From positions 2,211,501 through 2,275,500 of the forward strand of contig CP123444.1 of assembly GCA_029866965.1 (NCBI GenBank): a DNA stretch of 64,000 bases, read 5' to 3'. A program made the position numbers and the translations under genes. The notes beneath the pieces were generated by a model. That model saw only the letters and a list, made by a program, of their open reading frames with translations, searched no databases and was not told the origin of the DNA. The DNA comes from Flavobacteriaceae bacterium YJPT1-3. Lineage in GTDB: Bacteria > Bacteroidota > Bacteroidia > Flavobacteriales > Flavobacteriaceae. Shown piece by piece: positions 1 through 64,000 of this stretch. How positions within the stretch are numbered: the stretch's first letter is position 1; each line of letters starts with the position of its first letter.

Positions 1-986
1 CCTTGATCGCTGTACACCCGGATAACGATCCCCAGGGAAAAGGCCTGGAGCAGGCCAAGGCCTATGCGGCAGCTACCGGTGGCCACCGAGCCGGAGTGCT
101 GGAATCTTCCTTTGTTGCGGAAGTGAAAAGCGATCTTATGGGTGAGCAAACCATCCTCTGTGGGGTGCTCCAAACCGGTTCCATCTTATCCTTTGACCGC
201 ATGGTGGAGCAGGGTATTGATCCCAATTACGCCGCTAAACTGATCCAATATGGTTGGGAAACCATCACTGAAGCCCTCAAGCATGGTGGTGTGACTCATA
301 TGATGGACCGACTCGATAATCCATCTAAGATCAAAGCATTTGAGTTGGCGGAGGAACTCAAAAGCATCATGCGTCCGCTCTTCCGGAAGCATATGGATGA
401 CATCATGAGTGGCCATTTCAGCAAAACCATGATGGAAGACTGGGCCAATGACGACAAGAATTTACTACAATGGCGAGCGGCCACAGGCGAAACTGCTTTT
501 GAAAAAACGCAGGCAGCCGATGCTCCAATCAGTGAACAGGAATATTTTGATCACGGAGTGTTACTGGTCGCCTTTGTTAAGTCAGGTGTTGAACTGGCCT
601 TTGAAACCATGACCGAGTCCGGCATCATTGAAGAAAGTGCGTATTATGAAAGCTTGCACGAAACTCCCCTGATCGCCAATACCATCGCCCGTAAGAAATT
701 ATTTGAGATGAATCGTATCATTTCAGACACCGCGGAATACGGCTGTTATTTGTTTGATCATGCCTGCAAGCCATTGTTGCGTGACTTTATGAAAACTGTC
801 GATACCCATGTGATCGGCACTGCTTACGCGAAAGACAATGCGGTGGACAATAAGCGGTTGATCGAGGTCAATCACGCCATTCGCAATCATCCGGTCGAGG
901 CCATTGGAGCCACGCTCAGAGCGAGTATGACCGCCATGAAAAAGATCGAACGGGTAGAAGCGCCTCAAGACGCCGTGCCGGCCTAA
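1..986 (+). CDS. ilvC: Ketol-acid reductoisomerase, class II, C-terminal part (5' end outside window)
   Basis: NADPH-dependent enzyme that isomerises and reduces 2-acetolactate or 2-aceto-2-hydroxybutyrate in valine, leucine and isoleucine synthesis (cytosolic). The frame is open at the left edge; the first complete codon is at base 3 and about 327 residues are present of the roughly 490 expected for the long, plant/E. coli-like class II form. Visible: the first metal-binding helix VKSDLMGEQ (Asp44 and Glu48 counted from the first codon here) and, further on, the duplicated C-terminal domain with [14 protein letters not shown] and IANTIARKK. The stop lies 2 bp before ilvA, so the two genes are co-transcribed, presumably at the end of an ilv operon that starts outside the window. 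The Rossmann NADPH domain is mostly missing because of the window edge. Confidence 0.97.
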
Positions 987-988
987 GT

Positions 989-2251
989 ATGGAAACTGAT
1001 ACCACCTATTTTCCGAGTCTCGCTGACATTAAAGCAGCGGCAGAGCGGGTAAGTGAGATTGCTACCGTGACACCGCTTGCGCCTAATTTCAGTTACTCGA
1101 AACGCTACAAAGCCGATATCTTTTTTAAAAGGGAGGATTTGCAGCAGGTGCGTTCGTATAAAATTAGAGGGGCGTATAACAAGATCAGTTCTTTATCTGC
1201 GGAAGAGCAGGAAAGGGGCGTCATTTGTGCCAGTGCTGGCAATCACGCTCAGGGAGTAGCCTTGGCCTGTGCCCGTTTAAATATTCAAGGTACTATCTAT
1301 ATGCCTGCACCTACACCCAAGCAAAAAGTGGAGCAGGTTCAGATGTTCGGTGATACGTGGATCGACATCGTCCTTACCGGCGATACTTTTGACGAAGCCA
1401 ATCATGCAGCCCAGGTAGCCAGTGAAACTCAGGGCAGTGTCATGGTGCCTCCTTTTGACGATGAAAAGATCATCGAGGGGCAGGCTACAGTGGGCCTGGA
1501 AATGATTAAACAGGCCGATCCACCGCTGGATTACGTCTTTGTGCCGGTGGGTGGCGGCGGACTCATAGCCGGCTTGAGTACGGTGTTTCACCTGCTCAGT
1601 CCGTCTACAAAGATCATTGGCGTTGAACCCCACGGTGCACCGGCGATGAAAAATTCTCTGGAGCAGGGTAAGAACATCAGTTTAGATCAGATCGAAAAGT
1701 TTGTAGACGGAGCTGCCGTACAGCGCGTTGGTGACCGGAATTTTAAGATCTGTCAGGAATTTGTGGAGGAAGTGGTCACCGTTCATGAAGGCTTGGTGTG
1801 CCAGACCATACTCGACCTGTACAACAAAGAAGCCATCGTCGTAGAGCCTGCCGGCGCATTAACCATAGCGGCCCTGGAACACTATGGGGATCGGCTGGAA
1901 GGAAAACGGGTGGCTTGTGTGGTGAGTGGCAGCAACAACGACATCACACGTACCGCAGAGATTAAAGAACGGGCCTTGCTTTATCGTGGACTCAAACATT
2001 ACTTCATCATTCAATTCCCCCAGCGGGCTGGTGCCCTCAAAGAATTTGTCGCTGAGATTCTAAGCCCTCAGGATGACATCACCTATTTTGAATACTCCAA
2101 AAAAACGAGTCGGGAGTTTGCTCCTGCTGTGGTAGGCATCGAACTGGAGGATAAAGCGGATCTGGAACAGTTGATCCAGCGGATGAAACACAAAGGTTTT
2201 TTTGGGGAATACCTGAATGACAAACCGCATTTATTTGAATTTCTTATTTAA
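989..2251 (+). CDS. ilvA: Threonine ammonia-lyase (threonine dehydratase), biosynthetic
   Basis: PLP enzyme converting threonine to 2-oxobutanoate and ammonia, the committed step of isoleucine synthesis. The 420-residue protein has the PLP lysine in SYKIRG (Lys58), the SAGNHAQG loop at 82-89 and the glycine-rich phosphate loop GGGG at 188-191. After about residue 333 comes one ACT-like regulatory domain (FIIQFPQRAGALKEF), so this is the shorter single-regulatory-domain form found in Bacillus and Corynebacterium rather than the double-ACT E. coli form. It starts 2 bp after ilvC. Feedback control by isoleucine through the C-terminal domain is expected from the family, not shown here. Confidence 0.96.
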   Translation: METDTTYFPSLADIKAAAERVSEIATVTPLAPNFSYSKRYKADIFFKREDLQQVRSYKIRGAYNKISSLSAEEQERGVICASAGNHAQGVALACARLNIQGTIYMPAPTPKQKVEQVQMFGDTWIDIVLTGDTFDEANHAAQVASETQGSVMVPPFDDEKIIEGQATVGLEMIKQADPPLDYVFVPVGGGGLIAGLSTVFHLLSPSTKIIGVEPHGAPAMKNSLEQGKNISLDQIEKFVDGAAVQRVGDRNFKICQEFVEEVVTVHEGLVCQTILDLYNKEAIVVEPAGALTIAALEHYGDRLEGKRVACVVSGSNNDITRTAEIKERALLYRGLKHYFIIQFPQRAGALKEFVAEILSPQDDITYFEYSKKTSREFAPAVVGIELEDKADLEQLIQRMKHKGFFGEYLNDKPHLFEFLI

Positions 2252-2278
2252 ATCTTAAGCCATCAACACCCATCTCCT

Positions 2279-3883
2279 ATGAGTCAAGTCGCCCATTCTT
2301 TAGAAATACCTAAGCAATACCAAGTGCAGCCATTGCATGAAAACCGCTATTTGATCAATGGAGAATTACGCAGCTGGTCGGGCAAAAGGGCGGAAGTTCA
2401 TTCCGGGATCTATACCAAGAAAAAAGACGGCACCGTGGGACCTGCTCATTTGGGATCAGTGCCTGCTTTGGGAGAAAAAGAGGCTCTGGAGGCTCTAGAA
2501 GCGGCTCGAAAGGCTTATGATCAGGGGCAGGGCGAATGGCCAACCATGAAGGTGGCCGCCCGTATCGCCTGTATGCAGCGCTTCGTCGACTTGATGAAGA
2601 AAGAGCGAACTCCGGTGGTCAACTGGCTGATGTGGGAAATTGGAAAGACCTTACCCGATTCAGAAAAAGAATTTGACCGTACGGTCGAATACATTGAAGA
2701 TACCATTGAGGAATACAAAAACATGGATCGGGATAGTGCCCGCTTCGAAAAGCACGCCGGTATTCATGCGCACATCCGTCGCGGACCTTTAGGAGTCGTA
2801 CTCTGTTTGGGACCTTATAATTACCCGCTAAACGAGACCTTTTGCTTGTTAATTCCGGCTTTGATCATGGGGAATACGGCCATTTTTAAACCGGCTAAGC
2901 ATGGCGTTCTGCTTATTAGTCCGTTGCTGGACGCCTTTCGCGAAAGCTTTCCCAAAGGAGTGGTCAATATCATTTATGGCCGTGGGCGTGAAGTCGCTGC
3001 TCCCATCATGAAGACAGGTCTGGTCGATGTATTGGCTCTGATTGGGCATAGCTCCTCCGCCAACGCCTTGCAGAACCTACATCCCAAGAAAAACCGACTG
3101 CGTCTGGTCTTAGGACTGGAAGCCAAGAATCCGGCCATCATCCTGCCCGATGCTGATCTCGATCTGACCGTTGCCGAGTGCATTAATGGTACCCTTTCCT
3201 TTAATGGCCAGCGCTGTACCGCCCTCAAGGTGATCTATGTGCATGAAGACATTCGTAAAGCGTTCAATGCCAAGTTTGCAGCGGCTGTAGATGCCTTAAC
3301 CTACGGCCTGCCCTGGGAAGATGGGGTCAAATTGACTCCGTTGCCGGAACCGTCTAAACCAGACTACATTAAAGACCTGATCACTGATGCCCAGGCCAAA
3401 GGTGCTAAAATATTGAATAAGCGGGGCGGCGATATGTCGGCTAATTATGCCTATCCGGCGGTGCTCTATCCTGTGTCTAAAGACATGAACGTCTATGAGG
3501 AAGAACAATTCGGTCCGGTGATCCCCATTTTATCGTTTAAAGACATTCAGGAGCCTTTAGACGATATGGCGGAATCCAACTATGGGCAACAGGTCAGCCT
3601 GTTTGGACGGGATGTGAATCAGCTCGCACCTTTGATCGATACGCTGGTCAATCTGGTTTGCCGCGTCAACTTGAACAGTTCCTGTCAGCGAGGCCCCGAT
3701 GTTTATCCCTTTACCGGTAGAAAAGATTCAGCAGTGAGTACCTTGAGTGTTCATGATGCCCTGCGCTCGTTCTCGATCAGGACTTTTGTAGCGTCTAAAG
3801 ACAATGCTTACAACAACGCGATACTCAATGATCTGATGGACAGTAAAAAGTCCAATTTCGTAAGCACAGATTATTTGTTATAG
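2279..3883 (+). CDS. gapN: NADP-dependent glyceraldehyde-3-phosphate dehydrogenase (non-phosphorylating, aldehyde dehydrogenase family)
   Basis: Aldehyde dehydrogenase superfamily member of 534 residues. Visible landmarks are GPYNYP at 178-183, FKPAK at 203-207 (cofactor site), catalytic Cys313 in [10 protein letters not shown] and a Glu281 in LGLEAKNPA, where most relatives have ELGGK. The C-terminal [18 protein letters not shown] matches the QRGPDxFPFxGxK signature that separates GapN from other aldehyde dehydrogenases; this is the main reason for the call. GapN oxidises glyceraldehyde-3-phosphate straight to 3-phosphoglycerate, giving NADPH but no ATP. It begins 27 bp after ilvA on the same strand and may be read with it. 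Substrate is inferred from family signatures. It carries a one-mismatch copy of the GCTTTCGCGAAAGC palindrome at 2934-2947. Confidence 0.85.
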
Positions 3884-4020
3884 TAAGCAAACCCGGTGAT
3901 TGGGGATTTGACAATCGCAGCCTTGTTTTGTTGCGAATCTCATAATAATCACACTAATCCTAGATTTTTAGCAGTTGTCTCTGTTCTGATTGCTAGAAGT
4001 TTATATCTTTAATCTATACT

Positions 4021-4137
4021 ATGAAGCATACGCTGGTACATATCACACAAACGATCCTTGAGCTCCTTCAAGGTGCTGCGGCTTTACGCCCTGTGATGAT
4101 TCCTGTACGCCGCCGTACGTTGCGCCGCCGCCCGTAA
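4021..4137 (+). CDS. Candidate arginine leader peptide (38 aa, two RRR blocks before the stop)
   Basis: Short frame from ATG 4021 to TAA 4135-4137, about 90 bp before the first gene of the arginine operon. Seven of its last 16 codons are arginine: one CGC at codon 23, then CGC-CGC-CGT at 30-32 and CGC-CGC-CGC at 35-37, giving the ending PVRRRTLRRRP. This layout, regulatory codons just before the stop followed by foldable RNA and a T run, is what ribosome-mediated attenuators look like in his, trp or leu operons. Function is inferred; the peptide itself is probably of no consequence. A weak -7-like TATCTTTA lies at 4004-4011, so the transcript would start very close to this ATG. No other gene is visible in 3884-4224. 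Confidence 0.6.
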   Translation: MKHTLVHITQTILELLQGAAALRPVMIPVRRRTLRRRP

Positions 4138-4193
4138 GGGTGCGTTCAATTTCTGGAACCCAGGTGAGTCCGGTTCTCAATTCCCATTTTTTT
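4138..4193 (+). promoter_or_regulatory. Candidate attenuator: mutually exclusive stems and T7 run after the Arg-rich leader
   Basis: Immediately after the leader stop, GAACCC at 4156-4161 can pair upstream with GGG (4138-4140) plus TTC (4145-4147), or downstream as GAACC with GGTTC at 4172-4176. A second arrangement pairs TGGAA (4154-4158) with TTCC(C)A (4181-4186), enclosing TGAG/CTCA (4165-4168 with 4176-4179), and is followed directly by seven T at 4187-4193. The stems are short and the fold was judged by eye only. The downstream structure with its T run would be the terminator and the upstream pairing its competitor. Confidence 0.45.
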
Positions 4194-4224
4194 CTCTAAT
4201 TATTCACGATAAGAATTCCGCCTT

Positions 4225-4866
4225 ATGGATATTGTTATTGCTAATCAATCACACAGTCATTACGCGCCCATCATTTGCGACACCATAGCCGCCAGTGCTC
4301 AGGTACGCGGTACCGGCATAGCGCGCAGGACTCCAGCCTATATCCTCACCAAAATGGAAAACGGGAATGCGGTCATCGCCTTGGACGGTGAAACTTTCGC
4401 CGGTTTCTGCTATATCGAAGCCTGGGGACACGAAAAATTTGTGGCCAACTCCGGACTCATCGTGCATCCGGATTATCGGGGTCAGGGTTTGGCCAAGAAG
4501 ATCAAGAAAGCCATTTTCGAGCATTCGCGAAAAAAATATCCGGCCGCCAAGATCTTTGGGATCACCACTGGACTTGCGGTCATGAAGATCAATTCAGACC
4601 TGGGGTATAAGCCGGTCACCTTTTCCGAACTGACCGACGATCAAGCCTTCTGGAATGGCTGTCAAACCTGTAAGAATTACGATGTACTCCAACGCACAGA
4701 GCAGAAAATGTGTTTGTGTACGGGCATGCTCTATGATCCGGCAGTAGAAGAAAAGAAAAAAGAAAAGGATAAGGAACAGGTAAATGGAAAAGCTTTTCAG
4801 CGGCTAAAAAGTATTAAGCAGCACCTGTTTTTACCCAAGAAAGACAAGAATAATGAGACGGCTTAG
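4225..4866 (+). CDS. GNAT-family N-acyltransferase heading the arginine operon (probable glutamate N-acyltransferase)
   Basis: A 213-residue protein with a GNAT core: acyl-CoA loop HPDYRGQGLAKK (Arg85, Gly86, Gly88) preceded by the strand GLIVHP. After the GNAT core comes a cysteine pair CQTC (146, 149) and a CLC (163, 165), which could bind a metal, then a lysine-rich tail. It is 18 bp upstream of argG. The operon otherwise has all steps for the N-acylated ornithine route except the first, so the natural assignment is glutamate N-acetyl- or N-succinyltransferase (the argA role). That function is inferred from position; sequence alone only supports GNAT. It lacks the amino-acid-kinase domain of classical ArgA. 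Confidence 0.75.
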   Translation: MDIVIANQSHSHYAPIICDTIAASAQVRGTGIARRTPAYILTKMENGNAVIALDGETFAGFCYIEAWGHEKFVANSGLIVHPDYRGQGLAKKIKKAIFEHSRKKYPAAKIFGITTGLAVMKINSDLGYKPVTFSELTDDQAFWNGCQTCKNYDVLQRTEQKMCLCTGMLYDPAVEEKKKEKDKEQVNGKAFQRLKSIKQHLFLPKKDKNNETA

Positions 4867-4884
4867 TCTCCAGAATAAGATTCT

Positions 4885-6069
4885 ATGAAAAAAATAGTAT
4901 TAGCCTATAGCGGCGGCCTTGACACCTCGTATTGCGCGGTGCTGCTGAGTCAGCAAGGTCATGAAGTGCATGCAGTCAGTGTAAATACCGGAGGGTTTTC
5001 TGCTCAGGAGATCGACCTGATCAAAGGAAAAGCCCTGACAATGGGAGTTAAGTCGTATGTGAATATCCATGCGGTGGAAACCTATTATGAGAAAGTCGTC
5101 AAGTATTTGATCTATGGGAATGTGCTTAAGAACAATACTTATCCCTTGTCGGTTAGTGCAGAACGGGTGGTGCAAGCCATGGAAATTATCAATTACGCCA
5201 AGGAGATTGGAGCTGATGCCGTAGCGCACGGAAGTACCGGTGCCGGAAACGACCAGGTGCGCTTCGACATGATTTTCCAGACTCTGGCTCCGGAAATCGA
5301 GATCATTACCCCCATACGGGATGGTTCGCTTTCGCGAAAGCAGGAAATTGAATACCTACAGGAAAACGGCGTCGACCTCTCTTGGGAGAAGGCGCAGTAC
5401 TCCGTCAATAAGGGTTTATGGGGCACCAGTGTGGGCGGTAAAGAAACCCTGACCTCCAGAGAGGGGCTACCGGAAGAGGCTTATCCAAGTCCGTTGACGA
5501 AATCCAAAGCAGAACCAGTCACCTTAAAATTTGAAGCCGGAGAGCTGGTTGGGGTTAATGATCACTTTGGACAACCCCATGAGAACATCGAAGCTTTAGA
5601 GTCCCTGGCCAAGGGCTTCGGGATCGGGCGAGATATCCACGTAGGCGATACCATCGTGGGCATCAAGGGGCGTGTAGGCTTTGAGGCCGCCGCACCGCTA
5701 ATGATCTTGAAAGCCCATCATCTGCTGGAAAAACATACGTTGAGTAAATGGCAGTTGCAGCACAAAGACAACCTGGCTTCCTGGTACGGCATGCATTTGC
5801 ATGAGGGCCTGTATCTGGATCCTGTCATGCGGGATATAGAAGCTTTTCTGCAGAGCAGTCAAAAGCAGGTCAGTGGTAGTGTCTATCTGAATCTGTACCC
5901 CCGTCATTTTGAATTGACGGGAATTGAATCTCCCAACGACCTGATGCAATCCAAATTTGGTCAGTACGGGGAGGAAAATCTAAGCTGGACTGCAGAGGAG
6001 GTCAAAGGTTTTATTAAGGTCAATAGTACGGCGACCAAGATCCATCACCAACTCAGCGCACAAGCATGA
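4885..6069 (+). CDS. argG: Argininosuccinate synthase
   Basis: ATP-dependent ligase joining citrulline and aspartate. 394 residues, the usual length. The PP-loop SGGLDTS is at residues 9-15 and HGSTGAGNDQ, the second nucleotide/citrulline loop, at 115-124. It follows the GNAT gene by 18 bp and its stop overlaps the argC start (ATGA). The coding sequence contains an exact copy of the palindrome GCTTTCGCGAAAGC at 5328-5341, read as LSRK. Confidence 0.97.
   Translation: MKKIVLAYSGGLDTSYCAVLLSQQGHEVHAVSVNTGGFSAQEIDLIKGKALTMGVKSYVNIHAVETYYEKVVKYLIYGNVLKNNTYPLSVSAERVVQAMEIINYAKEIGADAVAHGSTGAGNDQVRFDMIFQTLAPEIEIITPIRDGSLSRKQEIEYLQENGVDLSWEKAQYSVNKGLWGTSVGGKETLTSREGLPEEAYPSPLTKSKAEPVTLKFEAGELVGVNDHFGQPHENIEALESLAKGFGIGRDIHVGDTIVGIKGRVGFEAAAPLMILKAHHLLEKHTLSKWQLQHKDNLASWYGMHLHEGLYLDPVMRDIEAFLQSSQKQVSGSVYLNLYPRHFELTGIESPNDLMQSKFGQYGEENLSWTAEEVKGFIKVNSTATKIHHQLSAQA
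5328..5341. repeat. GCTTTCGCGAAAGC palindrome in argG
   Basis: Exact copy, read LSRK. Confidence 0.95.
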
Positions 6070-7039
6070 TCAGTGTTGGCATCATAGGAGGCGCCGGCTA
6101 TACTGCTGGAGAATTGATCCGATTGTTGGTTTTTCATCCGGAGGTGGAACTGCGGTTTGTGTACAGCAGCAGCCAGGCCGGTCAGCCCATCGCGTACACC
6201 CATGGAGACCTCACGGGGGTCACGGACCAGCGCTTTACCGATGAGGTTAAGACCGATGTGGACGTGCTTTTTCTTTGTCTGGGACATGGAAAATCCAAAG
6301 CTTTTTGGAAGCAAATCCCTTACCTGTGCAAACCAAGATCATCGATCTCAGTACCGATTTCCGGGCAAAAGAGGAGGCGTATTTTGAAGAGAAAAGCTTT
6401 ATGTACGGACTGCCAGAACTAAATCGAGAAGCCATACGGAAGGCTAATGCTATCGCCAATCCGGGCTGTTTTGCTACGGCCATTCAATTGGCGCTGCTGC
6501 CCTTGGCTCAGGATCAACAGCTCAACCCATCGGTGCATGTGCACGCGGTCACCGGCGCTACCGGCGCGGGAACTTCGCTCAGCAGTACGGGACATTTTGC
6601 CTGGAGGGATAATAATTTTTCCTACTACAAGCCTTTCATTCATCAGCATTTGGAAGAGATCGAGCAGTCTCTGGAGCAGGTGGGCCAAAGGCCGGACCGC
6701 TTGCATTTCCTTCCACATCGCGGGAATTTTTCCAGAGGTATTTTTGCGACGGTCTATTTGACCTATGATCATTCTCTGGCAGAAGCCAAAGCCCAATTTG
6801 AACGCTTTTATCAGGATGCAGCTTTTACCCATCTTTCCGATCAACCGCTCCATCTCAAGCAGGTGATCAATACGAATAAGGCCCTGTTGCATTTGCATAA
6901 GCATGACGATCAATTACTGATCACCAGTATTATCGACAATCTGCTGAAGGGAGCGTCGGGTCAGGCGGTACAGAATATGAATTTAATGTTCGGACTGGAA
7001 GAAACCACCGGACTGCTTTTGAAAGGAAGCTACTTTTAA
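6066..7039 (+). pseudogene. argC: N-acyl-gamma-glutamyl-phosphate reductase, frame broken by an apparent 1-nt deletion
   Basis: NADPH-dependent reductase of the N-acylglutamyl-phosphate step. The N-terminal part (GIIGGAGYTAGELIRLL, dinucleotide site) reads in frame from ATG 6066 to GHGKSKAF; the rest (LEANPLPVQTKIIDLSTDFR onward, with the catalytic Cys in ANPGCFATA) continues in another frame. The break is at a run of five T at 6302-6306. Adding one T gives 975 bp and a 324-residue protein, exactly the family length, with no other defect. As written, translation would stop near 6422. A sequencing or assembly indel in the homopolymer, a real mutation, or slippage at the T run are all possible. 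It overlaps argG by 4 bp and is followed 11 bp later by proC. Confidence 0.9.
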
Positions 7040-7050
7040 CGACTAGCAGT

Positions 7051-7851
7051 ATGAAAATAGCCATTATAGGAGCCGGAAATTTAGGATTGTCGATCGCCAA
7101 GGGCTTGATCGTAAACAATACTATTACTTCTTTGTATCTGACCAAGCGTTCTCTGGAGACCATTAAATCCTACGGGACTTACAAAAACGTCACCCTGACT
7201 TCAGATAATGTGAAGGCAGTTCAGCAGTCGGATATTCTCCTATTTGCGGTACAACCGGCTCAATTCAAAGCGATTTTGGAAGAAATCGAACCCCATCTGA
7301 CCGAAAAACACGTGTTGATCTCTACCATTACCGGTTTTCAGATCGCACAAATGGAAGCCATCGTAGGGGAGGAACGCTTTATCATTCGCAGCATGCCCAA
7401 CACAGCTATTGCGGTGGCTAAATCCATGACCTGCTTGTGCAGCAATGTGCAGGGGACCAAGCGTATCAAAATTGCGGAAGCTATTTTCAATGGATTAGGA
7501 ACCACGGCCATTATTGAAGAACAGTTGATGCAGGCCGCCACGGTGGTCTGTGCCAGTGGAATTGCCTTTTGGATGCGTTTGATACGTGCTACCACTCAGG
7601 CAGCCATTCAATTGGGCTTTGATGCCGAAGAAGCTCAGAAAATGGCCATGCATACCTGTGAAGGAGCCGCCGCCTTACTTATCGAATCCGGGAATCATCC
7701 AGAGCAGGAGATCGATAAAGTGACCACGCCCAGAGGCTGCACCATAGAAGGTTTAAACGAAATGGAACACAAAGGGCTCAGCTCTTCCCTGATCCAGGGA
7801 ATGGTTGCCTCCTATGCCAAGATCAACACCATCAAGAGCCGGCAGTTATGA
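7051..7851 (+). CDS. proC: Pyrroline-5-carboxylate reductase
   Basis: NAD(P)H enzyme reducing 1-pyrroline-5-carboxylate to proline. 266 residues, typical for the family. Rossmann motif GAGNLG is at 7-12; the SMPNTAI motif and the C-terminal helical region with TTPRGCTIEGLNEME are present. It sits inside the arginine operon, 11 bp after argC and overlapping argD by 4 bp (ATGA), which couples proline formation to arginine-pathway expression. proA and proB are not in the window. Confidence 0.95.
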   Translation: MKIAIIGAGNLGLSIAKGLIVNNTITSLYLTKRSLETIKSYGTYKNVTLTSDNVKAVQQSDILLFAVQPAQFKAILEEIEPHLTEKHVLISTITGFQIAQMEAIVGEERFIIRSMPNTAIAVAKSMTCLCSNVQGTKRIKIAEAIFNGLGTTAIIEEQLMQAATVVCASGIAFWMRLIRATTQAAIQLGFDAEEAQKMAMHTCEGAAALLIESGNHPEQEIDKVTTPRGCTIEGLNEMEHKGLSSSLIQGMVASYAKINTIKSRQL

Positions 7852-8993
7852 GTTTATTTCAGGTCTATCCATTGTACGACGTCACCCCCGAAAGGGCCGA
7901 AGACGTATTTGTATATGATGATCAGGGTACCCAGTACCTCGATCTCTATGGTGGGCATGCCGTGATCTCTATCGGGCACTGCCATCCGCACTTTACGGAA
8001 CAATTAAAGAAACAATTAGAAAACTTGCCTTTTTACAGCAACGCGGTCAAAAATCCGGTACAGGAGCTGCTTTCGCGAAAGCTTACCCAGCAATCGGCCT
8101 GTCCCGAGTATCAGCTGTTTCTATGCAGCAGTGGGGCAGAGGCTAATGAAAATGCCTTGAAATTGGCTTCGTTTCATACCGGGCGCAGCCAGGTGATCGC
8201 TTTTCACAACAGCTTCCACGGTCGGACTTCAGCGGCCGTGGCCGCTACGGATAATAAGGCGATCATAGCCCCCATTAACGCTCAGCAGGAAGTGGCTTTT
8301 CTCCCGTTAGGCGATCTGGAACGACTCGAAAAAGAATTGGTCAGACAGAAAGCTTGCGCCGTCATTCTGGAATTTATACAAGGAGTAGGTGGCCTGGACG
8401 AAAGTAGTGCTGAATTTTATAAAGGAGTAGCCCGCTTGTGTAAAAAATACGGCAGCTGTCTCATTGCTGATGAAGTACAGGCAGGCTTTGGTAGAACAGG
8501 AGATTTTTTTGCTTTTCAGAAGTATGACATTAAGCCTGATATCATATCGATGGCTAAGGGCATGGGAAATGGATTTCCGGTGGGCGGGATACTCATCCAC
8601 CCTGATATCAAGGCCAGTCACGGTTTATTGGGGACCACCTTTGGAGGCAATCATTTGGCGTGTACCGCCTCTTTGGCCGTGCTGCACGTACTGGAAGATC
8701 AGCAATTACTGCCGCACGCTTTGGAGATGGAAGATTACTTTAGAGCCAAGGCTGCTCATGTGCCGGAAATCAAAAAGATCAAAGGTCGGGGACTCATGCT
8801 GGGGCTTGAATTCGAATTTGAAGTGGGGGAACTGAGAAAAAAACTCATCTACGACAAGCACATCTTTACCGGTGGGGCCAAAAACAAAAAGCTCTTACGT
8901 ATCCTGCCCCCATTAACCCTACAGCAAGAGCACATCGATTTCTTTTTTAAAGCATTACGAGAATCTTTAAATCACTTACCTCAGGGCTCATGA
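7848..8993 (+). CDS. argD: N-acetyl- (or N-succinyl-) ornithine aminotransferase
   Basis: Class III PLP aminotransferase of 381 residues, exchanging the amino group between glutamate and the N-acyl-ornithine semialdehyde. Visible: SSGAEAN at 94-100 (phosphate contacts), NSFHGRT at 121-127, Asp208 in ADEVQAGFGR (pyridine nitrogen) and the Schiff-base Lys237 in SMAKGMGNGFPVGG. Start ATG overlaps the proC stop and its own stop overlaps the next gene (ATGA at both ends). It carries an exact palindrome copy at 8069-8082, read as LSRK. Whether acetyl or succinyl is used depends on the neighbouring transcarbamylase. Confidence 0.95.
   Translation: MSLFQVYPLYDVTPERAEDVFVYDDQGTQYLDLYGGHAVISIGHCHPHFTEQLKKQLENLPFYSNAVKNPVQELLSRKLTQQSACPEYQLFLCSSGAEANENALKLASFHTGRSQVIAFHNSFHGRTSAAVAATDNKAIIAPINAQQEVAFLPLGDLERLEKELVRQKACAVILEFIQGVGGLDESSAEFYKGVARLCKKYGSCLIADEVQAGFGRTGDFFAFQKYDIKPDIISMAKGMGNGFPVGGILIHPDIKASHGLLGTTFGGNHLACTASLAVLHVLEDQQLLPHALEMEDYFRAKAAHVPEIKKIKGRGLMLGLEFEFEVGELRKKLIYDKHIFTGGAKNKKLLRILPPLTLQQEHIDFFFKALRESLNHLPQGS
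8069..8082. repeat. GCTTTCGCGAAAGC palindrome in argD
   Basis: Exact copy, read LSRK. Confidence 0.95.
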
Positions 8994-9943
8994 AGAAATA
9001 CACCGCTATCCATGACATTACTGATCTGCACGCTTGGATTGAAGAAGCCAGGCACTTAAAGAAGGATCCCTTTGCATTTGAACATTTGGGCAAACGGAAG
9101 ACCCTCTGTATGCTGTTCTTTAATCCCAGTTTACGCACACGGATCAGTACTGAAAAAGCAGCCCGGAATTTAGGTATGGAGGTCATCATCCTGAATGTTG
9201 GCAGTGATTCCTGGGTTCTGGAATTTGAAGATGGTACCGTTATGAATGCCGGGAGTAGTGAACACATCAGGGAAGCTGCCGGAGTACTTTCGCAATATGC
9301 CGATGTCCTGGCCGTACGCGCCTTCCCCGAACTGAAAAGTCGGACTGCCGATGAAGACGAACGCATCCTAACTAGTTTTATCCAGCACGCGTCCATACCC
9401 GTAGTTAACATGGAAAGTGCTACCGCTCATCCCTTGCAAGCCCTGTCTGATGCGATCACCATCAGCGAACAACAAAAAACGTCCAGACCCAAAGTGGTCC
9501 TGTCCTGGGCTCCTCATCCCAAGGCGCTGCCGCATGCCGTTGCGAATTCTTTTGTGCAGATCATGAAGCGCATGCCGGTTGATCTGACCATCACGCATCC
9601 AGAGGGCTACGACTTAAATCCTGAAGTTACCGGAGCTATCCCGATCAATTATAATCAAGAGGAAGCTCTCCAGGAGGCCGATTTTGTTTACGTTAAAAAT
9701 TGGAGTAGCTATTTGGACTACGGTAAGGTACTCGAGGATCCTCAAGGAGTGCATGCAAAGTGGATCATGACCAAAGAAAAATTAGGCAAAGCGCAATTCA
9801 TGCATTGCCTACCGGTACGGCGAAATGTCGTGGTGGAAGATGCCGTACTGGACAGCACCCAATCGTTGGTCCTGGAGCAAGCCAATAATCGCACCTATGC
9901 CGCTCAATTAGCGCTTAAAAAGATACTTGCTGATGAAATCTAA
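8990..9943 (+). CDS. argF': N-acylornithine carbamoyltransferase (SOTCase/AOTCase family)
   Basis: Transfers a carbamoyl group to an N-acylated ornithine, the step that distinguishes the Bacteroides/Xanthomonas type of arginine synthesis from the common OTCase route. 317 residues. Carbamoyl-phosphate loop FFNPSLRTR is at 43-51, HCLPVRRN is near the C-terminus, and TWAPHPKxLP-like SWAPHPKALP is present, all closer to the N-acylornithine enzymes than to ArgF. The residue that sets the choice between succinyl (Pro90 in Bacteroides fragilis) and acetyl (Glu92 in Xanthomonas) substrates is here Ser90 (GSSEHI), so the acyl group cannot be called from sequence. The literature residues are recalled from memory. 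It overlaps argD by 4 bp and argB by 11 bp. Confidence 0.9.
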   Translation: MKKYTAIHDITDLHAWIEEARHLKKDPFAFEHLGKRKTLCMLFFNPSLRTRISTEKAARNLGMEVIILNVGSDSWVLEFEDGTVMNAGSSEHIREAAGVLSQYADVLAVRAFPELKSRTADEDERILTSFIQHASIPVVNMESATAHPLQALSDAITISEQQKTSRPKVVLSWAPHPKALPHAVANSFVQIMKRMPVDLTITHPEGYDLNPEVTGAIPINYNQEEALQEADFVYVKNWSSYLDYGKVLEDPQGVHAKWIMTKEKLGKAQFMHCLPVRRNVVVEDAVLDSTQSLVLEQANNRTYAAQLALKKILADEI

Positions 9944-10715
9944 ACTGACTGTAGTCAAGGTAGGAGGGAATCTTCTGGAAGATCAGCTACGCTGCCAAAA
10001 GATCCTAACCGCTTTCGCGAAAGCTGAAAGCCCCAAGATCCTGGTTCATGGTGGCGGAAAACTGGCCAGTAAGTTGGCGATGGACCTGGGTATAACCGTC
10101 AACATGCATGAGGGCCGACGGATCACCGATGGGGCTACTCTGGAGGTCATTGTGATGGCCTACGCCGGAAAGGTGAATAAGGAAGTGGTTGCCGCATTGC
10201 AAAAGGAGGGCTGCGATGCCATCGGGCTTTCCGGAGCGGATGCCAATCTTATCCAAGCGATAAAACGGCCTGTTGCCGAGGTGGATTTTGGCTTTGCCGG
10301 CGACATTACGCAGGTCCATACGAAGACCTTACTTGCCTTACTTGATCTTGGATTGGTCCCTGTTTTTTGCGCGCTGACCCATGACGGGAAAGGCCAGCTT
10401 TTAAATACCAATGCAGATACCATAGCGGCTGCTTTGTGCGGGGCCCTTTCGGATCATTATGAAGTGACCCTGAAGTATTGTTTTGAAAAAAAAGGAGTGC
10501 TACGCGATGTGGAGGACGAGGCGTCCGTAATCCCCGAAATCACGCCCAATACGGTTCAGCAGCTCATTGCTACAGGCGTCATTTCAGACGGCATGCTCCC
10601 GAAAATTCACAACAGTCTAAAGGCACTTCAGTCTGGAGCCAAGGCCGTACACATCGGGAATGAAGAGATCATCAATGGGACTGCAAAACACTTTACAACA
10701 CTGCGTCATGAGTAA
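9933..10715 (+). CDS. argB: N-acylglutamate kinase
   Basis: Phosphorylates N-acylglutamate in the second step of arginine synthesis. Amino-acid-kinase fold of 260 residues: KVGGNLL near the N-terminus and VHGGGKLASKL (acylglutamate and phosphate loops) are clear. I take ATG 9933, inside the end of argF', rather than the TTG six bases earlier. The N-terminal helix that makes some acetylglutamate kinases arginine-sensitive is absent, so feedback inhibition is less likely. It contains an exact palindrome copy at 10011-10024, read as AFAK. Confidence 0.93.
   Translation: MKSKLTVVKVGGNLLEDQLRCQKILTAFAKAESPKILVHGGGKLASKLAMDLGITVNMHEGRRITDGATLEVIVMAYAGKVNKEVVAALQKEGCDAIGLSGADANLIQAIKRPVAEVDFGFAGDITQVHTKTLLALLDLGLVPVFCALTHDGKGQLLNTNADTIAAALCGALSDHYEVTLKYCFEKKGVLRDVEDEASVIPEITPNTVQQLIATGVISDGMLPKIHNSLKALQSGAKAVHIGNEEIINGTAKHFTTLRHE
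10011..10024. repeat. GCTTTCGCGAAAGC palindrome in argB
   Basis: Exact copy, read AFAKA. Confidence 0.95.
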
Positions 10716-11775
10716 TAACGAAGCAATCACCAACTCAGCCATCGCCTTGCTAAAAGCACTGATCGCCACCCCTTCTTTCTCTTCAGAGGAAGAGGGGACC
10801 GCTCAACTTTTAGAGGGTTGGATGCAGGAGTATGAGATCAAGTATCAGCGGACCCAGAACAATGTTTGGGCGGTAAACAAGCACTTTAAAGCCGGTAAAC
10901 CCACCTTGCTTCTCAATTCACATCACGATACGGTCAAGCCGAATTCAGCCTATACGCTCGACCCCTTTACACCCATCGTAAAGGACCGAAAACTCTACGG
11001 ACTGGGGAGTAATGATGCCGGGGGCTGCCTGGTTTCTTTATTGGCGACCTTCACCCATTTTTACGATCAGTCGGATCTCAACTACAATCTGGTTTTCGTA
11101 GGTTCCGCCGAAGAAGAAAGCAGTGGACCGAATGGATTGAACAGCATGCTTGAAGTAATACCAACCATTGACGTGGCTATTGTTGGAGAGCCCACGCAGA
11201 TGCATTTAGCTGTAGCAGAAAAAGGCCTGGTGGTCTTTGATGCGGTAGTGAAGGGTACTCCTTCCCACGCGGCACACCCCAATGAAGACAATGCCCTGTA
11301 TAAGGCAATACCATTTTTGCAGTGGTGTAAGGATTTTCGTTTTGAAAAAGAGTCGGAGCAACTAGGCGCTGTTAAACTCACCCTCACTCAAATGCAGGCC
11401 GGTAAGCAGCACAATGCGGTTCCGGCCCAGGTAGACCTGGTGGTTGATGTACGGGTCAATGATTGTTATACCAATGCCGAGATCCAGGAGATCGTTCAAC
11501 GGGAAGCTCCCTGCGATGCGATCGAGCCACGCAGTCTGCGACTTAATTCGAGTTCCATTCCACTCGAACACGAACTGGTACAGGCCGGTCTGGCTTTGGG
11601 AAGATCCACTTATGGGTCGCCCACCTTGAGCGATCAGGCTTGTTTGAGCTGCCCCTCCTTAAAATTGGGTCCGGGTGACAGTACCCGATCCCATAGCGCT
11701 GATGAATTTATTCACCTGCACGAAATTGAAGAAGGCATTAATCTCTATATTCAACTTTTAGAACGCATAGTATGA
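10708..11775 (+). CDS. argE: N-acetylornithine/N-acylcitrulline deacylase, M20 family
   Basis: Zinc-dependent M20 hydrolase removing the N-acyl group, here most likely from N-acylcitrulline given the transcarbamylase type. About 355 residues from ATG 10708, which overlaps the argB stop by 8 bp; an upstream in-frame ATG at 10660 would add 16 residues that are really argB sequence and is rejected. Metal and catalytic landmarks: SHHDTV, the bridging Asp in SNDAGG, AEEESSG (catalytic Glu pair), GEPT and the late His in STRSHSADEF. The stop overlaps argH (ATGA). Confidence 0.92.
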   Translation: MSNNEAITNSAIALLKALIATPSFSSEEEGTAQLLEGWMQEYEIKYQRTQNNVWAVNKHFKAGKPTLLLNSHHDTVKPNSAYTLDPFTPIVKDRKLYGLGSNDAGGCLVSLLATFTHFYDQSDLNYNLVFVGSAEEESSGPNGLNSMLEVIPTIDVAIVGEPTQMHLAVAEKGLVVFDAVVKGTPSHAAHPNEDNALYKAIPFLQWCKDFRFEKESEQLGAVKLTLTQMQAGKQHNAVPAQVDLVVDVRVNDCYTNAEIQEIVQREAPCDAIEPRSLRLNSSSIPLEHELVQAGLALGRSTYGSPTLSDQACLSCPSLKLGPGDSTRSHSADEFIHLHEIEEGINLYIQLLERIV

Positions 11776-13055
11776 AACTTTGGGACAAAGGAATGACCAT
11801 CGATGACAAAATCCTCCGGTTTACCGTTGGCAATGATCGGGAGATCGATATGCATATTGCCAAGTACGACCTCATGGCCACCAAAGCCCATGTCAAAATG
11901 CTGGGGAAGGTCGATCTACTGAGCGAGGAAGAGGTCGGTCAGCTCGTACCTGAATTGGATCAACTGTTGAGCGAACTGGCGCGCGGGCAGTTTGTGATCG
12001 ACCCCATCTATGAAGACATTCACAGTAAGATAGAAGGAGAATTGACGTCCCGCCTGGGCGATGTGGGCAAGAAAGTTCACAGTGCGCGTTCGCGAAATGA
12101 TCAGGTGCTGGTCGCCTTGCACTTGTACTATAAAGACAGTTTGAAGGCCATTACGACCAAGACGGCCACCCTGTTCCATACCCTGATCGATCTGGCCCAC
12201 CGTCATAAGGAGCAGCTGCTTCCGGGCTATACCCATCTTCAGGTGGCCATGCCGAGTAGTTTTGGGCTTTGGTTCTCGTCCTATGCCGAACTCTTGATCG
12301 ATGATGTGTACCTGATCAAGGCGGCGCAAATGGTTGTCGATCAGAATCCATTGGGATCAGCGGCTGGTTATGGTAGCTCCTTTCCCATTGACCGGGAGTA
12401 CACTACCCAGTTGCTTGAATTCCACACCCTAAAATACAATGTAGTAGCGGCCCAGATGGCCCGCGGAAAGAGTGAACGTACCCTTTCTGCTGCCCTGGGG
12501 GGTCTTGCTAACACGCTTTCGCGAATGGCGATGGACATCTGTCTTTACATGAGCCAGAATTTCGATTTTATCAGCTTCCCGGATGCACTGACCACGGGGT
12601 CCAGCATTATGCCCCACAAAAAGAATCCGGATGTTTTTGAATTGATCCGCGGGAAGTGCAATAAGATCCAGGCGCTATCCAATGAAATGATTCTATTGAC
12701 CAATAATCTACCCAGCGGCTACCAACGGGATTATCAATTGCTGAAAGAAAGCATGATCGAAGCTCTGGAAACCCTACAGGATATACTTGATATTAGCGCT
12801 TATGCCATTGCTCAGGTAGAAGTCAAGACGGTTGATCTCACGCAGGAGAAGTATCAATACTTATTCTCGGTGGATGCGGTCAATGCCTTAGTCATGCAGG
12901 GGAAAAGCTTTCGCGAAAGCTATCAGCTCATAGGTGAGCAGATCGAGAAAGGTACCTATAAGGCTGATCGCTCTAAAAAGCACACCCATTTGGGGAGTAT
13001 TCACAATCTCGCCCTGGACAAGATCAGGGAAAAAATGAATGAGGCCTTGTCCTAA
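11772..13055 (+). CDS. argH: Argininosuccinate lyase
   Basis: Cleaves argininosuccinate into arginine and fumarate, the last step of the pathway. 427 residues, slightly shorter than the 455-470 common elsewhere. The fumarase/aspartase superfamily signature GSSIMPHKKNPD with the catalytic serine is intact, as are GYTHLQVAMP and the N-terminal HSARSRNDQV. It is the last gene of the operon. It holds an exact palindrome copy at 12907-12920 (read as FRES) and a partial one at about 12515 (GCTTTCGCGAATGG). No clear terminator is visible in the 61 bp before the convergent leuB end. Confidence 0.96.
   Translation: MKLWDKGMTIDDKILRFTVGNDREIDMHIAKYDLMATKAHVKMLGKVDLLSEEEVGQLVPELDQLLSELARGQFVIDPIYEDIHSKIEGELTSRLGDVGKKVHSARSRNDQVLVALHLYYKDSLKAITTKTATLFHTLIDLAHRHKEQLLPGYTHLQVAMPSSFGLWFSSYAELLIDDVYLIKAAQMVVDQNPLGSAAGYGSSFPIDREYTTQLLEFHTLKYNVVAAQMARGKSERTLSAALGGLANTLSRMAMDICLYMSQNFDFISFPDALTTGSSIMPHKKNPDVFELIRGKCNKIQALSNEMILLTNNLPSGYQRDYQLLKESMIEALETLQDILDISAYAIAQVEVKTVDLTQEKYQYLFSVDAVNALVMQGKSFRESYQLIGEQIEKGTYKADRSKKHTHLGSIHNLALDKIREKMNEALS
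12907..12920. repeat. GCTTTCGCGAAAGC palindrome in argH
   Basis: Exact copy, read SFRES. Confidence 0.95.
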
Positions 13056-13116
13056 AAATCAGAAAGGCGCGGCAAACCAAAGTTTAACCACGCCCTTCAT
13101 CCCTAAAAATGAACGT

Positions 13117-14232
13117 TTAAATGATGGTGCTTTGCCCCATATGCACGTTTTTAAAGTTGATATTGGTATCATTGGGATGGGTAATGTGATCAGCAATAAA
13201 ATCGCCCACCTTCGAGGTAAAGGTGTGCCGGTCCGGATTGATATCCGATGTGGTGATTCCCAACACCAATGACTTCTCTACCGCTTGTTCAATCGCCCGG
13301 GCCTCCTCAGTCAGGCCTAAGTGATCCAGCATCATGGCCGCGGAAAGGATAGATGCCAGAGGGTTCGCAATGTCTTTACCAGCCGCTTGAGGAAAAGAAC
13401 CGTGAATAGGCTCAAACAAGGCGTGTTTATCGCCTACACTGGCCGAGGCCAATAAGCCTATAGAACCGCCAATCACACTGGCTTCATCACTGATGATATC
13501 TCCAAACAGATTTTCAGTGAGGATGACATCAAACTGGGAGGGATTTAAGATCATCTGCATAGCAGCATTATCGACAAAAAGGAAATCCAGTTTAACGTCT
13601 TTATACTCCTGAGCAATTTCCGTGACCGTTTTTCTCCACAGGCGAGAGGTTTCCAAAACATTGGCCTTGTCTACCAGGGTTAGTTTTTTACTCCGTTTCT
13701 GGGCGGCCTGAAAGGCGAGGTGACTGATGCGCGAGATCTCCTCTACGCTGTACGAGCAACCATCGCTGGCTACCTGTCCGTCGTCACTCAACTCTTTGCT
13801 ACCAAAATAAATGCCTCCGGTGAGTTCGCGATAAATGGCAATATCGGTTCCTGAAATAATTTCTTTTTTAAGTGGAGAGCGATCGATAAGTTGCTCATAG
13901 GCTTTGACCGGTCGTACGTTGCAGAAAAGTCCGAGAGACTTCCGCAAACGCAACAAGCCTTGTTCTGGGCGAACCTTGGCCGAGGGATCATTGTCATACT
14001 TAGGATCGCCTATGGCACCAAAGAGAATTGCATCTGACTTCTCGCAAATGTCCAGGGTTTCTTCCGGCAGCGGATTGCCGGTAGCATCAATAGCTGAAGC
14101 CCCCATCAGAGCGCGGTGATAAACAAAGGAATGGTCATAGACATCAGCTATGGCATTCAACACTTTTATGGATTGTTCTGTCACTTCGGGACCTATCCCA
14201 TCACCGGAAAGAACAGCGATATCAAATTTCAT
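13117..14232 (-). CDS. leuB: 3-isopropylmalate dehydrogenase
   Basis: NAD-dependent oxidative decarboxylase of leucine synthesis, cytosolic. 371 residues. Visible: GDGIGPEV at the N-terminus, substrate arginines in LRKSLGLFCNVRPV, the TGGIYFG region and the metal-binding DIISDEASV. The last 20 residues or so extend past the usual family end and look unstructured. It is the last gene of leuA-leuC-leuD-leuB, 6 bp after leuD, and converges on argH. Confidence 0.96.
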   Translation of the reverse strand: MKFDIAVLSGDGIGPEVTEQSIKVLNAIADVYDHSFVYHRALMGASAIDATGNPLPEETLDICEKSDAILFGAIGDPKYDNDPSAKVRPEQGLLRLRKSLGLFCNVRPVKAYEQLIDRSPLKKEIISGTDIAIYRELTGGIYFGSKELSDDGQVASDGCSYSVEEISRISHLAFQAAQKRSKKLTLVDKANVLETSRLWRKTVTEIAQEYKDVKLDFLFVDNAAMQMILNPSQFDVILTENLFGDIISDEASVIGGSIGLLASASVGDKHALFEPIHGSFPQAAGKDIANPLASILSAAMMLDHLGLTEEARAIEQAVEKSLVLGITTSDINPDRHTFTSKVGDFIADHITHPNDTNINFKNVHMGQSTII

Positions 14233-14238
14233 AGGCTT

Positions 14239-14841
14239 TTACAGTTGGTTGGCTTCTTCAAAAGCCTCGATTTTTTCTTTTTTGCTGATCAAATAGTCAA
14301 TATCATCATAGCCATTGATCAGGCAGAGTTTTTTATAGGCATCGATCTCAAAAGAGGTCTTTGCGATTTCCCCTGCCGCTGCAGGGTAGGAGAGTTCTTG
14401 ATCTTCCAGGTTGACGTGTACCGCCGTCTCAGGAACTTCCTGAATGGTGGTCATCAGATTCTTAAGGAAGACCGGACTTACCTGAATGGGCAGAATGCCG
14501 TTGTTTAAAGCGTTGCCTTTAAAGATATCGGCAAAGAAACTACTCACCACCACTTTAAAGCCGTAGCCCGCCAGGGCCCAGGCAGCGTGTTCTCGGCTGG
14601 AGCCACATCCAAAGTTATTTCCAGCCACCAGGATGGCTCCCGAATACCGTGGATCGTTCATCACAAAAGCCGTATTCAGGGATCCGTCTTTGTTAAAGCG
14701 CCAGTCCCGAAACAAATTATCTCCAAAACCTTGCTTATCCGTCGCTTTAAGGAAGCGTGCAGGAATGATCTGATCGGTATCTACGTTCTCGGCGGGCAGG
14801 GGCACGGCCTTACTCGTCATTTCTTTAAACTGTTCCATCAA
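14239..14841 (-). CDS. leuD: 3-isopropylmalate dehydratase, small subunit
   Basis: Swivel domain partner of LeuC in isopropylmalate isomerase. 200 residues with the signature [13 protein letters not shown] and the substrate loop [17 protein letters not shown]. Its start overlaps the leuC stop by 4 bp (ATGA), fitting translational coupling of two subunits needed in equal amounts. Confidence 0.97.
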
Positions 14842-16220
14842 TTCAATTGTGTTGAAATGTCTATGATCTTGCCTTCAATGGCGGTGGCTGCAGCGACCAA
14901 CGGACTCGCCAGCAAGGTACGAGCGCCCTGGCCCTGACGGCCTTCAAAATTGCGATTGGAGGTAGACACACAATACTCCCCCGCAGGGATCTTATCATCA
15001 TTCATGGCCAGACAGGCGGAACAGCCCGGTTGGCGTAAGGTGAATCCGGCATTTTCAAAGATCTCGTCTAAGCCTTCGGCAACCAATTGAGCGGCGACCT
15101 GTCGCGAACCCGGTACCAACCAGGCATTAACATTTTTGGCTTTTTGTTTGCCTTTGACATAATTTGCGGCCACCCGAAAGTCTTCGATGCGCGAGTTGGT
15201 ACAGCTACCAATAAACACATAGTTGACGGGCTGATCGATCAGGCGTTGGCCGGGTTTAAGTCCCATATAATTCAGAGACTTCTCAAAGGAAGCATTGTGG
15301 TGGTCCGGAATGGATTCATGGATCTTGATCCCCATACCCGGATTGGTCCCGTAGGTGATCATAGGCGCGATGTCTTCGGCCTCAAAGTGAAACTCTTGAT
15401 CGAAGGTCGCATCCGGATCGGTGGGTAGGGTTTTCCAATAGGCTAATTTGCGTTCCCAAGCTTCGCCCTGGGGTGCATATTCGCGACCCTTCACATAGTC
15501 GAACGTGGTTTGATCTGGCGCGATCATTCCGCCCCGGGCACCCATTTCGATGCTCATGTTACATACCGTCATCCGGCCTTCCATGCTCATTTCTTCGAAG
15601 ACGTTGCCCGCATATTCACAAAAGTACCCGGTACCTGCATCAGTACCCAGTTTGGCAATGATATACAGGATCACATCTTTGGGTAATACGCCGGGCTTGA
15701 GTTTCCCATTGACATTGACCCGTAAACTCTTAGGCTTTTGAAGCAGGAGACACTGGCTGGCAAAGACTTGAGCTACCTGGCTGGTGCCTATTCCAAAGGC
15801 GATGGTACCAAAAGCTCCATGCGTACTGGTATGACTGTCACCACAAACCATGGTCATACCGGGCTGCGTAATGCCCAATTCGGGCGCCATAACGTGCACA
15901 ATGCCATTGTATTTATGTCCCAGTCCGTAGAGTGTAATCCCGTGTTTTTCACAGTTCTCACTGAGTTGCTGGAGCTGCTTTCGCGAAAGCGCATCCCGCA
16001 CCGGTAAATGCTGATTCTCGGTAGGCGTGTTGTGATCTGCAGTGGCCACGGTTTGATCAGGCCGCAGTACCGGAATATTGCGATCAGCCAGTTCCTGAAA
16101 AGCTTGCGGACTGGTAACTTCATGAATTAAATGGCGGTCAATGTACAGGATTTGCGGACCATCCGGAACCGTATCCACCACATGAGCATCCCAGACCTTA
16201 TCAAAAAGTGTTTTTCCCAT
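14838..16220 (-). CDS. leuC: 3-isopropylmalate dehydratase, large subunit
   Basis: Aconitase-family subunit carrying the 4Fe-4S cluster for isomerisation of 2- to 3-isopropylmalate. 460 residues. The three cluster cysteines are visible in IGSCTNSR and in [25 protein letters not shown] is also typical. Its ATG overlaps the leuA stop by one base (TAATG). An exact palindrome copy at 15977-15990 is read as LSRK. Confidence 0.97.
15977..15990. repeat. GCTTTCGCGAAAGC palindrome in leuC
   Basis: Exact copy, read LSRK on the minus strand. Confidence 0.95.
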
Positions 16221-17395
16221 TAGGCTAGATTTGCAAATTGAGGTGAAGTACTGTGCTCCATGATGGTGTGAATATCAACATCCTGAATTTCCTTCTGTTT
16301 ATCAGCCATTTTCAAGAATTCTTTGTACACCACGTCCAGCTGCGCTTTAGTCAAGTCATAACCCACCTTTTTCGCTCTATAGGCCAGTGCTGCCCGACCG
16401 CTGCGCGCAGTGAGAACAATAGCACTTTCAGTGACTCCAACATCTTCGGGGTTCATGATCTCATAGGTCTCCCGGTTTTTGATCACTCCGTCCTGATGAA
16501 TTCCGGAACTGTGGGCAAAGGCATTAGCGCCTACAATAGCTTTATTGGGCTGAACCGGCATCCCCATTTTTTCAGAAACCATGCGACTGGTATCATAGAG
16601 CAGCTTGGTATTGATGGTCGTGTCCAGTTGAAGATACGGATGTTGCTTCAAGATCATGACCACCTCTTCCAGAGAGGTATTACCGGCACGTTCGCCAATT
16701 CCATTAATGGTACATTCGATTTGTCGAGCTCCGTTAATCACTCCGGCTATGGAGTTGGCAGTGGCCAGACCCAGATCGTTGTGGCAATGGCAGGATAGTA
16801 TCGCTTTATCGATGCCTTTGACGTTTTCTTTGAGGTATTTCATCTTCGCCCCGTATTCTTCCGGAAGGCAGTAACCTGTCGTATCGGGGATGTTCAAAAC
16901 GGTGGCCCCCGCTTTGATCACGGCTTCTAATACCCGAGCCAGGAACTCGTTGTCGCTTCTTCCGGCATCCTCTGCATAGAATTCCACATCCTCAACAAAT
17001 GACTTGGCATAGCTCACTGCTTCTACGGCACGCTCCAGAATTTGCTCTGGAGTGGCGTTAAACTTATGCTTCATGTGGGATTCACTGGTGCCTATGCCGG
17101 TATGAATCCGTGGATATTTAGCCTGTTTAAGCGCCTGAGCGGCCACTTCAATATCTTTTTTTACGGCGCGGGTCAAGCCGCAAACCGTGGCATTTTTTAC
17201 TATTTTGGCAATCTCCTCCACCGAGACAAAGTCCCCGGGACTCGAAATGGGAAATCCGGCTTCAATGACATTAACGCCTAAAGTGTCCAGACGTTCTGCA
17301 ATGACCAGTTTCTGTTGAGTGTCTAATTTACAGCCGGGTACCTGTTCGCCATCACGCAAAGTGGTATCAAAGATTTGAATTGTTTCGTTCTGCAT
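16220..17395 (-). CDS. leuA: 2-isopropylmalate synthase, short form
   Basis: Condenses acetyl-CoA with 2-oxoisovalerate, the first committed step to leucine. 391 residues: [13 protein letters not shown] at the N-terminus (metal-binding Asp), the metal histidines in [13 protein letters not shown] and [13 protein letters not shown]. The chain ends where the C-terminal leucine-binding regulatory domain of the roughly 520-residue form would begin, so this enzyme should lack classical leucine feedback inhibition. A homocitrate or citramalate synthase is excluded mainly by its place at the head of leuCDB. Upstream, a TATATTCG (a weak match to TAnnTTTG) lies on the minus strand; no Leu-codon leader was found in the 125 bp before it. 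Confidence 0.95.
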
Positions 17396-17520
17396 GGTTT
17401 AATTTCTGAATTCACTATCGAATATATATCTTAGGGGTTTGAATGGAGAACAACGACGGCTAACTCCTACGATGTCAAGGCTTTAAGTGTCTTTTTAAAG
17501 TATCTGATAATCAGCTATTT

Positions 17521-19083
17521 ATGAGAAAAATCATTACGGTAGCAAACGATCAAAAAGATGCGCTTTATGTGCTGGTTAAATCCTTGTCCAAATCGGAGAA
17601 AAGACAGTTTAAATTATACGCCGGTCGTCTGGACGGGAATACCGATGCTAAGTTTCTTCTGCTGTTTAATGTGCTCGATAAGGCTAAGGAGTATAATGAG
17701 GATGACATTCTGAAAAAAGGCTTTGTGACCAAACAGCAACTCTCTAATCTGAAGGCTCATTTGTACAAGCAAATTTTGGTCAGTTTAAAGCTTATTCCCG
17801 CCTTACAAAATATACGATTGCAGATTAGAGAACAACTGGATTTTGCTACCGTGCTCTATCAAAAAGGACTCTACAAGCAAAGCCTGAAGATTCTTGAAAA
17901 GGCTAAAGCGTTGGCCATTGAGAATGAAGAGAAAAACGTCGCATTTGAAATCGTCGAACTGGAAAAGGTGATTGAAACTCAATACATCACCCGAAGTATT
18001 GACAGCAGAGCTGAAGCTCTTGCGGCAGAAGCCAAAATGCTCAGTGAACTCAATTTATTGACCAGTCAGTTGAGTAATCTTTCGCTCCAATTGTACGGGA
18101 TCTTATTGAAAACAGGATACGTGCGCAGTGACGAAGAAAAACAGGAGATCACCAATTTCTTTGAAACACAGCTGCCCGATCCGGGATCGTTGGAGCTGGG
18201 CTTTCGCGAAAAGCTCTGGTACAGTCAGGCTTATTTGTGGTACAGCTTTATCATTCAGGATTTTTTGTCCTGCTATAAACACGCCAATCGCTGGGTAGAA
18301 CTTTTTGAGGAGTATCCCCAAATGCGGTACCGGAATCCCGTCTTTTTCCTCAAAGGCAACAATTACCTGATGGAATCGCTGTACTACTTGAAGCACCATA
18401 CGCGCTTCAAGGAGGTGCTCACTGCTTTTGAAACCCAATTGAATGAACCAGGTTTTATCAGCAATGATAATATTCGAGCCCTGGCATTCCTGTACCGCTA
18501 CAATAATGTGCTCAATTTGCGCTTTTTGATTGGAGATTTTGAAGAACCGGAAGTCCTATCCAAGCAGATCGAAAAAGAGCTTAAGAAATTGGATCACCAA
18601 ATTGATGCCCATCACGTAATGCTGTTCTATTACAAACTAGCTTGTCTCCATTTTTGTGACGGGCAGCATAAGCAGTGCATCGCTTATCTCAGTAAGATCA
18701 TCAATAATAAATCATTGAAAATGCGGCAGGATTTAATGTGTTTTGCCCGTATACTCAATCTGGTCGCCCATTACGAGGCGGGTATGGATTATCATTTAGA
18801 GTCTTTGCTGAAAAGCACCTATAAATTCCTGATCAAGATGGACGATCTACACGAAGTACAAAAGGAGATGATCAAGTTCCTGCGGAACCTGGGCTCCATC
18901 TTCCCAGCCGATCTCAAAGACGCTTTTGTACAGTTAAGGAATCGCTTAGAGCAGTATGAAGAAGATCCTTATGAACGGCGCTCTTTTCTTTACCTGGACA
19001 TCCTTTCCTGGCTGGATAGTCGTATCCAAAACAAGCCGGTAGGTGAGGTGATATGGGAGAAAGCGCTGCAACTCAACCGGTAA
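17521..19083 (+). CDS. Conserved hypothetical helical-repeat protein
   Basis: 520 residues with no signal peptide or membrane segment. It is strongly helical and rich in Leu, Lys and Glu throughout, with TPR-like stretches in the first half (for example the region around residues 110-150, LYKQSLKILEKAKALAIENEE), so a cytosolic scaffold of stacked helices is likely. I do not recognise a named family with confidence. The stop codon overlaps the start of the permease gene (TAATG), so the two are probably translated together. Contains a near copy of the palindrome at 18200-18214 with one extra A. Confidence 0.85.
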   Translation: MRKIITVANDQKDALYVLVKSLSKSEKRQFKLYAGRLDGNTDAKFLLLFNVLDKAKEYNEDDILKKGFVTKQQLSNLKAHLYKQILVSLKLIPALQNIRLQIREQLDFATVLYQKGLYKQSLKILEKAKALAIENEEKNVAFEIVELEKVIETQYITRSIDSRAEALAAEAKMLSELNLLTSQLSNLSLQLYGILLKTGYVRSDEEKQEITNFFETQLPDPGSLELGFREKLWYSQAYLWYSFIIQDFLSCYKHANRWVELFEEYPQMRYRNPVFFLKGNNYLMESLYYLKHHTRFKEVLTAFETQLNEPGFISNDNIRALAFLYRYNNVLNLRFLIGDFEEPEVLSKQIEKELKKLDHQIDAHHVMLFYYKLACLHFCDGQHKQCIAYLSKIINNKSLKMRQDLMCFARILNLVAHYEAGMDYHLESLLKSTYKFLIKMDDLHEVQKEMIKFLRNLGSIFPADLKDAFVQLRNRLEQYEEDPYERRSFLYLDILSWLDSRIQNKPVGEVIWEKALQLNR

Positions 19084-19946
19084 TGGAGTCTTCCTTCCGC
19101 AGCCGTTTCCTCTCCCTCAACTTGGCCATGCTTCTGATCAGTACCAGCGGAGTATTGGGACGCTACATCACGCTTTGGCCTGTGGTGACCATTGCCTATC
19201 GGGCGCTGCTGGCGCTGTTGGTGCTTTCTGCCTATCTATGGTGGAAAAAAGCTTCCATACGAATTGAGAAGAAAGATTTGGGAATGATCCTGCTCAGCGG
19301 TTTGCTGATGGGTGCGCACTGGGTGCTCTATTATGAAGCCTTAAGGCGCTCTACAGTGGCTATCGGGATGTTAACCATTTTTACTTATCCCGCCCTGACG
19401 GCCCTGCTGGAGCCGCTTTTCCTTCGCAGCCGTTTGCAGTGGTTTCATATCGGTCTGGCCCTTTTGGTTTTGGTGGGCGTCAGTTTATTGGTTCCTGAAT
19501 TCAGTTTGGAGCATGAATACACTCAGGCGGCAGGCTTTGGTCTTTTGTCTGCACTGGCCTATGCTTTGCGCAACATCATTCTCAAGACGAAGGTTAGGCG
19601 CTATTCGGGCTCCTTGTTGATGACGACGCAACTATTGGTCATTGCCCTGGTATTGAGCCCGTTTTTGTTCGCTGCCGAAGGGACCGCGGTGAGCAATGCA
19701 TTGCCCTATTTACTCATACTTGCCATTTTGACCACAGCGGTGGGACACACCTTGTTCGTCATGAGCTTTAAGCATTTCAGTATCACAGCGGCCAGTATCA
19801 TGAGCAGTGTGCAACCTGTTTATGGCATTCTCCTGGGTGTTTTGTTTCTGGGTGAAGTACCGCCGGGGAGAACTCTGCTGGGCGGTTTACTGATTGTGGT
19901 AGCCGTAGCCCTGGAGGGCATTAAAAGCTCCCGTGATTCAACTTAA
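19083..19946 (+). CDS. EamA/DMT-family permease
   Basis: About 287 residues with ten hydrophobic segments arranged as two repeats of five, the architecture of EamA drug/metabolite exporters. Small acidic and glycine motifs typical of the family appear (SSVQPVYGILLGVLFLGE near the C-terminus of the second repeat). The chosen ATG forms TAATG with the upstream stop; an in-frame ATG 30 bp earlier lies inside the previous gene and is less likely. Substrate unknown. Inner membrane. Confidence 0.88.
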   Translation: MESSFRSRFLSLNLAMLLISTSGVLGRYITLWPVVTIAYRALLALLVLSAYLWWKKASIRIEKKDLGMILLSGLLMGAHWVLYYEALRRSTVAIGMLTIFTYPALTALLEPLFLRSRLQWFHIGLALLVLVGVSLLVPEFSLEHEYTQAAGFGLLSALAYALRNIILKTKVRRYSGSLLMTTQLLVIALVLSPFLFAAEGTAVSNALPYLLILAILTTAVGHTLFVMSFKHFSITAASIMSSVQPVYGILLGVLFLGEVPPGRTLLGGLLIVVAVALEGIKSSRDST

Positions 19947-19954
19947 AAAACCGA

Positions 19955-20671
19955 TCATTTTAAGGCAGCCAGGCAAGCCGACCAGAGTGGATCCTGAAGT
20001 GGTGGTGAAGCGATGATTTTTAGCGGTTCTTTTTTGACCGGATGCATAAAGGCCAATTCACGAGCGTGTAAATGGATGCTCCCGTCCGCATTGCTGCGAT
20101 CAAAGCCGTATTTCAAATCTCCTTTAATGGGGCATCCAATGGCAGCCAACTGAGCCCGAATCTGATGATGCCTTCCGGTTTCCAGATCGATTTGCAGTAA
20201 ATAATACCGATCCAGCTTCAAGGCGATGTGGTAATGCAAGACGGCTTTTTTGGTGTCTTTGGACGCTTTCGCGAAAGCGTAACTTTTATTCTGTTTTGGA
20301 TTCCGTTTCAGGTGATGCACCAGGGTGTCCGAATCTTTGGGCGGGGCTTCTTTTACGAGGGCCCAATAGGTTTTAGATGCTTCCTTCTCTGCGAAGAGTT
20401 TATTGAGTCGGGGTAGGGCTTTAGAGGTGCGTGAAAATACCACGATGCCACTGGTGGGACGGTCCAGGCGATGTGGAACACCCAGATAGACCGCACCGGG
20501 TTTGTTGTATTTCTTTGCGATGTACTGCTTGACGACTTCGCTTAGCGGATCATCACCGGTCTTGTCGCCTTGCACCAAATCGCCGGGTCGTTTATTGATG
20601 GCAATGAGGTGGTTGTCTTCGTAAAGAACTTGAAGATTTTCAGGCGTACTATGCTGTTTGGCGCGGGAAAT
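19955..20671 (-). CDS. RluA-family 23S rRNA/tRNA pseudouridine synthase
   Basis: Isomerises uridine in structured RNA. The catalytic Asp is in PHRLDRPTSGIVVF, and GRHHQIRAQLAAIGCPIKGD is the usual RluA second motif. About 238 residues. The start is unusual: conserved N-terminal sequence (LQVLYEDNHLIAINKRPGD) is encoded upstream of the first GTG/TTG at 20575-20578, yet no ATG, GTG or TTG precedes it in frame until a stop inside panB. An ATT at 20669-20671 is the best candidate and gives the coordinates used here. Which RNA position it modifies cannot be told. Contains an exact palindrome copy at 20265-20278 (AFAK). Confidence 0.85.
   Translation of the reverse strand: MSRAKQHSTPENLQVLYEDNHLIAINKRPGDLVQGDKTGDDPLSEVVKQYIAKKYNKPGAVYLGVPHRLDRPTSGIVVFSRTSKALPRLNKLFAEKEASKTYWALVKEAPPKDSDTLVHHLKRNPKQNKSYAFAKASKDTKKAVLHYHIALKLDRYYLLQIDLETGRHHQIRAQLAAIGCPIKGDLKYGFDRSNADGSIHLHARELAFMHPVKKEPLKIIASPPLQDPLWSACLAALK
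20265..20278. repeat. GCTTTCGCGAAAGC palindrome in the pseudouridine synthase gene
   Basis: Exact copy, extended to 16 bp (C and G added at the ends), read AFAKA. Confidence 0.95.
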
Positions 20672-20682
20672 GAGATGTGATT

Positions 20683-21501
20683 TTAGTATTGCTCTTCTTC
20701 GTTGGGAAAGTCCCCGCTCTTGACATCCTTGATGTAGTGTTCAAACGCTGAGGTCATTTGTTGCTCCAGATCCAAATAGCGACGCAAGAAACGCGGATTG
20801 AATTCTTTGGTCATGCCCAGCATGTCGTGAATGACGAGCACCTGCCCGTCTACGCCTCCTCCGGCTCCGATCCCGATCACCGGGATGGTGAGGCTTTGAG
20901 CGACTTCGGCAGCTAATTTGGCCGGAACTTTCTCTAAAACAATGGCAAAACAGCCACAACGTTCGAGCAGTAGGGCATCTTCCTTCAATTTTTCGGCTTC
21001 CATTTCTTCCTTGGCCCGCACGGTGTAGGTACCAAATTTATAAATGGACTGGGGGGTGAGTCCCAGATGGCCCATCACGGGTATCCCTGCGTTCAGAATG
21101 CGTTTGATGGAATCTTTGACTTCCTTGCCTCCCTCTAACTTGACCGCATGACCACCGCTTTCTTTCATGATCCGAATGGCTGAACGTAAGGCTTCCTTGG
21201 GATCTGATTGATAACTGCCAAAAGGCAGATCGACCACCACTAAAGAGCGATTGATCGCTCGAACCACAGAAGCTGCATGATAGATCATTTGATCAAGGGT
21301 GATGGGTAGGGTGGTTTCATGTCCCGCCATCACGTTGGAGGCAGAATCACCCACCAGGATGACATCAATACCGGCTCCATCAACAATGGAGGCCATGGTA
21401 TAATCGTAGGCCGTAAGCATGGAAATCTTATCTCCTCGTGATTTCATCTCGGTAAGGGACTTGACCGTGATACGCTTGTAATCTTTTTTAGCTGTGGACA
21501 T
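20683..21501 (-). CDS. panB: 3-methyl-2-oxobutanoate hydroxymethyltransferase
   Basis: Adds a hydroxymethyl group from methylene-THF to 2-oxoisovalerate, giving ketopantoate for pantothenate and CoA. 272 residues, normal length. Landmarks: [25 protein letters not shown] (metal-binding Asp), GHLGLTPQS and [15 protein letters not shown]. It uses the same precursor as the valine and leucine genes nearby. It lies just upstream of the pseudouridine synthase on the minus strand and is divergent from a secreted protein gene. Confidence 0.97.
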
Positions 21502-21554
21502 GAGTGCTGTTTAAAATCCCGTAAAAATAGTAATTTAAGCCACCACTCTAAAGG

Positions 21555-22049
21555 ATGTACACCATGAAGACTTTTTCTATCGTTGTTTTTGTTTTTTTAA
21601 TTGGATGGTCAAGCCAGGCTCAAAGTGGAGCAACCGGGCTTAGTGATGAACAACAGGCCAAACGGGCCATTGAAGTGTTCTTTGAGGGATTTCACGCTCA
21701 GGATTCTACGGTGATCAAGACCGTAGTACACGACAAGGTCATTATGCAATCCATCGGGAACAATGCGCAAAAGGACATCGTCTTGAGCACCCAGAATTTT
21801 AGTCAGTTCTTAGCCTCCATTTGTTCCATTCCGGAGGAAACCGAATTTAAAGAAGAGATCCATGATTATCGCGTTCGGGTGAATGGAAAGATGGCTAATG
21901 TGTGGACGCCTTATTCTTTTTATGTCAACGGCAATTTGAGCCATTGTGGGGTAAACAGCTTTCAGTTATTTAAGCGGGATGGGGTATGGAAGATCTTTTA
22001 TATCGTAGACACCCGAGATCGCGAAAGCTGCGCTAGAAATCGCGGTTAG
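21555..22049 (+). CDS. Secreted NTF2-like/SnoaL-like protein
   Basis: 164 residues from ATG 21555; a second ATG at 21564 gives a cleaner signal peptide (KTFSIVVFVFLIGWSSQAQ) and may be the real start. The mature part has the cone-shaped NTF2/DUF4440 pattern: an N-terminal helix with AIEVFFEGFHAQD, then strands ending in HCGVNSFQLFKRDGVWKIFYIVDT. Such proteins are periplasmic or surface-bound in Bacteroidota, mostly of unknown function. The 3' end overlaps the sdaA end by 4 bp (convergent). Confidence 0.85.
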   Translation: MYTMKTFSIVVFVFLIGWSSQAQSGATGLSDEQQAKRAIEVFFEGFHAQDSTVIKTVVHDKVIMQSIGNNAQKDIVLSTQNFSQFLASICSIPEETEFKEEIHDYRVRVNGKMANVWTPYSFYVNGNLSHCGVNSFQLFKRDGVWKIFYIVDTRDRESCARNRG

Positions 22050-23479
22050 CAATCGGATAGAGCCACATTGACGGCGAGTCCGCCGGTACTGGTTTCCTTG
22101 TATTTGGTATTCATGTCCTGGGCGGTTTGCCACATGGTTTCGATTACCTTATCCAGCGGGACCTTCGCGTTTTTAGCGTCGGTGTCCAGAGCCATTTCGC
22201 AGGCATTGATCGCTTTGATGGCTCCCATGGCGTTCCGCTCAATACAGGGTATTTGAACCAATCCACCAATGGGGTCGCAGGTTAGGCCCAGGTGATGCTC
22301 CATGGCGATCTCGCTGGCCATAAGCACCTGCTCAGGGCTACCCCCCATAAGTTCCGTCAGAGCGCCAGCAGCCATGGCGCTGGAGACTCCTATTTCTGCC
22401 TGGCAGCCACCCATAGCAGCCGAGATGGTCGCTCCTTTTTTAAACAAACTGCCGATCTCGCCGGCTACCAACATGAACTGTTTCACATCCTCAAAATTAG
22501 CATCGTGATTTTCGATGACCATGTAGTACATCATCACCGCAGGAATGACCCCGGCACTGCCGTTGGTAGGAGCCGTCACCACGCGCCCCAGAGAAGCGTT
22601 GACCTCATTTACGGCCAGGGCAAAGCAGGAGACCCATTTTAAGATTTCGCGAAAGCGGACCTCTTTATTTCGGATGGCTTCAATCCATTGCTGGGGACTG
22701 TCGTATTTCTTGTCTCCAATCAAGGTTTTATGGGTATCAAAAGCACGGCGTCGTACGTTGAGTCCGCCGGGTAAGGTGCCTTCGGTGTGGCAGCCAATAT
22801 ACATGCTCTCCAGCATGACTTCCCAGATTTTTTGGAGGCGTTCATCAATGGCCGATTCCTCCATCAGGGAGCGCTCATTGGCCAATACGATGTCTGAAAT
22901 TTTTTTGTCGGTTTCCTTGCAATAATCCAGGAGATCAGTGGCCTTGTGCACGGGATAGGGAAAAGAACTGATCAATTGACGTTGCCGCTTGGCCCGTTTG
23001 CGTTCTTTTTGGACTACAAATCCACCCCCAATGGAGTAAAACGTTTCTTTTACTTCCCGTCCGGAGGATAAGCGAGCCTGAAAGGTGATGCCATTAGGAT
23101 GGAAGTCCAGGAACTTTTTATGAAATAGGATTTGAGTTTGCGGATGAAATGCAACATACCGTTCGCCGTCAAAATGAATACGTTGTTCTTCTCGTACGCG
23201 ATCTAAGATCACTGGAATTTGATCGACCGGGAATTCCTGCGGGTCCAGGCCGTACAATCCTAACAGCACCGCAGTATCGGTAGCATGCCCTTTTCCGGTT
23301 AAAGAAAGGGAGCCGTAGAGCATCACTTTGATCTCTTGTACCTGATCAAAATTACCTCGCTGCTTTAGCAAGGCGATCCAACGTCGAGCTGCGCGCCAGG
23401 GACCAAGCGTGTGCGAGCTGGAGGGGCCCACCCCAATTTTGAGCATGTCAAATACGCTGATGCTTTCAATGGCCTGCAT
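22046..23479 (-). CDS. sdaA: L-serine ammonia-lyase, single-chain iron-sulfur type
   Basis: Deaminates serine to pyruvate using a 4Fe-4S cluster. About 477 residues with the beta domain first (SVFDMLKIGVGPSSSHTLGPW) and the catalytic alpha domain after (APTNGSAGVIPAV, ATISAAMGGCQAEIGVSSAMAA, LTCDPIGGLVQIPCIERNA, cluster cysteines included). I take ATG 23479, because a TTG at 23500 would fall inside the -7 promoter element. It carries a one-mismatch palindrome copy at 22643-22656, read FREI. Confidence 0.94.
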   Translation of the reverse strand: MQAIESISVFDMLKIGVGPSSSHTLGPWRAARRWIALLKQRGNFDQVQEIKVMLYGSLSLTGKGHATDTAVLLGLYGLDPQEFPVDQIPVILDRVREEQRIHFDGERYVAFHPQTQILFHKKFLDFHPNGITFQARLSSGREVKETFYSIGGGFVVQKERKRAKRQRQLISSFPYPVHKATDLLDYCKETDKKISDIVLANERSLMEESAIDERLQKIWEVMLESMYIGCHTEGTLPGGLNVRRRAFDTHKTLIGDKKYDSPQQWIEAIRNKEVRFREILKWVSCFALAVNEVNASLGRVVTAPTNGSAGVIPAVMMYYMVIENHDANFEDVKQFMLVAGEIGSLFKKGATISAAMGGCQAEIGVSSAMAAGALTELMGGSPEQVLMASEIAMEHHLGLTCDPIGGLVQIPCIERNAMGAIKAINACEMALDTDAKNAKVPLDKVIETMWQTAQDMNTKYKETSTGGLAVNVALSDC

Positions 23480-23497
23480 AGGTTGTTTTTTAGCACG

Positions 23498-23505
23498 CAA
23501 AGATA
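23498..23505 (-). promoter_or_regulatory. Bacteroidota -7 promoter element TATCTTTG for sdaA
   Basis: On the minus strand TATCTTTG matches TAnnTTTG exactly and ends 18 nt before ATG 23479. No TTG at the usual 17-23 nt spacing is seen upstream. Confidence 0.6.
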
Positions 23506-23547
23506 AAGTTTTAGGCTATTTCAGAAGTGAATTTGACCAAAATAAAA

Positions 23548-23570
23548 CGCCCGAAGAAAAGCTTCGGGCG
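23548..23570 (-). terminator. Intrinsic terminator after the alcohol dehydrogenase gene
   Basis: A 9-bp stem CGCCCGAAG/CTTCGGGCG with a five-base loop. On the minus strand it is followed by TTTTATTTT. It lies 20 bp past the adh stop and also upstream of the sdaA promoter. Confidence 0.85.
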
Positions 23571-23589
23571 TGGTTAAATTTGTTTCTGC

Positions 23590-24594
23590 TTAAGGAATGA
23601 GGATCACCCTAAACCGCGCCTTATTGTCCATCATTTTTTGAAAGGCTTCGTCGACTTCATCAAGACTGAATTTTTCGATCATGGGTACCGTTCCGGTCAT
23701 CGCACTAAAGTTGAGGGTGTCTTCACTATCCGGCGCCACTCCGCTGGGCCACCCGGCCAGTGATTTTCGGGCTTGTAGCAGCTGCATCGGACTTACCTCT
23801 ACCGCATCACCGGTGGCTGCGATCATTAGTAATTTCCCATCGATCCCAAGTCCGTCGATCACTTGAGTAATGGCATCAGCATGCGGCGCTGTGGCAACAA
23901 TCAGATCAGCTCCACCTAATTTTTGCAATTCTTCCACGGCATCCTGCTCATCCGTTTGAATAAAGTGATGCGCACCTAACTCCTTGGCCAGGTCTTTTTT
24001 ACTACTGCTGGTCGAAATGGCAACGGTTCTCATGCCCATTTGACGGGCGTACTGAATGGCCAGGTGGCCCAAACCACCAATACCTTGTACGGCGACTACA
24101 TCTCCGGCTTTGATCCCAGAATTTCTCATTCCGTTAAAGACCGTAATACCGGCACAGAGGAGGGGAGCCGCCTCCGCTGAGGAGAGGGAATCAGGAACAG
24201 CCGCCAGGGCTTCCTGAGGAGCGGTCATGTATTCTGCATAACCGCCATCATAAGAGATACCGCAAATTTTAGCGTTTTCGCAATTAATGAATAGGCCTCG
24301 TCTGCATGGATCGCATTCAAAACAATGACCCCCATGCCAGCCTACACCAACCCGCTGGCCTTTAGCCCAGTTGTTCACTTCATTACCCACTTCTTCAATA
24401 GTGCCTACGACTTCATGACCCGGCACCCGCGGATATTCAATGCCTGGCATGGCACCCACTTTGACGAAATTATCGCTGTGGCAAATGCCACAGGCTTCCA
24501 CTTTGATTAATACTTCTTTCGAACCCGGTTTGGGGATTTCCCGATCAACGATCTCGAAATCACCACCGGCTTTTGCTATTTGTACTGCTTTCAT
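23590..24594 (-). CDS. Zinc-dependent alcohol dehydrogenase
   Basis: MDR-superfamily dehydrogenase of 334 residues. Catalytic zinc ligands are in CGICHSD and GHEVVG; the structural zinc site has four cysteines in CDPCRRGLFINCENAKIC. The NAD(P) Rossmann loop is GIGGLGHLAIQYA. It is closest to the AdhA/propanol-preferring alcohol dehydrogenase group; physiological substrate unknown. It is a single gene with its own terminator. Confidence 0.92.
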   Translation of the reverse strand: MKAVQIAKAGGDFEIVDREIPKPGSKEVLIKVEACGICHSDNFVKVGAMPGIEYPRVPGHEVVGTIEEVGNEVNNWAKGQRVGVGWHGGHCFECDPCRRGLFINCENAKICGISYDGGYAEYMTAPQEALAAVPDSLSSAEAAPLLCAGITVFNGMRNSGIKAGDVVAVQGIGGLGHLAIQYARQMGMRTVAISTSSSKKDLAKELGAHHFIQTDEQDAVEELQKLGGADLIVATAPHADAITQVIDGLGIDGKLLMIAATGDAVEVSPMQLLQARKSLAGWPSGVAPDSEDTLNFSAMTGTVPMIEKFSLDEVDEAFQKMMDNKARFRVILIP

Positions 24595-24647
24595 TGGTTT
24601 TCTTTAAAAAGTACAAAAGCTAAAGACCTTCTGCTCCAAAGAAAACG

Positions 24648-25346
24648 TTAATTCGCTGCCACGCGATACAGTAACATACTGATCAAAAAAACCACGCCAT
24701 TGTTCATGGCATGCAGGAGTATGGACCAGCCGAGACCGCGATTGGCAATTTTGATAAAACCCAAGGCCAATCCGGCGAGAATCCGTGGGATGATGAGGAC
24801 AAAAAGACTGAGGTTAAAGATAAAATCGCTAACGTAGTTATTGATGTGCACTAATCCGAAGATAAAAGAAGTGAGCAAGAGGATTAGGGTGGTGTGTCGC
24901 CGCAAAAATATTCGAATCTTTTGAGTACGTGCAGGGCTCAATCCTTCCCGAAGCAAATAAAAAACGCTGAATAGGAAGATCAAGGTGAATACCGCCTTAA
25001 CGAGCCAATGTACGTCCAACGGGAGAAAACGCACCATCAAAAAGACTGGCCAGGAAGTCATACACCAAAGCAAGTCATTGTGCGAAGGGTGGAGGAGCGT
25101 GCGAAAGAGCATTTCTTCCACCAGCGGAGCGATGATTATGGCCAGGATTAAAAAGCGGAGCGGCTCTTCTTTAATCATTTTGAGGACGCGCGATTGTTCG
25201 TATTCTTCCAGACCCAGTTCCGGATAATGGGTCTTCAAAAGACCCAGACCTATAAAAAATAAAAGGTAAGCCCCAAAAAGGAGAATGAAGGTCAGTAATA
25301 GACGGTTGACTCGGAGCTTAGGGGTTTGAGGGAAATTATTCCACAT
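24648..25346 (-). CDS. CPBP-family intramembrane metalloprotease
   Basis: 232 residues and about seven hydrophobic segments. The family motifs are visible in order: EEMLFRTLL (EExxxR) near residue 81, FGLVHINN, and LLHAMNNG near the C-terminus, providing the Glu and His pair expected for the membrane-embedded active site. CPBP proteins include CAAX prenyl proteases and bacteriocin self-immunity proteins; in Bacteroidota most have no known substrate. Divergent from dnaK. Confidence 0.88.
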   Translation of the reverse strand: MWNNFPQTPKLRVNRLLLTFILLFGAYLLFFIGLGLLKTHYPELGLEEYEQSRVLKMIKEEPLRFLILAIIIAPLVEEMLFRTLLHPSHNDLLWCMTSWPVFLMVRFLPLDVHWLVKAVFTLIFLFSVFYLLREGLSPARTQKIRIFLRRHTTLILLLTSFIFGLVHINNYVSDFIFNLSLFVLIIPRILAGLALGFIKIANRGLGWSILLHAMNNGVVFLISMLLYRVAAN

Positions 25347-25367
25347 AGCAATAATTGTGAGGTAAAA

Positions 25368-25403
25368 CTAGGGCTTCCTTCGCTTTCGCGAAATAGAGCC
25401 TAG
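25368..25403. repeat. Stem-loop with palindrome core in the CPBP/dnaK intergenic region
   Basis: CTAGGGCT at 25368-25375 pairs with AGCCTAG at 25397-25403 (one bulged G). The loop contains GCTTTCGCGAAAT, a 12/14 match to the window-wide palindrome. It is the only near copy here in clearly untranscribed or untranslated sequence between divergent genes. Confidence 0.6.
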
Positions 25404-25519
25404 CGAAATTCATCACCGCAGACAGAGCAAAGGGTCAAGCGAACACACAGGATGAACAATGAAGCGGAGCGCCATCAGGAATGGTAAGTAAGCTGGAAAT
25501 AGGTAAAGAACTGGGTTAA

Positions 25520-25534
25520 ATGACATCCTGTCAT
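25520..25534. promoter_or_regulatory. Inverted repeat ATGACA-N3-TGTCAT upstream of dnaK
   Basis: A perfect 6-bp dyad with a 3-bp centre, about 83 bp before the dnaK ATG, followed by CATATACAG near 25560. It could be an operator for a heat-shock regulator. No standard CIRCE element or TAnnTTTG is visible here. Confidence 0.35.
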
Positions 25535-25616
25535 ACTTTTTCTGCTGGCATAGTGATTGACATATACAGGGCGTAAGAAATAGAATGCACAACCATATAA
25601 ATAACACTTTTAAGCT

Positions 25617-27530
25617 ATGAGTAAAATAATTGGAATTGACTTGGGGACTACCAACTCGTGCGTTGCCGTAATGGAAGGTAACGAACCTGTAGTAATTCCT
25701 AATGCTGAGGGTAAGCGCACAACACCTTCAGTCATCGCCTTTGTAGAAGGTGGTGAAATTAAGGTGGGTGACCCTGCAAAACGACAAGCAGTGACCAACC
25801 CTCAGAAAACGATCGCATCGATCAAACGCTTTATGGGAAATAAATTCTCAGAAAGTAAAAAGGAGGCAGAACGTGCAGCCTACGATGTGAAAAAAGGAGA
25901 TAACGACACCCCTCGAGTAGATATCGATGGTCGTTTATACACCCCTCAAGAATTATCAGCCATGATTCTTCAAAAAATGAAGAAAACGGCAGAAGATTAT
26001 CTGGGACAAGACGTAACTGGAGCCGTAATCACGGTGCCAGCCTACTTTAACGATAGTCAGCGTCAAGCGACTAAGGAGGCGGGAGAGATCGCCGGACTCA
26101 AGGTAGAGCGTATCATTAATGAGCCTACCGCCGCAGCATTGGCCTACGGTCTGGATAAAAAAGACACGGATCAGAAAATTGTGGTCTTTGACTTTGGTGG
26201 AGGTACCCATGACGTATCCATTCTTGAATTGGGAGATGGCGTTTTTGAAGTATTGTCTACTGATGGAGATACCCACCTGGGAGGTGATGATGTGGACAGT
26301 AAGATCATTGACTGGTTAGCCGATGAGTTCAAGAAGGATGAAGATATTGATCTGCGAAAAGACCCGATGGCGCTGCAGCGTTTGAAAGAAGCTGCTGAAA
26401 AAGCCAAGATCGAATTATCGTCTTCAACGCAGACTGAGATCAACTTGCCTTATATCACCGCTACGGCTAGCGGACCAAAACACCTGGTACGCACGCTGAG
26501 CCGATCTAAGTTTGAGCAATTGATTGATGATTTGGTAAAACGTACGATTGCACCTTGTGAGTCGGCGCTTAAATCTGCCGGATTGAGCAAGAGTGATATT
26601 GATGAGATCATCTTGGTAGGAGGATCAACCCGTATTCCTGCTGTTCAGGAGGCGGTAGAGAAATTCTTCAACAAAAAACCAAGTAAAGGCGTAAATCCCG
26701 ATGAGGTGGTTGCTATTGGAGCAGCGATCCAGGGAGGGGTACTTACCGGAGATGTGAAAGATGTATTGCTTCTCGACGTAACTCCATTGTCCTTAGGTAT
26801 TGAGACTATGGGCGGGGTGATGACTAAATTGATCGAAGCCAATACGACCATTCCTACTAAAAAGTCACAGGTATTCTCTACGGCAGCAGATAATCAGCCT
26901 TCTGTAGAAATACACGTACTGCAAGGCGAGCGTCCCATGGCGAAGGACAATAAAACCATTGGTCGTTTCCACTTGGACGGTATCCCACCAGCGCAGCGCG
27001 GAGTGCCACAAATTGAGGTAACCTTTGATATTGATGCCAATGGTATCATCAAAGTATCGGCTACGGATAAAGCGACCAACAAGTCTCAGGATATTCGTAT
27101 CGAAGCTTCTTCCGGATTGACCGAAGAAGAAATCGAGAAAATGAAAGCTGAGGCAGAAGCCAACGCAGAGGCCGATAAAAAAGCCAAAGAAGCTGTAGAC
27201 AAGGTGAATGAGGCGGATGCGATGATCTTTCAAACCGAGAAACAGTTGAAAGAATTTGGTGATAAATTGTCTGATGATAAGAAGAAGCCGATTGAAGAGG
27301 CGTTGACCGAGTTGAAAGCGGCTTTTGAAACCAAAAATCCGGATGCTATTCAGCCGGCCTTAGACAAGATCAACGAGGCTTGGAAAGCAGCTTCTGAAGA
27401 AATGTACAAAGCCCAGGCAGAAGCTCAGGGTGGTGCAGCTCAACCAGAAGGTGACGCCAGCGCAGATACTTCATCAGCTAGTGATTCTAGTAGTGATGTA
27501 GAAGATGTAGATTTTGAAGAAGTAAAGTAA
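25617..27530 (+). CDS. dnaK: Chaperone protein DnaK (Hsp70)
   Basis: ATP-dependent cytosolic chaperone of 637 residues. Nucleotide-binding domain: [17 protein letters not shown] at the N-terminus, the phosphate-2 motif [16 protein letters not shown], and [12 protein letters not shown]. The substrate-binding domain starts after [10 protein letters not shown], followed by the helical lid and an acidic, Ser/Ala-rich tail ending [10 protein letters not shown]. Codon use is more A/T-biased than in the neighbours, as expected of a highly expressed gene. dnaJ and grpE are not adjacent. Confidence 0.99.
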
Positions 27531-27550
27531 TTTACTAGTCACATGAGTAA

Positions 27551-27580
27551 AAGCCCGTCTGAAAGGACGGGCTTTTTTTT
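27551..27580 (+). terminator. Intrinsic terminator of dnaK
   Basis: AAGCCCGTC (27551-27559) pairs with GACGGGCTT (27566-27574), followed by eight T. It starts 20 bp after the dnaK stop. Confidence 0.95.
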
Positions 27581-27920
27581 GCTTATGGAGTTCGTTCGAT
27601 CACCTTCCCTCCTTGTAAGAATCTCTATTGCATTGAAAAAATGCAGCACGAGATAGATCCAATGAGGGAATATCACTAGTTACTTATTATAAAAAATAGG
27701 AAAAGAACATAGGGCATATAGCTGACCATAGATGATAGCCATGCCCGGTCATAGGGGGAGAATAGGATAAATACAATGACCTAAGCGGAGTGATCTCTTC
27801 AGGAAGAACGAGGATGAAGAATACGGAGTATGTAGAAAGGACCAAAAATGAACAACCAGCATAGGTTTCGTACTTTTATTCTTGGGCTGTTTAGCGGGGA
27901 TCGATCTGTACCAACCAAAA
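27581..27920. other. Non-coding stretch between dnaK terminator and the LRR gene
   Basis: About 340 bp with no convincing gene on either strand. A minus-strand frame at 27749-27958 runs through the terminator hairpin at 27921-27949 and has no recognisable protein features. A 38-codon plus-strand frame from ATG 27848 also crosses the hairpin. I see no RNA gene fold. Confidence 0.5.
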
Positions 27921-27949
27921 AAATACGGCCTTGTGGAGCAGCCGTATTT
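27921..27949. terminator. Bidirectional hairpin terminator downstream of the first LRR gene
   Basis: AAATACGGC (27921-27929) pairs with GCCGTATTT (27941-27949), with an A run on the left and T run on the right, so it can stop minus-strand transcription of the LRR gene, 20 bp after its stop. Confidence 0.8.
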
Positions 27950-27970
27950 TTCATTCATGGTTGAGTTGGG

Positions 27971-28720
27971 CTAATTGCCTCCCAGCGCGACGCCGGAAGT
28001 TTGTTTTTGCAGTTGTTCCTGCAGTTCGGTATTGGACACCTCTAAAGGCAGTCCAGTCGTTTTTAAGTCCGGGTTTCCGGAAAATCGGGCGTTTTGAAGA
28101 TGCTCCAAGAAGGCCACCGATTGTGGCAACTGACCAGAGAAATTGTTATCTCCAAGCATCAAGTCTCTAAGCGCTCTGATCTTACCCAATTCTTTGGGAA
28201 TGGATCCGCTGAAATTGTTGTCAAAAAGATGAAGTACACGCAAATTGATCAAGTTTTGTATTTGCGGCGCTAAAGGTCCGGAGAGATCATTACTAGTGAG
28301 CTGTAAGTTTTCTAGCGAACTTAACTCATATAAGGATTGGGGTAGTTCACCCTGAATACGGTTTCCATTAAGGACTAAGGATTTAAGGTTTTTTAGCTTT
28401 CCGATGGATTCTGGGAGTTGTCCCTGAAGATTATTGAAGAACAGCTCGAGCGATTCCAGATGGGTGAGATCACCAATACTTTCGGGCAGTACGCCATTCA
28501 GATTATTCATGCTCAAGCGCAGTGCCACGACTTTATCGTCTTTCACTGTAACCCCATACCAGCTTGATACCGGTTGCTCTAAATTCCAGGAAGTCTTCCA
28601 GGAAGCTCCATGCGTGGATGTGTATAAATCGACTAAGGCATTACGCTCTAAAGTGGAAACCTCGGCGGTAGCAGAAAGACCTATAAAAAGCAGGGATAAG
28701 AAGAGCGTTGTAATTTTCAT
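27971..28720 (-). CDS. Exported plant-type leucine-rich-repeat protein (copy 1)
   Basis: About 249 residues from ATG 28720, with a Sec signal peptide (KITTLFLSLLFIGLSATAE). A cap region (ALVDLYTSTHGASWKTSWN, then WYGVTVKDDKVVAL) resembles the N-terminal cap of plant LRR receptors. Six full 24-residue repeats and a partial seventh follow, of the plant-specific pattern LxxLxLxxNxLxGxLPxSIGxLxx. No membrane anchor, kinase or T9SS domain is visible, so it is probably periplasmic or released. A second, similar gene lies 230 bp upstream. An earlier in-frame start at 28750 is rejected because it would add residues before the signal peptide. Confidence 0.88.
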   Translation of the reverse strand: MKITTLFLSLLFIGLSATAEVSTLERNALVDLYTSTHGASWKTSWNLEQPVSSWYGVTVKDDKVVALRLSMNNLNGVLPESIGDLTHLESLELFFNNLQGQLPESIGKLKNLKSLVLNGNRIQGELPQSLYELSSLENLQLTSNDLSGPLAPQIQNLINLRVLHLFDNNFSGSIPKELGKIRALRDLMLGDNNFSGQLPQSVAFLEHLQNARFSGNPDLKTTGLPLEVSNTELQEQLQKQTSGVALGGN

Positions 28721-28780
28721 GATTGGGGTGATCAAAAGGATACAAACCAAATGTAATCAATTACTTAGATAAAATGCAAA

Positions 28781-28810
28781 AATAATCGATGAAATACACG
28801 AATTATTAAA
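28781..28810. repeat. AATAAT...ATTATT dyad shared with the menB upstream region
   Basis: AATAATCGATGAAATACA followed by a 4-nt insert and TTATTAAA. Nearly the same element is at 36183-36208 (one mismatch, without the insert). Here it lies about 60 bp upstream of the first LRR gene on the minus strand. Confidence 0.45.
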
Positions 28811-28897
28811 AATGGAGATGAATAAGCACAGTTTAAATGGAATACTATACTCCTATATACTGCATTGGGACGTCTTCGGAACTCTCCAAAAAATAAG

Positions 28898-28915
28898 GGA
28901 CGGCCTTGGCCGTCC
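28898..28915. terminator. Hairpin terminator downstream of the second LRR gene
   Basis: GGACGGCC and GGCCGTCC form an 18-bp inverted repeat with a two-base centre, flanked by A-rich and T-rich runs, 36 bp after the stop of the second LRR gene; usable in both directions. Confidence 0.8.
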
Positions 28916-28950
28916 TTTTTGCTAAAATCAAGATTTAATAAGTAGTCGAA

Positions 28951-29631
28951 TTATTCGTTGCTCGCTACGGCTTCGTAGGAGTCCATGAGGTTACCATCCA
29001 ACTGCAGTTGGTGCATGGAGTCGGCCAGACCAAATGGGATGGTGCCCACGATTCTATTATTGGCCAAAATAAGTTCTTTCAATTCTTTAAGTTGGGTCAA
29101 TTCTTTGGGTAGTACACCTCCAATCGCATTATCAAATAAGTGCAATTTCTTTAACGCTTTTAGCTGGGCTATGGCAGGATTGATCGTCCCACTTAGTTGA
29201 TTACTCGTAATCATAAGTTCTTCTAATTGATTTAGCGTGTACAACGATTGTGGTAGTGCACCGCTGATGAAGTTTCCATTCAATACCAATTTCTTCAATT
29301 GCGCTAGATCACCAATTGATTCTGGAAGTTCGCCCGAAATTTTATTGAAAAACAATTCTAAGGATTCAAGATGCTTTAATTGTCCTATACTGGTTGGAAG
29401 TTCTCCTTTAAGATTATTCATTCCCAAATGCAAGGCAACCACTTTGTCCTCTTTTACGGTGACACCATGCCATTGAGCAACGTCTTCTTCCAGATTCCAG
29501 GATTGTGTCCAAAATTCTCCTTGAGTGGCTTCGTAGAGATCGATCAAAGCCTGACGCTCTGATGAGGACACCTGAGCCAAAGTAGTGGCTGAGATTAAAA
29601 TGCTTAGAAAAAGGAGTATAGTTTGTCTCAT
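28951..29631 (-). CDS. Exported plant-type leucine-rich-repeat protein (copy 2)
   Basis: 226 residues with a signal peptide (RQTILLFLSILISATTLAQ). It has the same layout as its neighbour: cap ALIDLYEATQGEFWTQSWN and WHGVTVKEDKVVAL, then six repeats of 24 residues and a short end. The repeats match those of copy 1 one for one (for example LFFNKISGELPESIGDL against LFFNNLQGQLPESIGKL), so the pair arose by tandem gene duplication, not by repeat shuffling. Each copy has its own terminator, so they are separate transcription units. Partner unknown. Confidence 0.88.
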   Translation of the reverse strand: MRQTILLFLSILISATTLAQVSSSERQALIDLYEATQGEFWTQSWNLEEDVAQWHGVTVKEDKVVALHLGMNNLKGELPTSIGQLKHLESLELFFNKISGELPESIGDLAQLKKLVLNGNFISGALPQSLYTLNQLEELMITSNQLSGTINPAIAQLKALKKLHLFDNAIGGVLPKELTQLKELKELILANNRIVGTIPFGLADSMHQLQLDGNLMDSYEAVASNE

Positions 29632-29713
29632 GATTTGGGGTCTTCAAGAATAACAATTCGAATATATCCACTCTTTAAAAGGAGGCGAAATTTAATCGAC
29701 AGCGAACATAGCA

Positions 29714-29772
29714 TTAACAAATAATTAACAGTAATTAGAGCCCAAAAAGATTTGTCTTTAACAAATAATTAA
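29714..29772. repeat. Two 15-bp direct repeats TTAACAAATAATTAA
   Basis: Exact copies at 29714-29728 and 29758-29772, 44 bp apart start to start, in the intergenic region upstream of the second LRR gene (minus strand) and downstream of the esterase. Each has TTAA ends and could be a regulator site. AT-rich sequence makes chance repeats more likely. Confidence 0.5.
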
Positions 29773-29782
29773 GAAAAAACAG

Positions 29783-30436
29783 TCACTTAATCGATGAAAG
29801 CTGTTCGATAAAGGAGGTATTGACCTCATGACCTCCTTTAAAGACGACCTGGGTGACTTGGTCACCAAACAATGCCTTACTCTTCTTTTGCTCAAGGTCA
29901 AGGCGGGAAGGGGAGATGTAGTGATCACTATCCCCGAAGACCTGATGGATACTAGCGTTCTGCAGGTGTTCGAACTGGCTTTTTTCCAACTCTTCGGGTA
30001 GGCCACCAGAGTGAATCACTAAATCATCACATGAGATGTTCCTCGAGGCGATCCAACGTAAAGCAACGGAGACCCCCTGGGAATAGCCCAGCACAATAAA
30101 ACGTAGGTTGCTCAGGTCTACTGTACCCAATTCACCCTCAAAGACCGCGTTCAAATAATTTAAATTATTCTGCATTGACCGGTCTCGTTCTTCCCGGGTC
30201 AGCCAACTGGCACCCACATGCTTAAATCGATCATCCTGATAGTACTTACTGGGTGCCTGCGGGGCGATGATGTAATTTTCTTCCCTATTTAAATGCTTGA
30301 AATAGTTGAGGAAATACCGACTTAAGTATCCCATTCCGTGAAATACGAACCAGACATTTTTCGTTTTGTCTGTCCTTTTATTTAAGGTGCTGTAGCTGTT
30401 TACGCTGCTGTAGGTGCATTCTTTTTCTTTACTCAT
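29783..30436 (-). CDS. Alpha/beta-hydrolase, phospholipase/carboxylesterase type
   Basis: About 217 residues, cytosolic. The oxyanion region FVFHGMGYLSRYF, nucleophile Ser in LGYSQGVSVALRW, a possible acid in QVFGDSDHYIS and the late His in KGGHEVN make a complete Ser-Asp-His triad. It resembles the YpfH/phospholipase-carboxylesterase group acting on short acyl esters; substrate unknown. ATG 30436 overlaps the stop of the upstream GNAT gene by 8 bp, so the two form an operon. Confidence 0.85.
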   Translation of the reverse strand: MSKEKECTYSSVNSYSTLNKRTDKTKNVWFVFHGMGYLSRYFLNYFKHLNREENYIIAPQAPSKYYQDDRFKHVGASWLTREERDRSMQNNLNYLNAVFEGELGTVDLSNLRFIVLGYSQGVSVALRWIASRNISCDDLVIHSGGLPEELEKSQFEHLQNASIHQVFGDSDHYISPSRLDLEQKKSKALFGDQVTQVVFKGGHEVNTSFIEQLSSIK

Positions 30437-31001
30437 CAATACGGTTCTTCTTTTTATGGTTGAGCCATTCGTGCTGCAGCAGCCCGTAACAGGCCGTGCT
30501 TCGTCTATAGCCTCCTTTGACGATCAGTTCTTCTCGTAAAACGCCTTCCAATGTTGCGCCTAGCTTTTCAACCGCCTTTCGGGATCTGGTGTTGCGTTCA
30601 TCAATCCGAAAACAAACCTTGTGCATGCCTAAAGACTCATAAGCATAGTCGAGCATAAGTGCTTTTATCGCTGCATTCAGTCCGCTTCCGCGAAAGCGAT
30701 CTCCCAACCAGGTCCATCCAATGTGCACCGTCTGATTTACTTGGTCTATATACCCAAAACGGGTGCTGCCCGCCACAGCCTCTAAACGCTTGTCGAAGAT
30801 CAGATAGGGGAGCGCAACCCCTTGAGCTCGATCATCGAGGGCATTTTGAATATAGGACTTCAATTTTTGGGGACTGGATACATCAGAAGGTCCATAGCGA
30901 TACAAATCTACCTCCTGGGAAACTGGCAAGAGTTGATCGAAATGCTCCAATTGGAGCGGGATTAATTCAGCACGGCTATTCTGTAGGTCTGCCCTCGACA
31001 T
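30429..31001 (-). CDS. RimJ/RimL-type GNAT N-acetyltransferase
   Basis: 190 residues of GNAT fold: TRFGYIDQVNQTVHIGWTWLG, then the acetyl-CoA loop RFRGSGLNAAIK, and KVCFRIDERNTRSRKAVEKLGATLEGVLRE, the hallmark of the ribosomal-protein/antibiotic acetyltransferase branch. The acceptor cannot be told. The acetyl-CoA loop is encoded over a one-mismatch copy of the window palindrome (30684-30697). Divergent from the men genes. Confidence 0.9.
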   Translation of the reverse strand: MSRADLQNSRAELIPLQLEHFDQLLPVSQEVDLYRYGPSDVSSPQKLKSYIQNALDDRAQGVALPYLIFDKRLEAVAGSTRFGYIDQVNQTVHIGWTWLGDRFRGSGLNAAIKALMLDYAYESLGMHKVCFRIDERNTRSRKAVEKLGATLEGVLREELIVKGGYRRSTACYGLLQHEWLNHKKKNRIDE

Positions 31002-31031
31002 ATTGTATCTTTATTCCATAAAAATACCGCA

Positions 31032-31454
31032 ATGAAACCGACCAACGATGAAATTCTTGACCGTTGTAAGACGATCAGCAAAAATACATTGATGGAGACC
31101 CTAGATATCCAATTTGTGGAAGTGGGTGACGATTATTTAGTGGCTCAAATGCCGGTCACGCCAAAAGTGCATCAACCGGATGGGGTGCTGCATGGAGGAG
31201 CCACCGTAGCTCTGGCAGAAAGCGTGGGCAGTGCGGCCAGCTACATCTTTCTCAATACCGATGAGTTCATGGTGCGTGGCCTGGAAATTTCTGCCAATCA
31301 CGTCAAAAGTGTACGCTCCGGTCATGTGAAAGCTACGGCCTCTTTTATCCATAAAGGACGCACCACCCAATTGTGGAATATTGATGTCAGGGATGAAGAT
31401 CAAAATTTAATCTCCAAAATTAAGCTCACCACAATCACCCTCCCTAAAAAGTGA
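31032..31454 (+). CDS. menI: Hotdog thioesterase, probable 1,4-dihydroxy-2-naphthoyl-CoA hydrolase
   Basis: 140 residues, PaaI/YdiI-like hotdog fold with the substrate motif LHGGATVALAES (catalytic Glu) and the CoA-side stretch SGHVKATASFIHKGRTTQLW. PaaI-type thioesterases cover many acyl-CoAs; assignment to menaquinone synthesis rests on it overlapping menF by 4 bp and being followed by menD. A -7-like TATCTTTA is at 31006-31013. Confidence 0.8.
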   Translation: MKPTNDEILDRCKTISKNTLMETLDIQFVEVGDDYLVAQMPVTPKVHQPDGVLHGGATVALAESVGSAASYIFLNTDEFMVRGLEISANHVKSVRSGHVKATASFIHKGRTTQLWNIDVRDEDQNLISKIKLTTITLPKK

Positions 31455-32572
31455 TTGAATTTGAAGATTTAAGGGATCATGCAAAGGGTTGGCAACAGAA
31501 GGAACAGTCGTTTGTTCTGTATCACCTACCCGGTGAGTCAAAAATTCACGGGCTCTATGCAGACACGAAGACGGTTCGAGATCAGATAGACTTTGAATCC
31601 TCCGGATTTGCATTCGCTCCCTTTCTGCCTAGGCGGAAATCGTATTTTCTACCTTTCGACCAAAGCCGATATTTCGAGGCAGATTTGCCCGATGGCCCTC
31701 CGTCGAGTTCAGAATGGAAGGTTACCGAAGCGGATACTCAAAAGCAAGAGCACATTCATTTGGTCAAGCAGGCATTGCCCCTTCTCAAAGCAGGGAGCCT
31801 GGATAAGGTCGTGCTTTCGCGAAAGCTTAGCTTGCCTAGAGATTCGCGAGATCCGCTCGTCATTTTTGAGCGTCTCGTCAACACCTATCCGGAGGCCCTT
31901 GTGTATTGTTGGTTTCATCCGGAGACCAATTTTTGGATGGCGGCTACGCCGGAAATCTTAGTCCAGACTAAAAATTTACGTTTTCAAACCATGGCTTTGG
32001 CTGGTACGCAGAAGATCGATCCTGCGGAACAGACCATTAGCTGGGGAAAGAAGGAATTGCAAGAACAACAATTCGTCATTGATGAAATACTCGATCGCTT
32101 AAAGGCAGCGGGTCTGGAGGACATTCGAGCAGCAGATCGGGAAACGATCCAAGCAGGTCAATTACTTCATTTGAAAACCACCATCACAGGTCAATTAAAA
32201 CAAGCCCAACAACTCAAAGAATTGGTTCACTTGCTCCATCCTACAGCGGCTGTTTGTGGCTTGCCCAGAGATCGAGCCCTGGAATTCATCCTAAAACAAG
32301 AACCCTATGACCGTTCCTACTATACGGGATTTATAGGTCCCGTTCAAATGATGCAGTCTCGAGACCGCTCAAGCAGTCGGCGAAATACGGAGCAGCTGGC
32401 TTACCGGGCGGTACATCGGCAGACCTCTCTGTTCGTCAATCTTCGCTGTCTGCAAATGACTTCCGATCAAATTCACCTGTATGTTGGGGGAGGGATTACC
32501 TCTTCGAGTGATCCGGAAGCAGAATGGCAGGAGACCATCAATAAGAGTCAAACCCTGCTAAGCGTTCTCTAA
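31451..32572 (+). CDS. menF: Isochorismate synthase
   Basis: Converts chorismate to isochorismate for menaquinone. 373 residues, chorismate-binding fold, with KVVLSRK, MAATPEILVQ, MALAGTQ, HPTAAVCGLPRDRA and the C-terminal LYVGGGITSSSDPEAEW motifs that mark the family. The start is GTG, overlapping the stop of the thioesterase (GTGA). An exact palindrome copy at 31813-31826 encodes LSRK inside the conserved KVVLSRK motif. Salicylate synthase or an EntC-like function is unlikely next to menD. Confidence 0.93.
   Translation: MIEFEDLRDHAKGWQQKEQSFVLYHLPGESKIHGLYADTKTVRDQIDFESSGFAFAPFLPRRKSYFLPFDQSRYFEADLPDGPPSSSEWKVTEADTQKQEHIHLVKQALPLLKAGSLDKVVLSRKLSLPRDSRDPLVIFERLVNTYPEALVYCWFHPETNFWMAATPEILVQTKNLRFQTMALAGTQKIDPAEQTISWGKKELQEQQFVIDEILDRLKAAGLEDIRAADRETIQAGQLLHLKTTITGQLKQAQQLKELVHLLHPTAAVCGLPRDRALEFILKQEPYDRSYYTGFIGPVQMMQSRDRSSSRRNTEQLAYRAVHRQTSLFVNLRCLQMTSDQIHLYVGGGITSSSDPEAEWQETINKSQTLLSVL
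31813..31826. repeat. GCTTTCGCGAAAGC palindrome in menF
   Basis: Exact copy, read LSRK. Confidence 0.95.
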
Positions 32573-32622
32573 GCTGAAGCTTATCAGCTCCATGCATTTG
32601 TTGTATTTTCGTACTGGCTTTT

Positions 32623-34338
32623 ATGAAATATCCCAAAATCCCCGTAGCACAAACCATTGTCTCGCTTTGCCTGACTAAAGGCATACAGCAAGTAGTAATT
32701 TCGCCCGGTTCCAGAAATGCACCCCTGACCATCGGATTTGCCAACGAACCGGAAATGAAAACCTACAGTATTGTCGATGAGCGCTGTGCAGCATTTTTTG
32801 CCTTGGGGATCGCTCAGCAACTGCAACGACCGGTAGCGCTGGTATGCACTTCAGGCAGCGCACTACTGAATTACTATCCTGCGATTGCCGAGGCCTACTA
32901 CAGTGACATCCCTTTAGTGGTGATCTCGGCAGATCGCCCCATTGAGCGTATCGATATCGGAGATGGGCAGACCATTCGTCAGAAGAATGTTTTTAAAAAT
33001 CATATTTGTTATTCGGCCAATCTCTATTCGGAGGTAGTGCCTAAGAATACCATCGAAGATCCTTCGGTCTTACAGAAGATTCGCGAATCGAGACGCCATA
33101 ACGAGCAGGAGATCAACAAGGCTTTAAATACGGCCCTGGAGAAAAGTGGCCCTGTACACATCAATGTGCCTTTTTACGAGCCGCTCTATGATATCGTACC
33201 GGTACCTCAAAGCGAACCCCTGGTAATCAATCCCCGATTGCCTGATCAGGAGATCACCGTTGACGAACTACAGCCGTTCACCAAAAAGTGGAATCAGGCC
33301 AGTCGGAAAATGGTCTTAGTTGGAGTAAATTATCCCCATTCTATATCCCAGAAATGGCTCGACCAGTTGGCCAATGATCCCAGCGTGATTGTGTTTACGG
33401 AAACCACGTCCAATTTGCATCATCCCAATTTTTTCCATCGCATCGATAACTTGATCGGTTCGCTGGATGAAGCCGGGTTCAATGCCTTGCAGCCTGAACT
33501 CTTATTGACCTTTGGGGGGATGGTAGTGTCCAAAAAGATCAAGAATTTTCTTCGGCAGTATCAACCCAAAGAGCATTGGCACGTTGATCCCATCAAGGCC
33601 TATGACACCTATTTCTGTTTGAACCGACATTTTGAACTGGACCCCGAAACGTTCTTTTCAACCTTTATGCCGCACACGCAGCACGTGTCCAGTACCTATC
33701 AGTCCGAATGGCTGGCAGTCAGGGAACACCGAAATACCAAACATGAGCACTATCTACAGCAGATACCGTGGAGCGACATGAAGGCTTTTGATATGATCTT
33801 GAGCGGTCTAGAAGGCCCCCTGCAGCTACAATTGAGTAACAGCAGTACGGTGCGCTATGCTCAGCTTTTCACGTTAGACAAAGACCTGGAGGTCTATTGC
33901 AATCGAGGTACCAGTGGCATTGACGGTAGCACCTCGACAGCCATTGGAGCGGCCATCGCCAATCGAGCGCCCACCCTTCTTATAACCGGAGATCTGGGTT
34001 TTCTGTATGACAGCAATGCGCTCTGGAACGATTACATTCCAAAGAATTTTAAGATCATTGTCATCAATAATGGAGGAGGGGGTATTTTCAGGATCCTTCC
34101 GGGAGATAAAGACTCGCCCTACTTTGACACCTATTTTGAGACTACCCATCACTTAACTGCTGAGCATCTTTGCCGCATGTTTAACTTTACCTACTTTAAG
34201 GCTGAGGATGCTAAAGAGTTCGCTTTCGCGAAAGCGGCCTTCTTCGATGATCACGAGGGGCCTGCACTTTTGGAGGTGTTTACCCCGCGTACGGTGAATG
34301 ACCGTATCTTGCTTGACTATTTCGACTTCATCCAATAG
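32623..34338 (+). CDS. menD: 2-succinyl-5-enolpyruvyl-6-hydroxy-3-cyclohexene-1-carboxylate synthase
   Basis: Thiamine-diphosphate enzyme joining isochorismate and 2-oxoglutarate. 571 residues: VISPGSRNAPLT and the SIVDERCAAFFALG helix (TPP-activating Glu) at the N-terminus, CTSGSALLNYYPA, and the Mg-TPP motif GDLGFLYDSNALW followed by NNGGGGIF near the C-terminus. It follows menF by 50 bp. An exact palindrome copy at 34222-34235 is read AFAK. Confidence 0.97.
   Translation: MKYPKIPVAQTIVSLCLTKGIQQVVISPGSRNAPLTIGFANEPEMKTYSIVDERCAAFFALGIAQQLQRPVALVCTSGSALLNYYPAIAEAYYSDIPLVVISADRPIERIDIGDGQTIRQKNVFKNHICYSANLYSEVVPKNTIEDPSVLQKIRESRRHNEQEINKALNTALEKSGPVHINVPFYEPLYDIVPVPQSEPLVINPRLPDQEITVDELQPFTKKWNQASRKMVLVGVNYPHSISQKWLDQLANDPSVIVFTETTSNLHHPNFFHRIDNLIGSLDEAGFNALQPELLLTFGGMVVSKKIKNFLRQYQPKEHWHVDPIKAYDTYFCLNRHFELDPETFFSTFMPHTQHVSSTYQSEWLAVREHRNTKHEHYLQQIPWSDMKAFDMILSGLEGPLQLQLSNSSTVRYAQLFTLDKDLEVYCNRGTSGIDGSTSTAIGAAIANRAPTLLITGDLGFLYDSNALWNDYIPKNFKIIVINNGGGGIFRILPGDKDSPYFDTYFETTHHLTAEHLCRMFNFTYFKAEDAKEFAFAKAAFFDDHEGPALLEVFTPRTVNDRILLDYFDFIQ
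34222..34235. repeat. GCTTTCGCGAAAGC palindrome in menD
   Basis: Exact copy, read AFAKA. Confidence 0.95.
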
Positions 34339-34350
34339 CGACCTGATTAT

Positions 34351-34381
34351 TTGAGTGGATAGGTCTATTTTCCTATCTTTA
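34351..34381 (+). promoter_or_regulatory. Promoter for the DUF2853 gene (TTG-N20-TATCTTTA)
   Basis: TTG at 34351-34353 and TATCTTTA at 34374-34381, one mismatch from TAnnTTTG, with 20-bp spacing and 37 nt before the ATG. Confidence 0.55.
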
Positions 34382-34418
34382 AGAGGATTAATCGAAAACC
34401 ACTTAAAACACCAAAAAA

Positions 34419-34760
34419 ATGAGTAAGAGAGATGAAATGGTGGCCAAATATGCCACTGATCTAAAAGAAAAATTGAATCACAATGCAGACATGGATCTAT
34501 TGACCAAAGTGACTATTGCCTGTGGACCTTCCATCTACAATCAGGATGCCTCAACGGTATCGGGAAGCAGTGAATCAGAATTGGAAACCGTAAAAAATAA
34601 TTTTCTGATCAAAAAATTAGGATTAAAAGACGGACCTCAGCTTATGGAGGCCATAAAAAAGGTCTTGGAACAATACGGTACTTCCAACCGGAACAAATAC
34701 CGGGCGGTGGTGTATTATTTATTGACCAAGCATTTCAATAAAGAATCTGTATTCAAGTAA
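34419..34760 (+). CDS. DUF2853-family protein
   Basis: 113 residues, small, soluble and helical, with no signal peptide. The ending TSNRNKYRAVVYYLLTKHFNKESVF and the opening SKRDEMVAKYATDLKEKL match what I know of DUF2853, a small conserved family of unknown function. It is monocistronic, with its own promoter and terminator. Confidence 0.85.
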   Translation: MSKRDEMVAKYATDLKEKLNHNADMDLLTKVTIACGPSIYNQDASTVSGSSESELETVKNNFLIKKLGLKDGPQLMEAIKKVLEQYGTSNRNKYRAVVYYLLTKHFNKESVFK

Positions 34761-34777
34761 AAAAGTTCATCTTAGAC

Positions 34778-34801
34778 AAAGGCTCCCAAAAGGGAGCCTT
34801 T
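34778..34801 (+). terminator. Hairpin terminator after the DUF2853 gene
   Basis: AAAGGCTCCC and GGGAGCCTTT form a 10-bp stem with an AAAA loop, 17 bp after the stop. Confidence 0.88.
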
Positions 34802-34802
34802 G

Positions 34803-34834
34803 TTGTTTCATGGAGGAAATAAGCCGTAATTTTG
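34803..34834 (+). promoter_or_regulatory. Promoter TTG-N21-TAATTTTG for the CvfB-like gene
   Basis: Exact TAnnTTTG at 34827-34834 and TTG at 34803-34805. The -7 box overlaps an in-frame TTG at 34832, so translation must begin at ATG 34850. Confidence 0.8.
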
Positions 34835-34849
34835 ACTCAAATTTTCAAT

Positions 34850-35686
34850 ATGCTTGATGTAGGTGCCTACCATAATCTAATAATCGATCGAGACACTCCT
34901 CCGGGACTCTATCTACGCACTGCCGATGGCAGTGAAGAAGTCTTATTGCCTAACAAATACAAACCGGAAGCGTTTCAATTGGACGATGAATTGACCGTTT
35001 TCGTTTATCTGGATCACGAAGAACGACCGGTAGCCACAACTTTGGACCCGTTGATTCAACGCAATTCATTTGCATACCTCGAATGTACTCAGCTTACCGA
35101 CATCGGCGCTTTTGTCGATTGGGGTCTGGAAAAGGAATTATTAGTGCCTTTTGCGGAACAGGTAATTCCTATGCGAGCGGGTGAATGGTACGTGGTCTAC
35201 ATGTATTTGGATGAAAAATCGAATCGCCTGGTGGGTTCGACCGTGGTACAGCGTTACCTGGACAAAGAGCCATTATCGCTGAAACGGTTCGATAAAGTGG
35301 ATCTATTGGTCTCGCACATCAGTGATTTGGGAGCCAACGTCATCATTAATGGAAAGTACAGTGGATTGATCCACCGCAGTGATATTTTTGAAGATCTTCG
35401 AACCGGTGACCGTCTCCCGGGATACATTCGACGGGTACGGGAAGATGGGAAGATTGATGTGGTTATGCAGGAAGAAGGGTATAAATCGATCGAGCCCAAT
35501 GCAGAGTACCTCTATCAAGAGCTTAAAGCCAATGACGGCAAGCTGTATGTGCACGACAAAAGCAAACCTGAAGAAATTCAAGCCACCTTAGGACTGAGTA
35601 AAAAGAGTTTTAAAAAAGCGGTGGGTGCGCTCTATAAGGATCGGAAGATCGTATTGGAAAAAGACGGGATTCGCCTGGTGGATTAA
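34850..35686 (+). CDS. CvfB-like S1-domain RNA-binding protein
   Basis: About 278 residues from ATG 34850. Successive S1-like modules: residues 1-60 (LIIDRDTPPGLYLRTADGSEEVLLP), one around 70-130 (LECTQLTDIGAFVDWGLEKELLVPF) and one around 145-215 (ISDLGANVIINGKYSGLIHRSDI), then a winged-helix-like end (ATLGLSKKSFKKAVGALYKDRKI). This is the architecture of CvfB, an RNA-binding regulator in Staphylococcus. Target RNAs unknown. The 3' end overlaps the convergent hypothetical gene by 4 bp. Confidence 0.9.
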   Translation: MLDVGAYHNLIIDRDTPPGLYLRTADGSEEVLLPNKYKPEAFQLDDELTVFVYLDHEERPVATTLDPLIQRNSFAYLECTQLTDIGAFVDWGLEKELLVPFAEQVIPMRAGEWYVVYMYLDEKSNRLVGSTVVQRYLDKEPLSLKRFDKVDLLVSHISDLGANVIINGKYSGLIHRSDIFEDLRTGDRLPGYIRRVREDGKIDVVMQEEGYKSIEPNAEYLYQELKANDGKLYVHDKSKPEEIQATLGLSKKSFKKAVGALYKDRKIVLEKDGIRLVD

Positions 35687-36090
35687 GCCGCTGCCGTATT
35701 GTTGACCCTGGTAAATGCCTCCTGTAAGGATTTGAAGATATTGATCTCTACCGGCCAGAACGGTTTTTCAAATTCGGCGGTTTGCACTCCAAAGTCGCCG
35801 TAGGCCACAATATTCACCGAATAGACCTTCTCAAATAAAGAATGGATCTGCGTAAGATCAGTCGGGACGCAGTTGTACGCGTTGACCCGATTGGAGATGT
35901 AATGGAATTTATTTTGGGGCCCCATATGTTCGGTAATGGTGGCGGTCATGTATTCCATTTTATCTACAGTAAGGATAGTCCCTTCCCGTATTTCGCTCAG
36001 TGCTAAATTTTTAAAGAAAAAAATATCGACGAAAGAAAGCGATATTCTTCCGGTCATTTTTTCAGCAAACTCAGATTCGAGCAATTTCAT
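35683..36090 (-). CDS. Conserved hypothetical protein, possibly STAS/SpoIIAA-like
   Basis: About 135 residues from ATG 36090 (a GTG precedes it directly). Soluble, no signal peptide, mixed alpha/beta with a hydrophobic middle strand KVYSVNIVAYGDFGVQTAEFEKPFW and a C-terminal helix. The alternation is reminiscent of the SpoIIAA/STAS-like proteins often seen in Flavobacteriaceae, but no diagnostic motif is visible. Divergent from menB. Confidence 0.7.
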   Translation of the reverse strand: MKLLESEFAEKMTGRISLSFVDIFFFKNLALSEIREGTILTVDKMEYMTATITEHMGPQNKFHYISNRVNAYNCVPTDLTQIHSLFEKVYSVNIVAYGDFGVQTAEFEKPFWPVEINIFKSLQEAFTRVNNTAAA

Positions 36091-36173
36091 CACTTGATTT
36101 TTTAGGATTCAAAGGTATGGCTGTCGACTACTATTTAAATTTTAGAGACGTACTACGGGGTAAAATTAGATGA

Positions 36174-36208
36174 AATGTATTAAATAATCGATAAAATACA
36201 TTATTAAA
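36174..36208. repeat. Inverted repeat AATGTATT...AATACATT with shared AATAATCGAT element
   Basis: AATGTATT (36174-36181) pairs with AATACATT (36195-36202). Overlapping it, 36183-36208 repeats the element found at 28781-28810. It lies between divergent promoters, about 85 bp before the menB ATG. Confidence 0.5.
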
Positions 36209-36243
36209 CCAACACTATTGCTTCAGATGCGAATTTTTATGGA

Positions 36244-36274
36244 TTGGTGAAAGCTTGAAGATGGTGTATTTTTA
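36244..36274 (+). promoter_or_regulatory. Promoter TTG-N20-TATTTTTA for menB
   Basis: TTG at 36244-36246 and TATTTTTA (one mismatch to TAnnTTTG) at 36267-36274, 15 nt before the ATG. Confidence 0.5.
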
Positions 36275-36288
36275 TCAAAACCAATCTT

Positions 36289-37128
36289 ATGAATACTGCC
36301 GACTGGAAAACAGCGAAAACCTATACCGATATCACATACAAAAAGTCCAATGGTGTCGCTCGAATTGCCTTCAACAGACCGGAAGTCCGTAATGCTTTCC
36401 GTCCAAAAACCACCAGTGAACTCTATGATGCCTTTTATGATGCACAAGAAGATACCAGCATAGGTGTGGTCTTGCTCAGCGCGGAGGGTCCCTCACCCAA
36501 AGATGGCGTATATTCATTCTGCAGCGGAGGAGATCAGAAAGCACGAGGTCATCAGGGTTACGTAGGAGAAGATGGCATGCACCGGTTAAACATTTTGGAA
36601 GTACAGCGCCTTATTCGCTTTATGCCAAAAGCAATCATTGCGGTAGTTCCCGGTTGGGCTGTTGGCGGAGGACACAGCTTACACGTGGTCTGCGATCTCA
36701 CGCTGGCCAGTAAAGAACATGCGATTTTTAAACAAACGGATGCAGACGTGACCAGCTTTGATGGAGGGTATGGATCGGCCTATCTGGCCAAAATGGTGGG
36801 TCAAAAGAAAGCACGCGAAATATTCTTTCTAGGGCGTAATTATAGTGCGCAAGAGGCGTATGAGATGGGAATGGTCAATGCGGTAGTTCCACATGATGAG
36901 TTGGAAGAAACGGCCTACGAATGGGCACAGGAAATCTTGGCTAAATCACCCACATCCATTAAGATGCTAAAATTTGCGATGAATCTTACTGATGATGGCA
37001 TGGTAGGGCAGCAGGTATTTGCTGGAGAAGCCACGCGACTGGCCTATATGACCGATGAGGCTAAAGAAGGTCGCAATGCCTTTTTAGAGAAACGCAAGCC
37101 CAATTTTGAAAAGAAGTGGATTCCTTAA
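36289..37128 (+). CDS. menB: 1,4-dihydroxy-2-naphthoyl-CoA synthase
   Basis: Crotonase-fold enzyme closing the naphthoquinone ring of menaquinone. 279 residues. GVARIAFNRPEVRNAFRP, the oxyanion stretch FCSGGDQKARGHQGYVG, VVPGWAVGGGHSLHVVCDLTLA and TDADVTSFDGGYGSAYLA (the FDGG region is specific to MenB within crotonases). It is separated from menIFD by about 2 kb and has its own promoter. Confidence 0.96.
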   Translation: MNTADWKTAKTYTDITYKKSNGVARIAFNRPEVRNAFRPKTTSELYDAFYDAQEDTSIGVVLLSAEGPSPKDGVYSFCSGGDQKARGHQGYVGEDGMHRLNILEVQRLIRFMPKAIIAVVPGWAVGGGHSLHVVCDLTLASKEHAIFKQTDADVTSFDGGYGSAYLAKMVGQKKAREIFFLGRNYSAQEAYEMGMVNAVVPHDELEETAYEWAQEILAKSPTSIKMLKFAMNLTDDGMVGQQVFAGEATRLAYMTDEAKEGRNAFLEKRKPNFEKKWIP

Positions 37129-37170
37129 TTAGGCTACTGTTGTTCCTGATTTGGTATATTTAGGCAGTTC

Positions 37171-39582
37171 TTATCGTAATTTTGGATACGCCTCAGGATT
37201 GGCTTCGTACATGATCTGATAGACCTTTTCGAAAATGTCGTCAGCAGACGGCTTAGAGAAGTAATCTCCATCCGTTCCGTAGGCGGGTCGGTGTGCTTGT
37301 GCCGTCAATGTTTGCGGTTTACTGTCCAGAAAACGGTAGGCATTTTGTTTCTCAACCACCTCTTGCAGTAAATAGGCAGAAGCTCCACCGGGTACATCTT
37401 CATCGATGATTAGCAAGCGATTGGTTTTCTCAACACTTTTGACCACATCATGATTAAGATCGAATGGCAGCAGGGACTGCGCATCAATGACCTCAGCGTG
37501 AATACCAACAGTAAGCAAATCTTTAGCTACCTCCTCCACAATACGTAAAGTGCTACCGTAAGAAAGCAAGGTGATGTCTTCACCCTCTCTAAGGGTCTCT
37601 ACCACCCCTATGGGAGTACAAAACGCTCCAAGGTTTTCCGGCTTGGTCTCTTTGAGTCGATATCCATTCAGACATTCGATGACCAGGGCGGGTTCATCAG
37701 ACTTGAGCAGGGTGTTGTAGAAGCCTGCAGCTTGGGTCATGTTCCGCGGAACTAAAATATACATCCCGCGTAGCAAGTGAATCAATCCTCCCAGTTGAGA
37801 ACCACTATGCCAGATGCCTTCTAGCCTGTGGCCTCGAGTACGTACGATCAGCGGTGCTTTTTGCTTGCCGTGAGAACGGTAAAGCATGGTCGCCAGATCA
37901 TCACTCATCACTTGCAAGGCATAGAAAATATAATCAAGATATTGTATTTCGGCGATGGGGCGTAATCCGCGCAAGGCTAAGCCAATTCCCTGGCCCAAAA
38001 TGGTCGCTTCCCGGATTCCGGTATCGGAGACCCGAAGAGAACCAAATTTCTCCTGCATCCCTTCCAGGCCTTGATTTACATCTCCAATTTTTCCGGAGTC
38101 TTCACCGAAGATTAAGATATTGGGGTAGTGCTGAAAGAGGGCTTCAAAATTATCACGCAGAATAATTCGGCCATCCACCTTTTCTTGTTCCTGCGGGTAT
38201 TGGGGAGCTATAGCCTTTACCTGGGTTGCCTTTTGTGCATTGGGGCTGTATAGAAAATCGCTATAATCGGACTGGTTGGACTTTAAATACGAACTGATCC
38301 ATTGCTGGAGTTCTGATTTGGCCGTGTTGGATTCTTGAGTCACAAAACGCAACGCCTTTCGAGCCGCGCTGAGCAAATTATTCTTTAAGGCATCCTGCTC
38401 CTCCGCCAATTCTTTCTTGATGGGCTCGATAAAAATGCCATTCTCGCTAGTCTTTATCAACTTATCCAGCAGTTGCAGTACGTTTTTCTTTTCCTGGACG
38501 ATGGGTTGGATAAAGGCTTGCCAGGCTTTCTTTTTACCTTCTCGTACTTTACGCTTGATTTCTTTTTCGAGATCGTTCAACTCTTCATCCTTAGCGATCT
38601 GGTTATCGATCATCCACTGTCGCATTTTGACGTTGCAATCGTGCTCACGCTCCCAGCGTAGGCGATCTTCGCTTTTGTAGCGTTCATGCGATCCGGAAGT
38701 AGAGTGTCCCTGTGGCTGGGTTAGATCAGTGACATGCAACAATACCGGAACGTGTTCCTCACGCGCAATTTTACCGGCTGAAATGAAGGCATCCATTAAG
38801 GCAGGATAATCCCAGCCCTTGACCCGGATAATTTCGTAGCCGTCTTCCTCTTCGGTACGTTGAAAGCCGCTGAGTATTTCTGAAATATTCTCTTTGGTCG
38901 TTTGATGTTTGGCATGTACGGATATCCCGTAGTCATCATCCCAAACGCTAATGACCATCGGGACTTGCAGCACGCCGGCTGCATTAATGGTCTCAAAGAA
39001 TAAGCCTTCACTGGTACTGGCATTCCCTATGGTGCCCCAGGCAACCTCATTACCTTCGTTCGTAAAACGGTCATCCCGTGTGGACGGTTCCTGTTTGTAA
39101 ATTTTTGAAGCTTGTGCCAATCCAAGCAATCGGGGCATTTGTCCGGCAGTGGGTGAGATATCCGGACTGGAATTTTTCTGCTCCATCAGATTTTTCCACT
39201 GACCCTGCTCGTCCAGACTGTGAGTGCCAAAGTGACCACCCATTTGCTTTCCGGCGCTCATGGGATCGTGATCGATATCGGTATGAGCATACAAGCCGGC
39301 AAAAAATTGCTCGATGGTCAGCAGACCCAAGGCCATCATGAAGGTTTGGTCGCGGTAGTAGCCTGAACGCCAGTCGCCGTTTTGGAATGCACGTGCCCAG
39401 GCCAGCTGTGGAACCTCTTTCCCATCGCCAAAGATGCCGAATTTAGCCTTTCCGGTCAGTACTTCACGCCGTCCTAAAAGGCTGCACTCTCTACTGGTGA
39501 CTGCAATCCGATAGTCATCCAATACTGTTTTTTTGAAGTCTTCAAAGGAGAGGTCAGATTGGGTCGGATTTTCTTGGTTCAT
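37171..39582 (-). CDS. Fused alpha/beta E1 of a branched-chain-type 2-oxoacid dehydrogenase
   Basis: Thiamine-diphosphate E1 of 803 residues with the alpha part at about 30-400 and the beta part (GRIILRDNFEALFQHYPNILIFGEDSGKIGDVNQG, then QYLDYIFYALQVMSDDLATM) from about 470. It would decarboxylate 2-oxoacids and pass the acyl group to a lipoyl E2, forming acyl-CoA starters for branched fatty acids. The Mg-TPP motif is GNASTSEG at 186-193, ending with DDDYGIS at 215-221, where the common form is GDGxxSEG...NNxYxIS; the first Asp is Asn here. No E2 or E3 gene is adjacent. Substrate assignment is by family only. Confidence 0.85.
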   Translation of the reverse strand: MNQENPTQSDLSFEDFKKTVLDDYRIAVTSRECSLLGRREVLTGKAKFGIFGDGKEVPQLAWARAFQNGDWRSGYYRDQTFMMALGLLTIEQFFAGLYAHTDIDHDPMSAGKQMGGHFGTHSLDEQGQWKNLMEQKNSSPDISPTAGQMPRLLGLAQASKIYKQEPSTRDDRFTNEGNEVAWGTIGNASTSEGLFFETINAAGVLQVPMVISVWDDDYGISVHAKHQTTKENISEILSGFQRTEEEDGYEIIRVKGWDYPALMDAFISAGKIAREEHVPVLLHVTDLTQPQGHSTSGSHERYKSEDRLRWEREHDCNVKMRQWMIDNQIAKDEELNDLEKEIKRKVREGKKKAWQAFIQPIVQEKKNVLQLLDKLIKTSENGIFIEPIKKELAEEQDALKNNLLSAARKALRFVTQESNTAKSELQQWISSYLKSNQSDYSDFLYSPNAQKATQVKAIAPQYPQEQEKVDGRIILRDNFEALFQHYPNILIFGEDSGKIGDVNQGLEGMQEKFGSLRVSDTGIREATILGQGIGLALRGLRPIAEIQYLDYIFYALQVMSDDLATMLYRSHGKQKAPLIVRTRGHRLEGIWHSGSQLGGLIHLLRGMYILVPRNMTQAAGFYNTLLKSDEPALVIECLNGYRLKETKPENLGAFCTPIGVVETLREGEDITLLSYGSTLRIVEEVAKDLLTVGIHAEVIDAQSLLPFDLNHDVVKSVEKTNRLLIIDEDVPGGASAYLLQEVVEKQNAYRFLDSKPQTLTAQAHRPAYGTDGDYFSKPSADDIFEKVYQIMYEANPEAYPKLR

Positions 39583-39601
39583 AAGGCTTTCAGAATATCT
39601 G

Positions 39602-39632
39602 CAAAAGTAGTCAAAATCTAAATTATATACAA
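39602..39632 (-). promoter_or_regulatory. Promoter TTG-N20-TACTTTTG for the E1 gene
   Basis: Minus strand: TTG at 39632-39630, 20-bp spacer, exact TAnnTTTG at 39609-39602, then ATG at 39582. A textbook Bacteroidota promoter. Confidence 0.8.
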
Positions 39633-39761
39633 TGCAGTAAAAAACAAAAATGTTGAATATTCAACAGAATAAAACCTTTTTTATTACGAATAATTAAAAA
39701 TAAAGCGTTTAATCACTTTTTTCTTAAAAATTATGAAATTTGGAGAAGGCTCTTTAGTCGC

Positions 39762-42644
39762 TTAGTACCAGCGTCTGGTAAACAGATTAAACAGGGTGTC
39801 TAAACTGAGCGTTACGATAAATCGGATCTTTTTGTCGTATTCGGGCTGTGCTATCTCCCATCCCAGATTGGAATAGACAGGCAGATAGATCTCAAAATAG
39901 TCTTCGAGCAAACTCAGTCGGACGCCGCTGTCATAGACAAAGGCAGCATCCTGACCTTCGTTTTTAACGAATCCGACGTCTCCATAGGCATAAATAAAAC
40001 TCCATAGTGTCGTACTGGTATTGAAACTGGTCAACCATTGATTGGCAAAAGCGGGTTGCAATTGCGATTTAAAACCTCCCTCGGCGATGATCAATTGCTG
40101 ACTGAATAGTCCGCTGTCCTCCGAGCGACCATAGTAGTTGTATTCAAAAAGGTAGTCGGTGGGCCGATCCAGGGCAAAGCTGAAGAAGTCACCGTTCTCC
40201 CGGGTTTGATTCTTGAGAAAGGTCCCGGCAAAAAGGCGCATATCCAATTGTCGATTGTTCAGATACACTTTGCGGTATTTTGCCGTGGCCGACAGCTTAC
40301 TAAAATCGTTGGCATATTGAAAGTCGACATCCCAATTAAAGCCTTGGATAACACCCGGATTTCGATTGGTGTACCGGACGTTCAACACATTATAATCGGG
40401 CATTTCATTGATCAGCTCGGGATCGTTGTCGCGGTCTACACTGATGTTGCGTATACTTAAGAACTGCCGTTTATCGGACCGGAAATCCTGGGTGCGAAAG
40501 CCTAAGGTCAAATAGGGAGAATACCTACGATAAAAGAGATCAGGCGCATACGAAAAGGTATTGGCCGAAAGGCCGTAGCGTACCGCATATAAAGGACCTT
40601 CTTCAATATTGTGGGTGTAGGAGGCTGAAAAGTTCCCAATCAATGACTTGGAGCGGAGACCGTATTGTGGTTCAATACGATAACTGAATCCTTTGGTCAG
40701 CAAGGTTTTATTGTACATTTTCAGCCCCAGGGTCAGCCCGTCATACAGATTGTATTCAGCTACAGGCATAAAGAACACCTGATTCTTGGCCGGATTTTCA
40801 ATGTCTTGAAACAATTTGAATTGCAAGGGCTTGTTAATCCCCAAAAAGGCCTCGGGGCGTTCGTAGTTGTCCCGTAAATTGAATTCAGGAACGGTGCGCT
40901 CCTTATTGAGTATAAAGGCGTCTACGTCTGCTTTCGCGAAAGCAAAAGTATCCAGCTTTTGCCCCCCGGTTATCCAGGTTTTGGCCACCACAGTATCCTC
41001 TTTCATGGCGTATAGCGGGATAGGCATCTTTCCTTTTCGCTTGTTTTTAATGGTGACGAAAACAGAATCTCCAACCATACGCGATCGCTTGATCTTGTAG
41101 TCGATCTTCTTGCGGGTCTTCACGTAGTCTTCAAAGAACCAGTCCGTATCAACCGAGGTCGAGGCGGCGATCACCGATCTAAAATCGTTTGAGGAGCTGG
41201 GTTGTAATCGAAATGACTCGTAATAGCTTCGGATCGCTTCATTCAAGACCTCTTTCCCAATAAACTCCCCTAAATAATTGAGTCCGCTTCCCGCCTTGTA
41301 AGCATTACCAATGTTCTTATTGTATTTGATGAGGGAGTCGTAGGGAGTAGTAAGGGCCTGATCAAGATTTAAGCGGGCCATATGGGTGTACAGTAAATTG
41401 TATTGATCGTTGAACTCAATTTCCGAAAGATAAAACTGTCGCACCAACCAATATTTGCTCAAGTTACCTACGATCTTCATGTTGGGATAGTGCGTCTCTA
41501 CGTACCTCAACATCAGATAAATCTTTAAAGCATCCAGGGGCCAACGGTCGTATCGTGGATTCAAGAGTAGGGTTTGGTCTACAAACTTATCGATGGCGGT
41601 CTTGGCCAGTTTGATATCGTAGTTGAAACCGTCTGGGAAAGGTCGGATAAAGGCCGGCAATTGATTAAGTCCGTAGACCGGGTTTTCCCGGTAATCCACT
41701 TCACTTAATAGTAAGGTTTGATGTGGATATTCCCCCAATTCCTGGGTTAGAAAGCGGATGACCCTATCCGTGATCACGGCCTTACTGCTGCCTGGAATAT
41801 CGTCATCTTCAATATTACTGATGACGGTTAATTGATCGGTTTGGACTTCCTCAAAATCGGATAGTTGGCGTAAATAAATGAGCGGTGTTTTTCTCTGCTT
41901 CCCTTTAAGGCGTACAATATGATCACCCACACGGTAGGAGGTGTTCATTTGCTCTTGATCGAGATCTGTGATCAACTCATAGGTTTCGGGCAGCGAAAGG
42001 TCGATTTGATAATCAAGTAGGGGCGTGTATTGGTCATCTAAATTCTTATTGCTGTAGTACTTCCAGCCCTTGTTGTAGACCGCCGGTACCAGATGCCAGT
42101 AGCGTAGATTGTATTCGCCTCCTTTACTAAAGCCGTATCGGGTGAATTTCAGATGAGGTAGTTTCGTCTGATACTGGAACTGCAGATTGACCGAGGCTCC
42201 GGGAGCCAATGGATGATCGAGTTGAACTGCGATCACATCCGGATGTCCTTTGGGGCGTTCGAAAGGTAGCTGATCACCGGATCGGCTGGTAATCGAAAAA
42301 ATCGTCGTTGACCCTCGATTTCTATCGTTGGTCAAATGAAAGGAGCGGTCAAAATTCTCAGAGAATCGCTTGGCCAGAGGAGTCTTTTTACTGGAAAAGC
42401 TATTCGCCCAGTCCAACAAATAAAGCGCATTCAAGGTATCCTCACTGACGTTGGTATACAGGAGTTCCTGTCGGATCGCCAATGTTTTCTGCTCATTATT
42501 CAAGGAGGCAGAGATAACGGTGCTGTGCTGTCCATACGAAGACCATACCCCCAAGAGGAGTAGGAAGCACCATAAACTAAGGAAGGAGAAACGAGGCAAC
42601 ACTATTAGATTTAACCGAGCTAATGGACTCAAAAGATATACCAT
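39762..42644 (-). CDS. M1-like (gluzincin) protein without HExxH, fused to a C-terminal predicted outer-membrane barrel
   Basis: 960 residues. Signal peptide at about 10-38 (FLSLWCFLLLLGVWSSYGQ). Then an M1 aminopeptidase-like N-terminal beta domain (HPLAPGASVNLQFQYQTKLP) and a helical region resembling the M1 catalytic and C-terminal parts (ESFRLQPSSSNDFRSVIAAST, TDWFFEDYVKTRKKIDY). No HExxH is present anywhere. From about residue 640 the chain turns into alternating aromatic strands (YNLYDGLTLGLKMYNKTLL, FSASYTHNIEEGPLYAVRYGLS) ending in an aromatic Trp-Tyr, as in outer-membrane barrels. It is probably surface- or periplasm-exposed and catalytically dead, perhaps a binding or transport protein. 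Exact palindrome copy at 40930-40943 (AFAK). Confidence 0.75.
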   Translation of the reverse strand: MVYLLSPLARLNLIVLPRFSFLSLWCFLLLLGVWSSYGQHSTVISASLNNEQKTLAIRQELLYTNVSEDTLNALYLLDWANSFSSKKTPLAKRFSENFDRSFHLTNDRNRGSTTIFSITSRSGDQLPFERPKGHPDVIAVQLDHPLAPGASVNLQFQYQTKLPHLKFTRYGFSKGGEYNLRYWHLVPAVYNKGWKYYSNKNLDDQYTPLLDYQIDLSLPETYELITDLDQEQMNTSYRVGDHIVRLKGKQRKTPLIYLRQLSDFEEVQTDQLTVISNIEDDDIPGSSKAVITDRVIRFLTQELGEYPHQTLLLSEVDYRENPVYGLNQLPAFIRPFPDGFNYDIKLAKTAIDKFVDQTLLLNPRYDRWPLDALKIYLMLRYVETHYPNMKIVGNLSKYWLVRQFYLSEIEFNDQYNLLYTHMARLNLDQALTTPYDSLIKYNKNIGNAYKAGSGLNYLGEFIGKEVLNEAIRSYYESFRLQPSSSNDFRSVIAASTSVDTDWFFEDYVKTRKKIDYKIKRSRMVGDSVFVTIKNKRKGKMPIPLYAMKEDTVVAKTWITGGQKLDTFAFAKADVDAFILNKERTVPEFNLRDNYERPEAFLGINKPLQFKLFQDIENPAKNQVFFMPVAEYNLYDGLTLGLKMYNKTLLTKGFSYRIEPQYGLRSKSLIGNFSASYTHNIEEGPLYAVRYGLSANTFSYAPDLFYRRYSPYLTLGFRTQDFRSDKRQFLSIRNISVDRDNDPELINEMPDYNVLNVRYTNRNPGVIQGFNWDVDFQYANDFSKLSATAKYRKVYLNNRQLDMRLFAGTFLKNQTRENGDFFSFALDRPTDYLFEYNYYGRSEDSGLFSQQLIIAEGGFKSQLQPAFANQWLTSFNTSTTLWSFIYAYGDVGFVKNEGQDAAFVYDSGVRLSLLEDYFEIYLPVYSNLGWEIAQPEYDKKIRFIVTLSLDTLFNLFTRRWY
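40930..40943. repeat. GCTTTCGCGAAAGC palindrome in the M1-like/barrel gene
   Basis: Exact copy, read AFAKA. Confidence 0.95.
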
Positions 42645-42717
42645 TATTCGGTAAGGTTTATAGATAAACGTAAAGGAATCCCTTTTGGTTTGGGTTGCCA
42701 GAAAGCTTAGTGCATTT

Positions 42718-43407
42718 TTAAAAATTGGGACTGAGGTTGTACTCGTTGTAAAACTTATTCAGCACCTCGAGTACTTCATCTTCTGTATCGACCAAATGGA
42801 TCAAATCAATATCCCCTTCTGATATATTTTTAAAACTGTCCAGTAAGGTAGATTTGATCCAGGCTAAAAGATCTTTCCAGAATTCGGTTCCCACCAGAAT
42901 AATGGGGAATTTTTGGATCTTATGAGTCTGGATCAAGGTGATGGCTTCAAAGAGCTCATCCAGCGTACCGAAGCCTCCCGGCATGACGACAAAGCCCTGG
43001 GAGTATTTTACGAACATGACCTTGCGCACAAAGAAGTAATCAAAATCAATGCTTTTATCGCTGTCGATGTAGGGGTTGTCGTGTTGTTCAAACGGCAAAT
43101 CAATATTCAGTCCAACGGAGGTCCCGCCGGCTAGATGAGCCCCACGATTACCGGCTTCCATGATTCCTGGTCCTCCGCCGGTAATTACTCCGTAACCGTT
43201 ATCCACAATCTTTTGGGCAATCCGTACGGCCAATTGATAGTATTCATTGTCTTGTTGGGTACGTGCACTTCCAAAAATGGAAACGCAAGGGCCAATCCGG
43301 CTCATTTTCTCAAAACCGCTTACGAATTCACCCATGATCTTGAAGATCGCCCAGGAGTCATTGGTCTTAATTTCGTTCCAGCCTTTGTGTTTATTTTCGT
43401 TACGCAT
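42718..43407 (-). CDS. LOG-family (TIGR00730) nucleotide phosphoribohydrolase
   Basis: 229 residues with both family motifs: GGGPGIMEAGNRG at 77-89 and PGGFGTLDE at 143-151. Relatives cleave ribose-5-phosphate from cytokinin or purine nucleotides (PpnN/LOG type). It begins 6 bp after the uvrA stop on the same strand, so the two are probably one transcript. Physiological substrate not deducible. Confidence 0.92.
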   Translation of the reverse strand: MRNENKHKGWNEIKTNDSWAIFKIMGEFVSGFEKMSRIGPCVSIFGSARTQQDNEYYQLAVRIAQKIVDNGYGVITGGGPGIMEAGNRGAHLAGGTSVGLNIDLPFEQHDNPYIDSDKSIDFDYFFVRKVMFVKYSQGFVVMPGGFGTLDELFEAITLIQTHKIQKFPIILVGTEFWKDLLAWIKSTLLDSFKNISEGDIDLIHLVDTEDEVLEVLNKFYNEYNLSPNF

Positions 43408-43413
43408 AGCTAT

Positions 43414-46263
43414 TTATGAATGGACTTGAGAAGTTAATTCTTTTTTTAGAAATTGAGCGGTAAAGCTTTTTTTGTTCTTGATCAATTCTTCCGGCGTACC
43501 CTTGGCGACGATTTCTCCGCCGTGCTTTCCACCTTCGTAACCAATATCGATCACGTGATCAGCCATTTTCACCACATCCAGGTTGTGCTCAATGATCAAT
43601 ACCGTATTCCCTTTATTCACCAGTCGGTTCAGGACCTCCATCAAAACCCGTATGTCTTCAAAATGTAAACCTGTAGTGGGTTCATCTAAAATATAGAAGG
43701 TATTTCCCGTATCTCGCTTCGACAACTCAGTGGCCAGTTTAATCCGCTGAGCCTCACCACCAGAGAGGGTTGTGGACTGTTGACCCAGGGTGATGTAGCC
43801 AAGGCCAACATCTTTAATTGTTTTGAGCTTTCGATAGATTTTTGGGATATGTTCAAAGAAATCAGTGGCCTCATTGATGGTCATTTCCAAAACATCGGCG
43901 ATCGATTTACTCTTGTATCTGATCTCCAGGGTTTCTCGATTAAAACGCTTCCCCTGACAGGTTTCGCACTCAACGTAGACATCAGGCAAGAAATTCATCT
44001 CGATCACCCGTAAGCCTCCACCCTTGCAGGTCTCACAGCGTCCACCGGCTACATTGAAACTAAATCGACCCGGTTTGTAACCCCTGATCAATGCTTCGGG
44101 TGTTTTGGCAAATAGACTTCTGATCTCACTAAAAGCTCCAGTATAGGTTGCCGGATTGGAACGCGGTGTTCGACCAATAGGAGACTGATTGATGTCGATC
44201 ACTTTATCGCAATGATCCAATCCCTTAATGCTTTTATAAGGCATGGGTTTCTTCACTCCATTGAAGTAATGGGCATTCATGATGGGGTAAAGGGTCTCAT
44301 TGATCAAGGTAGATTTACCACTTCCCGAAACCCCGGTAACTGCGATCATTTTACCTAACGGAATGTCCAGAGTAACATTCTTGAGATTATTTCCGGTAGC
44401 CCCTTTGAGCACGATCTTCTTTCCATTGCCTTCTCGTCTTTTTTCAGGAATTTCGATCTCTTTTTCATGGTTGAGGTACTGGGCAGTCAGGGTATGCTGT
44501 TGTGCCAGTTCTTCCGGACTCCCCTCACTGATGATCTCCCCACCATGGCGACCGGCTCTGGGACCGATGTCGATCACATGGTCCGAGCGCAGGATCATAT
44601 CTTTGTCGTGTTCTACCACGATGACTGAATTTCCGATATCACGAAGTGATATTAGCGAATTGATCAGTCGGTCATTATCCCGTTGATGCAATCCAATACT
44701 GGGCTCATCCAGGATGTAAAGTACGCCCACCAACTGAGAGCCAATTTGCGTCGCCAGTCGTATCCGCTGGGCTTCACCTCCAGACAACGACTTACTGCTG
44801 CGGTGCAGGCTCAAATAAGTGAGGCCTACATCGACCAAGAATTGAATCCGTGTTTTGATCTCCTTCAGAATTTCAGTGGCAATTTGCTGTTGTTTATCGG
44901 TCAGTGTACCCTCTAATTGATCAAACCAAACGGCCAGTTCTTGAATATCCATCAGGGCCAGTTCCGCAATATTTTTTCCGCCTACGCGGAAGTAGAGCGA
45001 TTCTTTTCTCAAGCGAGCACCCTCGCATTCTGGGCAAACAATCCGATCCATGTATTCTTTGGCCCAGCGGCGCAAGGAAGCAGAGTCGTTTGCATTGTAA
45101 GTGTTCTCGATAAAAGTGGCCACCCCTTCAAAGTCGATCTTATAATCCCGGGTTACCCCAAGCGCCTTGCTGTTGACCGTATATTTCTCATTCCCCCCAT
45201 ACAGAATGATATCTAATGCTTCTTTGGGGATATCGGCAATGGGGTCAGACAATTTGAATTCAAAGCGCTGGGCGATCAACTCGAGTTGCTTGAAGATCCA
45301 GTTTTTCTTTTGGCTGCCGTGTGGAGCCAGTCCTCCGGCTTTAATGGACTTGCTCGTGTCCGGAATGATCTTATCAATATTGACCTTGCGAATGCTGCCG
45401 ATCCCATTACATTTGGGACAGGCGCCTTTGGGTGAATTGAAAGAGAAGTTATTGGGTTCCGGATTGGGGTAGGAGATCCCGGTGGTGGGACACATTAATG
45501 TACGGCTGTAATAGCGCACTTCACCCGTATCCTGATTGAGGACCATCATCACATCATCCCCGTGATACATGGCCGTATGGATCGTTTCGCGTAAGCGTTT
45601 ATCGACCTCTTCTTCTTTCTCTTTTACGACCAAACGGTCCACCACGATCTCAATATCGTGGGTCTTATATCGATCTACTTTTAGGCCCTTGACCAGATCG
45701 GTCAGTTCACCGTCAATTCGGGCTTTGACAAAACCTTGTTTGGCGATTTGTTCAAAGAGTTCCCGATAGTGACCCTTTCGGGACCGTACCACAGGTGCCA
45801 GTACATTGATGCGAGATCCGGCAAACTCCTCGACGATCAGATCCTTGATCTGCTCATCGCTGTAACTCACCATCTGCTCGCCGGTATTGTAACTGTAAGC
45901 GATACTCGCCCGCGAGTATAGCAATCGTAGAAAGTCGTAGATTTCAGTAATGGTGCCTACCGTAGACCGCGGACTTTTACTGGTGGTCTTTTGCTCAATG
46001 GCGATTACGGGACTCAGGCCGGTAATACCATCCACGTCGGGTCGCTCCAATCCTCCTAGAAACTGGCGCGCATAGGCCGAGAACGTTTCTATATAGCGAC
46101 GCTGTCCTTCAGCGTACAGGGTGTCAAAAGCTAATGAAGATTTACCACTGCCCGAGAGTCCGGTGATGACCACCAATTGCTCTTTGGGAATTTTAACATC
46201 TATGTTCTTGAGATTGTGCTCCCGTGCGCCTAAAACCTCAATAAATTCCTGCTTTTGAACCAT
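43414..46263 (-). CDS. uvrA: Excinuclease ABC subunit A
   Basis: DNA damage recognition ATPase of nucleotide excision repair. 949 residues. The two ABC modules show Walker [10 protein letters not shown] (near 34) and GVSGSGKST, signatures [15 protein letters not shown] and [15 protein letters not shown], and Walker [12 protein letters not shown] and [11 protein letters not shown]. Zinc modules are [10 protein letters not shown] and CETCKGG followed by CETCQGKR. uvrB and uvrC are not in the window. Confidence 0.99.
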
Positions 46264-46280
46264 TTTTTACATCAAGATTG

Positions 46281-46288
46281 CAAAGGTA
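46281..46288 (-). promoter_or_regulatory. -7 element TACCTTTG for uvrA
   Basis: Minus strand exact TAnnTTTG, 17 nt before the uvrA ATG at 46263. No TTG at standard spacing and no obvious SOS box. Confidence 0.6.
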
Positions 46289-46347
46289 CTCTATCGCGTA
46301 GGAATAAGAAAGCCGCGCCTGTTTAGAGAAAAGTTAAAAGCCTGCAA

Positions 46348-47364
46348 TTAATCTTCCTGGTTGATCTCTGCGGTGACAAAGCCATAGAGACTTAAAGCGA
46401 TAAAGGCCACTACGCTGACCACTACGGCAATAGCAATGGTGCTATAGACAGGAGCCGGAAAGAACAAGGAGCTGACAATGGGTAGGAAGAGCCCAAAAAT
46501 AACGACCACTATGAATAAGATGTATATAAAATTGACGGCAGGTGGTAATTTTTGAATGGTTTGCTTTTGCAGATTATAGAGTTTGGGAATGATAATTTCA
46601 GAAACCTGCTCACCCATTCGCGAAAGCAATTCTTCACTAAAGCCCATATCCTGATAGCGCTGAGCATCCATACGTACGGCATAATCAAGAATTTTTTCCT
46701 GATGGCGTTCATACACCCGGTTGACATCCAATTCTTCTTTGAAATTACTGTATTTGTAGCCGAAGTAGTACCATAAGCCAGATCCACATTTGTGCTCCAT
46801 CCATTTTTGAAGAATATCCAACGAAAACCGTCGGGGTGAACTGTAATTGGTCACATCACTTTTTCGGGGATTATCCAGTAGCAGGGCTTTGGACTCCAGG
46901 TAGAGCTGCTCGGTTTCTCCGTAGCGGTTGTTCTCTTCCATGTATTCAACCGCCAATTTGGACCGTCCTTTATAGAATTCTTTCATCATGAAATAATTCA
47001 GATCACCGAATTCCTCATCGATATAGCTTTTCAGGCCGGGAACCCAAAGTTTTGAGCGTACTAAAACATCGACTGCGCTTCTAAAATGATGCAATTGCTG
47101 GGTCAATGCATCAATTTCATCACTTAAGGAAACTCCCTTATATTTGAGATTGGAAATACGTGAAATGATGTAAATCACAAAGCCGGTACACAGAATACAG
47201 CTGATGAATACAGCTAAATACTTGAGTTTTTCGAGTACAGGAAGCAGATCCGGTTGTTGATTTACCTTTTGGGAGATGGCATAAATGAGGAAGCCACACA
47301 GCATCGCGCTTAGCAAAGCGGGTGTGATCAGAATCAATACTCTTGAAATCCGATTTGTTTTCAT
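46348..47364 (-). CDS. Hypothetical membrane protein with paired N- and C-terminal transmembrane hairpins
   Basis: About 338 residues (ATG 47364; another ATG directly before it). Two membrane segments near the N-terminus (about 8-30 and 47-68), a soluble, charged helical middle of some 200 residues (EEFGDLNYFMMKEFYKGRSKLAVEY...), then two more segments near 280-330. I do not recognise the family. Downstream of it is the uvrA-LOG pair. It holds a partial palindrome GCTTTCGCGAATGG (minus strand) near 46615-46628, identical to the partial copy in argH. Confidence 0.75.
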   Translation of the reverse strand: MKTNRISRVLILITPALLSAMLCGFLIYAISQKVNQQPDLLPVLEKLKYLAVFISCILCTGFVIYIISRISNLKYKGVSLSDEIDALTQQLHHFRSAVDVLVRSKLWVPGLKSYIDEEFGDLNYFMMKEFYKGRSKLAVEYMEENNRYGETEQLYLESKALLLDNPRKSDVTNYSSPRRFSLDILQKWMEHKCGSGLWYYFGYKYSNFKEELDVNRVYERHQEKILDYAVRMDAQRYQDMGFSEELLSRMGEQVSEIIIPKLYNLQKQTIQKLPPAVNFIYILFIVVVIFGLFLPIVSSLFFPAPVYSTIAIAVVVSVVAFIALSLYGFVTAEINQED

Positions 47365-47702
47365 CATACGCTAACTGACAGCGCTCCCTGCAGACCGAGA
47401 TTCCGCGAGATCAAAAGTGCGGCCTGATCAAGATGAAAACAAGAGGAAAAGAACGGTATTCGATCTGGTTTTAACTTATAAAATCACATGGACTCGAGGA
47501 TAACTGTTGAGGCCAGGTCAATTCTACATGTCTAAAACCCGTCTATCGATAGGGTTGCAATTCTTGTTTCTTAATCAAGCAATGATCTAGGGTATGTTCG
47601 GATAGCAGTTTCTCGATCTTCGATCAAGTCGCTGTTTATCATTCACTTCGGTCTATCACTCCAAAGCTGTGCCAAAATAAGGTTTCAGGGGATACGAAGC
47701 AT
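47365..47702. other. Non-coding stretch between a membrane-protein gene and the M42 peptidase terminator
   Basis: About 340 bp with no supportable gene. It contains short dyads such as CTATCGATAG near 47543-47552 and GATCTTCGATC near 47617-47627 but no clear promoter of the TAnnTTTG kind and no RNA fold I can name. Confidence 0.45.
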
Positions 47703-47746
47703 TTTTTTTAGGTAAAACCCTAAAAAAAGCCGCTTAAAAGCGGCTT
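47703..47746 (-). terminator. Tandem, overlapping hairpin terminators of the M42 peptidase gene
   Basis: AAGCCGCTT (47727-47735) pairs with AAGCGGCTT (47738-47746); on the minus strand a seven-T run follows. That T run is itself one arm of a second dyad, TTTTTTTAGG (47703-47712) with CCTAAAAAAA (47719-47728). Confidence 0.85.
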
Positions 47747-47769
47747 ATCAAGTAGTTATAAGATTAATA

Positions 47770-48858
47770 TCAGTCGAAATAGCTGAAGGTGTCACCCTCT
47801 TTCAACTGCAATAAGGTTTCATAAATGAGCTTGATCACATTTTCTACATCTTCCCGATGCACCATCTCTACGGTAGTGTGCATATAACGCAAAGGAAGGC
47901 TGATGAGGGCAGAAGGCACTCCTCCGTTGCTGTACGCAAAGGCGTCGGTATCCGTTCCGGTCATTCGGCTACTCGCATGCCGCTGGAACGGAATTTTGTG
48001 CTGTTCTGCGGTCTCAATGATGATATCGCGCAATTTCTGTTGTACAGCAGGAGCATAGGAGATCACCGGACCCTCACCAATAGCGGTTTCTCCCTGGGTT
48101 TTCTTTTCGATCATGGGCGTGGTCGTGTCGTGAGTCACATCAGTCACAATGGCCACCTGGGGTTGTATCCGCTCGGTAATCATCTGGGCTCCGCGGAGTC
48201 CGATCTCCTCCTGCACAGAATTCACAACATAGAGACCGAAGGGCAATTTTTTCTTATTCTCTTTGAGCAGACGAGCCACCTGAGCGATCATAAACCCCCC
48301 GGCTCTGTTGTCTATCGCCCGGCAAACGAACTTGTCATTGTTCAGGATGTGGAAGGTATCCGGATAGGTGATCACACAGCCGACATGTACGCCCATTTTT
48401 TCCACCTCTGCCTTGTCTTTGGCGCCTATATCGATAAAGATATTTTCCAATTTGGGCGTTTCTTCCTTGGATTTATCGCGGGTATGAATGGCTGGCCAAC
48501 CAAAAACGCCTTTGACAATTCCCTTCTTGGTGTGGATATTGACCACCTTAGAAGGAGCAATGATGTGATCACTGCCGCCATTGCGGATTACATAGATCAA
48601 ACCGTTATCGGTAATGTAATTCACGTACCAGGAGATTTCATCGGCATGTCCCTCAATGACCACTTTGTATTTCGCATCTGGATTGATCACCCCAACCGCT
48701 GTGCCGTAGGTGTCAGTTATAAACTCATCCACGTAGGGTTTGAGGTAGTCCATCCACATTTTTTGCCCGTCCCATTCGTATCCGGTGGGGGAGGCGTTGT
48801 TCAAATAATTCTCTAAAAAAGTGAGGGATTTTTGATCCAGTATGCTTTTTGATGCCAT
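47770..48858 (-). CDS. M42-family glutamyl/leucyl aminopeptidase
   Basis: Di-metal cytosolic aminopeptidase of 362 residues, probably a tetrahedral dodecamer like other M42 enzymes. Metal and catalytic residues: His and Asp in GHADEISWY, bridging Asp in RAIDNRAGGFM, the Glu pair in VQEEIGLRGA, Asp in VTDVTHDTT and the final His in RYMHTTVEMV. Acts late in peptide turnover. Single gene with its own terminator, divergent from the DUF4294 gene. The antisense strand stays open over 319 codons but has no family resemblance. Confidence 0.94.
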   Translation of the reverse strand: MASKSILDQKSLTFLENYLNNASPTGYEWDGQKMWMDYLKPYVDEFITDTYGTAVGVINPDAKYKVVIEGHADEISWYVNYITDNGLIYVIRNGGSDHIIAPSKVVNIHTKKGIVKGVFGWPAIHTRDKSKEETPKLENIFIDIGAKDKAEVEKMGVHVGCVITYPDTFHILNNDKFVCRAIDNRAGGFMIAQVARLLKENKKKLPFGLYVVNSVQEEIGLRGAQMITERIQPQVAIVTDVTHDTTTPMIEKKTQGETAIGEGPVISYAPAVQQKLRDIIIETAEQHKIPFQRHASSRMTGTDTDAFAYSNGGVPSALISLPLRYMHTTVEMVHREDVENVIKLIYETLLQLKEGDTFSYFD

Positions 48859-48923
48859 TGTTTATTTTTTTACGAATTTAAGAATATTAATTCCATTGAA
48901 AGCGCGTTTTGTAAGGGATTGAT

Positions 48924-48931
48924 TAATTTTG
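48924..48931 (+). promoter_or_regulatory. -7 element TAATTTTG for the DUF4294 gene
   Basis: Exact TAnnTTTG. It overlaps an in-frame TTG (48929), so that codon is not the start; GTG 48965 is taken instead. Confidence 0.65.
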
Positions 48932-48932
48932 G

Positions 48933-48953
48933 TATGCTTTTCGCGAAAGCATA
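48933..48953. repeat. Extended palindrome in the 5' leader of the DUF4294 gene
   Basis: Arms TATGCTTT and AAAGCATA (8 bp each) around TCGCG. It contains the TTTCGCGAAAGC core of the window-wide repeat and sits between the -7 box and the start codon, so the transcript would begin with this hairpin. Confidence 0.7.
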
Positions 48954-48964
48954 AAAAAAGAATT

Positions 48965-49675
48965 GTGAGGACATTCATTACCTTGATTTTGCTGTGTACT
49001 GCCGGTCTTGTTTGGGGCCAGGTCGAGGAGAACCTGGAGCCTGTGGATGCACCGGATGAATTCGATTATTACATCATTGAAGGAGACTCGATACCAAAGC
49101 GATTTATTGATCTGGACGAGGTGTTGGTCTTACCCAAATTGCGCTGGAGGAATACCAAAGATCGACGCACTTACCTCATTTTACGCAGAAAGACCCGAAA
49201 AGTATACCCGTACGCTAAATTAGCCGCTGAACGTCTGACGGAGCTCAATGCGCGACTTGAAGCTATGGATCGTCCAGCTGACCAACGGCGCTATGCACGC
49301 ATCGTCAATCGGTACCTGGAAGATGAATTTAAGGAAGAACTTAAGAAGCTTACCAAAACCGAAGGACAGATACTGATCAAGCTTATCCACAGACAAACTG
49401 GAATTACCGCTTTCGAACTCGTCAAAAATTTACGGAGTGGCTGGAAGGCCTTTTGGTACAATACCACGGCCAGCATGTTCGATATTTCTTTGAAGGAGGA
49501 ATACAATCCCAGTGAAGTAGAAGAAGATTATTTGATCGAAGATATTCTGCAACGTGCCTTTCAGAGCAAAGCACTGGAAGAGCAAGAAAGTGCCCTGGAT
49601 TTTAATTATATGGAGTTGACCAATAAATGGGTACTTCCGCCTACGGCAGTGCGCTACGGTGTACATCAGAACTAG
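48965..49675 (+). CDS. DUF4294-family exported protein
   Basis: About 236 residues from GTG 48965, which gives a normal signal peptide (RTFITLILLCTAGLVWGQ). The mature chain has YYIIEGDSIPKRFIDLDEVLVLPKLRW, then a long basic-acidic helical part (YLILRRKTRKVYPYAKLAAERLTELNARL) and GQILIKLIHRQTGITAFELVKNLRSGWKAFWYN, matching DUF4294, a Bacteroidota family of unknown role. Probably periplasmic. Confidence 0.85.
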   Translation: MRTFITLILLCTAGLVWGQVEENLEPVDAPDEFDYYIIEGDSIPKRFIDLDEVLVLPKLRWRNTKDRRTYLILRRKTRKVYPYAKLAAERLTELNARLEAMDRPADQRRYARIVNRYLEDEFKEELKKLTKTEGQILIKLIHRQTGITAFELVKNLRSGWKAFWYNTTASMFDISLKEEYNPSEVEEDYLIEDILQRAFQSKALEEQESALDFNYMELTNKWVLPPTAVRYGVHQN

Positions 49676-49700
49676 TCTTTTTTCTTCCTGTCATCTTCGC

Positions 49701-49708
49701 TACCTTTG
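49701..49708 (+). promoter_or_regulatory. -7 element TACCTTTG for the GlmU-like gene
   Basis: Exact TAnnTTTG, 22 nt before ATG 49731 and after the stop of the preceding gene, so the GlmU-like gene can be transcribed alone. It argues against starts upstream of 49731. Confidence 0.6.
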
Positions 49709-49730
49709 GCCACGACTAGCTCACCAACCT

Positions 49731-50909
49731 ATGAATTACATACTTTTTGACGGCCCTCACCGGGATGCTTTACTGCCATTTACATTCACCCGTCCCGTGG
49801 CAGATCTGCGTATAGGCCTATTGACCCTGCGCGAAAAATGGGAAAAGCACTTGGGTTCCACCACATCGACCTTGACCGAAGACTATCTAGAGGCCAAGTA
49901 TCCCATGGTGGAGCTGGAAGAGAACGTGATGATTCACGCCTCTTTTGTGCCTACACCTCAACTAGTCGAACAGGTCAAAGCCTTGCAGCCCAATCAAGCC
50001 ATACGCTGTGGGGAGGAGTATGTGGCCTTTTATACGCAGCAAGGTCAGGAGACCGTCGATTTTGAATCTTACACTATACTGGAATACCCGGAGGAAGAAG
50101 CGATCACTGTCTTTAATACCTGGGATATTTTCGCTAAAAATGGTAAGGCGATCGAACTGGATTTCGAGCTGTTGACAGCAGGCAGAACATCAGAACCCAT
50201 CCCAGAGACCGTGCACTGCATACAGCCCGAACGGATCTTTCTGGAGCCGGGAGCTAAAATGGAGATCGGGGTGCTTAATGCGACCAACGGACCTATTTAC
50301 CTTGGCAAAGATTCAGAAGTCATGGAGGGAAGTATCATTCGTGGTCCATTTGTTCTGGGGGAACACAGTCAGGTTAAAATGGGGGCTAAGATTTACGGCC
50401 CTACCTCTGCGGGTCCTTACTGCAAATTGGGAGGAGAGATCAACAACTCCGTATTTTTTGCCTATTCCAGTAAGGGGCATGACGGATTTTTAGGAAACTC
50501 CGTGATCGGGGAGTGGTGTAATTTGGGCGCCGATACGAATACCTCTAATCTAAAGAACAACTATGCTGAGGTCCGCTTATGGAGCTACGAAACCGAGAAT
50601 TTTGCTCGTACCGGTCTTCAATTTTGTGGGCTCATGATGGGCGATCACAGCAAATGTGGGATCAATACCATGTTCAATACCGGTACCGTTGTAGGTGTGG
50701 CCAGCAATATCTTTGGAAGTGGATTTCCACGCAATTTCGTCCCGTCCTTCTCTTGGGGTGGACACGGAGGCTTTGTCACCCATCTGCCTAAGAAAGCCTA
50801 TGAAACTGCTAAAATCGCTATGGCTCGTCGTGACGTGGAGTTCAGCAAGGATGATCAGGCGATACTGGACCGGGTCTTCGAAGATACCAAAGGCTATCGC
50901 AGGGAATAA
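49731..50909 (+). CDS. GlmU-like putative sugar nucleotidyltransferase with left-handed beta-helix
   Basis: About 392 residues. N-terminal part YILFDGPHRDALLPFTFTRPVADLRIG is the start typical of the GlmU-like putative sugar nucleotidyltransferase family, which lacks the classical GxGTRM loop. The C-terminal half has hexapeptide repeats (IYLGKDSEVMEGSIIRGPFVLGEHS, then LGNSVIGEWCNLGADTNTSNLKNNY) of an acyltransferase-type beta-helix. Roles in cell-envelope sugar activation are likely, but the reaction is unproven. An upstream in-frame start at 49659 lies inside the DUF4294 gene and is rejected. Confidence 0.88.
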   Translation: MNYILFDGPHRDALLPFTFTRPVADLRIGLLTLREKWEKHLGSTTSTLTEDYLEAKYPMVELEENVMIHASFVPTPQLVEQVKALQPNQAIRCGEEYVAFYTQQGQETVDFESYTILEYPEEEAITVFNTWDIFAKNGKAIELDFELLTAGRTSEPIPETVHCIQPERIFLEPGAKMEIGVLNATNGPIYLGKDSEVMEGSIIRGPFVLGEHSQVKMGAKIYGPTSAGPYCKLGGEINNSVFFAYSSKGHDGFLGNSVIGEWCNLGADTNTSNLKNNYAEVRLWSYETENFARTGLQFCGLMMGDHSKCGINTMFNTGTVVGVASNIFGSGFPRNFVPSFSWGGHGGFVTHLPKKAYETAKIAMARRDVEFSKDDQAILDRVFEDTKGYRRE

Positions 50910-50912
50910 GAA

Positions 50913-51179
50913 TCAGCTCAGAAAATAGATTAAAAACCCTCCGGCGATCAAAAAGAATAGGCCGGTAAGCAGTAGAATGGATCGATTGCGTTCGCGACGG
51001 TCTGCCTGCAGCCGCTCCCTAATTTTTGCCAGTTGCTCCGGAGTGGCCTGTTTGTGATCTGTAAATTGCTCTTGAGATGTAGTGACCAGGGATATGGGGC
51101 TTCGATTTTTGCGACGCATCATTCCCCGGTTATTTTTTAAGCTTTGATTAGCCGCCATCATGCTTCCTTCTCCTCCCAT
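50913..51179 (-). CDS. Small single-pass membrane protein
   Basis: 88 residues. The first 65 are polar and Arg/Gln-rich (a helical stretch QATPEQLAKIRERLQADRRERN), the last 20 are a hydrophobic anchor (SILLLTGLFFLIAGGFLIYFLS), so it is tail-anchored with its N-terminus in the cytosol. Family unknown. Its 3' end comes 3 bp after the convergent GlmU-like stop. A coding frame is supported by its tail-anchor pattern and the lack of alternative genes here. Confidence 0.7.
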   Translation of the reverse strand: MGGEGSMMAANQSLKNNRGMMRRKNRSPISLVTTSQEQFTDHKQATPEQLAKIRERLQADRRERNRSILLLTGLFFLIAGGFLIYFLS

Positions 51180-51240
51180 AATCGTAGTGTTTAACTATGA
51201 GTAACAGAAAAAACAAAATTGTTACAAGTAATAAATTTAA

Positions 51241-52881
51241 TTATCTGTCCTTTAGCAATATAGAATCTTTGTAGACCCGCTTTAGTACCAGGAAATTTTG
51301 CGGATTGGTGGTGAGTCCATGTACATTTTGCCGGGTAAAGCGAACCACTTCATCGTAGTACAATGGAATGATGGGTGCCTGTTGGATGACCAGGCTGTCC
51401 ATCGTGGCATAAAGGCGCTTCCGGTCTTCAATTTGGGTGATGGAAAGACTCTTTTCGTAGAGCGAATCAAAGACCGCACTGGTAAAATGAGTATAGTTGG
51501 GTCCGTTTGGGGTGTGATTCTCACTGTAATAAAGGGACAAATAGTTCTCCGCATCGGGATAGTCGGCGATCCAGCTTGCGCGAAAGGCGTCCAGCTTGCC
51601 GGTACTCTTCAATTGTCGTAGGGTGGAAGGAGGCATCACGTCGATATTCACCTGCAGACCGATCTTTTCTAATTCCCGTTGAATGTATTCACAGATGTCT
51701 AAATACTGGCTATTCGTACCGATACTGATGGACGGCGACTCATCTCCTGTTTCTTTTTGGTATCGGGCCAACAATTGACGTGCTTTTTCAGGATCGTAAT
51801 CATAGCCCTCAATGCTTTCAAAACCCGGCAGCCCTTTCGGAATAAATCCGTGAATGGCCGGAATTCCAATGTCGTTGCGGAGGTATTTGATCATTTTAGA
51901 ACGGTCAAAACCATAATTGACTGCCTGCCGCAGGTATTTGTTCTGAACCTCCGGGGTTGAGCTGCCCAAAAAGAATCCGATGTACTCGGTATTCAGGAAA
52001 GGCCCCCGTATCATTTTCACTTCCTCCTGATATTTTTCGCGCAAGCTACCCGTATTGGTCAACAGCTCATCCTTGTACGAGGGATCAAGACTGTTCAGGA
52101 AGTCCAGATTGCCCTGAGCAAATTGCAGGAATTCACTTTGTTTATCGGGCAAGAAAGTAATGGCGATCGCCTCCAAATAGGGGAGGGAGCGCCCTTGTTC
52201 ATCACGCTCGTAGTAGTGGTCATTTCGACGCAGTACTAATTTGACGCCTTCTTCCCAGCGCTTAAACTGAAAGGGTCCTGTGCCCACTGGATTCGAACGG
52301 AAATCGCTGCCGTAATGGTTGACAATTTCATAGGGTACCACCGAACAATAGCGCATGCTCAATAATCCCATAAAGGCCGGAAAAGGCTGTTTCAATCGAA
52401 TCTCAAATACACTGTCATTGATCGCCTTATACTGTTTAACATTGGCCAGGACCCAACTGCCCGGAGAAGCCACTTTCGGATCTTTCAGGCGATCAAAACT
52501 ATAGGTGAAATCATCAGCAACTGCACGTCGGGTGCTATCCGGTCCTGAAAAAAGGGGGTGCTTGTGAAAGAACACATCGTCTCGAAGCGTAAACGTATAG
52601 GTTAATGCGTCCTCTGAAACCGTCCATGATTTGGCAATATCCGGCTTAATAGCGAGACTGTCATCCAATTGCACCAGACCGTTAAACAACTGATTGGTGG
52701 GCCAAATGATGGGTGGATTCCGAGCAAAAGCCGGATCCAGTGTAGCAATTTGATACTGCTCGTTGTACCGGAATACCCGATGTTCTCGTTCTTTATCCCG
52801 ATCCGGCCCACAAGACAGCAACAGTAGGGCTAAAGAGCCTGAAATTAAGGATATACGCCTAAAGTGCTGAAGTAGGGTCAA
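51241..52881 (-). CDS. Peptide/oligopeptide ABC transporter substrate-binding lipoprotein (SBP family 5)
   Basis: 546 residues with a lipoprotein signal ending in LLLLSC (lipid Cys24), then the OppA/DppA fold: ATLDPAFARNPPIIWPTNQLFNGLVQ, FTLRDDVFFHKHPLF and ADDFTYSFDRL, NPVGTGPFQFKRWEEG, all typical. It would hold a peptide in the periplasm for an ABC importer. No permease or ATPase gene is adjacent, so its partner is elsewhere or it is an orphan receptor. Confidence 0.92.
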   Translation of the reverse strand: MTLLQHFRRISLISGSLALLLLSCGPDRDKEREHRVFRYNEQYQIATLDPAFARNPPIIWPTNQLFNGLVQLDDSLAIKPDIAKSWTVSEDALTYTFTLRDDVFFHKHPLFSGPDSTRRAVADDFTYSFDRLKDPKVASPGSWVLANVKQYKAINDSVFEIRLKQPFPAFMGLLSMRYCSVVPYEIVNHYGSDFRSNPVGTGPFQFKRWEEGVKLVLRRNDHYYERDEQGRSLPYLEAIAITFLPDKQSEFLQFAQGNLDFLNSLDPSYKDELLTNTGSLREKYQEEVKMIRGPFLNTEYIGFFLGSSTPEVQNKYLRQAVNYGFDRSKMIKYLRNDIGIPAIHGFIPKGLPGFESIEGYDYDPEKARQLLARYQKETGDESPSISIGTNSQYLDICEYIQRELEKIGLQVNIDVMPPSTLRQLKSTGKLDAFRASWIADYPDAENYLSLYYSENHTPNGPNYTHFTSAVFDSLYEKSLSITQIEDRKRLYATMDSLVIQQAPIIPLYYDEVVRFTRQNVHGLTTNPQNFLVLKRVYKDSILLKDR

Positions 52882-52905
52882 TTTTAAGAAGCCGATAATT
52901 GTGAG

Positions 52906-52913
52906 TATCTTTG
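52906..52913 (+). promoter_or_regulatory. -7 element TATCTTTG for mtaB
   Basis: Exact TAnnTTTG on the plus strand, 37 nt before ATG 52951. Confidence 0.6.
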
Positions 52914-52937
52914 CGCCCTTTCTGAGCGCTAGTAACG

Positions 52938-52945
52938 CAAATATA
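52938..52945 (-). promoter_or_regulatory. -7 element TATATTTG for the substrate-binding lipoprotein gene
   Basis: Exact TAnnTTTG on the minus strand with a TTG 16 nt upstream, giving a leader of about 50 nt. It faces the mtaB promoter, so the two divergent transcripts overlap at their 5' ends. Confidence 0.6.
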
Positions 52946-52950
52946 GACTA

Positions 52951-54285
52951 ATGACGATGACCAAAAAAGTGGCCTTTTACACCCTGGGATGTAAGCTGAA
53001 TTTCTCTGAAACTTCGACCATTGCACGTAGTTTTGAGCAGGAAGGTTTTGATCGTGTCGAATTTGCTGAGGCGGCTGATATTTACGTGATTAATACCTGC
53101 AGTGTTACTGAAAATGCAGATAAGCGCTTTAAGAGTATTGTGAAGCAGGCTCAGCAGCACAATGAAGATGCTTTTATCGTCGCCGTGGGCTGCTATGCCC
53201 AGCTCAAACCGGAAGAATTGGCAGATGTAAACGGAGTGGACCTGGTGCTTGGAGCTACCGAAAAATTCAAGATCACCCAGTACCTCAACGATCTGGTGAA
53301 AACCGATCGGGGTACCGTTCATTCTTGTGAGATCCAGGACGCCGACTTTTATGTGGGATCCTACTCCATTGGAGATCGAACCCGCGCGTTTCTTAAGGTG
53401 CAAGATGGTTGCGATTACAAATGCACCTACTGTACCATTCCATTGGCTCGAGGAATTTCAAGAAGCGATACGCTGGAAGGGGTGCTGCAGAATGCCTCTG
53501 AGATCGCGTCGCAGGGCATTAAAGAAATTGTACTGACCGGTGTGAATATTGGAGATTATGGTAAGGGGGAATTTGGAAACAAAAAACACGATCACACCTT
53601 TTTAGAACTGGTTCAGGCCTTGGACGAGGTGGACGGTATTGAACGTTTGCGAATCTCTTCCATAGAGCCCAATTTGCTCAAGAACGAAACGATTCAGACC
53701 GTGGCCGGCTCCAATTCGTTCGTCCCTCACTTTCATATTCCGTTGCAGAGTGGAAGTAACAAGATCCTTCGCCTGATGCGTAGACGCTATCAGCGGGAAC
53801 TGTATGTCGATCGCGTGCAAGCCATTAAAAAAGTTATGCCCAATGCCTGTATAGGCGTTGACGTCATCGTAGGATTTCCTGGAGAAACAGAGGAACATTT
53901 TTTGGAAACTTATCACTTCCTAAATGAACTAGACATCTCCTATCTGCATGTGTTTACCTATTCCGAACGTGATAATACCCTAGCAGCCGAAATGCCCGGG
54001 GTAATCCCCAAAAAAGTTCGAAGAAAGCGCAGTAAGATGTTGCGTGGACTTTCGGCTAAAAAGCGACGGGCCTTTTACGAGTCGCAGTTAGGAACCACCC
54101 ATGAAGTGCTCTTTGAAGGGGAAAATAAGTTAGGCTACATTCACGGTTTTACGGAAAACTACGTTAAGGTGAAGGCTCCCTGGAATCCGGAATTAGTGAA
54201 TACGCTACATCAAGTGAAGCTTGACCATATAGACGAAGATGGGACCGTACGCTTTACTTTTCAAGAAGCGGTGCTTAGTGCATAG
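52951..54285 (+). CDS. mtaB: tRNA (t6A37) methylthiotransferase MtaB
   Basis: Radical-SAM methylthiotransferase converting t6A37 to ms2t6A37 in ANN-decoding tRNAs. 444 residues. The N-terminal cluster cysteines are Cys14 (TLGCKLNFSE), Cys50 (INTCSVT) and Cys81 (VGCYAQ); the radical-SAM triad is CDYKCTYC (154, 158, 161). A TRAM-like C-terminal domain follows (HEVLFEGENKLGYIHGFTENYVKV). TLGCKxN with the ...INTCSVT pair fits MtaB better than MiaB or RimO. A second ATG at 52957 is an equally possible start. Confidence 0.94.
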   Translation: MTMTKKVAFYTLGCKLNFSETSTIARSFEQEGFDRVEFAEAADIYVINTCSVTENADKRFKSIVKQAQQHNEDAFIVAVGCYAQLKPEELADVNGVDLVLGATEKFKITQYLNDLVKTDRGTVHSCEIQDADFYVGSYSIGDRTRAFLKVQDGCDYKCTYCTIPLARGISRSDTLEGVLQNASEIASQGIKEIVLTGVNIGDYGKGEFGNKKHDHTFLELVQALDEVDGIERLRISSIEPNLLKNETIQTVAGSNSFVPHFHIPLQSGSNKILRLMRRRYQRELYVDRVQAIKKVMPNACIGVDVIVGFPGETEEHFLETYHFLNELDISYLHVFTYSERDNTLAAEMPGVIPKKVRRKRSKMLRGLSAKKRRAFYESQLGTTHEVLFEGENKLGYIHGFTENYVKVKAPWNPELVNTLHQVKLDHIDEDGTVRFTFQEAVLSA

Positions 54286-54306
54286 CTAAAAAAGGGGAGG
54301 GGGAGG

Positions 54307-54606
54307 CTAGATGTTGATTCCTACCGGAAGCAATTTCTTATACTTCCTTCTATTGGCTCGCATGAATTTGGCAATTTCTGGGCTAGTGGGTACTAAACTC
54401 ACATTGCGCTCTTCAATGATGCCGAATACAGCCTTAATAAAATCTTCCATGTGATCTTCAGTTCCTTCCGGCATGGTGATTTTCGTTAAAAAAATCTTTC
54501 GTTCCTGAGCGGAGTATTCAATTTTTGCCATTTGTCCTTCAAAGGTGGCTTCAAATTGACGTAAAAACTCATTGTCTGTAATCTCAATGGCTTTAGCTGC
54601 TTCCAT
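54307..54606 (-). CDS. Small GNAT-like (YjdJ-type) N-acetyltransferase domain protein
   Basis: 99 residues, only the acetyl-CoA-binding half of a GNAT: EFLRQFEATFEGQMAKIEYSAQERKIFLTKITMPE, then FIKAVFGIIEERNVSLVPTSPEIAKFMRANRRKYKKLL. This matches the mini-GNAT (YjdJ, COG2388) pattern with the V-P-T-S/C-P-x-x-x-x-F end. Acceptor unknown; some members lack activity. A -7-like TATCTTTG on the minus strand at 54705-54712 would leave a leader of about 90 nt. Confidence 0.75.
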   Translation of the reverse strand: MEAAKAIEITDNEFLRQFEATFEGQMAKIEYSAQERKIFLTKITMPEGTEDHMEDFIKAVFGIIEERNVSLVPTSPEIAKFMRANRRKYKKLLPVGINI

Positions 54607-54755
54607 AAATGTACTGGGTTTGTAGAATTATATTTGGCCTTAATGACATCTGGAGGTTAGTTGCTTGGGCGATTGGAGTCATTGACAAATGACTGTATCG
54701 GGTACAAAGATATAAAAATAAGGGCAACCCTTAGGGAGTCACACTGTTAAACCCT

Positions 54756-54763
54756 TAATTTTG
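54756..54763 (+). promoter_or_regulatory. -7 element TAATTTTG almost abutting the start codon
   Basis: Exact TAnnTTTG ending 6 nt before ATG 54770, so the mRNA would be leaderless or nearly so. Confidence 0.5.
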
Positions 54764-54769
54764 AAAGTA

Positions 54770-55426
54770 ATGAAGCATCTGTATTTTATGCCCGGAATGG
54801 CGGCGAGCCCGTTGATCTTTGAACATATTCACCTGCCGGAAGACGAGTTTAGCATGCATTTTCTGTCCTGGGAAATTCCCTATGAAAAAGAATCACTCAG
54901 CGACTATGCCCTACGCATGACCCAGAAAATAAAGCACTCCAGTCCCGTGCTTATTGGGGTGAGTTTTGGTGGGGTCCTGGTGCAAGAGATGGCCAGGCAT
55001 ATTACTGTGGATCAATTGGTCATCATCAGCAGTGTTAAAAGTAAACGGGAATTACCGCGCAGAATGAAGCTTTCGCGAAAGCTTAAACTCTATAAAATCC
55101 TGCCTACGCGATTGATTGGTAATATTGATAAAGTCGCTAAGTATGTATTTGGGGTAACGGCTAAGCATCGAGTGGAGCTCTACAAGAAATATTTGGCCAT
55201 GAATGAGGTAGTTTATCTGGATTGGGCCCTCGAGAAAATGATCTGCTGGGACCAGAAGGAGCCCCCAATAGATCTGATCCATATTCACGGCGATGCCGAT
55301 CGCGTTTTTCCTTTTCGTTACATCGAAGGCTGTATTCGGGTGCCCGGCGGAACCCATATTATGATCCTGGCCAAGCACCGCTGGTTTAACGAAAACTTAC
55401 CTAAAATTCTGAGCGAGAATGCCTAA
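54770..55426 (+). CDS. Alpha/beta hydrolase
   Basis: About 218 residues from ATG 54770 (a TTG at 54761 overlaps the -7 box). HLYFMPGMAASPLIFEHI, nucleophile Ser in IGVSFGGVLVQEMA, Asp in HIHGDADRVFPF and the late His in PGGTHIMILAKH give a full triad. No signal peptide. Substrate unknown. It includes an exact palindrome copy at 55069-55082, read LSRK in a basic stretch (MKLSRKLKL). Confidence 0.85.
   Translation: MKHLYFMPGMAASPLIFEHIHLPEDEFSMHFLSWEIPYEKESLSDYALRMTQKIKHSSPVLIGVSFGGVLVQEMARHITVDQLVIISSVKSKRELPRRMKLSRKLKLYKILPTRLIGNIDKVAKYVFGVTAKHRVELYKKYLAMNEVVYLDWALEKMICWDQKEPPIDLIHIHGDADRVFPFRYIEGCIRVPGGTHIMILAKHRWFNENLPKILSENA
55069..55082. repeat. GCTTTCGCGAAAGC palindrome in the alpha/beta hydrolase gene
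   Basis: Exact copy, read LSRK. Confidence 0.95.
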
Positions 55427-55455
55427 ATTGCTGCTAGTATTTAATACCCAACACA

Positions 55456-56388
55456 ATGAAGATGATAAAGAACATATTCGCCCTCTTGGGCCTTATAGTG
55501 GTGACCTGTGTATCGGTAAATGCGGTTCAGGACGCACCGACAGATGAAAATTTAGAACAGAAAGTCGTTAACGACTACAATGTATATGCGCTGCCTATTC
55601 CAGAGGAAATGGAGTTCGCCGGAGAGCGTGTACCGTTAGAATTGCCCGATATTCGAGAGCGTATGGATCGCGAACTGCTGGTCAATACCTACTGGCAATC
55701 CAATGGTTTATTGCTTTTCAAACGAGCTAATAAATACCTGCCTACCATTGAACGTATTTTAGAGGAGGAAGGTGTACCGGACGATTTTAAATATTTGGCC
55801 ATGGCAGAAAGTGCGTTGGAGAATAATCGCTCTCCCGCCGGTGCCGCCGGATTCTGGCATTTTCTAACCTCCACCGGTAAAGAATATGGTCTGGAGATCA
55901 ATGACAACGTTGATGAGCGCTTCAACCTGGAAAAAGCGACGCGAGTAGCCGCTCAGTACCTGAAGAATTCGTATGAGCGTTTCGGGTCGTGGACCTTGGC
56001 CGCAGCCGCTTATAACGCCGGTAATTACGGTATTTCTAAACAGCAAGAGCGACAGGATGTGACCAATTATTACGATTTGCTTCTGAATGATGAAACCAGT
56101 CGCTATGTATTTCGGATTTTAGCCTTTAAGGAGATCATCAGTAACCCCAAGAAGTACGGATTCAATTTCAGACAAAAAGATTTGTACGGACATGTTCCTG
56201 TAAAGTATGTGAAGGTGGATACCGCGGTCGCTGATTTTGCACAGTTCGCTCAGGATTTTGGGATCAATTATAAAATCCTCAAATTGCACAACCCCTGGTT
56301 ACGTGAAAAGCATCTCAATAATGCAACACGCAAGGTCTATACTTTGGAGATTCCGGAGGCGGGTTACTATTCCTCTATGGGGCAGTAA
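55456..56388 (+). CDS. Lytic transglycosylase (MltD-like SLT domain)
   Basis: 310 residues with a signal peptide ending near residue 24. The SLT domain lies at about 85-210: YLPTIERILEEEGVPDDFKYLAMAESAL (catalytic Glu in AES), SPAGAAGFWHFLTSTGKEYGL and AAAAYNAGNYGI. The C-terminus resembles the linker before LysM modules but contains none (LKLHNPWLREKHLNNA). It cleaves peptidoglycan glycan strands to anhydromuropeptides in the periplasm. It is 18 bp upstream of the TauE-like gene, likely one transcript. Confidence 0.92.
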   Translation: MKMIKNIFALLGLIVVTCVSVNAVQDAPTDENLEQKVVNDYNVYALPIPEEMEFAGERVPLELPDIRERMDRELLVNTYWQSNGLLLFKRANKYLPTIERILEEEGVPDDFKYLAMAESALENNRSPAGAAGFWHFLTSTGKEYGLEINDNVDERFNLEKATRVAAQYLKNSYERFGSWTLAAAAYNAGNYGISKQQERQDVTNYYDLLLNDETSRYVFRILAFKEIISNPKKYGFNFRQKDLYGHVPVKYVKVDTAVADFAQFAQDFGINYKILKLHNPWLREKHLNNATRKVYTLEIPEAGYYSSMGQ

Positions 56389-56405
56389 TACAGAAAATAA
56401 TTTTT

Positions 56406-56774
56406 ATGAATCTTACCCTTATCCTAAGCTTGATTGTTATTGGTCTCTTGGCCGGAATATTAAGCGGGATACTTGGAGTAGGAGGAGGGGTGATCATGGT
56501 ACCGCTTATGATTCTTTTCCTTGGTTTTAGCCAACATGAAGCGCAGGGAACCAGTTTAGCCGTTTTGGCGGTGCCGGTGACATTTCTTGCCGCTTATAAT
56601 TATTATGGTTCCGGTTACGTCAATTGGAAATACGCCTTACTGATCGCACTCTTCTTCATTATTGGCGGTTATCTAGGTTCGAAATGGGCCATTACTATCG
56701 ATCAGAAAACCTTGCGTAAAATCTTCGGTGCGGTGCTAGCCATCATAGCCGTTAAGATGATTTTCGGGAAATGA
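56406..56774 (+). CDS. Half-size TauE/SafE-family membrane protein
   Basis: 122 residues with four hydrophobic segments and the family motif GLLAGILSGILGVGGGVIMVPL followed by EAQGTSLAVLAVPVTFLAAYNYY. Normal TauE/SafE anion exporters have two such halves (about 250 residues). This ends cleanly after one half and is followed by a terminator, so it is a genuine half-unit that would need to dimerise, not a frameshift product. Transported anion unknown. Confidence 0.85.
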   Translation: MNLTLILSLIVIGLLAGILSGILGVGGGVIMVPLMILFLGFSQHEAQGTSLAVLAVPVTFLAAYNYYGSGYVNWKYALLIALFFIIGGYLGSKWAITIDQKTLRKIFGAVLAIIAVKMIFGK

Positions 56775-56784
56775 CCTAAAACAA

Positions 56785-56816
56785 AAACAGCCGCAAGTTC
56801 GCGGCTGTTTTTTTAT
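56785..56816 (+). terminator. Intrinsic terminator after the TauE-like gene
   Basis: AACAGCCGC pairs with GCGGCTGTT and is followed by a T run; 11 bp after the stop. Confidence 0.92.
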
Positions 56817-56830
56817 TCAATACTTTACGC

Positions 56831-57529
56831 TTAAAATGAAGCCACTCCTTCTTGTATGATCTCGTCACTGATGCGCATTTTCAGCGAAGAAAGATTGTCA
56901 GCAAGTAGGGTGTAATTCTTTTCGAAAGCACTTTCCAAGGTAATTCCCATAGAGTTGGTCAGTCGTCTTCCAATGTGAAGGATCTCTTTATCACTATTCA
57001 TTACAAAATTGAGAGGAAGGCCTAGCGCGTGCTTTAAGTTTTTAATGGTAGCAAAACCATTGTTCTTTTGTTCGTCAACATAGATGATGTTGATCTTTTC
57101 GGAAAATTGTTTGGCTTCTTTCTTGACCATCTTGCGATTGTCCCAGTACAGGACTACAAAATCAATATCATCTCCGTATTCTTCAGCCAAGCGATTCAAT
57201 GCAGGGATTTCTCCCTTACTCGGGATACACCAGGCGCTGTAGGTCAATAGGAAGACAGGCTTGCTAAATTCACCCAGGCTATGGATATCTTGAGACAACC
57301 CTTCTACCTTAAAATCATCCATTACAGAGCCTTCCAATTGTTGATCGACAAAAGATTGGAAAAGGGCTTTGACTCCTTCCATATCTCCCTGACGCAATAA
57401 TTGATCTGCTTCTGCATTATAGGCAGGAAGATTCTGTGCGATCGCTTCTGAAAAAAGAGGTTTAGTCTCCTGGCTGTTTCCAGAAAGACCCGTGAAAAGA
57501 ATAAGAATACAAAGTAGTACTTGACGCAT
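56831..57529 (-). CDS. Exported thioredoxin-like protein lacking the second redox cysteine
   Basis: 232 residues with a signal peptide (RQVLLCILILFTGLSGNSQ). Residues 80-200 form a TlpA/thioredoxin-like fold: KPVFLLTYSAWCIPSKGEIPALNRLAEEYGDDIDFVVLYWDN. The active-site WCxPC is WCIPS (Cys101, Ser104), so it cannot do ordinary dithiol exchange, though a monothiol or chaperone role is possible. LPLNFVMNSDKEILHIGRRL resembles the cis-Pro region. Confidence 0.85.
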   Translation of the reverse strand: MRQVLLCILILFTGLSGNSQETKPLFSEAIAQNLPAYNAEADQLLRQGDMEGVKALFQSFVDQQLEGSVMDDFKVEGLSQDIHSLGEFSKPVFLLTYSAWCIPSKGEIPALNRLAEEYGDDIDFVVLYWDNRKMVKKEAKQFSEKINIIYVDEQKNNGFATIKNLKHALGLPLNFVMNSDKEILHIGRRLTNSMGITLESAFEKNYTLLADNLSSLKMRISDEIIQEGVASF

Positions 57530-57642
57530 AACTTATGATTTGGTGGGACAAACATATCATTAGCTCATACGTGCTGGAAATAAAATCGTTCTATTTGCCA
57601 AAAAAATAGGTGAACTACACAATAAATTGAATTTCAAACAAA

Positions 57643-57667
57643 AAAAGACGGCAAAATACCGTCTTTT
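57643..57667 (-). terminator. Intrinsic terminator of the TPR protein gene
   Basis: AAAAGACGG pairs with CCGTCTTTT; on the minus strand a T run follows. 23 bp past the stop. Confidence 0.85.
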
Positions 57668-57689
57668 CTTTGATCTATAAGGAATTAGC

Positions 57690-58247
57690 CTAGCGTCTTC
57701 CGCGTCCCCCTCTGAATTGCTGACGGGGTTGTCCGGCCTTTTTCATTTGCTGTTGCATCATTTTGATCTGTTCGCCCAGCATATTCTGGGTATCCAGTTG
57801 CTTGGCTTCGTTGAGCAGCATTTGGGCTTCCCGTTTACGATTTTTAGTCATAGCGATCCCGGCCAAATTGATTTTGGCCATAGCCTGGTCAGCTTTCATC
57901 GATAGTCCCAACTTTAGCGCTTTCTTAAAGTACTTCTCAGCCTGGGTAATATTGGTCTGTGAAACCATGAGTCCGTGCAGGTAATTATAATACCCCCGCT
58001 GTTTTTGAGTAAGCGCCTTCTTGGGATTTCTAATCTTGTTCAGCCATTTCTGTGCCCCTTCAAAGTCTTGTTTCCTCAGACGGAGGAAAGCCAGAATGAT
58101 GAATTCGTTTTTGAAGTAGAGCAGCAGGAATACCAATGAAAGAAAAATAAGGGCGATCCCGTTGCCAATTTCGTTTTCGTAAAATTGCCATACAGCCAAG
58201 GCGATAACCCCAATAAAGAGGACTAATTTGATATTTTTATTGAACAT
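57690..58247 (-). CDS. Membrane-anchored TPR protein with Arg/Gly-rich tail
   Basis: 185 residues: two hydrophobic segments at about 6-48, then two to three TPR-like helix pairs (YYNYLHGLMVSQTNITQAEKYFKKALKLG, MAKINLAGIAMTKNRKREAQMLLNEAKQL) in the cytosol, and a tail PRQQFRGGRGRR rich in Arg and Gly. The tail could contact nucleic acid. Function unknown. Divergent from rpmH. Confidence 0.82.
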   Translation of the reverse strand: MFNKNIKLVLFIGVIALAVWQFYENEIGNGIALIFLSLVFLLLYFKNEFIILAFLRLRKQDFEGAQKWLNKIRNPKKALTQKQRGYYNYLHGLMVSQTNITQAEKYFKKALKLGLSMKADQAMAKINLAGIAMTKNRKREAQMLLNEAKQLDTQNMLGEQIKMMQQQMKKAGQPRQQFRGGRGRR

Positions 58248-58272
58248 AAATGGATGTCAGTTTTAGAGGGGG

Positions 58273-58280
58273 CAAAGGTA
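58273..58280 (-). promoter_or_regulatory. -7 element TACCTTTG for the TPR protein gene
   Basis: Exact TAnnTTTG on the minus strand, 25 nt before ATG 58247. Confidence 0.6.
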
Positions 58281-58314
58281 TAAAAAATTAACCCGAATAA
58301 TTTATATTAAGTGT

Positions 58315-58344
58315 TTGCCCAAGTAAAAACTCTTTGTATATTTG
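58315..58344 (+). promoter_or_regulatory. Promoter TTG-N19-TATATTTG for rpmH
   Basis: TTG at 58315-58317 and exact TAnnTTTG at 58337-58344. The leader before the ATG is about 70 nt and A-rich. Confidence 0.85.
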
Positions 58345-58418
58345 CGCCCAGCTTTTGAGAAGCATTACGACAAGAAAATAAACACCCAGAAGGGTAGAGA
58401 CATAGAAGATACACTACG

Positions 58419-58577
58419 ATGAAAAGAACGTTTCAACCATCTAAGAGAAAAAGAAGAAACAAGCACGGCTTTAGAGAGCGTATGGCCTCTGTAAATGGTC
58501 GTAAAGTATTGGCGCGAAGAAGAGCCAAAGGTAGAAAGAGTCTAACCGTATCTTCTAAACCAAGACATAAAAAATAA
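58419..58577 (+). CDS. rpmH: 50S ribosomal protein L34
   Basis: 52 residues, [20 protein letters not shown] at the start and KPRHKK at the end, the standard L34 sequence with its very basic composition. It binds 23S rRNA in the large subunit. The gene is between a strong promoter and an intrinsic terminator. rnpA, its usual neighbour in other phyla, is not here; monocistronic or differently paired rpmH is normal in Flavobacteriaceae. Confidence 0.98.
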
Positions 58578-58599
58578 TGACTGTTAATAGTTGTTTGAT

Positions 58600-58634
58600 A
58601 AGGTGTTACTTTTTCCAAGTAACACCTTTTTTTT
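58600..58634 (+). terminator. Intrinsic terminator of rpmH
   Basis: AAGGTGTTACT (58600-58610) pairs with AGTAACACCTT (58618-58628), followed by a T run; 22 bp after the stop. Confidence 0.95.
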
Positions 58635-58679
58635 ACAATAACCCTAACTTATTTTTGATCCGACAAAAAACTCATCACC

Positions 58680-61532
58680 ATGCCCAAAAATCCAAAGTAT
58701 AAATGCATTCTGCTCATCGGTTCCGGTCCAATCATTATTGGACAAGCGTGCGAATTCGATTACTCCGGTAGTCAGGCCCTGCGCTCCTTACGGGAAGACA
58801 ATATCAAAACCGTATTGATCAATTCAAATCCGGCGACCATCATGACCGATCCGGTCATGGCAGATCATGTTTACTTATTGCCGCTCAATACCAAATCGAT
58901 CGTCAAGATCCTCAAGGAGCATCCTGAAATTGACGCGGTCTTACCTACTATGGGAGGCCAGACTGCGCTGAACTTGTGTATTGAAGCCGATGAAAAGGGC
59001 ATCTGGAACGATTTTGATGTAGACATCATTGGGGTGGATATCGATGCGATTAATATTACGGAAGACCGGGAGCAGTTTAGAAAACTCATGGAAAAAATAG
59101 GCATCGGGATGGCACCACAGGCCACAGCAACATCCTATTTGGAAGGGAAGGAGATCGCTCAGAAATTCGGATTTCCACTTGTGATACGAGCGTCCTACAC
59201 CCTGGGTGGAGCCGGAGCTTCCTTTGTTTTTGAACCCGAAGAGTTTGATGAGATGCTTACGCGCGGTTTAGAAACTTCTCCGATTCACGAGGTTATGATC
59301 GACAAGGCCCTCATCGGTTGGAAAGAATACGAGTTGGAGTTACTGCGGGATCACAACGACAACGTGACCATCATTTGTACCATTGAGAATATGGACCCCA
59401 TGGGGATCCATACCGGTGATTCGATCACCGTCGCTCCTGCGATGACCCTGTCGGATAAGACGTTTCAGAAAATGCGAGATATGGCGATCCATATGATGCG
59501 AAGCATCGGAGATTTTGCGGGAGGCTGTAATGTGCAGTTTGCCGTAAGCCCGGATGAGGAGGAACGCATCATTGCCATCGAGATCAACCCAAGGGTTAGT
59601 CGCTCTTCAGCCCTGGCGTCTAAGGCCACCGGATACCCCATTGCGAAGATTGCGGCGAAGTTGGCGATAGGCTACACCCTGGACGAACTGGATAACCAAA
59701 TTACGAAGTCGACGTCAGCCTATTTCGAGCCCACTTTGGATTATGTGATCGTCAAGATACCACGCTGGAACTTTGACAAATTCGAAGGTGCTGATCGCAC
59801 CCTGGGACTGCAAATGAAAGCGGTAGGTGAGGTGATGGGTATTGGACGTTCCTTTCAGGAAGCCTTACACAAAGCCACCCAGTCTTTGGAGATCAAGCGC
59901 AACGGACTGGGTGCAGATGGAAAAGGATATACCAATTATGACCAGATCCTAAGTAAATTGAAGTATGCGAGTTGGGATCGGGTATTCGTCATCTACGATG
60001 CCATCCAGATGGGTATTCCGCTGAGCCGCATTCATGAGATCACCAAGATCGATATGTGGTTCCTCAAACAATACGAAGAGCTCCACTTACTCGAGAAAGA
60101 AATTTCGAAATATACCATTGATACGCTTTCGCGAAAGCTTCTCCTGGAGGCCAAGCAAAAGGGATTTGCAGATCGACAGATCGCGCATATGCTGGACTGC
60201 CTGGAAAGTGAAGTCTATAATAAGCGGGACGAAATGAATATCAATCGGGTGTACAAGCTGGTTGACACCTGTGCGGCTGAATTTAAAGCAGCGACACCTT
60301 ATTTCTACTCCACTTTCGAAAATCAAATGGAGACCGCAGACGGAAAACGTCATGCCGCTAATGAAAGTGTGGTCACTGACAAAAAGAAGATCGTGGTACT
60401 GGGCTCCGGTCCGAACCGAATTGGACAGGGAATTGAATTTGACTACTGTTGTGTGCATGGCGTACTGGCGGCAGCCGAATGTGGTTATGAGACCATCATG
60501 ATCAACTGTAACCCGGAAACGGTGTCCACCGATTTCGATACGGCCGACAAGCTTTACTTTGAACCCGTATTTTGGGAACACATTTACGACATCATCCGTC
60601 ATGAAAAGCCGGAAGGAGTGATCGTTCAATTGGGAGGACAAACAGCCCTAAAACTGGCTGAAAAATTAGATCGCTACGGGATTAAGATTATCGGAACGAG
60701 CTTTAAATCGCTTGATCTGGCAGAAGATCGCGGTAGTTTTTCCCGACTGCTGAAGGAAAATAACATTCCCTATCCAGAATTTGATGTGGCGCAAACCGCG
60801 GAGGAAGCGCTTGCTGTCGCCGATCGGCTCGATTTCCCGATCCTGGTTCGACCCTCCTACGTTTTAGGGGGTCAGGGCATGAAGATCGTGATCAATAAAG
60901 ACGAGCTGGAAGAACACGTGGTCGATTTACTGCGTAAAATTCCGAACAATAAGCTGCTTTTAGACCATTATTTAGACGGTGCCATAGAGGCAGAAGCTGA
61001 TGCCATTTGTGATGGAGAGAATGTATACATTATCGGGATCATGGAACACATTGAGCCTTGTGGTATACACTCTGGAGACTCTAACGCTGTACTTCCTCCT
61101 TTCAATCTGGGAGATCTGGTGTTGCAACAGATTAAAGATCATACGCACAAAATTGCACTGGCTCTAAATACTGTAGGACTCATCAATATCCAGTTTGCGA
61201 TCAAAGACGATAAGGTTTACATTATTGAAGCCAACCCAAGAGCCTCGCGTACGGTACCATTTATTGCAAAGGCCTATAAAGAGCCTTATGTAAATTATGC
61301 GACCAAAGTGATGCTGGGAGAGAAGAAGGTGACCGATTTCGATTTCAACCCACAATTAGAGGGCTATGCGATCAAACAGCCGGTATTCTCTTTCAATAAA
61401 TTTCACAAGGTGAACAAGCAGTTAGGTCCGGAAATGAAAAGTACCGGAGAGAGTATTCTATTTATCGACAGCTTACGGGACGACGACTTCTACGAACTCT
61501 ATGCCCGTAGAAATATGTACTTAAGTAAGTAG
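58680..61532 (+). CDS. carB: Carbamoyl-phosphate synthase large subunit, without the MGS-like allosteric domain
   Basis: Makes carbamoyl phosphate for arginine and pyrimidines from bicarbonate, ATP and ammonia delivered by CarA. 950 residues with two ATP-grasp halves: ILLIGSGPIIIGQACEFDYSG and VVLGSGPNRIGQGIEFDYCC start them, and NVQFAVSPDEEERIIAIEINPRVSRSS and NIQFAIKDDKVYIIEANPRASRT hold the metal residues. The chain stops right after the second half (ARRNMYLSK), at the point where the E. coli protein of 1073 residues goes on into the UMP/ornithine-binding domain. carA is not adjacent. Exact palindrome copy at 60125-60138 (LSRK). Confidence 0.96.
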   Translation: MPKNPKYKCILLIGSGPIIIGQACEFDYSGSQALRSLREDNIKTVLINSNPATIMTDPVMADHVYLLPLNTKSIVKILKEHPEIDAVLPTMGGQTALNLCIEADEKGIWNDFDVDIIGVDIDAINITEDREQFRKLMEKIGIGMAPQATATSYLEGKEIAQKFGFPLVIRASYTLGGAGASFVFEPEEFDEMLTRGLETSPIHEVMIDKALIGWKEYELELLRDHNDNVTIICTIENMDPMGIHTGDSITVAPAMTLSDKTFQKMRDMAIHMMRSIGDFAGGCNVQFAVSPDEEERIIAIEINPRVSRSSALASKATGYPIAKIAAKLAIGYTLDELDNQITKSTSAYFEPTLDYVIVKIPRWNFDKFEGADRTLGLQMKAVGEVMGIGRSFQEALHKATQSLEIKRNGLGADGKGYTNYDQILSKLKYASWDRVFVIYDAIQMGIPLSRIHEITKIDMWFLKQYEELHLLEKEISKYTIDTLSRKLLLEAKQKGFADRQIAHMLDCLESEVYNKRDEMNINRVYKLVDTCAAEFKAATPYFYSTFENQMETADGKRHAANESVVTDKKKIVVLGSGPNRIGQGIEFDYCCVHGVLAAAECGYETIMINCNPETVSTDFDTADKLYFEPVFWEHIYDIIRHEKPEGVIVQLGGQTALKLAEKLDRYGIKIIGTSFKSLDLAEDRGSFSRLLKENNIPYPEFDVAQTAEEALAVADRLDFPILVRPSYVLGGQGMKIVINKDELEEHVVDLLRKIPNNKLLLDHYLDGAIEAEADAICDGENVYIIGIMEHIEPCGIHSGDSNAVLPPFNLGDLVLQQIKDHTHKIALALNTVGLINIQFAIKDDKVYIIEANPRASRTVPFIAKAYKEPYVNYATKVMLGEKKVTDFDFNPQLEGYAIKQPVFSFNKFHKVNKQLGPEMKSTGESILFIDSLRDDDFYELYARRNMYLSK
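60125..60138. repeat. GCTTTCGCGAAAGC palindrome in carB
   Basis: Exact copy, read LSRK, in the linker between the two ATP-grasp halves. Confidence 0.95.
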
Positions 61533-61669
61533 GAAAAATAGCACGGATGGGAGGTATTTTAGGATAAAACAACCTATTATATCGCTGAAAAGCACTTTTT
61601 ATTGTAAAAAAGTTTGTTCGGTGATTGAAAATGACTACATTAGCAATCCCAACTCTTAGTTACAAGTTT

Positions 61670-62014
61670 ATGAAGGCAATTCTACTTAACCTACTTTTTT
61701 TTATGTCTGTGCTCGCCCCGGCCCAGATCATGGAAGAGCATCAAGCTACGGCTTCCACGGTTCAGTTGGAATCCGGAATCAATGTTGATTTTAGTATTTA
61801 TCCTAATCCGGTCAAGGACAAATTATTCCTGAGGAGTGATCAACGGGTAGACTTGAATGTTACTCTGCATGATGTGTTGGGTAAAGAGGTTCTCAAACAG
61901 AAGGTCTCAGGCATGAACAATGTGATCGATGTTTCTCGCATGCGTCGCGGTGTATACCTCATGACCGTGAGTAACGCTAGCGGTTCTCACACGCAAAAGC
62001 TGATCAAGAGCTAG
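61670..62014 (+). CDS. Small secreted protein made mostly of a type IX secretion sorting domain
   Basis: About 114 residues from ATG 61670: signal peptide (KAILLNLLFFMSVLAPAQ), some 20 residues of linker, then FSIYPNPVKDKLFLRSDQ, VTLHDVLGKEVLKQKVSG, IDVSRMRRGVYLMTVSN and KLIKS, the complete T9SS type A C-terminal domain. There is almost no cargo. T9SS domains target proteins across the outer membrane; here the domain is nearly the entire protein. A TTG-N19-TACATTAG sequence at 61614-61643 is a possible promoter. The earlier in-frame starts at 61625/61631 would bury the signal peptide. Confidence 0.82.
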   Translation: MKAILLNLLFFMSVLAPAQIMEEHQATASTVQLESGINVDFSIYPNPVKDKLFLRSDQRVDLNVTLHDVLGKEVLKQKVSGMNNVIDVSRMRRGVYLMTVSNASGSHTQKLIKS

Positions 62015-62024
62015 TCAAAGCTGT

Positions 62025-62570
62025 CTAGCTTTCGCGTATTTGTACCCGATGGTCTTTTAGCAGATCGATGTAATCAGTCTCCAGGAAGTTCTTGTCCTTA
62101 AATTCTTGTTTCCTTTTCTGCTTATTCTCTTTCCGTTTCAAACTTTTGATGAAGCGGCGGATATGCGTTTTGTTCTCTAACAGCAGTCCGGGAACTTCCA
62201 CACTCTTACCCGCATTATCCTTGGCAACCATGGTAAAATAAGAGGAATTACAATGTTTTGTTTTCCCAGTGTGAATATTTTCGGCTTCTACACGGATACC
62301 AATAACCATGGAGGTGCGGCCCACATAATTGACCGAGGCTTTTAAGGTGACGAGTTCTCCCACTTCAATGGGACGGAGAAAATCTACCGTATCTACTGAG
62401 GCGGTCACGCAATAGTTGGCGGAGTGTTTACTGGCGCAGGCAAAGGCGATCTGATCCATCAAAGAGAGCATATAACCCCCATGTATTTTTCCACTGAAGT
62501 TGGCATGAGAAGGCAACATCAGTTCGGCTATCGTAACCTGCGAATCCGCAATGCGTTTGAAGGTGCTCAT
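62025..62570 (-). CDS. Acyl-CoA thioesterase (hotdog, YciA/BFIT type)
   Basis: 181 residues. LPSHANFSGKIHGGYMLSLMDQIAFACASKHS carries the family Asn-x-x-Gly and HGG-D active-site pattern, and VTASVDTVDFLRPIEVGELVTLKASVNYVGRTSMVIGIRVEAE is the typical hotdog strand set. The last 50 residues are Lys-rich and helical (SLKRKENKQKRKQEF). Hydrolyses acyl-CoA esters; chain preference unknown. Next gene upstream is 1 bp away. Confidence 0.92.
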   Translation of the reverse strand: MSTFKRIADSQVTIAELMLPSHANFSGKIHGGYMLSLMDQIAFACASKHSANYCVTASVDTVDFLRPIEVGELVTLKASVNYVGRTSMVIGIRVEAENIHTGKTKHCNSSYFTMVAKDNAGKSVEVPGLLLENKTHIRRFIKSLKRKENKQKRKQEFKDKNFLETDYIDLLKDHRVQIRES

Positions 62571-62571
62571 A

Positions 62572-62940
62572 TTAATTCCGATTGAAGTGCGGAGATTGAC
62601 TCAATTCTACTGCGGTGATGAAATACTTAGTGTCTCCCCAAAAAGCAAAGGTACCAAAACGCTCCACATAGGTTAGCTTGACGTAATTGCCTTGATATTC
62701 CTGCAGCCTTTCAATGACTTCCTCTTCCTGATCAAGCACGGAGAACTCAAAGATCTGTGCTCCGCTAATGCCTTGACTGATCTCTCCCTCCCAGGTTTTG
62801 ATAAGTACTCCTTTCTTACTGAACTTGATCAGTTCTCCAGCCCGAGTCCCTTCACTGTAGGGGACGTAGTATAAAAAACTGTAATAGATCACTGCGGTGA
62901 GCACAACAGTCGCCACAAAAACTCCTAATATTTTTTTCAT
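62572..62940 (-). CDS. Small membrane-anchored hypothetical protein
   Basis: 122 residues, one N-terminal transmembrane segment (ILGVFVATVVLTAVIYYSFLYYV), then a beta-rich domain outside the cytoplasm (GELIKFSKKGVLIKTWEGEISQG, QGNYVKLTYVERFGTFAFWGDTKYFIT). Conserved in Flavobacteriaceae as far as I recall, with no established function. Its stop is 1 bp before the thioesterase start, so they form an operon. Homologues are sometimes misnamed 6-phosphogluconate dehydrogenase, for which no evidence is visible. Confidence 0.78.
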   Translation of the reverse strand: MKKILGVFVATVVLTAVIYYSFLYYVPYSEGTRAGELIKFSKKGVLIKTWEGEISQGISGAQIFEFSVLDQEEEVIERLQEYQGNYVKLTYVERFGTFAFWGDTKYFITAVELSQSPHFNRN

Positions 62941-62998
62941 CTGTTGATGTTTAAGCTAGGTTAATCAAGTCTGGCGTCCTCCTGGTTAGTGGCTTGCT

Positions 62999-64000
62999 TC
63001 AAGTGTCGCTTTCTTCCTCATCCTCAAAGTCGGTTGCACGTTTGACGATTTTTTCCGGTAAGGCCTTTTTTGCTTTGGCGCCCATTTTTTTGAGCCGTTC
63101 TACGCGTCCAATCAGATTTCCATTGCCTTCAACCAATTTATTCATGGCCGCTTTATAGTTGTCTTTGGCATCGTCCATTTTTTTTCCGACCTGTGTCAAG
63201 TCATGGACCAAACCATGGAATTTGTCGTATAATCCTCCGGCCTGACGCGCAATTTCCAAGGCATTTCGCTGCTGTTTCTCATTATTCCACATGGTGTCGA
63301 TGGTGCGTAGGGTGGCCAGAAGCGTGGCTGGAGTAACGATCACAATGTTCCGTTCGAATGCTTTATTGTATAGTTCAGCATCGTGGTTCACCGCAATGGC
63401 AAAAGCCGGTTCGATGGGAATGAATAATAGCACAAAATCGGGACTTTCCATCTCGTAGAGGTCCTGATAGTTTTTTTCGCTCAATTGTTCCACATGTCGC
63501 TTTAAGGAAATAATATGCGCCTTTAGGGCTTGTTCCCTTATGTCTTCCTCTTCTTCGTTAACAAAGCGTTCATAGGCAGTAAGCGATACTTTACTGTCAA
63601 TGATCATACGCTTGTCGTCGGGAAGGTGAATAACTACATCCGGCAGAACGCGTCTTCCATCTTCATTCTTAAAGCTTTGTTGAACAAAGTACTCCCGGTC
63701 TTTTTCCAGGCCGGACTTCTCCAGTACTTTCTCCAGCACCAGTTCGCCCCAATTTCCCTGCATCTTGCTGTCTCCTTTGAGCGCCTTGGTCAGGTTACTG
63801 GCCTCCTTAGACATTTGTTCATTCAAAGCTGTCAGGCCTTTGATCTGTTCCCTTAATGCGGCACTACGATCAATATTTTCTTTATGGGTATCCTCAACTC
63901 GTTTTTCAAAATGGGCAATTTTCTCCTGTAAAGGTTTAAGGATCATGTCCAGCTTTTCCTGGTTTTGTTTACTGAACTGATCGCTGTTCTTCTTGAGGAT
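62999..64000 (-). CDS. rmuC: DNA recombination protein RmuC, C-terminal part (start outside window)
   Basis: The frame is open to the right edge; 334 codons are present (the family usually has 400-500). After a coiled coil (roughly the first 80 residues seen) comes the RmuC nuclease-like domain: GNWGELVLEKVLEKSGLEK, RRVLPDVVIHLPDDKRMIIDSKVSLTAYERF, FVLLFIPIEPAFAIAV and NIVIVTPATLLATLRTI. The tail is basic then acidic. RmuC limits recombination between inverted repeats in E. coli, an interesting match with the palindromes in this genome, though only an association. An internal ATG at 63946 is not the start. Confidence 0.93.
   Translation of the reverse strand: MLKKNSDQFSKQNQEKLDMILKPLQEKIAHFEKRVEDTHKENIDRSAALREQIKGLTALNEQMSKEASNLTKALKGDSKMQGNWGELVLEKVLEKSGLEKDREYFVQQSFKNEDGRRVLPDVVIHLPDDKRMIIDSKVSLTAYERFVNEEEEDIREQALKAHIISLKRHVEQLSEKNYQDLYEMESPDFVLLFIPIEPAFAIAVNHDAELYNKAFERNIVIVTPATLLATLRTIDTMWNNEKQQRNALEIARQAGGLYDKFHGLVHDLTQVGKKMDDAKDNYKAAMNKLVEGNGNLIGRVERLKKMGAKAKKALPEKIVKRATDFEDEEESDT

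Follow-up and report, generated by a model that had tools for sequence, protein, structure and literature searches.

The window analysed here is a 64,000-nucleotide stretch of the genome of Flavobacteriaceae bacterium YJPT1-3, which consists of one contig of 3.16 Mb. A threonine ammonia-lyase gene (to position 2251) and an aldehyde-dehydrogenase-like gene (to 3883) are followed by a short arginine-rich open reading frame (ORF), two small hairpins (H1 and H2), a run of seven T (T7), and an operon for arginine biosynthesis. The features are as follows.

4004..4011, forward strand: possible -7 promoter box, TATCTTTA, read from the sequence; its last base deviates from the consensus
4021..4137, forward strand: leader peptide ORF with the C-terminus VRRRTLRRRP and the stop codon TAA at 4135-4137; frame kept in relatives
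4126..4144, forward strand: H1 hairpin, CGC-C-GCCC / GUAA / GGGU-GCG, from folding; the 5' arm is made of the last Arg and the Pro codons, and the stop codon lies in the loop
4145..4154, forward strand: linker joining the two hairpins; in Flavobacteriaceae rich in U and poor in G (87 distinct elements: 57% T, 6% G)
4155..4177, forward strand: H2 hairpin, GGAACC / CA bulge / GG-UGAGU-CC / GGUUCU, from covariation; near-invariant apex AGGUGAGUCC
4187..4193, forward strand: T7 run, probably part of a U-rich band ahead of the first start codon and not a terminator U-tract
4225..4866, forward strand: GNAT acetyltransferase (PF13508/PF00583), first gene of the operon
4885..6069, forward strand: argG, argininosuccinate synthase; best NCBIfam models at 287 bits, below the equivalog cut-offs
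6066..13055, forward strand: rest of the operon, namely argC (two frames), proC, argD, acetylornithine carbamoyltransferase, argB, an ArgE/DapE-type deacylase and a lyase (argH-like, PF00206), with several of the gene matches scoring under the model's curated cut-off

The GNAT gene was matched in 57 of 149 sampled Bacteroidia genomes, and its top-ranked named relative is from Leeuwenhoekiella (79% identity). The product perhaps forms N-acetylglutamate and is possibly an unrecognised N-acetylglutamate synthase. The protein has a Cys-containing stretch and a Lys-rich tail. The two argC frames correspond to positions 2-87 (6066-6422) and 90-341 (6275-7039) of TIGR01850, an apparent frameshift within 6066-7039 that is either real or a sequencing error.

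The leader ORF has 38 codons, and its translation reads MKHTLVHITQTILELLQGAAALRPVMIPVRRRTLRRRP. Arg is encoded by codons 23, 30-32 and 35-37, so that seven of the last 16 residues are Arg, and 87 nt separate the stop codon from the start of the operon. The frame described in the earlier note, with seven Arg codons in its last 16 and an arginine operon behind it, was thus borne out by the ORF reading and its translation. Four of five leader peptides had no match in NCBIfam, and the fifth gave only MtrB matches far below the cut-off. The -7 box of Bacteroidota promoters has the consensus TAnnTTTG. Of 83 Flavobacteriaceae loci, 42 have an exact copy no more than 30 nt upstream of the leader ATG, against 2.8 expected from mononucleotide shuffling, and five have such a box downstream of the leader; this would put the transcript start beside the leader ATG. 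By analogy with these relatives, from which the window promoter is deduced, the window transcript would possibly start a few nucleotides ahead of the leader.

Relatives of the GNAT gene provided a first comparison set of 80 loci from named records, many of which show an Arg-rich ORF upstream. We then counted, upstream of GNAT, ORFs that start with ATG and carry at least three Arg among their last 12 codons. Such an Arg-ending ORF was found at 87 of 107 Flavobacteriaceae loci (shuffled mean 4.05, maximum 8; antisense 4) and at 33 of 52 loci of Bacteroidia outside Flavobacteriaceae (shuffled mean 4.25, maximum 7; antisense 6). The runner-up amino acids were Pro in the former (23/107) and Leu and Ser in the latter (10/52 each). 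Three loci (L081, L118 and L119) were removed as copies, and two further Flavobacteriaceae loci (L120 and L121) are in neither group; the 107 loci keep near-identical pairs (e.g., L053/L089 and L009/L099). Because the loci share ancestry and some are duplicates, the counts are not independent.

The reading frame of the leader is itself conserved. No stop codon interrupts the 12 codons up to H1 in the leader frame at any of 100 loci (window copies included), against 16 and 26 loci in the other two frames, and over H1 the leader frame codes for Arg-Pro in 96 of the 100. In 57 pairs of sequences pN/pS was 0.50 in the leader frame versus 1.02 and 1.16 in the other frames; the pairs overlap, and two of them (L090/L007 at -72 and L022/L037 at -61) are not leader ORFs. 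Among the last 14 codons of the 33 leaders from outside Flavobacteriaceae, Arg is encoded by AGG (45), CGA (27), CGC (21), CGT (17), AGA (13) and CGG (2), and 16 of these 33 leaders use both Arg codon families. The open frame, the low pN/pS and the use of both codon families together speak for selection for Arg, and hence for decoding by Arg-tRNA. On this comparative evidence the Arg-codon leader is no chance frame: both the frame and the identity of its Arg residues are conserved.

Nascent-peptide arrest, as in TnaC, which responds to tryptophan, would offer another reason for conserving a peptide end: here an R-R-P-stop terminus would stall the ribosome in response to arginine. Arg-Pro does lie over H1 in nearly every locus, often directly before the stop codon. 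The Pro codon also belongs to H1, however, and the peptide ends vary within and outside Flavobacteriaceae (RRPLGV, FRRR, VRPVFCIRR, RRPYAAG), with Arg common to all; by inspection, leader ends differ widely between families, unlike those of a TnaC-type arrest peptide. We consider arrest extremely improbable.

A further Arg leader (e.g., MFTLRHKYRAPRPTGLDLTKRRR) lies about 230 nt upstream of GNAT in 54 of the 107 Flavobacteriaceae loci (L001-L117), and in 51 of these 54 a T-rich run follows it within 72 nt. Pairing between its coding sequence and the nucleotides that precede the run is better than in shuffled sequence (mean 15.6 versus 12.4, p 1e-8, the loci not being independent), and 31% of the loci are individually below 0.05. 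Where this extra leader is present, the later leader can, by eye, begin with TTG or GTG.

H1 begins at leader codon 36, and its core is almost invariant in Flavobacteriaceae, so that there is no covariation there and its conservation is partly that of the coding sequence; in 33 of 87 distinct elements the outer pair does not form. The 3' arm, GGGT(G), is kept in relatives though it is non-coding. Some relatives terminate translation further on (RRPLGV and similar ends) yet retain H1, which suggests that H1 is kept as RNA. H2 shows changes on both sides in five of six stem pairs and in one of two apical pairs across the 87 distinct sequences, with 58 both-sided cells against 17.1 in shuffled alignments; sliding the pairing by +1 also yields 47 both-sided cells, only 55% of its cells pairing. 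In an alignment of 69 distinct elements, H1 has the consensus CGYCGCCC-KTAA-GGGTG and H2 the apex AGGTGNGTCC, with the U-rich linker in between. The folding energy of the window region is ordinary for its composition (z 0.18 and 0.17). After the fact, an association was seen between the third base of Arg codons and the linker (9:1 versus 5:17, p 0.0006, after exclusion of 55 of the 87 rows).

These comparisons bear on a check proposed in the earlier note, namely to look in related genomes for conserved Arg codons and for stems with compensatory changes. The former are clearly conserved, in the recurrence of Arg-ending ORFs at most Flavobacteriaceae loci and in the purifying selection on their frame. 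The latter proved mixed: H2 covaries, the H1 core does not, the fold is no more stable than its composition predicts, and the two stems are separate.

No Rfam family matched the window at gathering score; the matches below gathering score within 3884-4300 (SNORD115 and mir-2813) were taken as chance. The lack of an Rfam match and the almost invariant H2 apex, which is shaped like a protein-binding bulged hairpin, would suit an H1-H2 element that binds a ligand or protein (for example, arginine itself, or a repressor at its site), with the Arg peptide secondary. Against this, Arg-ending ORFs recur over the Bacteroidia while codons and RNA sequence change freely, and we regard such a binding RNA as very unlikely.

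A covariance model built from the element alignment matched the window's own genome once at high score (65.1 bits; the next match scored 16.9). A separate count placed the element at 72 of 81 loci (the window and the 80 relatives); the model, run on 98 sources that cover a part of the loci, matched 92, and 69 of the sequences had built it. Two genome surveys were carried out with stricter filters, under which weak matches are lost. In the first, the element was found in three of 247 sampled Bacteroidia genomes, all three Flavobacteriaceae; in the second, it was found in 28 of 41 Flavobacteriaceae genomes at an E value of 0.05 or better, 26 of them below 1e-6, and in all 26 the strong match adjoins the GNAT gene on its upstream side. 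A search for argG covered the 15 genomes of the 41 that have no strong element match. Two of them (G263 and G279) have argG, only G279 matches the GNAT gene, and inspection of both shows an Arg leader that starts with GTG and has a hairpin at its stop codon; the other 13 gave no argG or GNAT match beyond weak, paralogue-level ones. The Flavobacterium-type loci (L069, L071, L075, L079, L120 and L121) count against the sensor reading proposed below: the model gave no match there where it was run, and the leaders are weaker, the first four having two or three Arg among their last 14 codons, L120 and L121 fewer. Two more loci (L062 and L077) likewise gave no match. Other genes under the same RNA were considered and rejected: five weak matches in the window's genome (16.9 bits or less) and four in Flavobacteriaceae lie in or beside seemingly non-arginine genes, and one in genome G293 has the look of an ordinary terminator separating other genes. 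The exception among the weak matches (L115) lies ahead of an argG operon that has a different first gene.

Upstream of GNAT, many Bacteroidia outside Flavobacteriaceae carry diverse Arg-ending peptides, and a small hairpin frequently lies at their stop codon. Identified post hoc, the motif CCTAYGYGG mirrors the H2 apex in flipped form; it occurs at nine of 52 such loci (0.135 expected from mononucleotide shuffling; antisense 0), in eight of the nine at 16-26 nt from the leader stop codon. The generic apex form YNNGY, also post hoc, occurs at 15 of 43 loci against 1.8 expected. At three loci (L122, L126 and L142) a possible kissing pair between GCGUA after the stop codon and a UACGC loop was seen by eye; it is absent from the Flavobacteriaceae pattern. 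Two loci (L156 and L157) have Arg leaders with strong terminators (-18.4 and -20.1 kcal/mol) and a U-tract before the same operon, and an antiterminator between the peptide end and the terminator could be paired by eye.

Such terminators would be expected at the window under the reading of the earlier note, a classical attenuator ending at T7 in which alternative stems and a T run follow the leader within 60 bp and the operon comes next. Arg codons, hairpins and T run do stand in the right order, as that reading requires, and terminator-type Arg leaders exist at L156 and L157. The two hairpins, T7 and the operon are all present, but the stems are not mutually exclusive. The best hairpin before a T run in the window reaches only -3.1 kcal/mol, compared with -16.4 kcal/mol for the terminator of the his leader in the same genome, and no stable hairpin abuts T7. 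Across 92 distinct Flavobacteriaceae tails, T6 runs number 38 versus 32.5 in dinucleotide shuffles, with their centre lying 27 nt ahead of the GNAT start codon and not a single run starting within 3 nt of H2; given the weak hairpin and the near-shuffle level of T6 runs, T7 was rejected as a U-tract. The one competing stem examined, a candidate antiterminator pairing the linker with the 5' arm of H2, was not supported, scoring 7.89 versus 7.69 in shuffled sequence (p 0.45, n=84). An intrinsic attenuator with T7 as its terminator is therefore highly improbable. What stands of the attenuator proposal is the conserved Arg-codon leader and, probably, control by the ribosome in a lineage with no detected ArgR; the classical terminator at T7 is not supported.

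The his leader used for this comparison, MRTTNTHHHLLPNAQAR (THHHLL), precedes hisG (L148:1211-1264) and has a U-tract after its terminator. Its presence in the same genome makes control by leader peptides likely in this organism.

A weak intrinsic terminator might instead be formed by H1 and the U-rich linker, and be prevented by a ribosome on the Arg codons. The T content of the linker and the H1 energy (mean -7.7 kcal/mol) would allow it, and at several loci (e.g., L009, L046 and L001) a stem containing H1 is scored as a terminator. Hairpins in the last 150 nt, however, reach -8 kcal/mol in only 25 of 107 Flavobacteriaceae loci and -10 kcal/mol in 15, several H1-like hairpins of other Bacteroidia have by eye no U-tract after them, and the strong conservation of H2 would be left unexplained. 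This arrangement seems quite unlikely.

Control after transcription deserves more weight. The leader ribosome could alter the folding of H1 and H2 and thereby the access of 30S subunits, reinitiation at the GNAT start codon or the access of RNases, with no attenuation at all. No intrinsic terminator is conserved, the U-rich band lies about 27 nt before the start codon, and the logic would be close to that of Salmonella speF orf34 (PMC6386406). The distance from H2 to the GNAT start is tightly kept (median 49 nt, 5-95% range 44-57, n=96, tails over 120 nt left out), and this fixed spacing could fit translational control as well. In five Aquimarina-type loci (L073, L074, L076, L078 and L080), on the other hand, the element lies 213-352 nt upstream, which speaks against a strict need for that spacing, and a 21-sequence alignment shows little kept between H2 and the start codon. 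We judge purely translational or stability control unlikely, though less so than the terminator readings above.

Arginine synthesis is a textbook case of control by a repressor, ArgR. No match to ArgR (PF01316) was found in the window's genome, where a control search was positive in 9 of 14, or in any of 41 sampled Flavobacteriaceae genomes, the window's own included, for which controls were positive. The earlier note had remarked that ribosome-mediated control by Arg codons would be unusual, bacterial arginine operons being usually under ArgR-type repressors. In the wider sample ArgR was matched in eight of 149 Bacteroidia genomes. Four of these also have GNAT, and in all four argR lies directly upstream of it, about 0.3 kb away and on the same strand (G107, G139, G032 and G073, at loci L160, L159, L169 and L145; upstream stretches L185-L188). 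An Arg ORF occurs in the 360 nt before GNAT in none of these four, as against 33 of 48 genomes without ArgR (Fisher p 0.014), a weak contrast given that those 360 nt are mostly argR coding sequence. Before argR itself, three of the four have no Arg ORF, and the fourth has one ORF with three spread-out Arg that is not leader-like. On these four cases, the leader and the ArgR repressor look like alternatives.

Taken as a whole, we consider it probable that the element is a ribosome-based arginine sensor of the arginine operon with a non-classical read-out; for the sensor step itself, in which the ribosome would sense the charging of Arg-tRNA, our confidence is high. With charged Arg-tRNA in short supply, the leading ribosome would stall on Arg codons that precede H1 (codon 23 or codons 30-32), short of the stop codon in H1, so that H1 could form beside H2. 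When arginine is plentiful, the ribosome would reach the stop codon, open H1 and then depart. The difference would be read at H1 and H2, turning the operon on at low arginine; which Arg codons stall the ribosome, and what H2 does, are guesses in this proposal. Given such a sensor, our first choice for the read-out, with about an even chance, is a decision in transcription elongation that needs no strong U-tract, for example through Rho or by pausing at H2. Second, with roughly a one-in-three claim on our belief, comes an effect on first-gene translation or on mRNA stability. More tentatively, H1-H2 may be a new ribosome-read switch, in which the ribosome terminating at the stop codon in the loop, in contrast to one stalled further upstream, holds H1 open and so gates a trans factor (Rho, a paused polymerase or some protein that binds RNA) at the invariant bulged apex of H2, and which would be the main arginine control in much of the Bacteroidia, replacing ArgR.

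The proposed sensor resembles attenuators of the his and trp type in that a short ORF ahead of the operon carries a series of codons for the operon's end product. It differs from them in lacking a strong intrinsic terminator or a supported antiterminator and in placing the stop codon in a hairpin loop. The leaders at L156 and L157 occupy the same position and encode Arg-codon peptides (MTTILLNLRSPRRQPNTAG and MKQVLLNYRSLRRRPYAAG), but with a strong terminator and U-tract. ArgR serves the same pathway elsewhere, but it is a DNA-binding protein, and one that had no match in this genome.

Leaders that sense arginine through Arg codons are described for other genes. In Salmonella, arginine is sensed by two consecutive Arg codons of speF orf34, and both Rho and RNase G have been shown to take part (PMC6386406). 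Both leader ORFs contain Arg codons in succession, and those of orf34 steer RNA structure; orf34, however, controls ornithine decarboxylase and not arginine synthesis (PMC6386406). In Staphylococcus aureus, the leader ORF rbfL senses arginine limitation through AGA and AGG codons and masks the ribosome site of a biofilm regulator, which is thereby repressed (PMC13009471). It too is an Arg-codon leader ORF sensing arginine limitation, and H1-H2 is not among the features described in the part of that source available to us (PMC13009471). Clues of leader-peptide attenuation before amino-acid operons have been described in F. psychrophilum (PMC9723704). Among the literature matches listed, no title or abstract dealt with an Arg leader standing in front of an operon for arginine biosynthesis; Table S7 of PMC9723704 may include one. 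The leader-peptide kind of control is thus already suspected in Flavobacterium (PMC9723704), and the known Arg-sensing leaders, orf34 and rbfL in the sources at hand, serve other genes.

The terminator-bearing leaders at L156 and L157 provide a ready comparison for the terminator-less form. If the interpretation given here is true, a read-out by two hairpins that lacks a terminator would be a new way of getting from the position of a ribosome to the control of a gene, and an Arg-codon leader standing in the place of argR would be the missing arginine regulator of the Bacteroidia.
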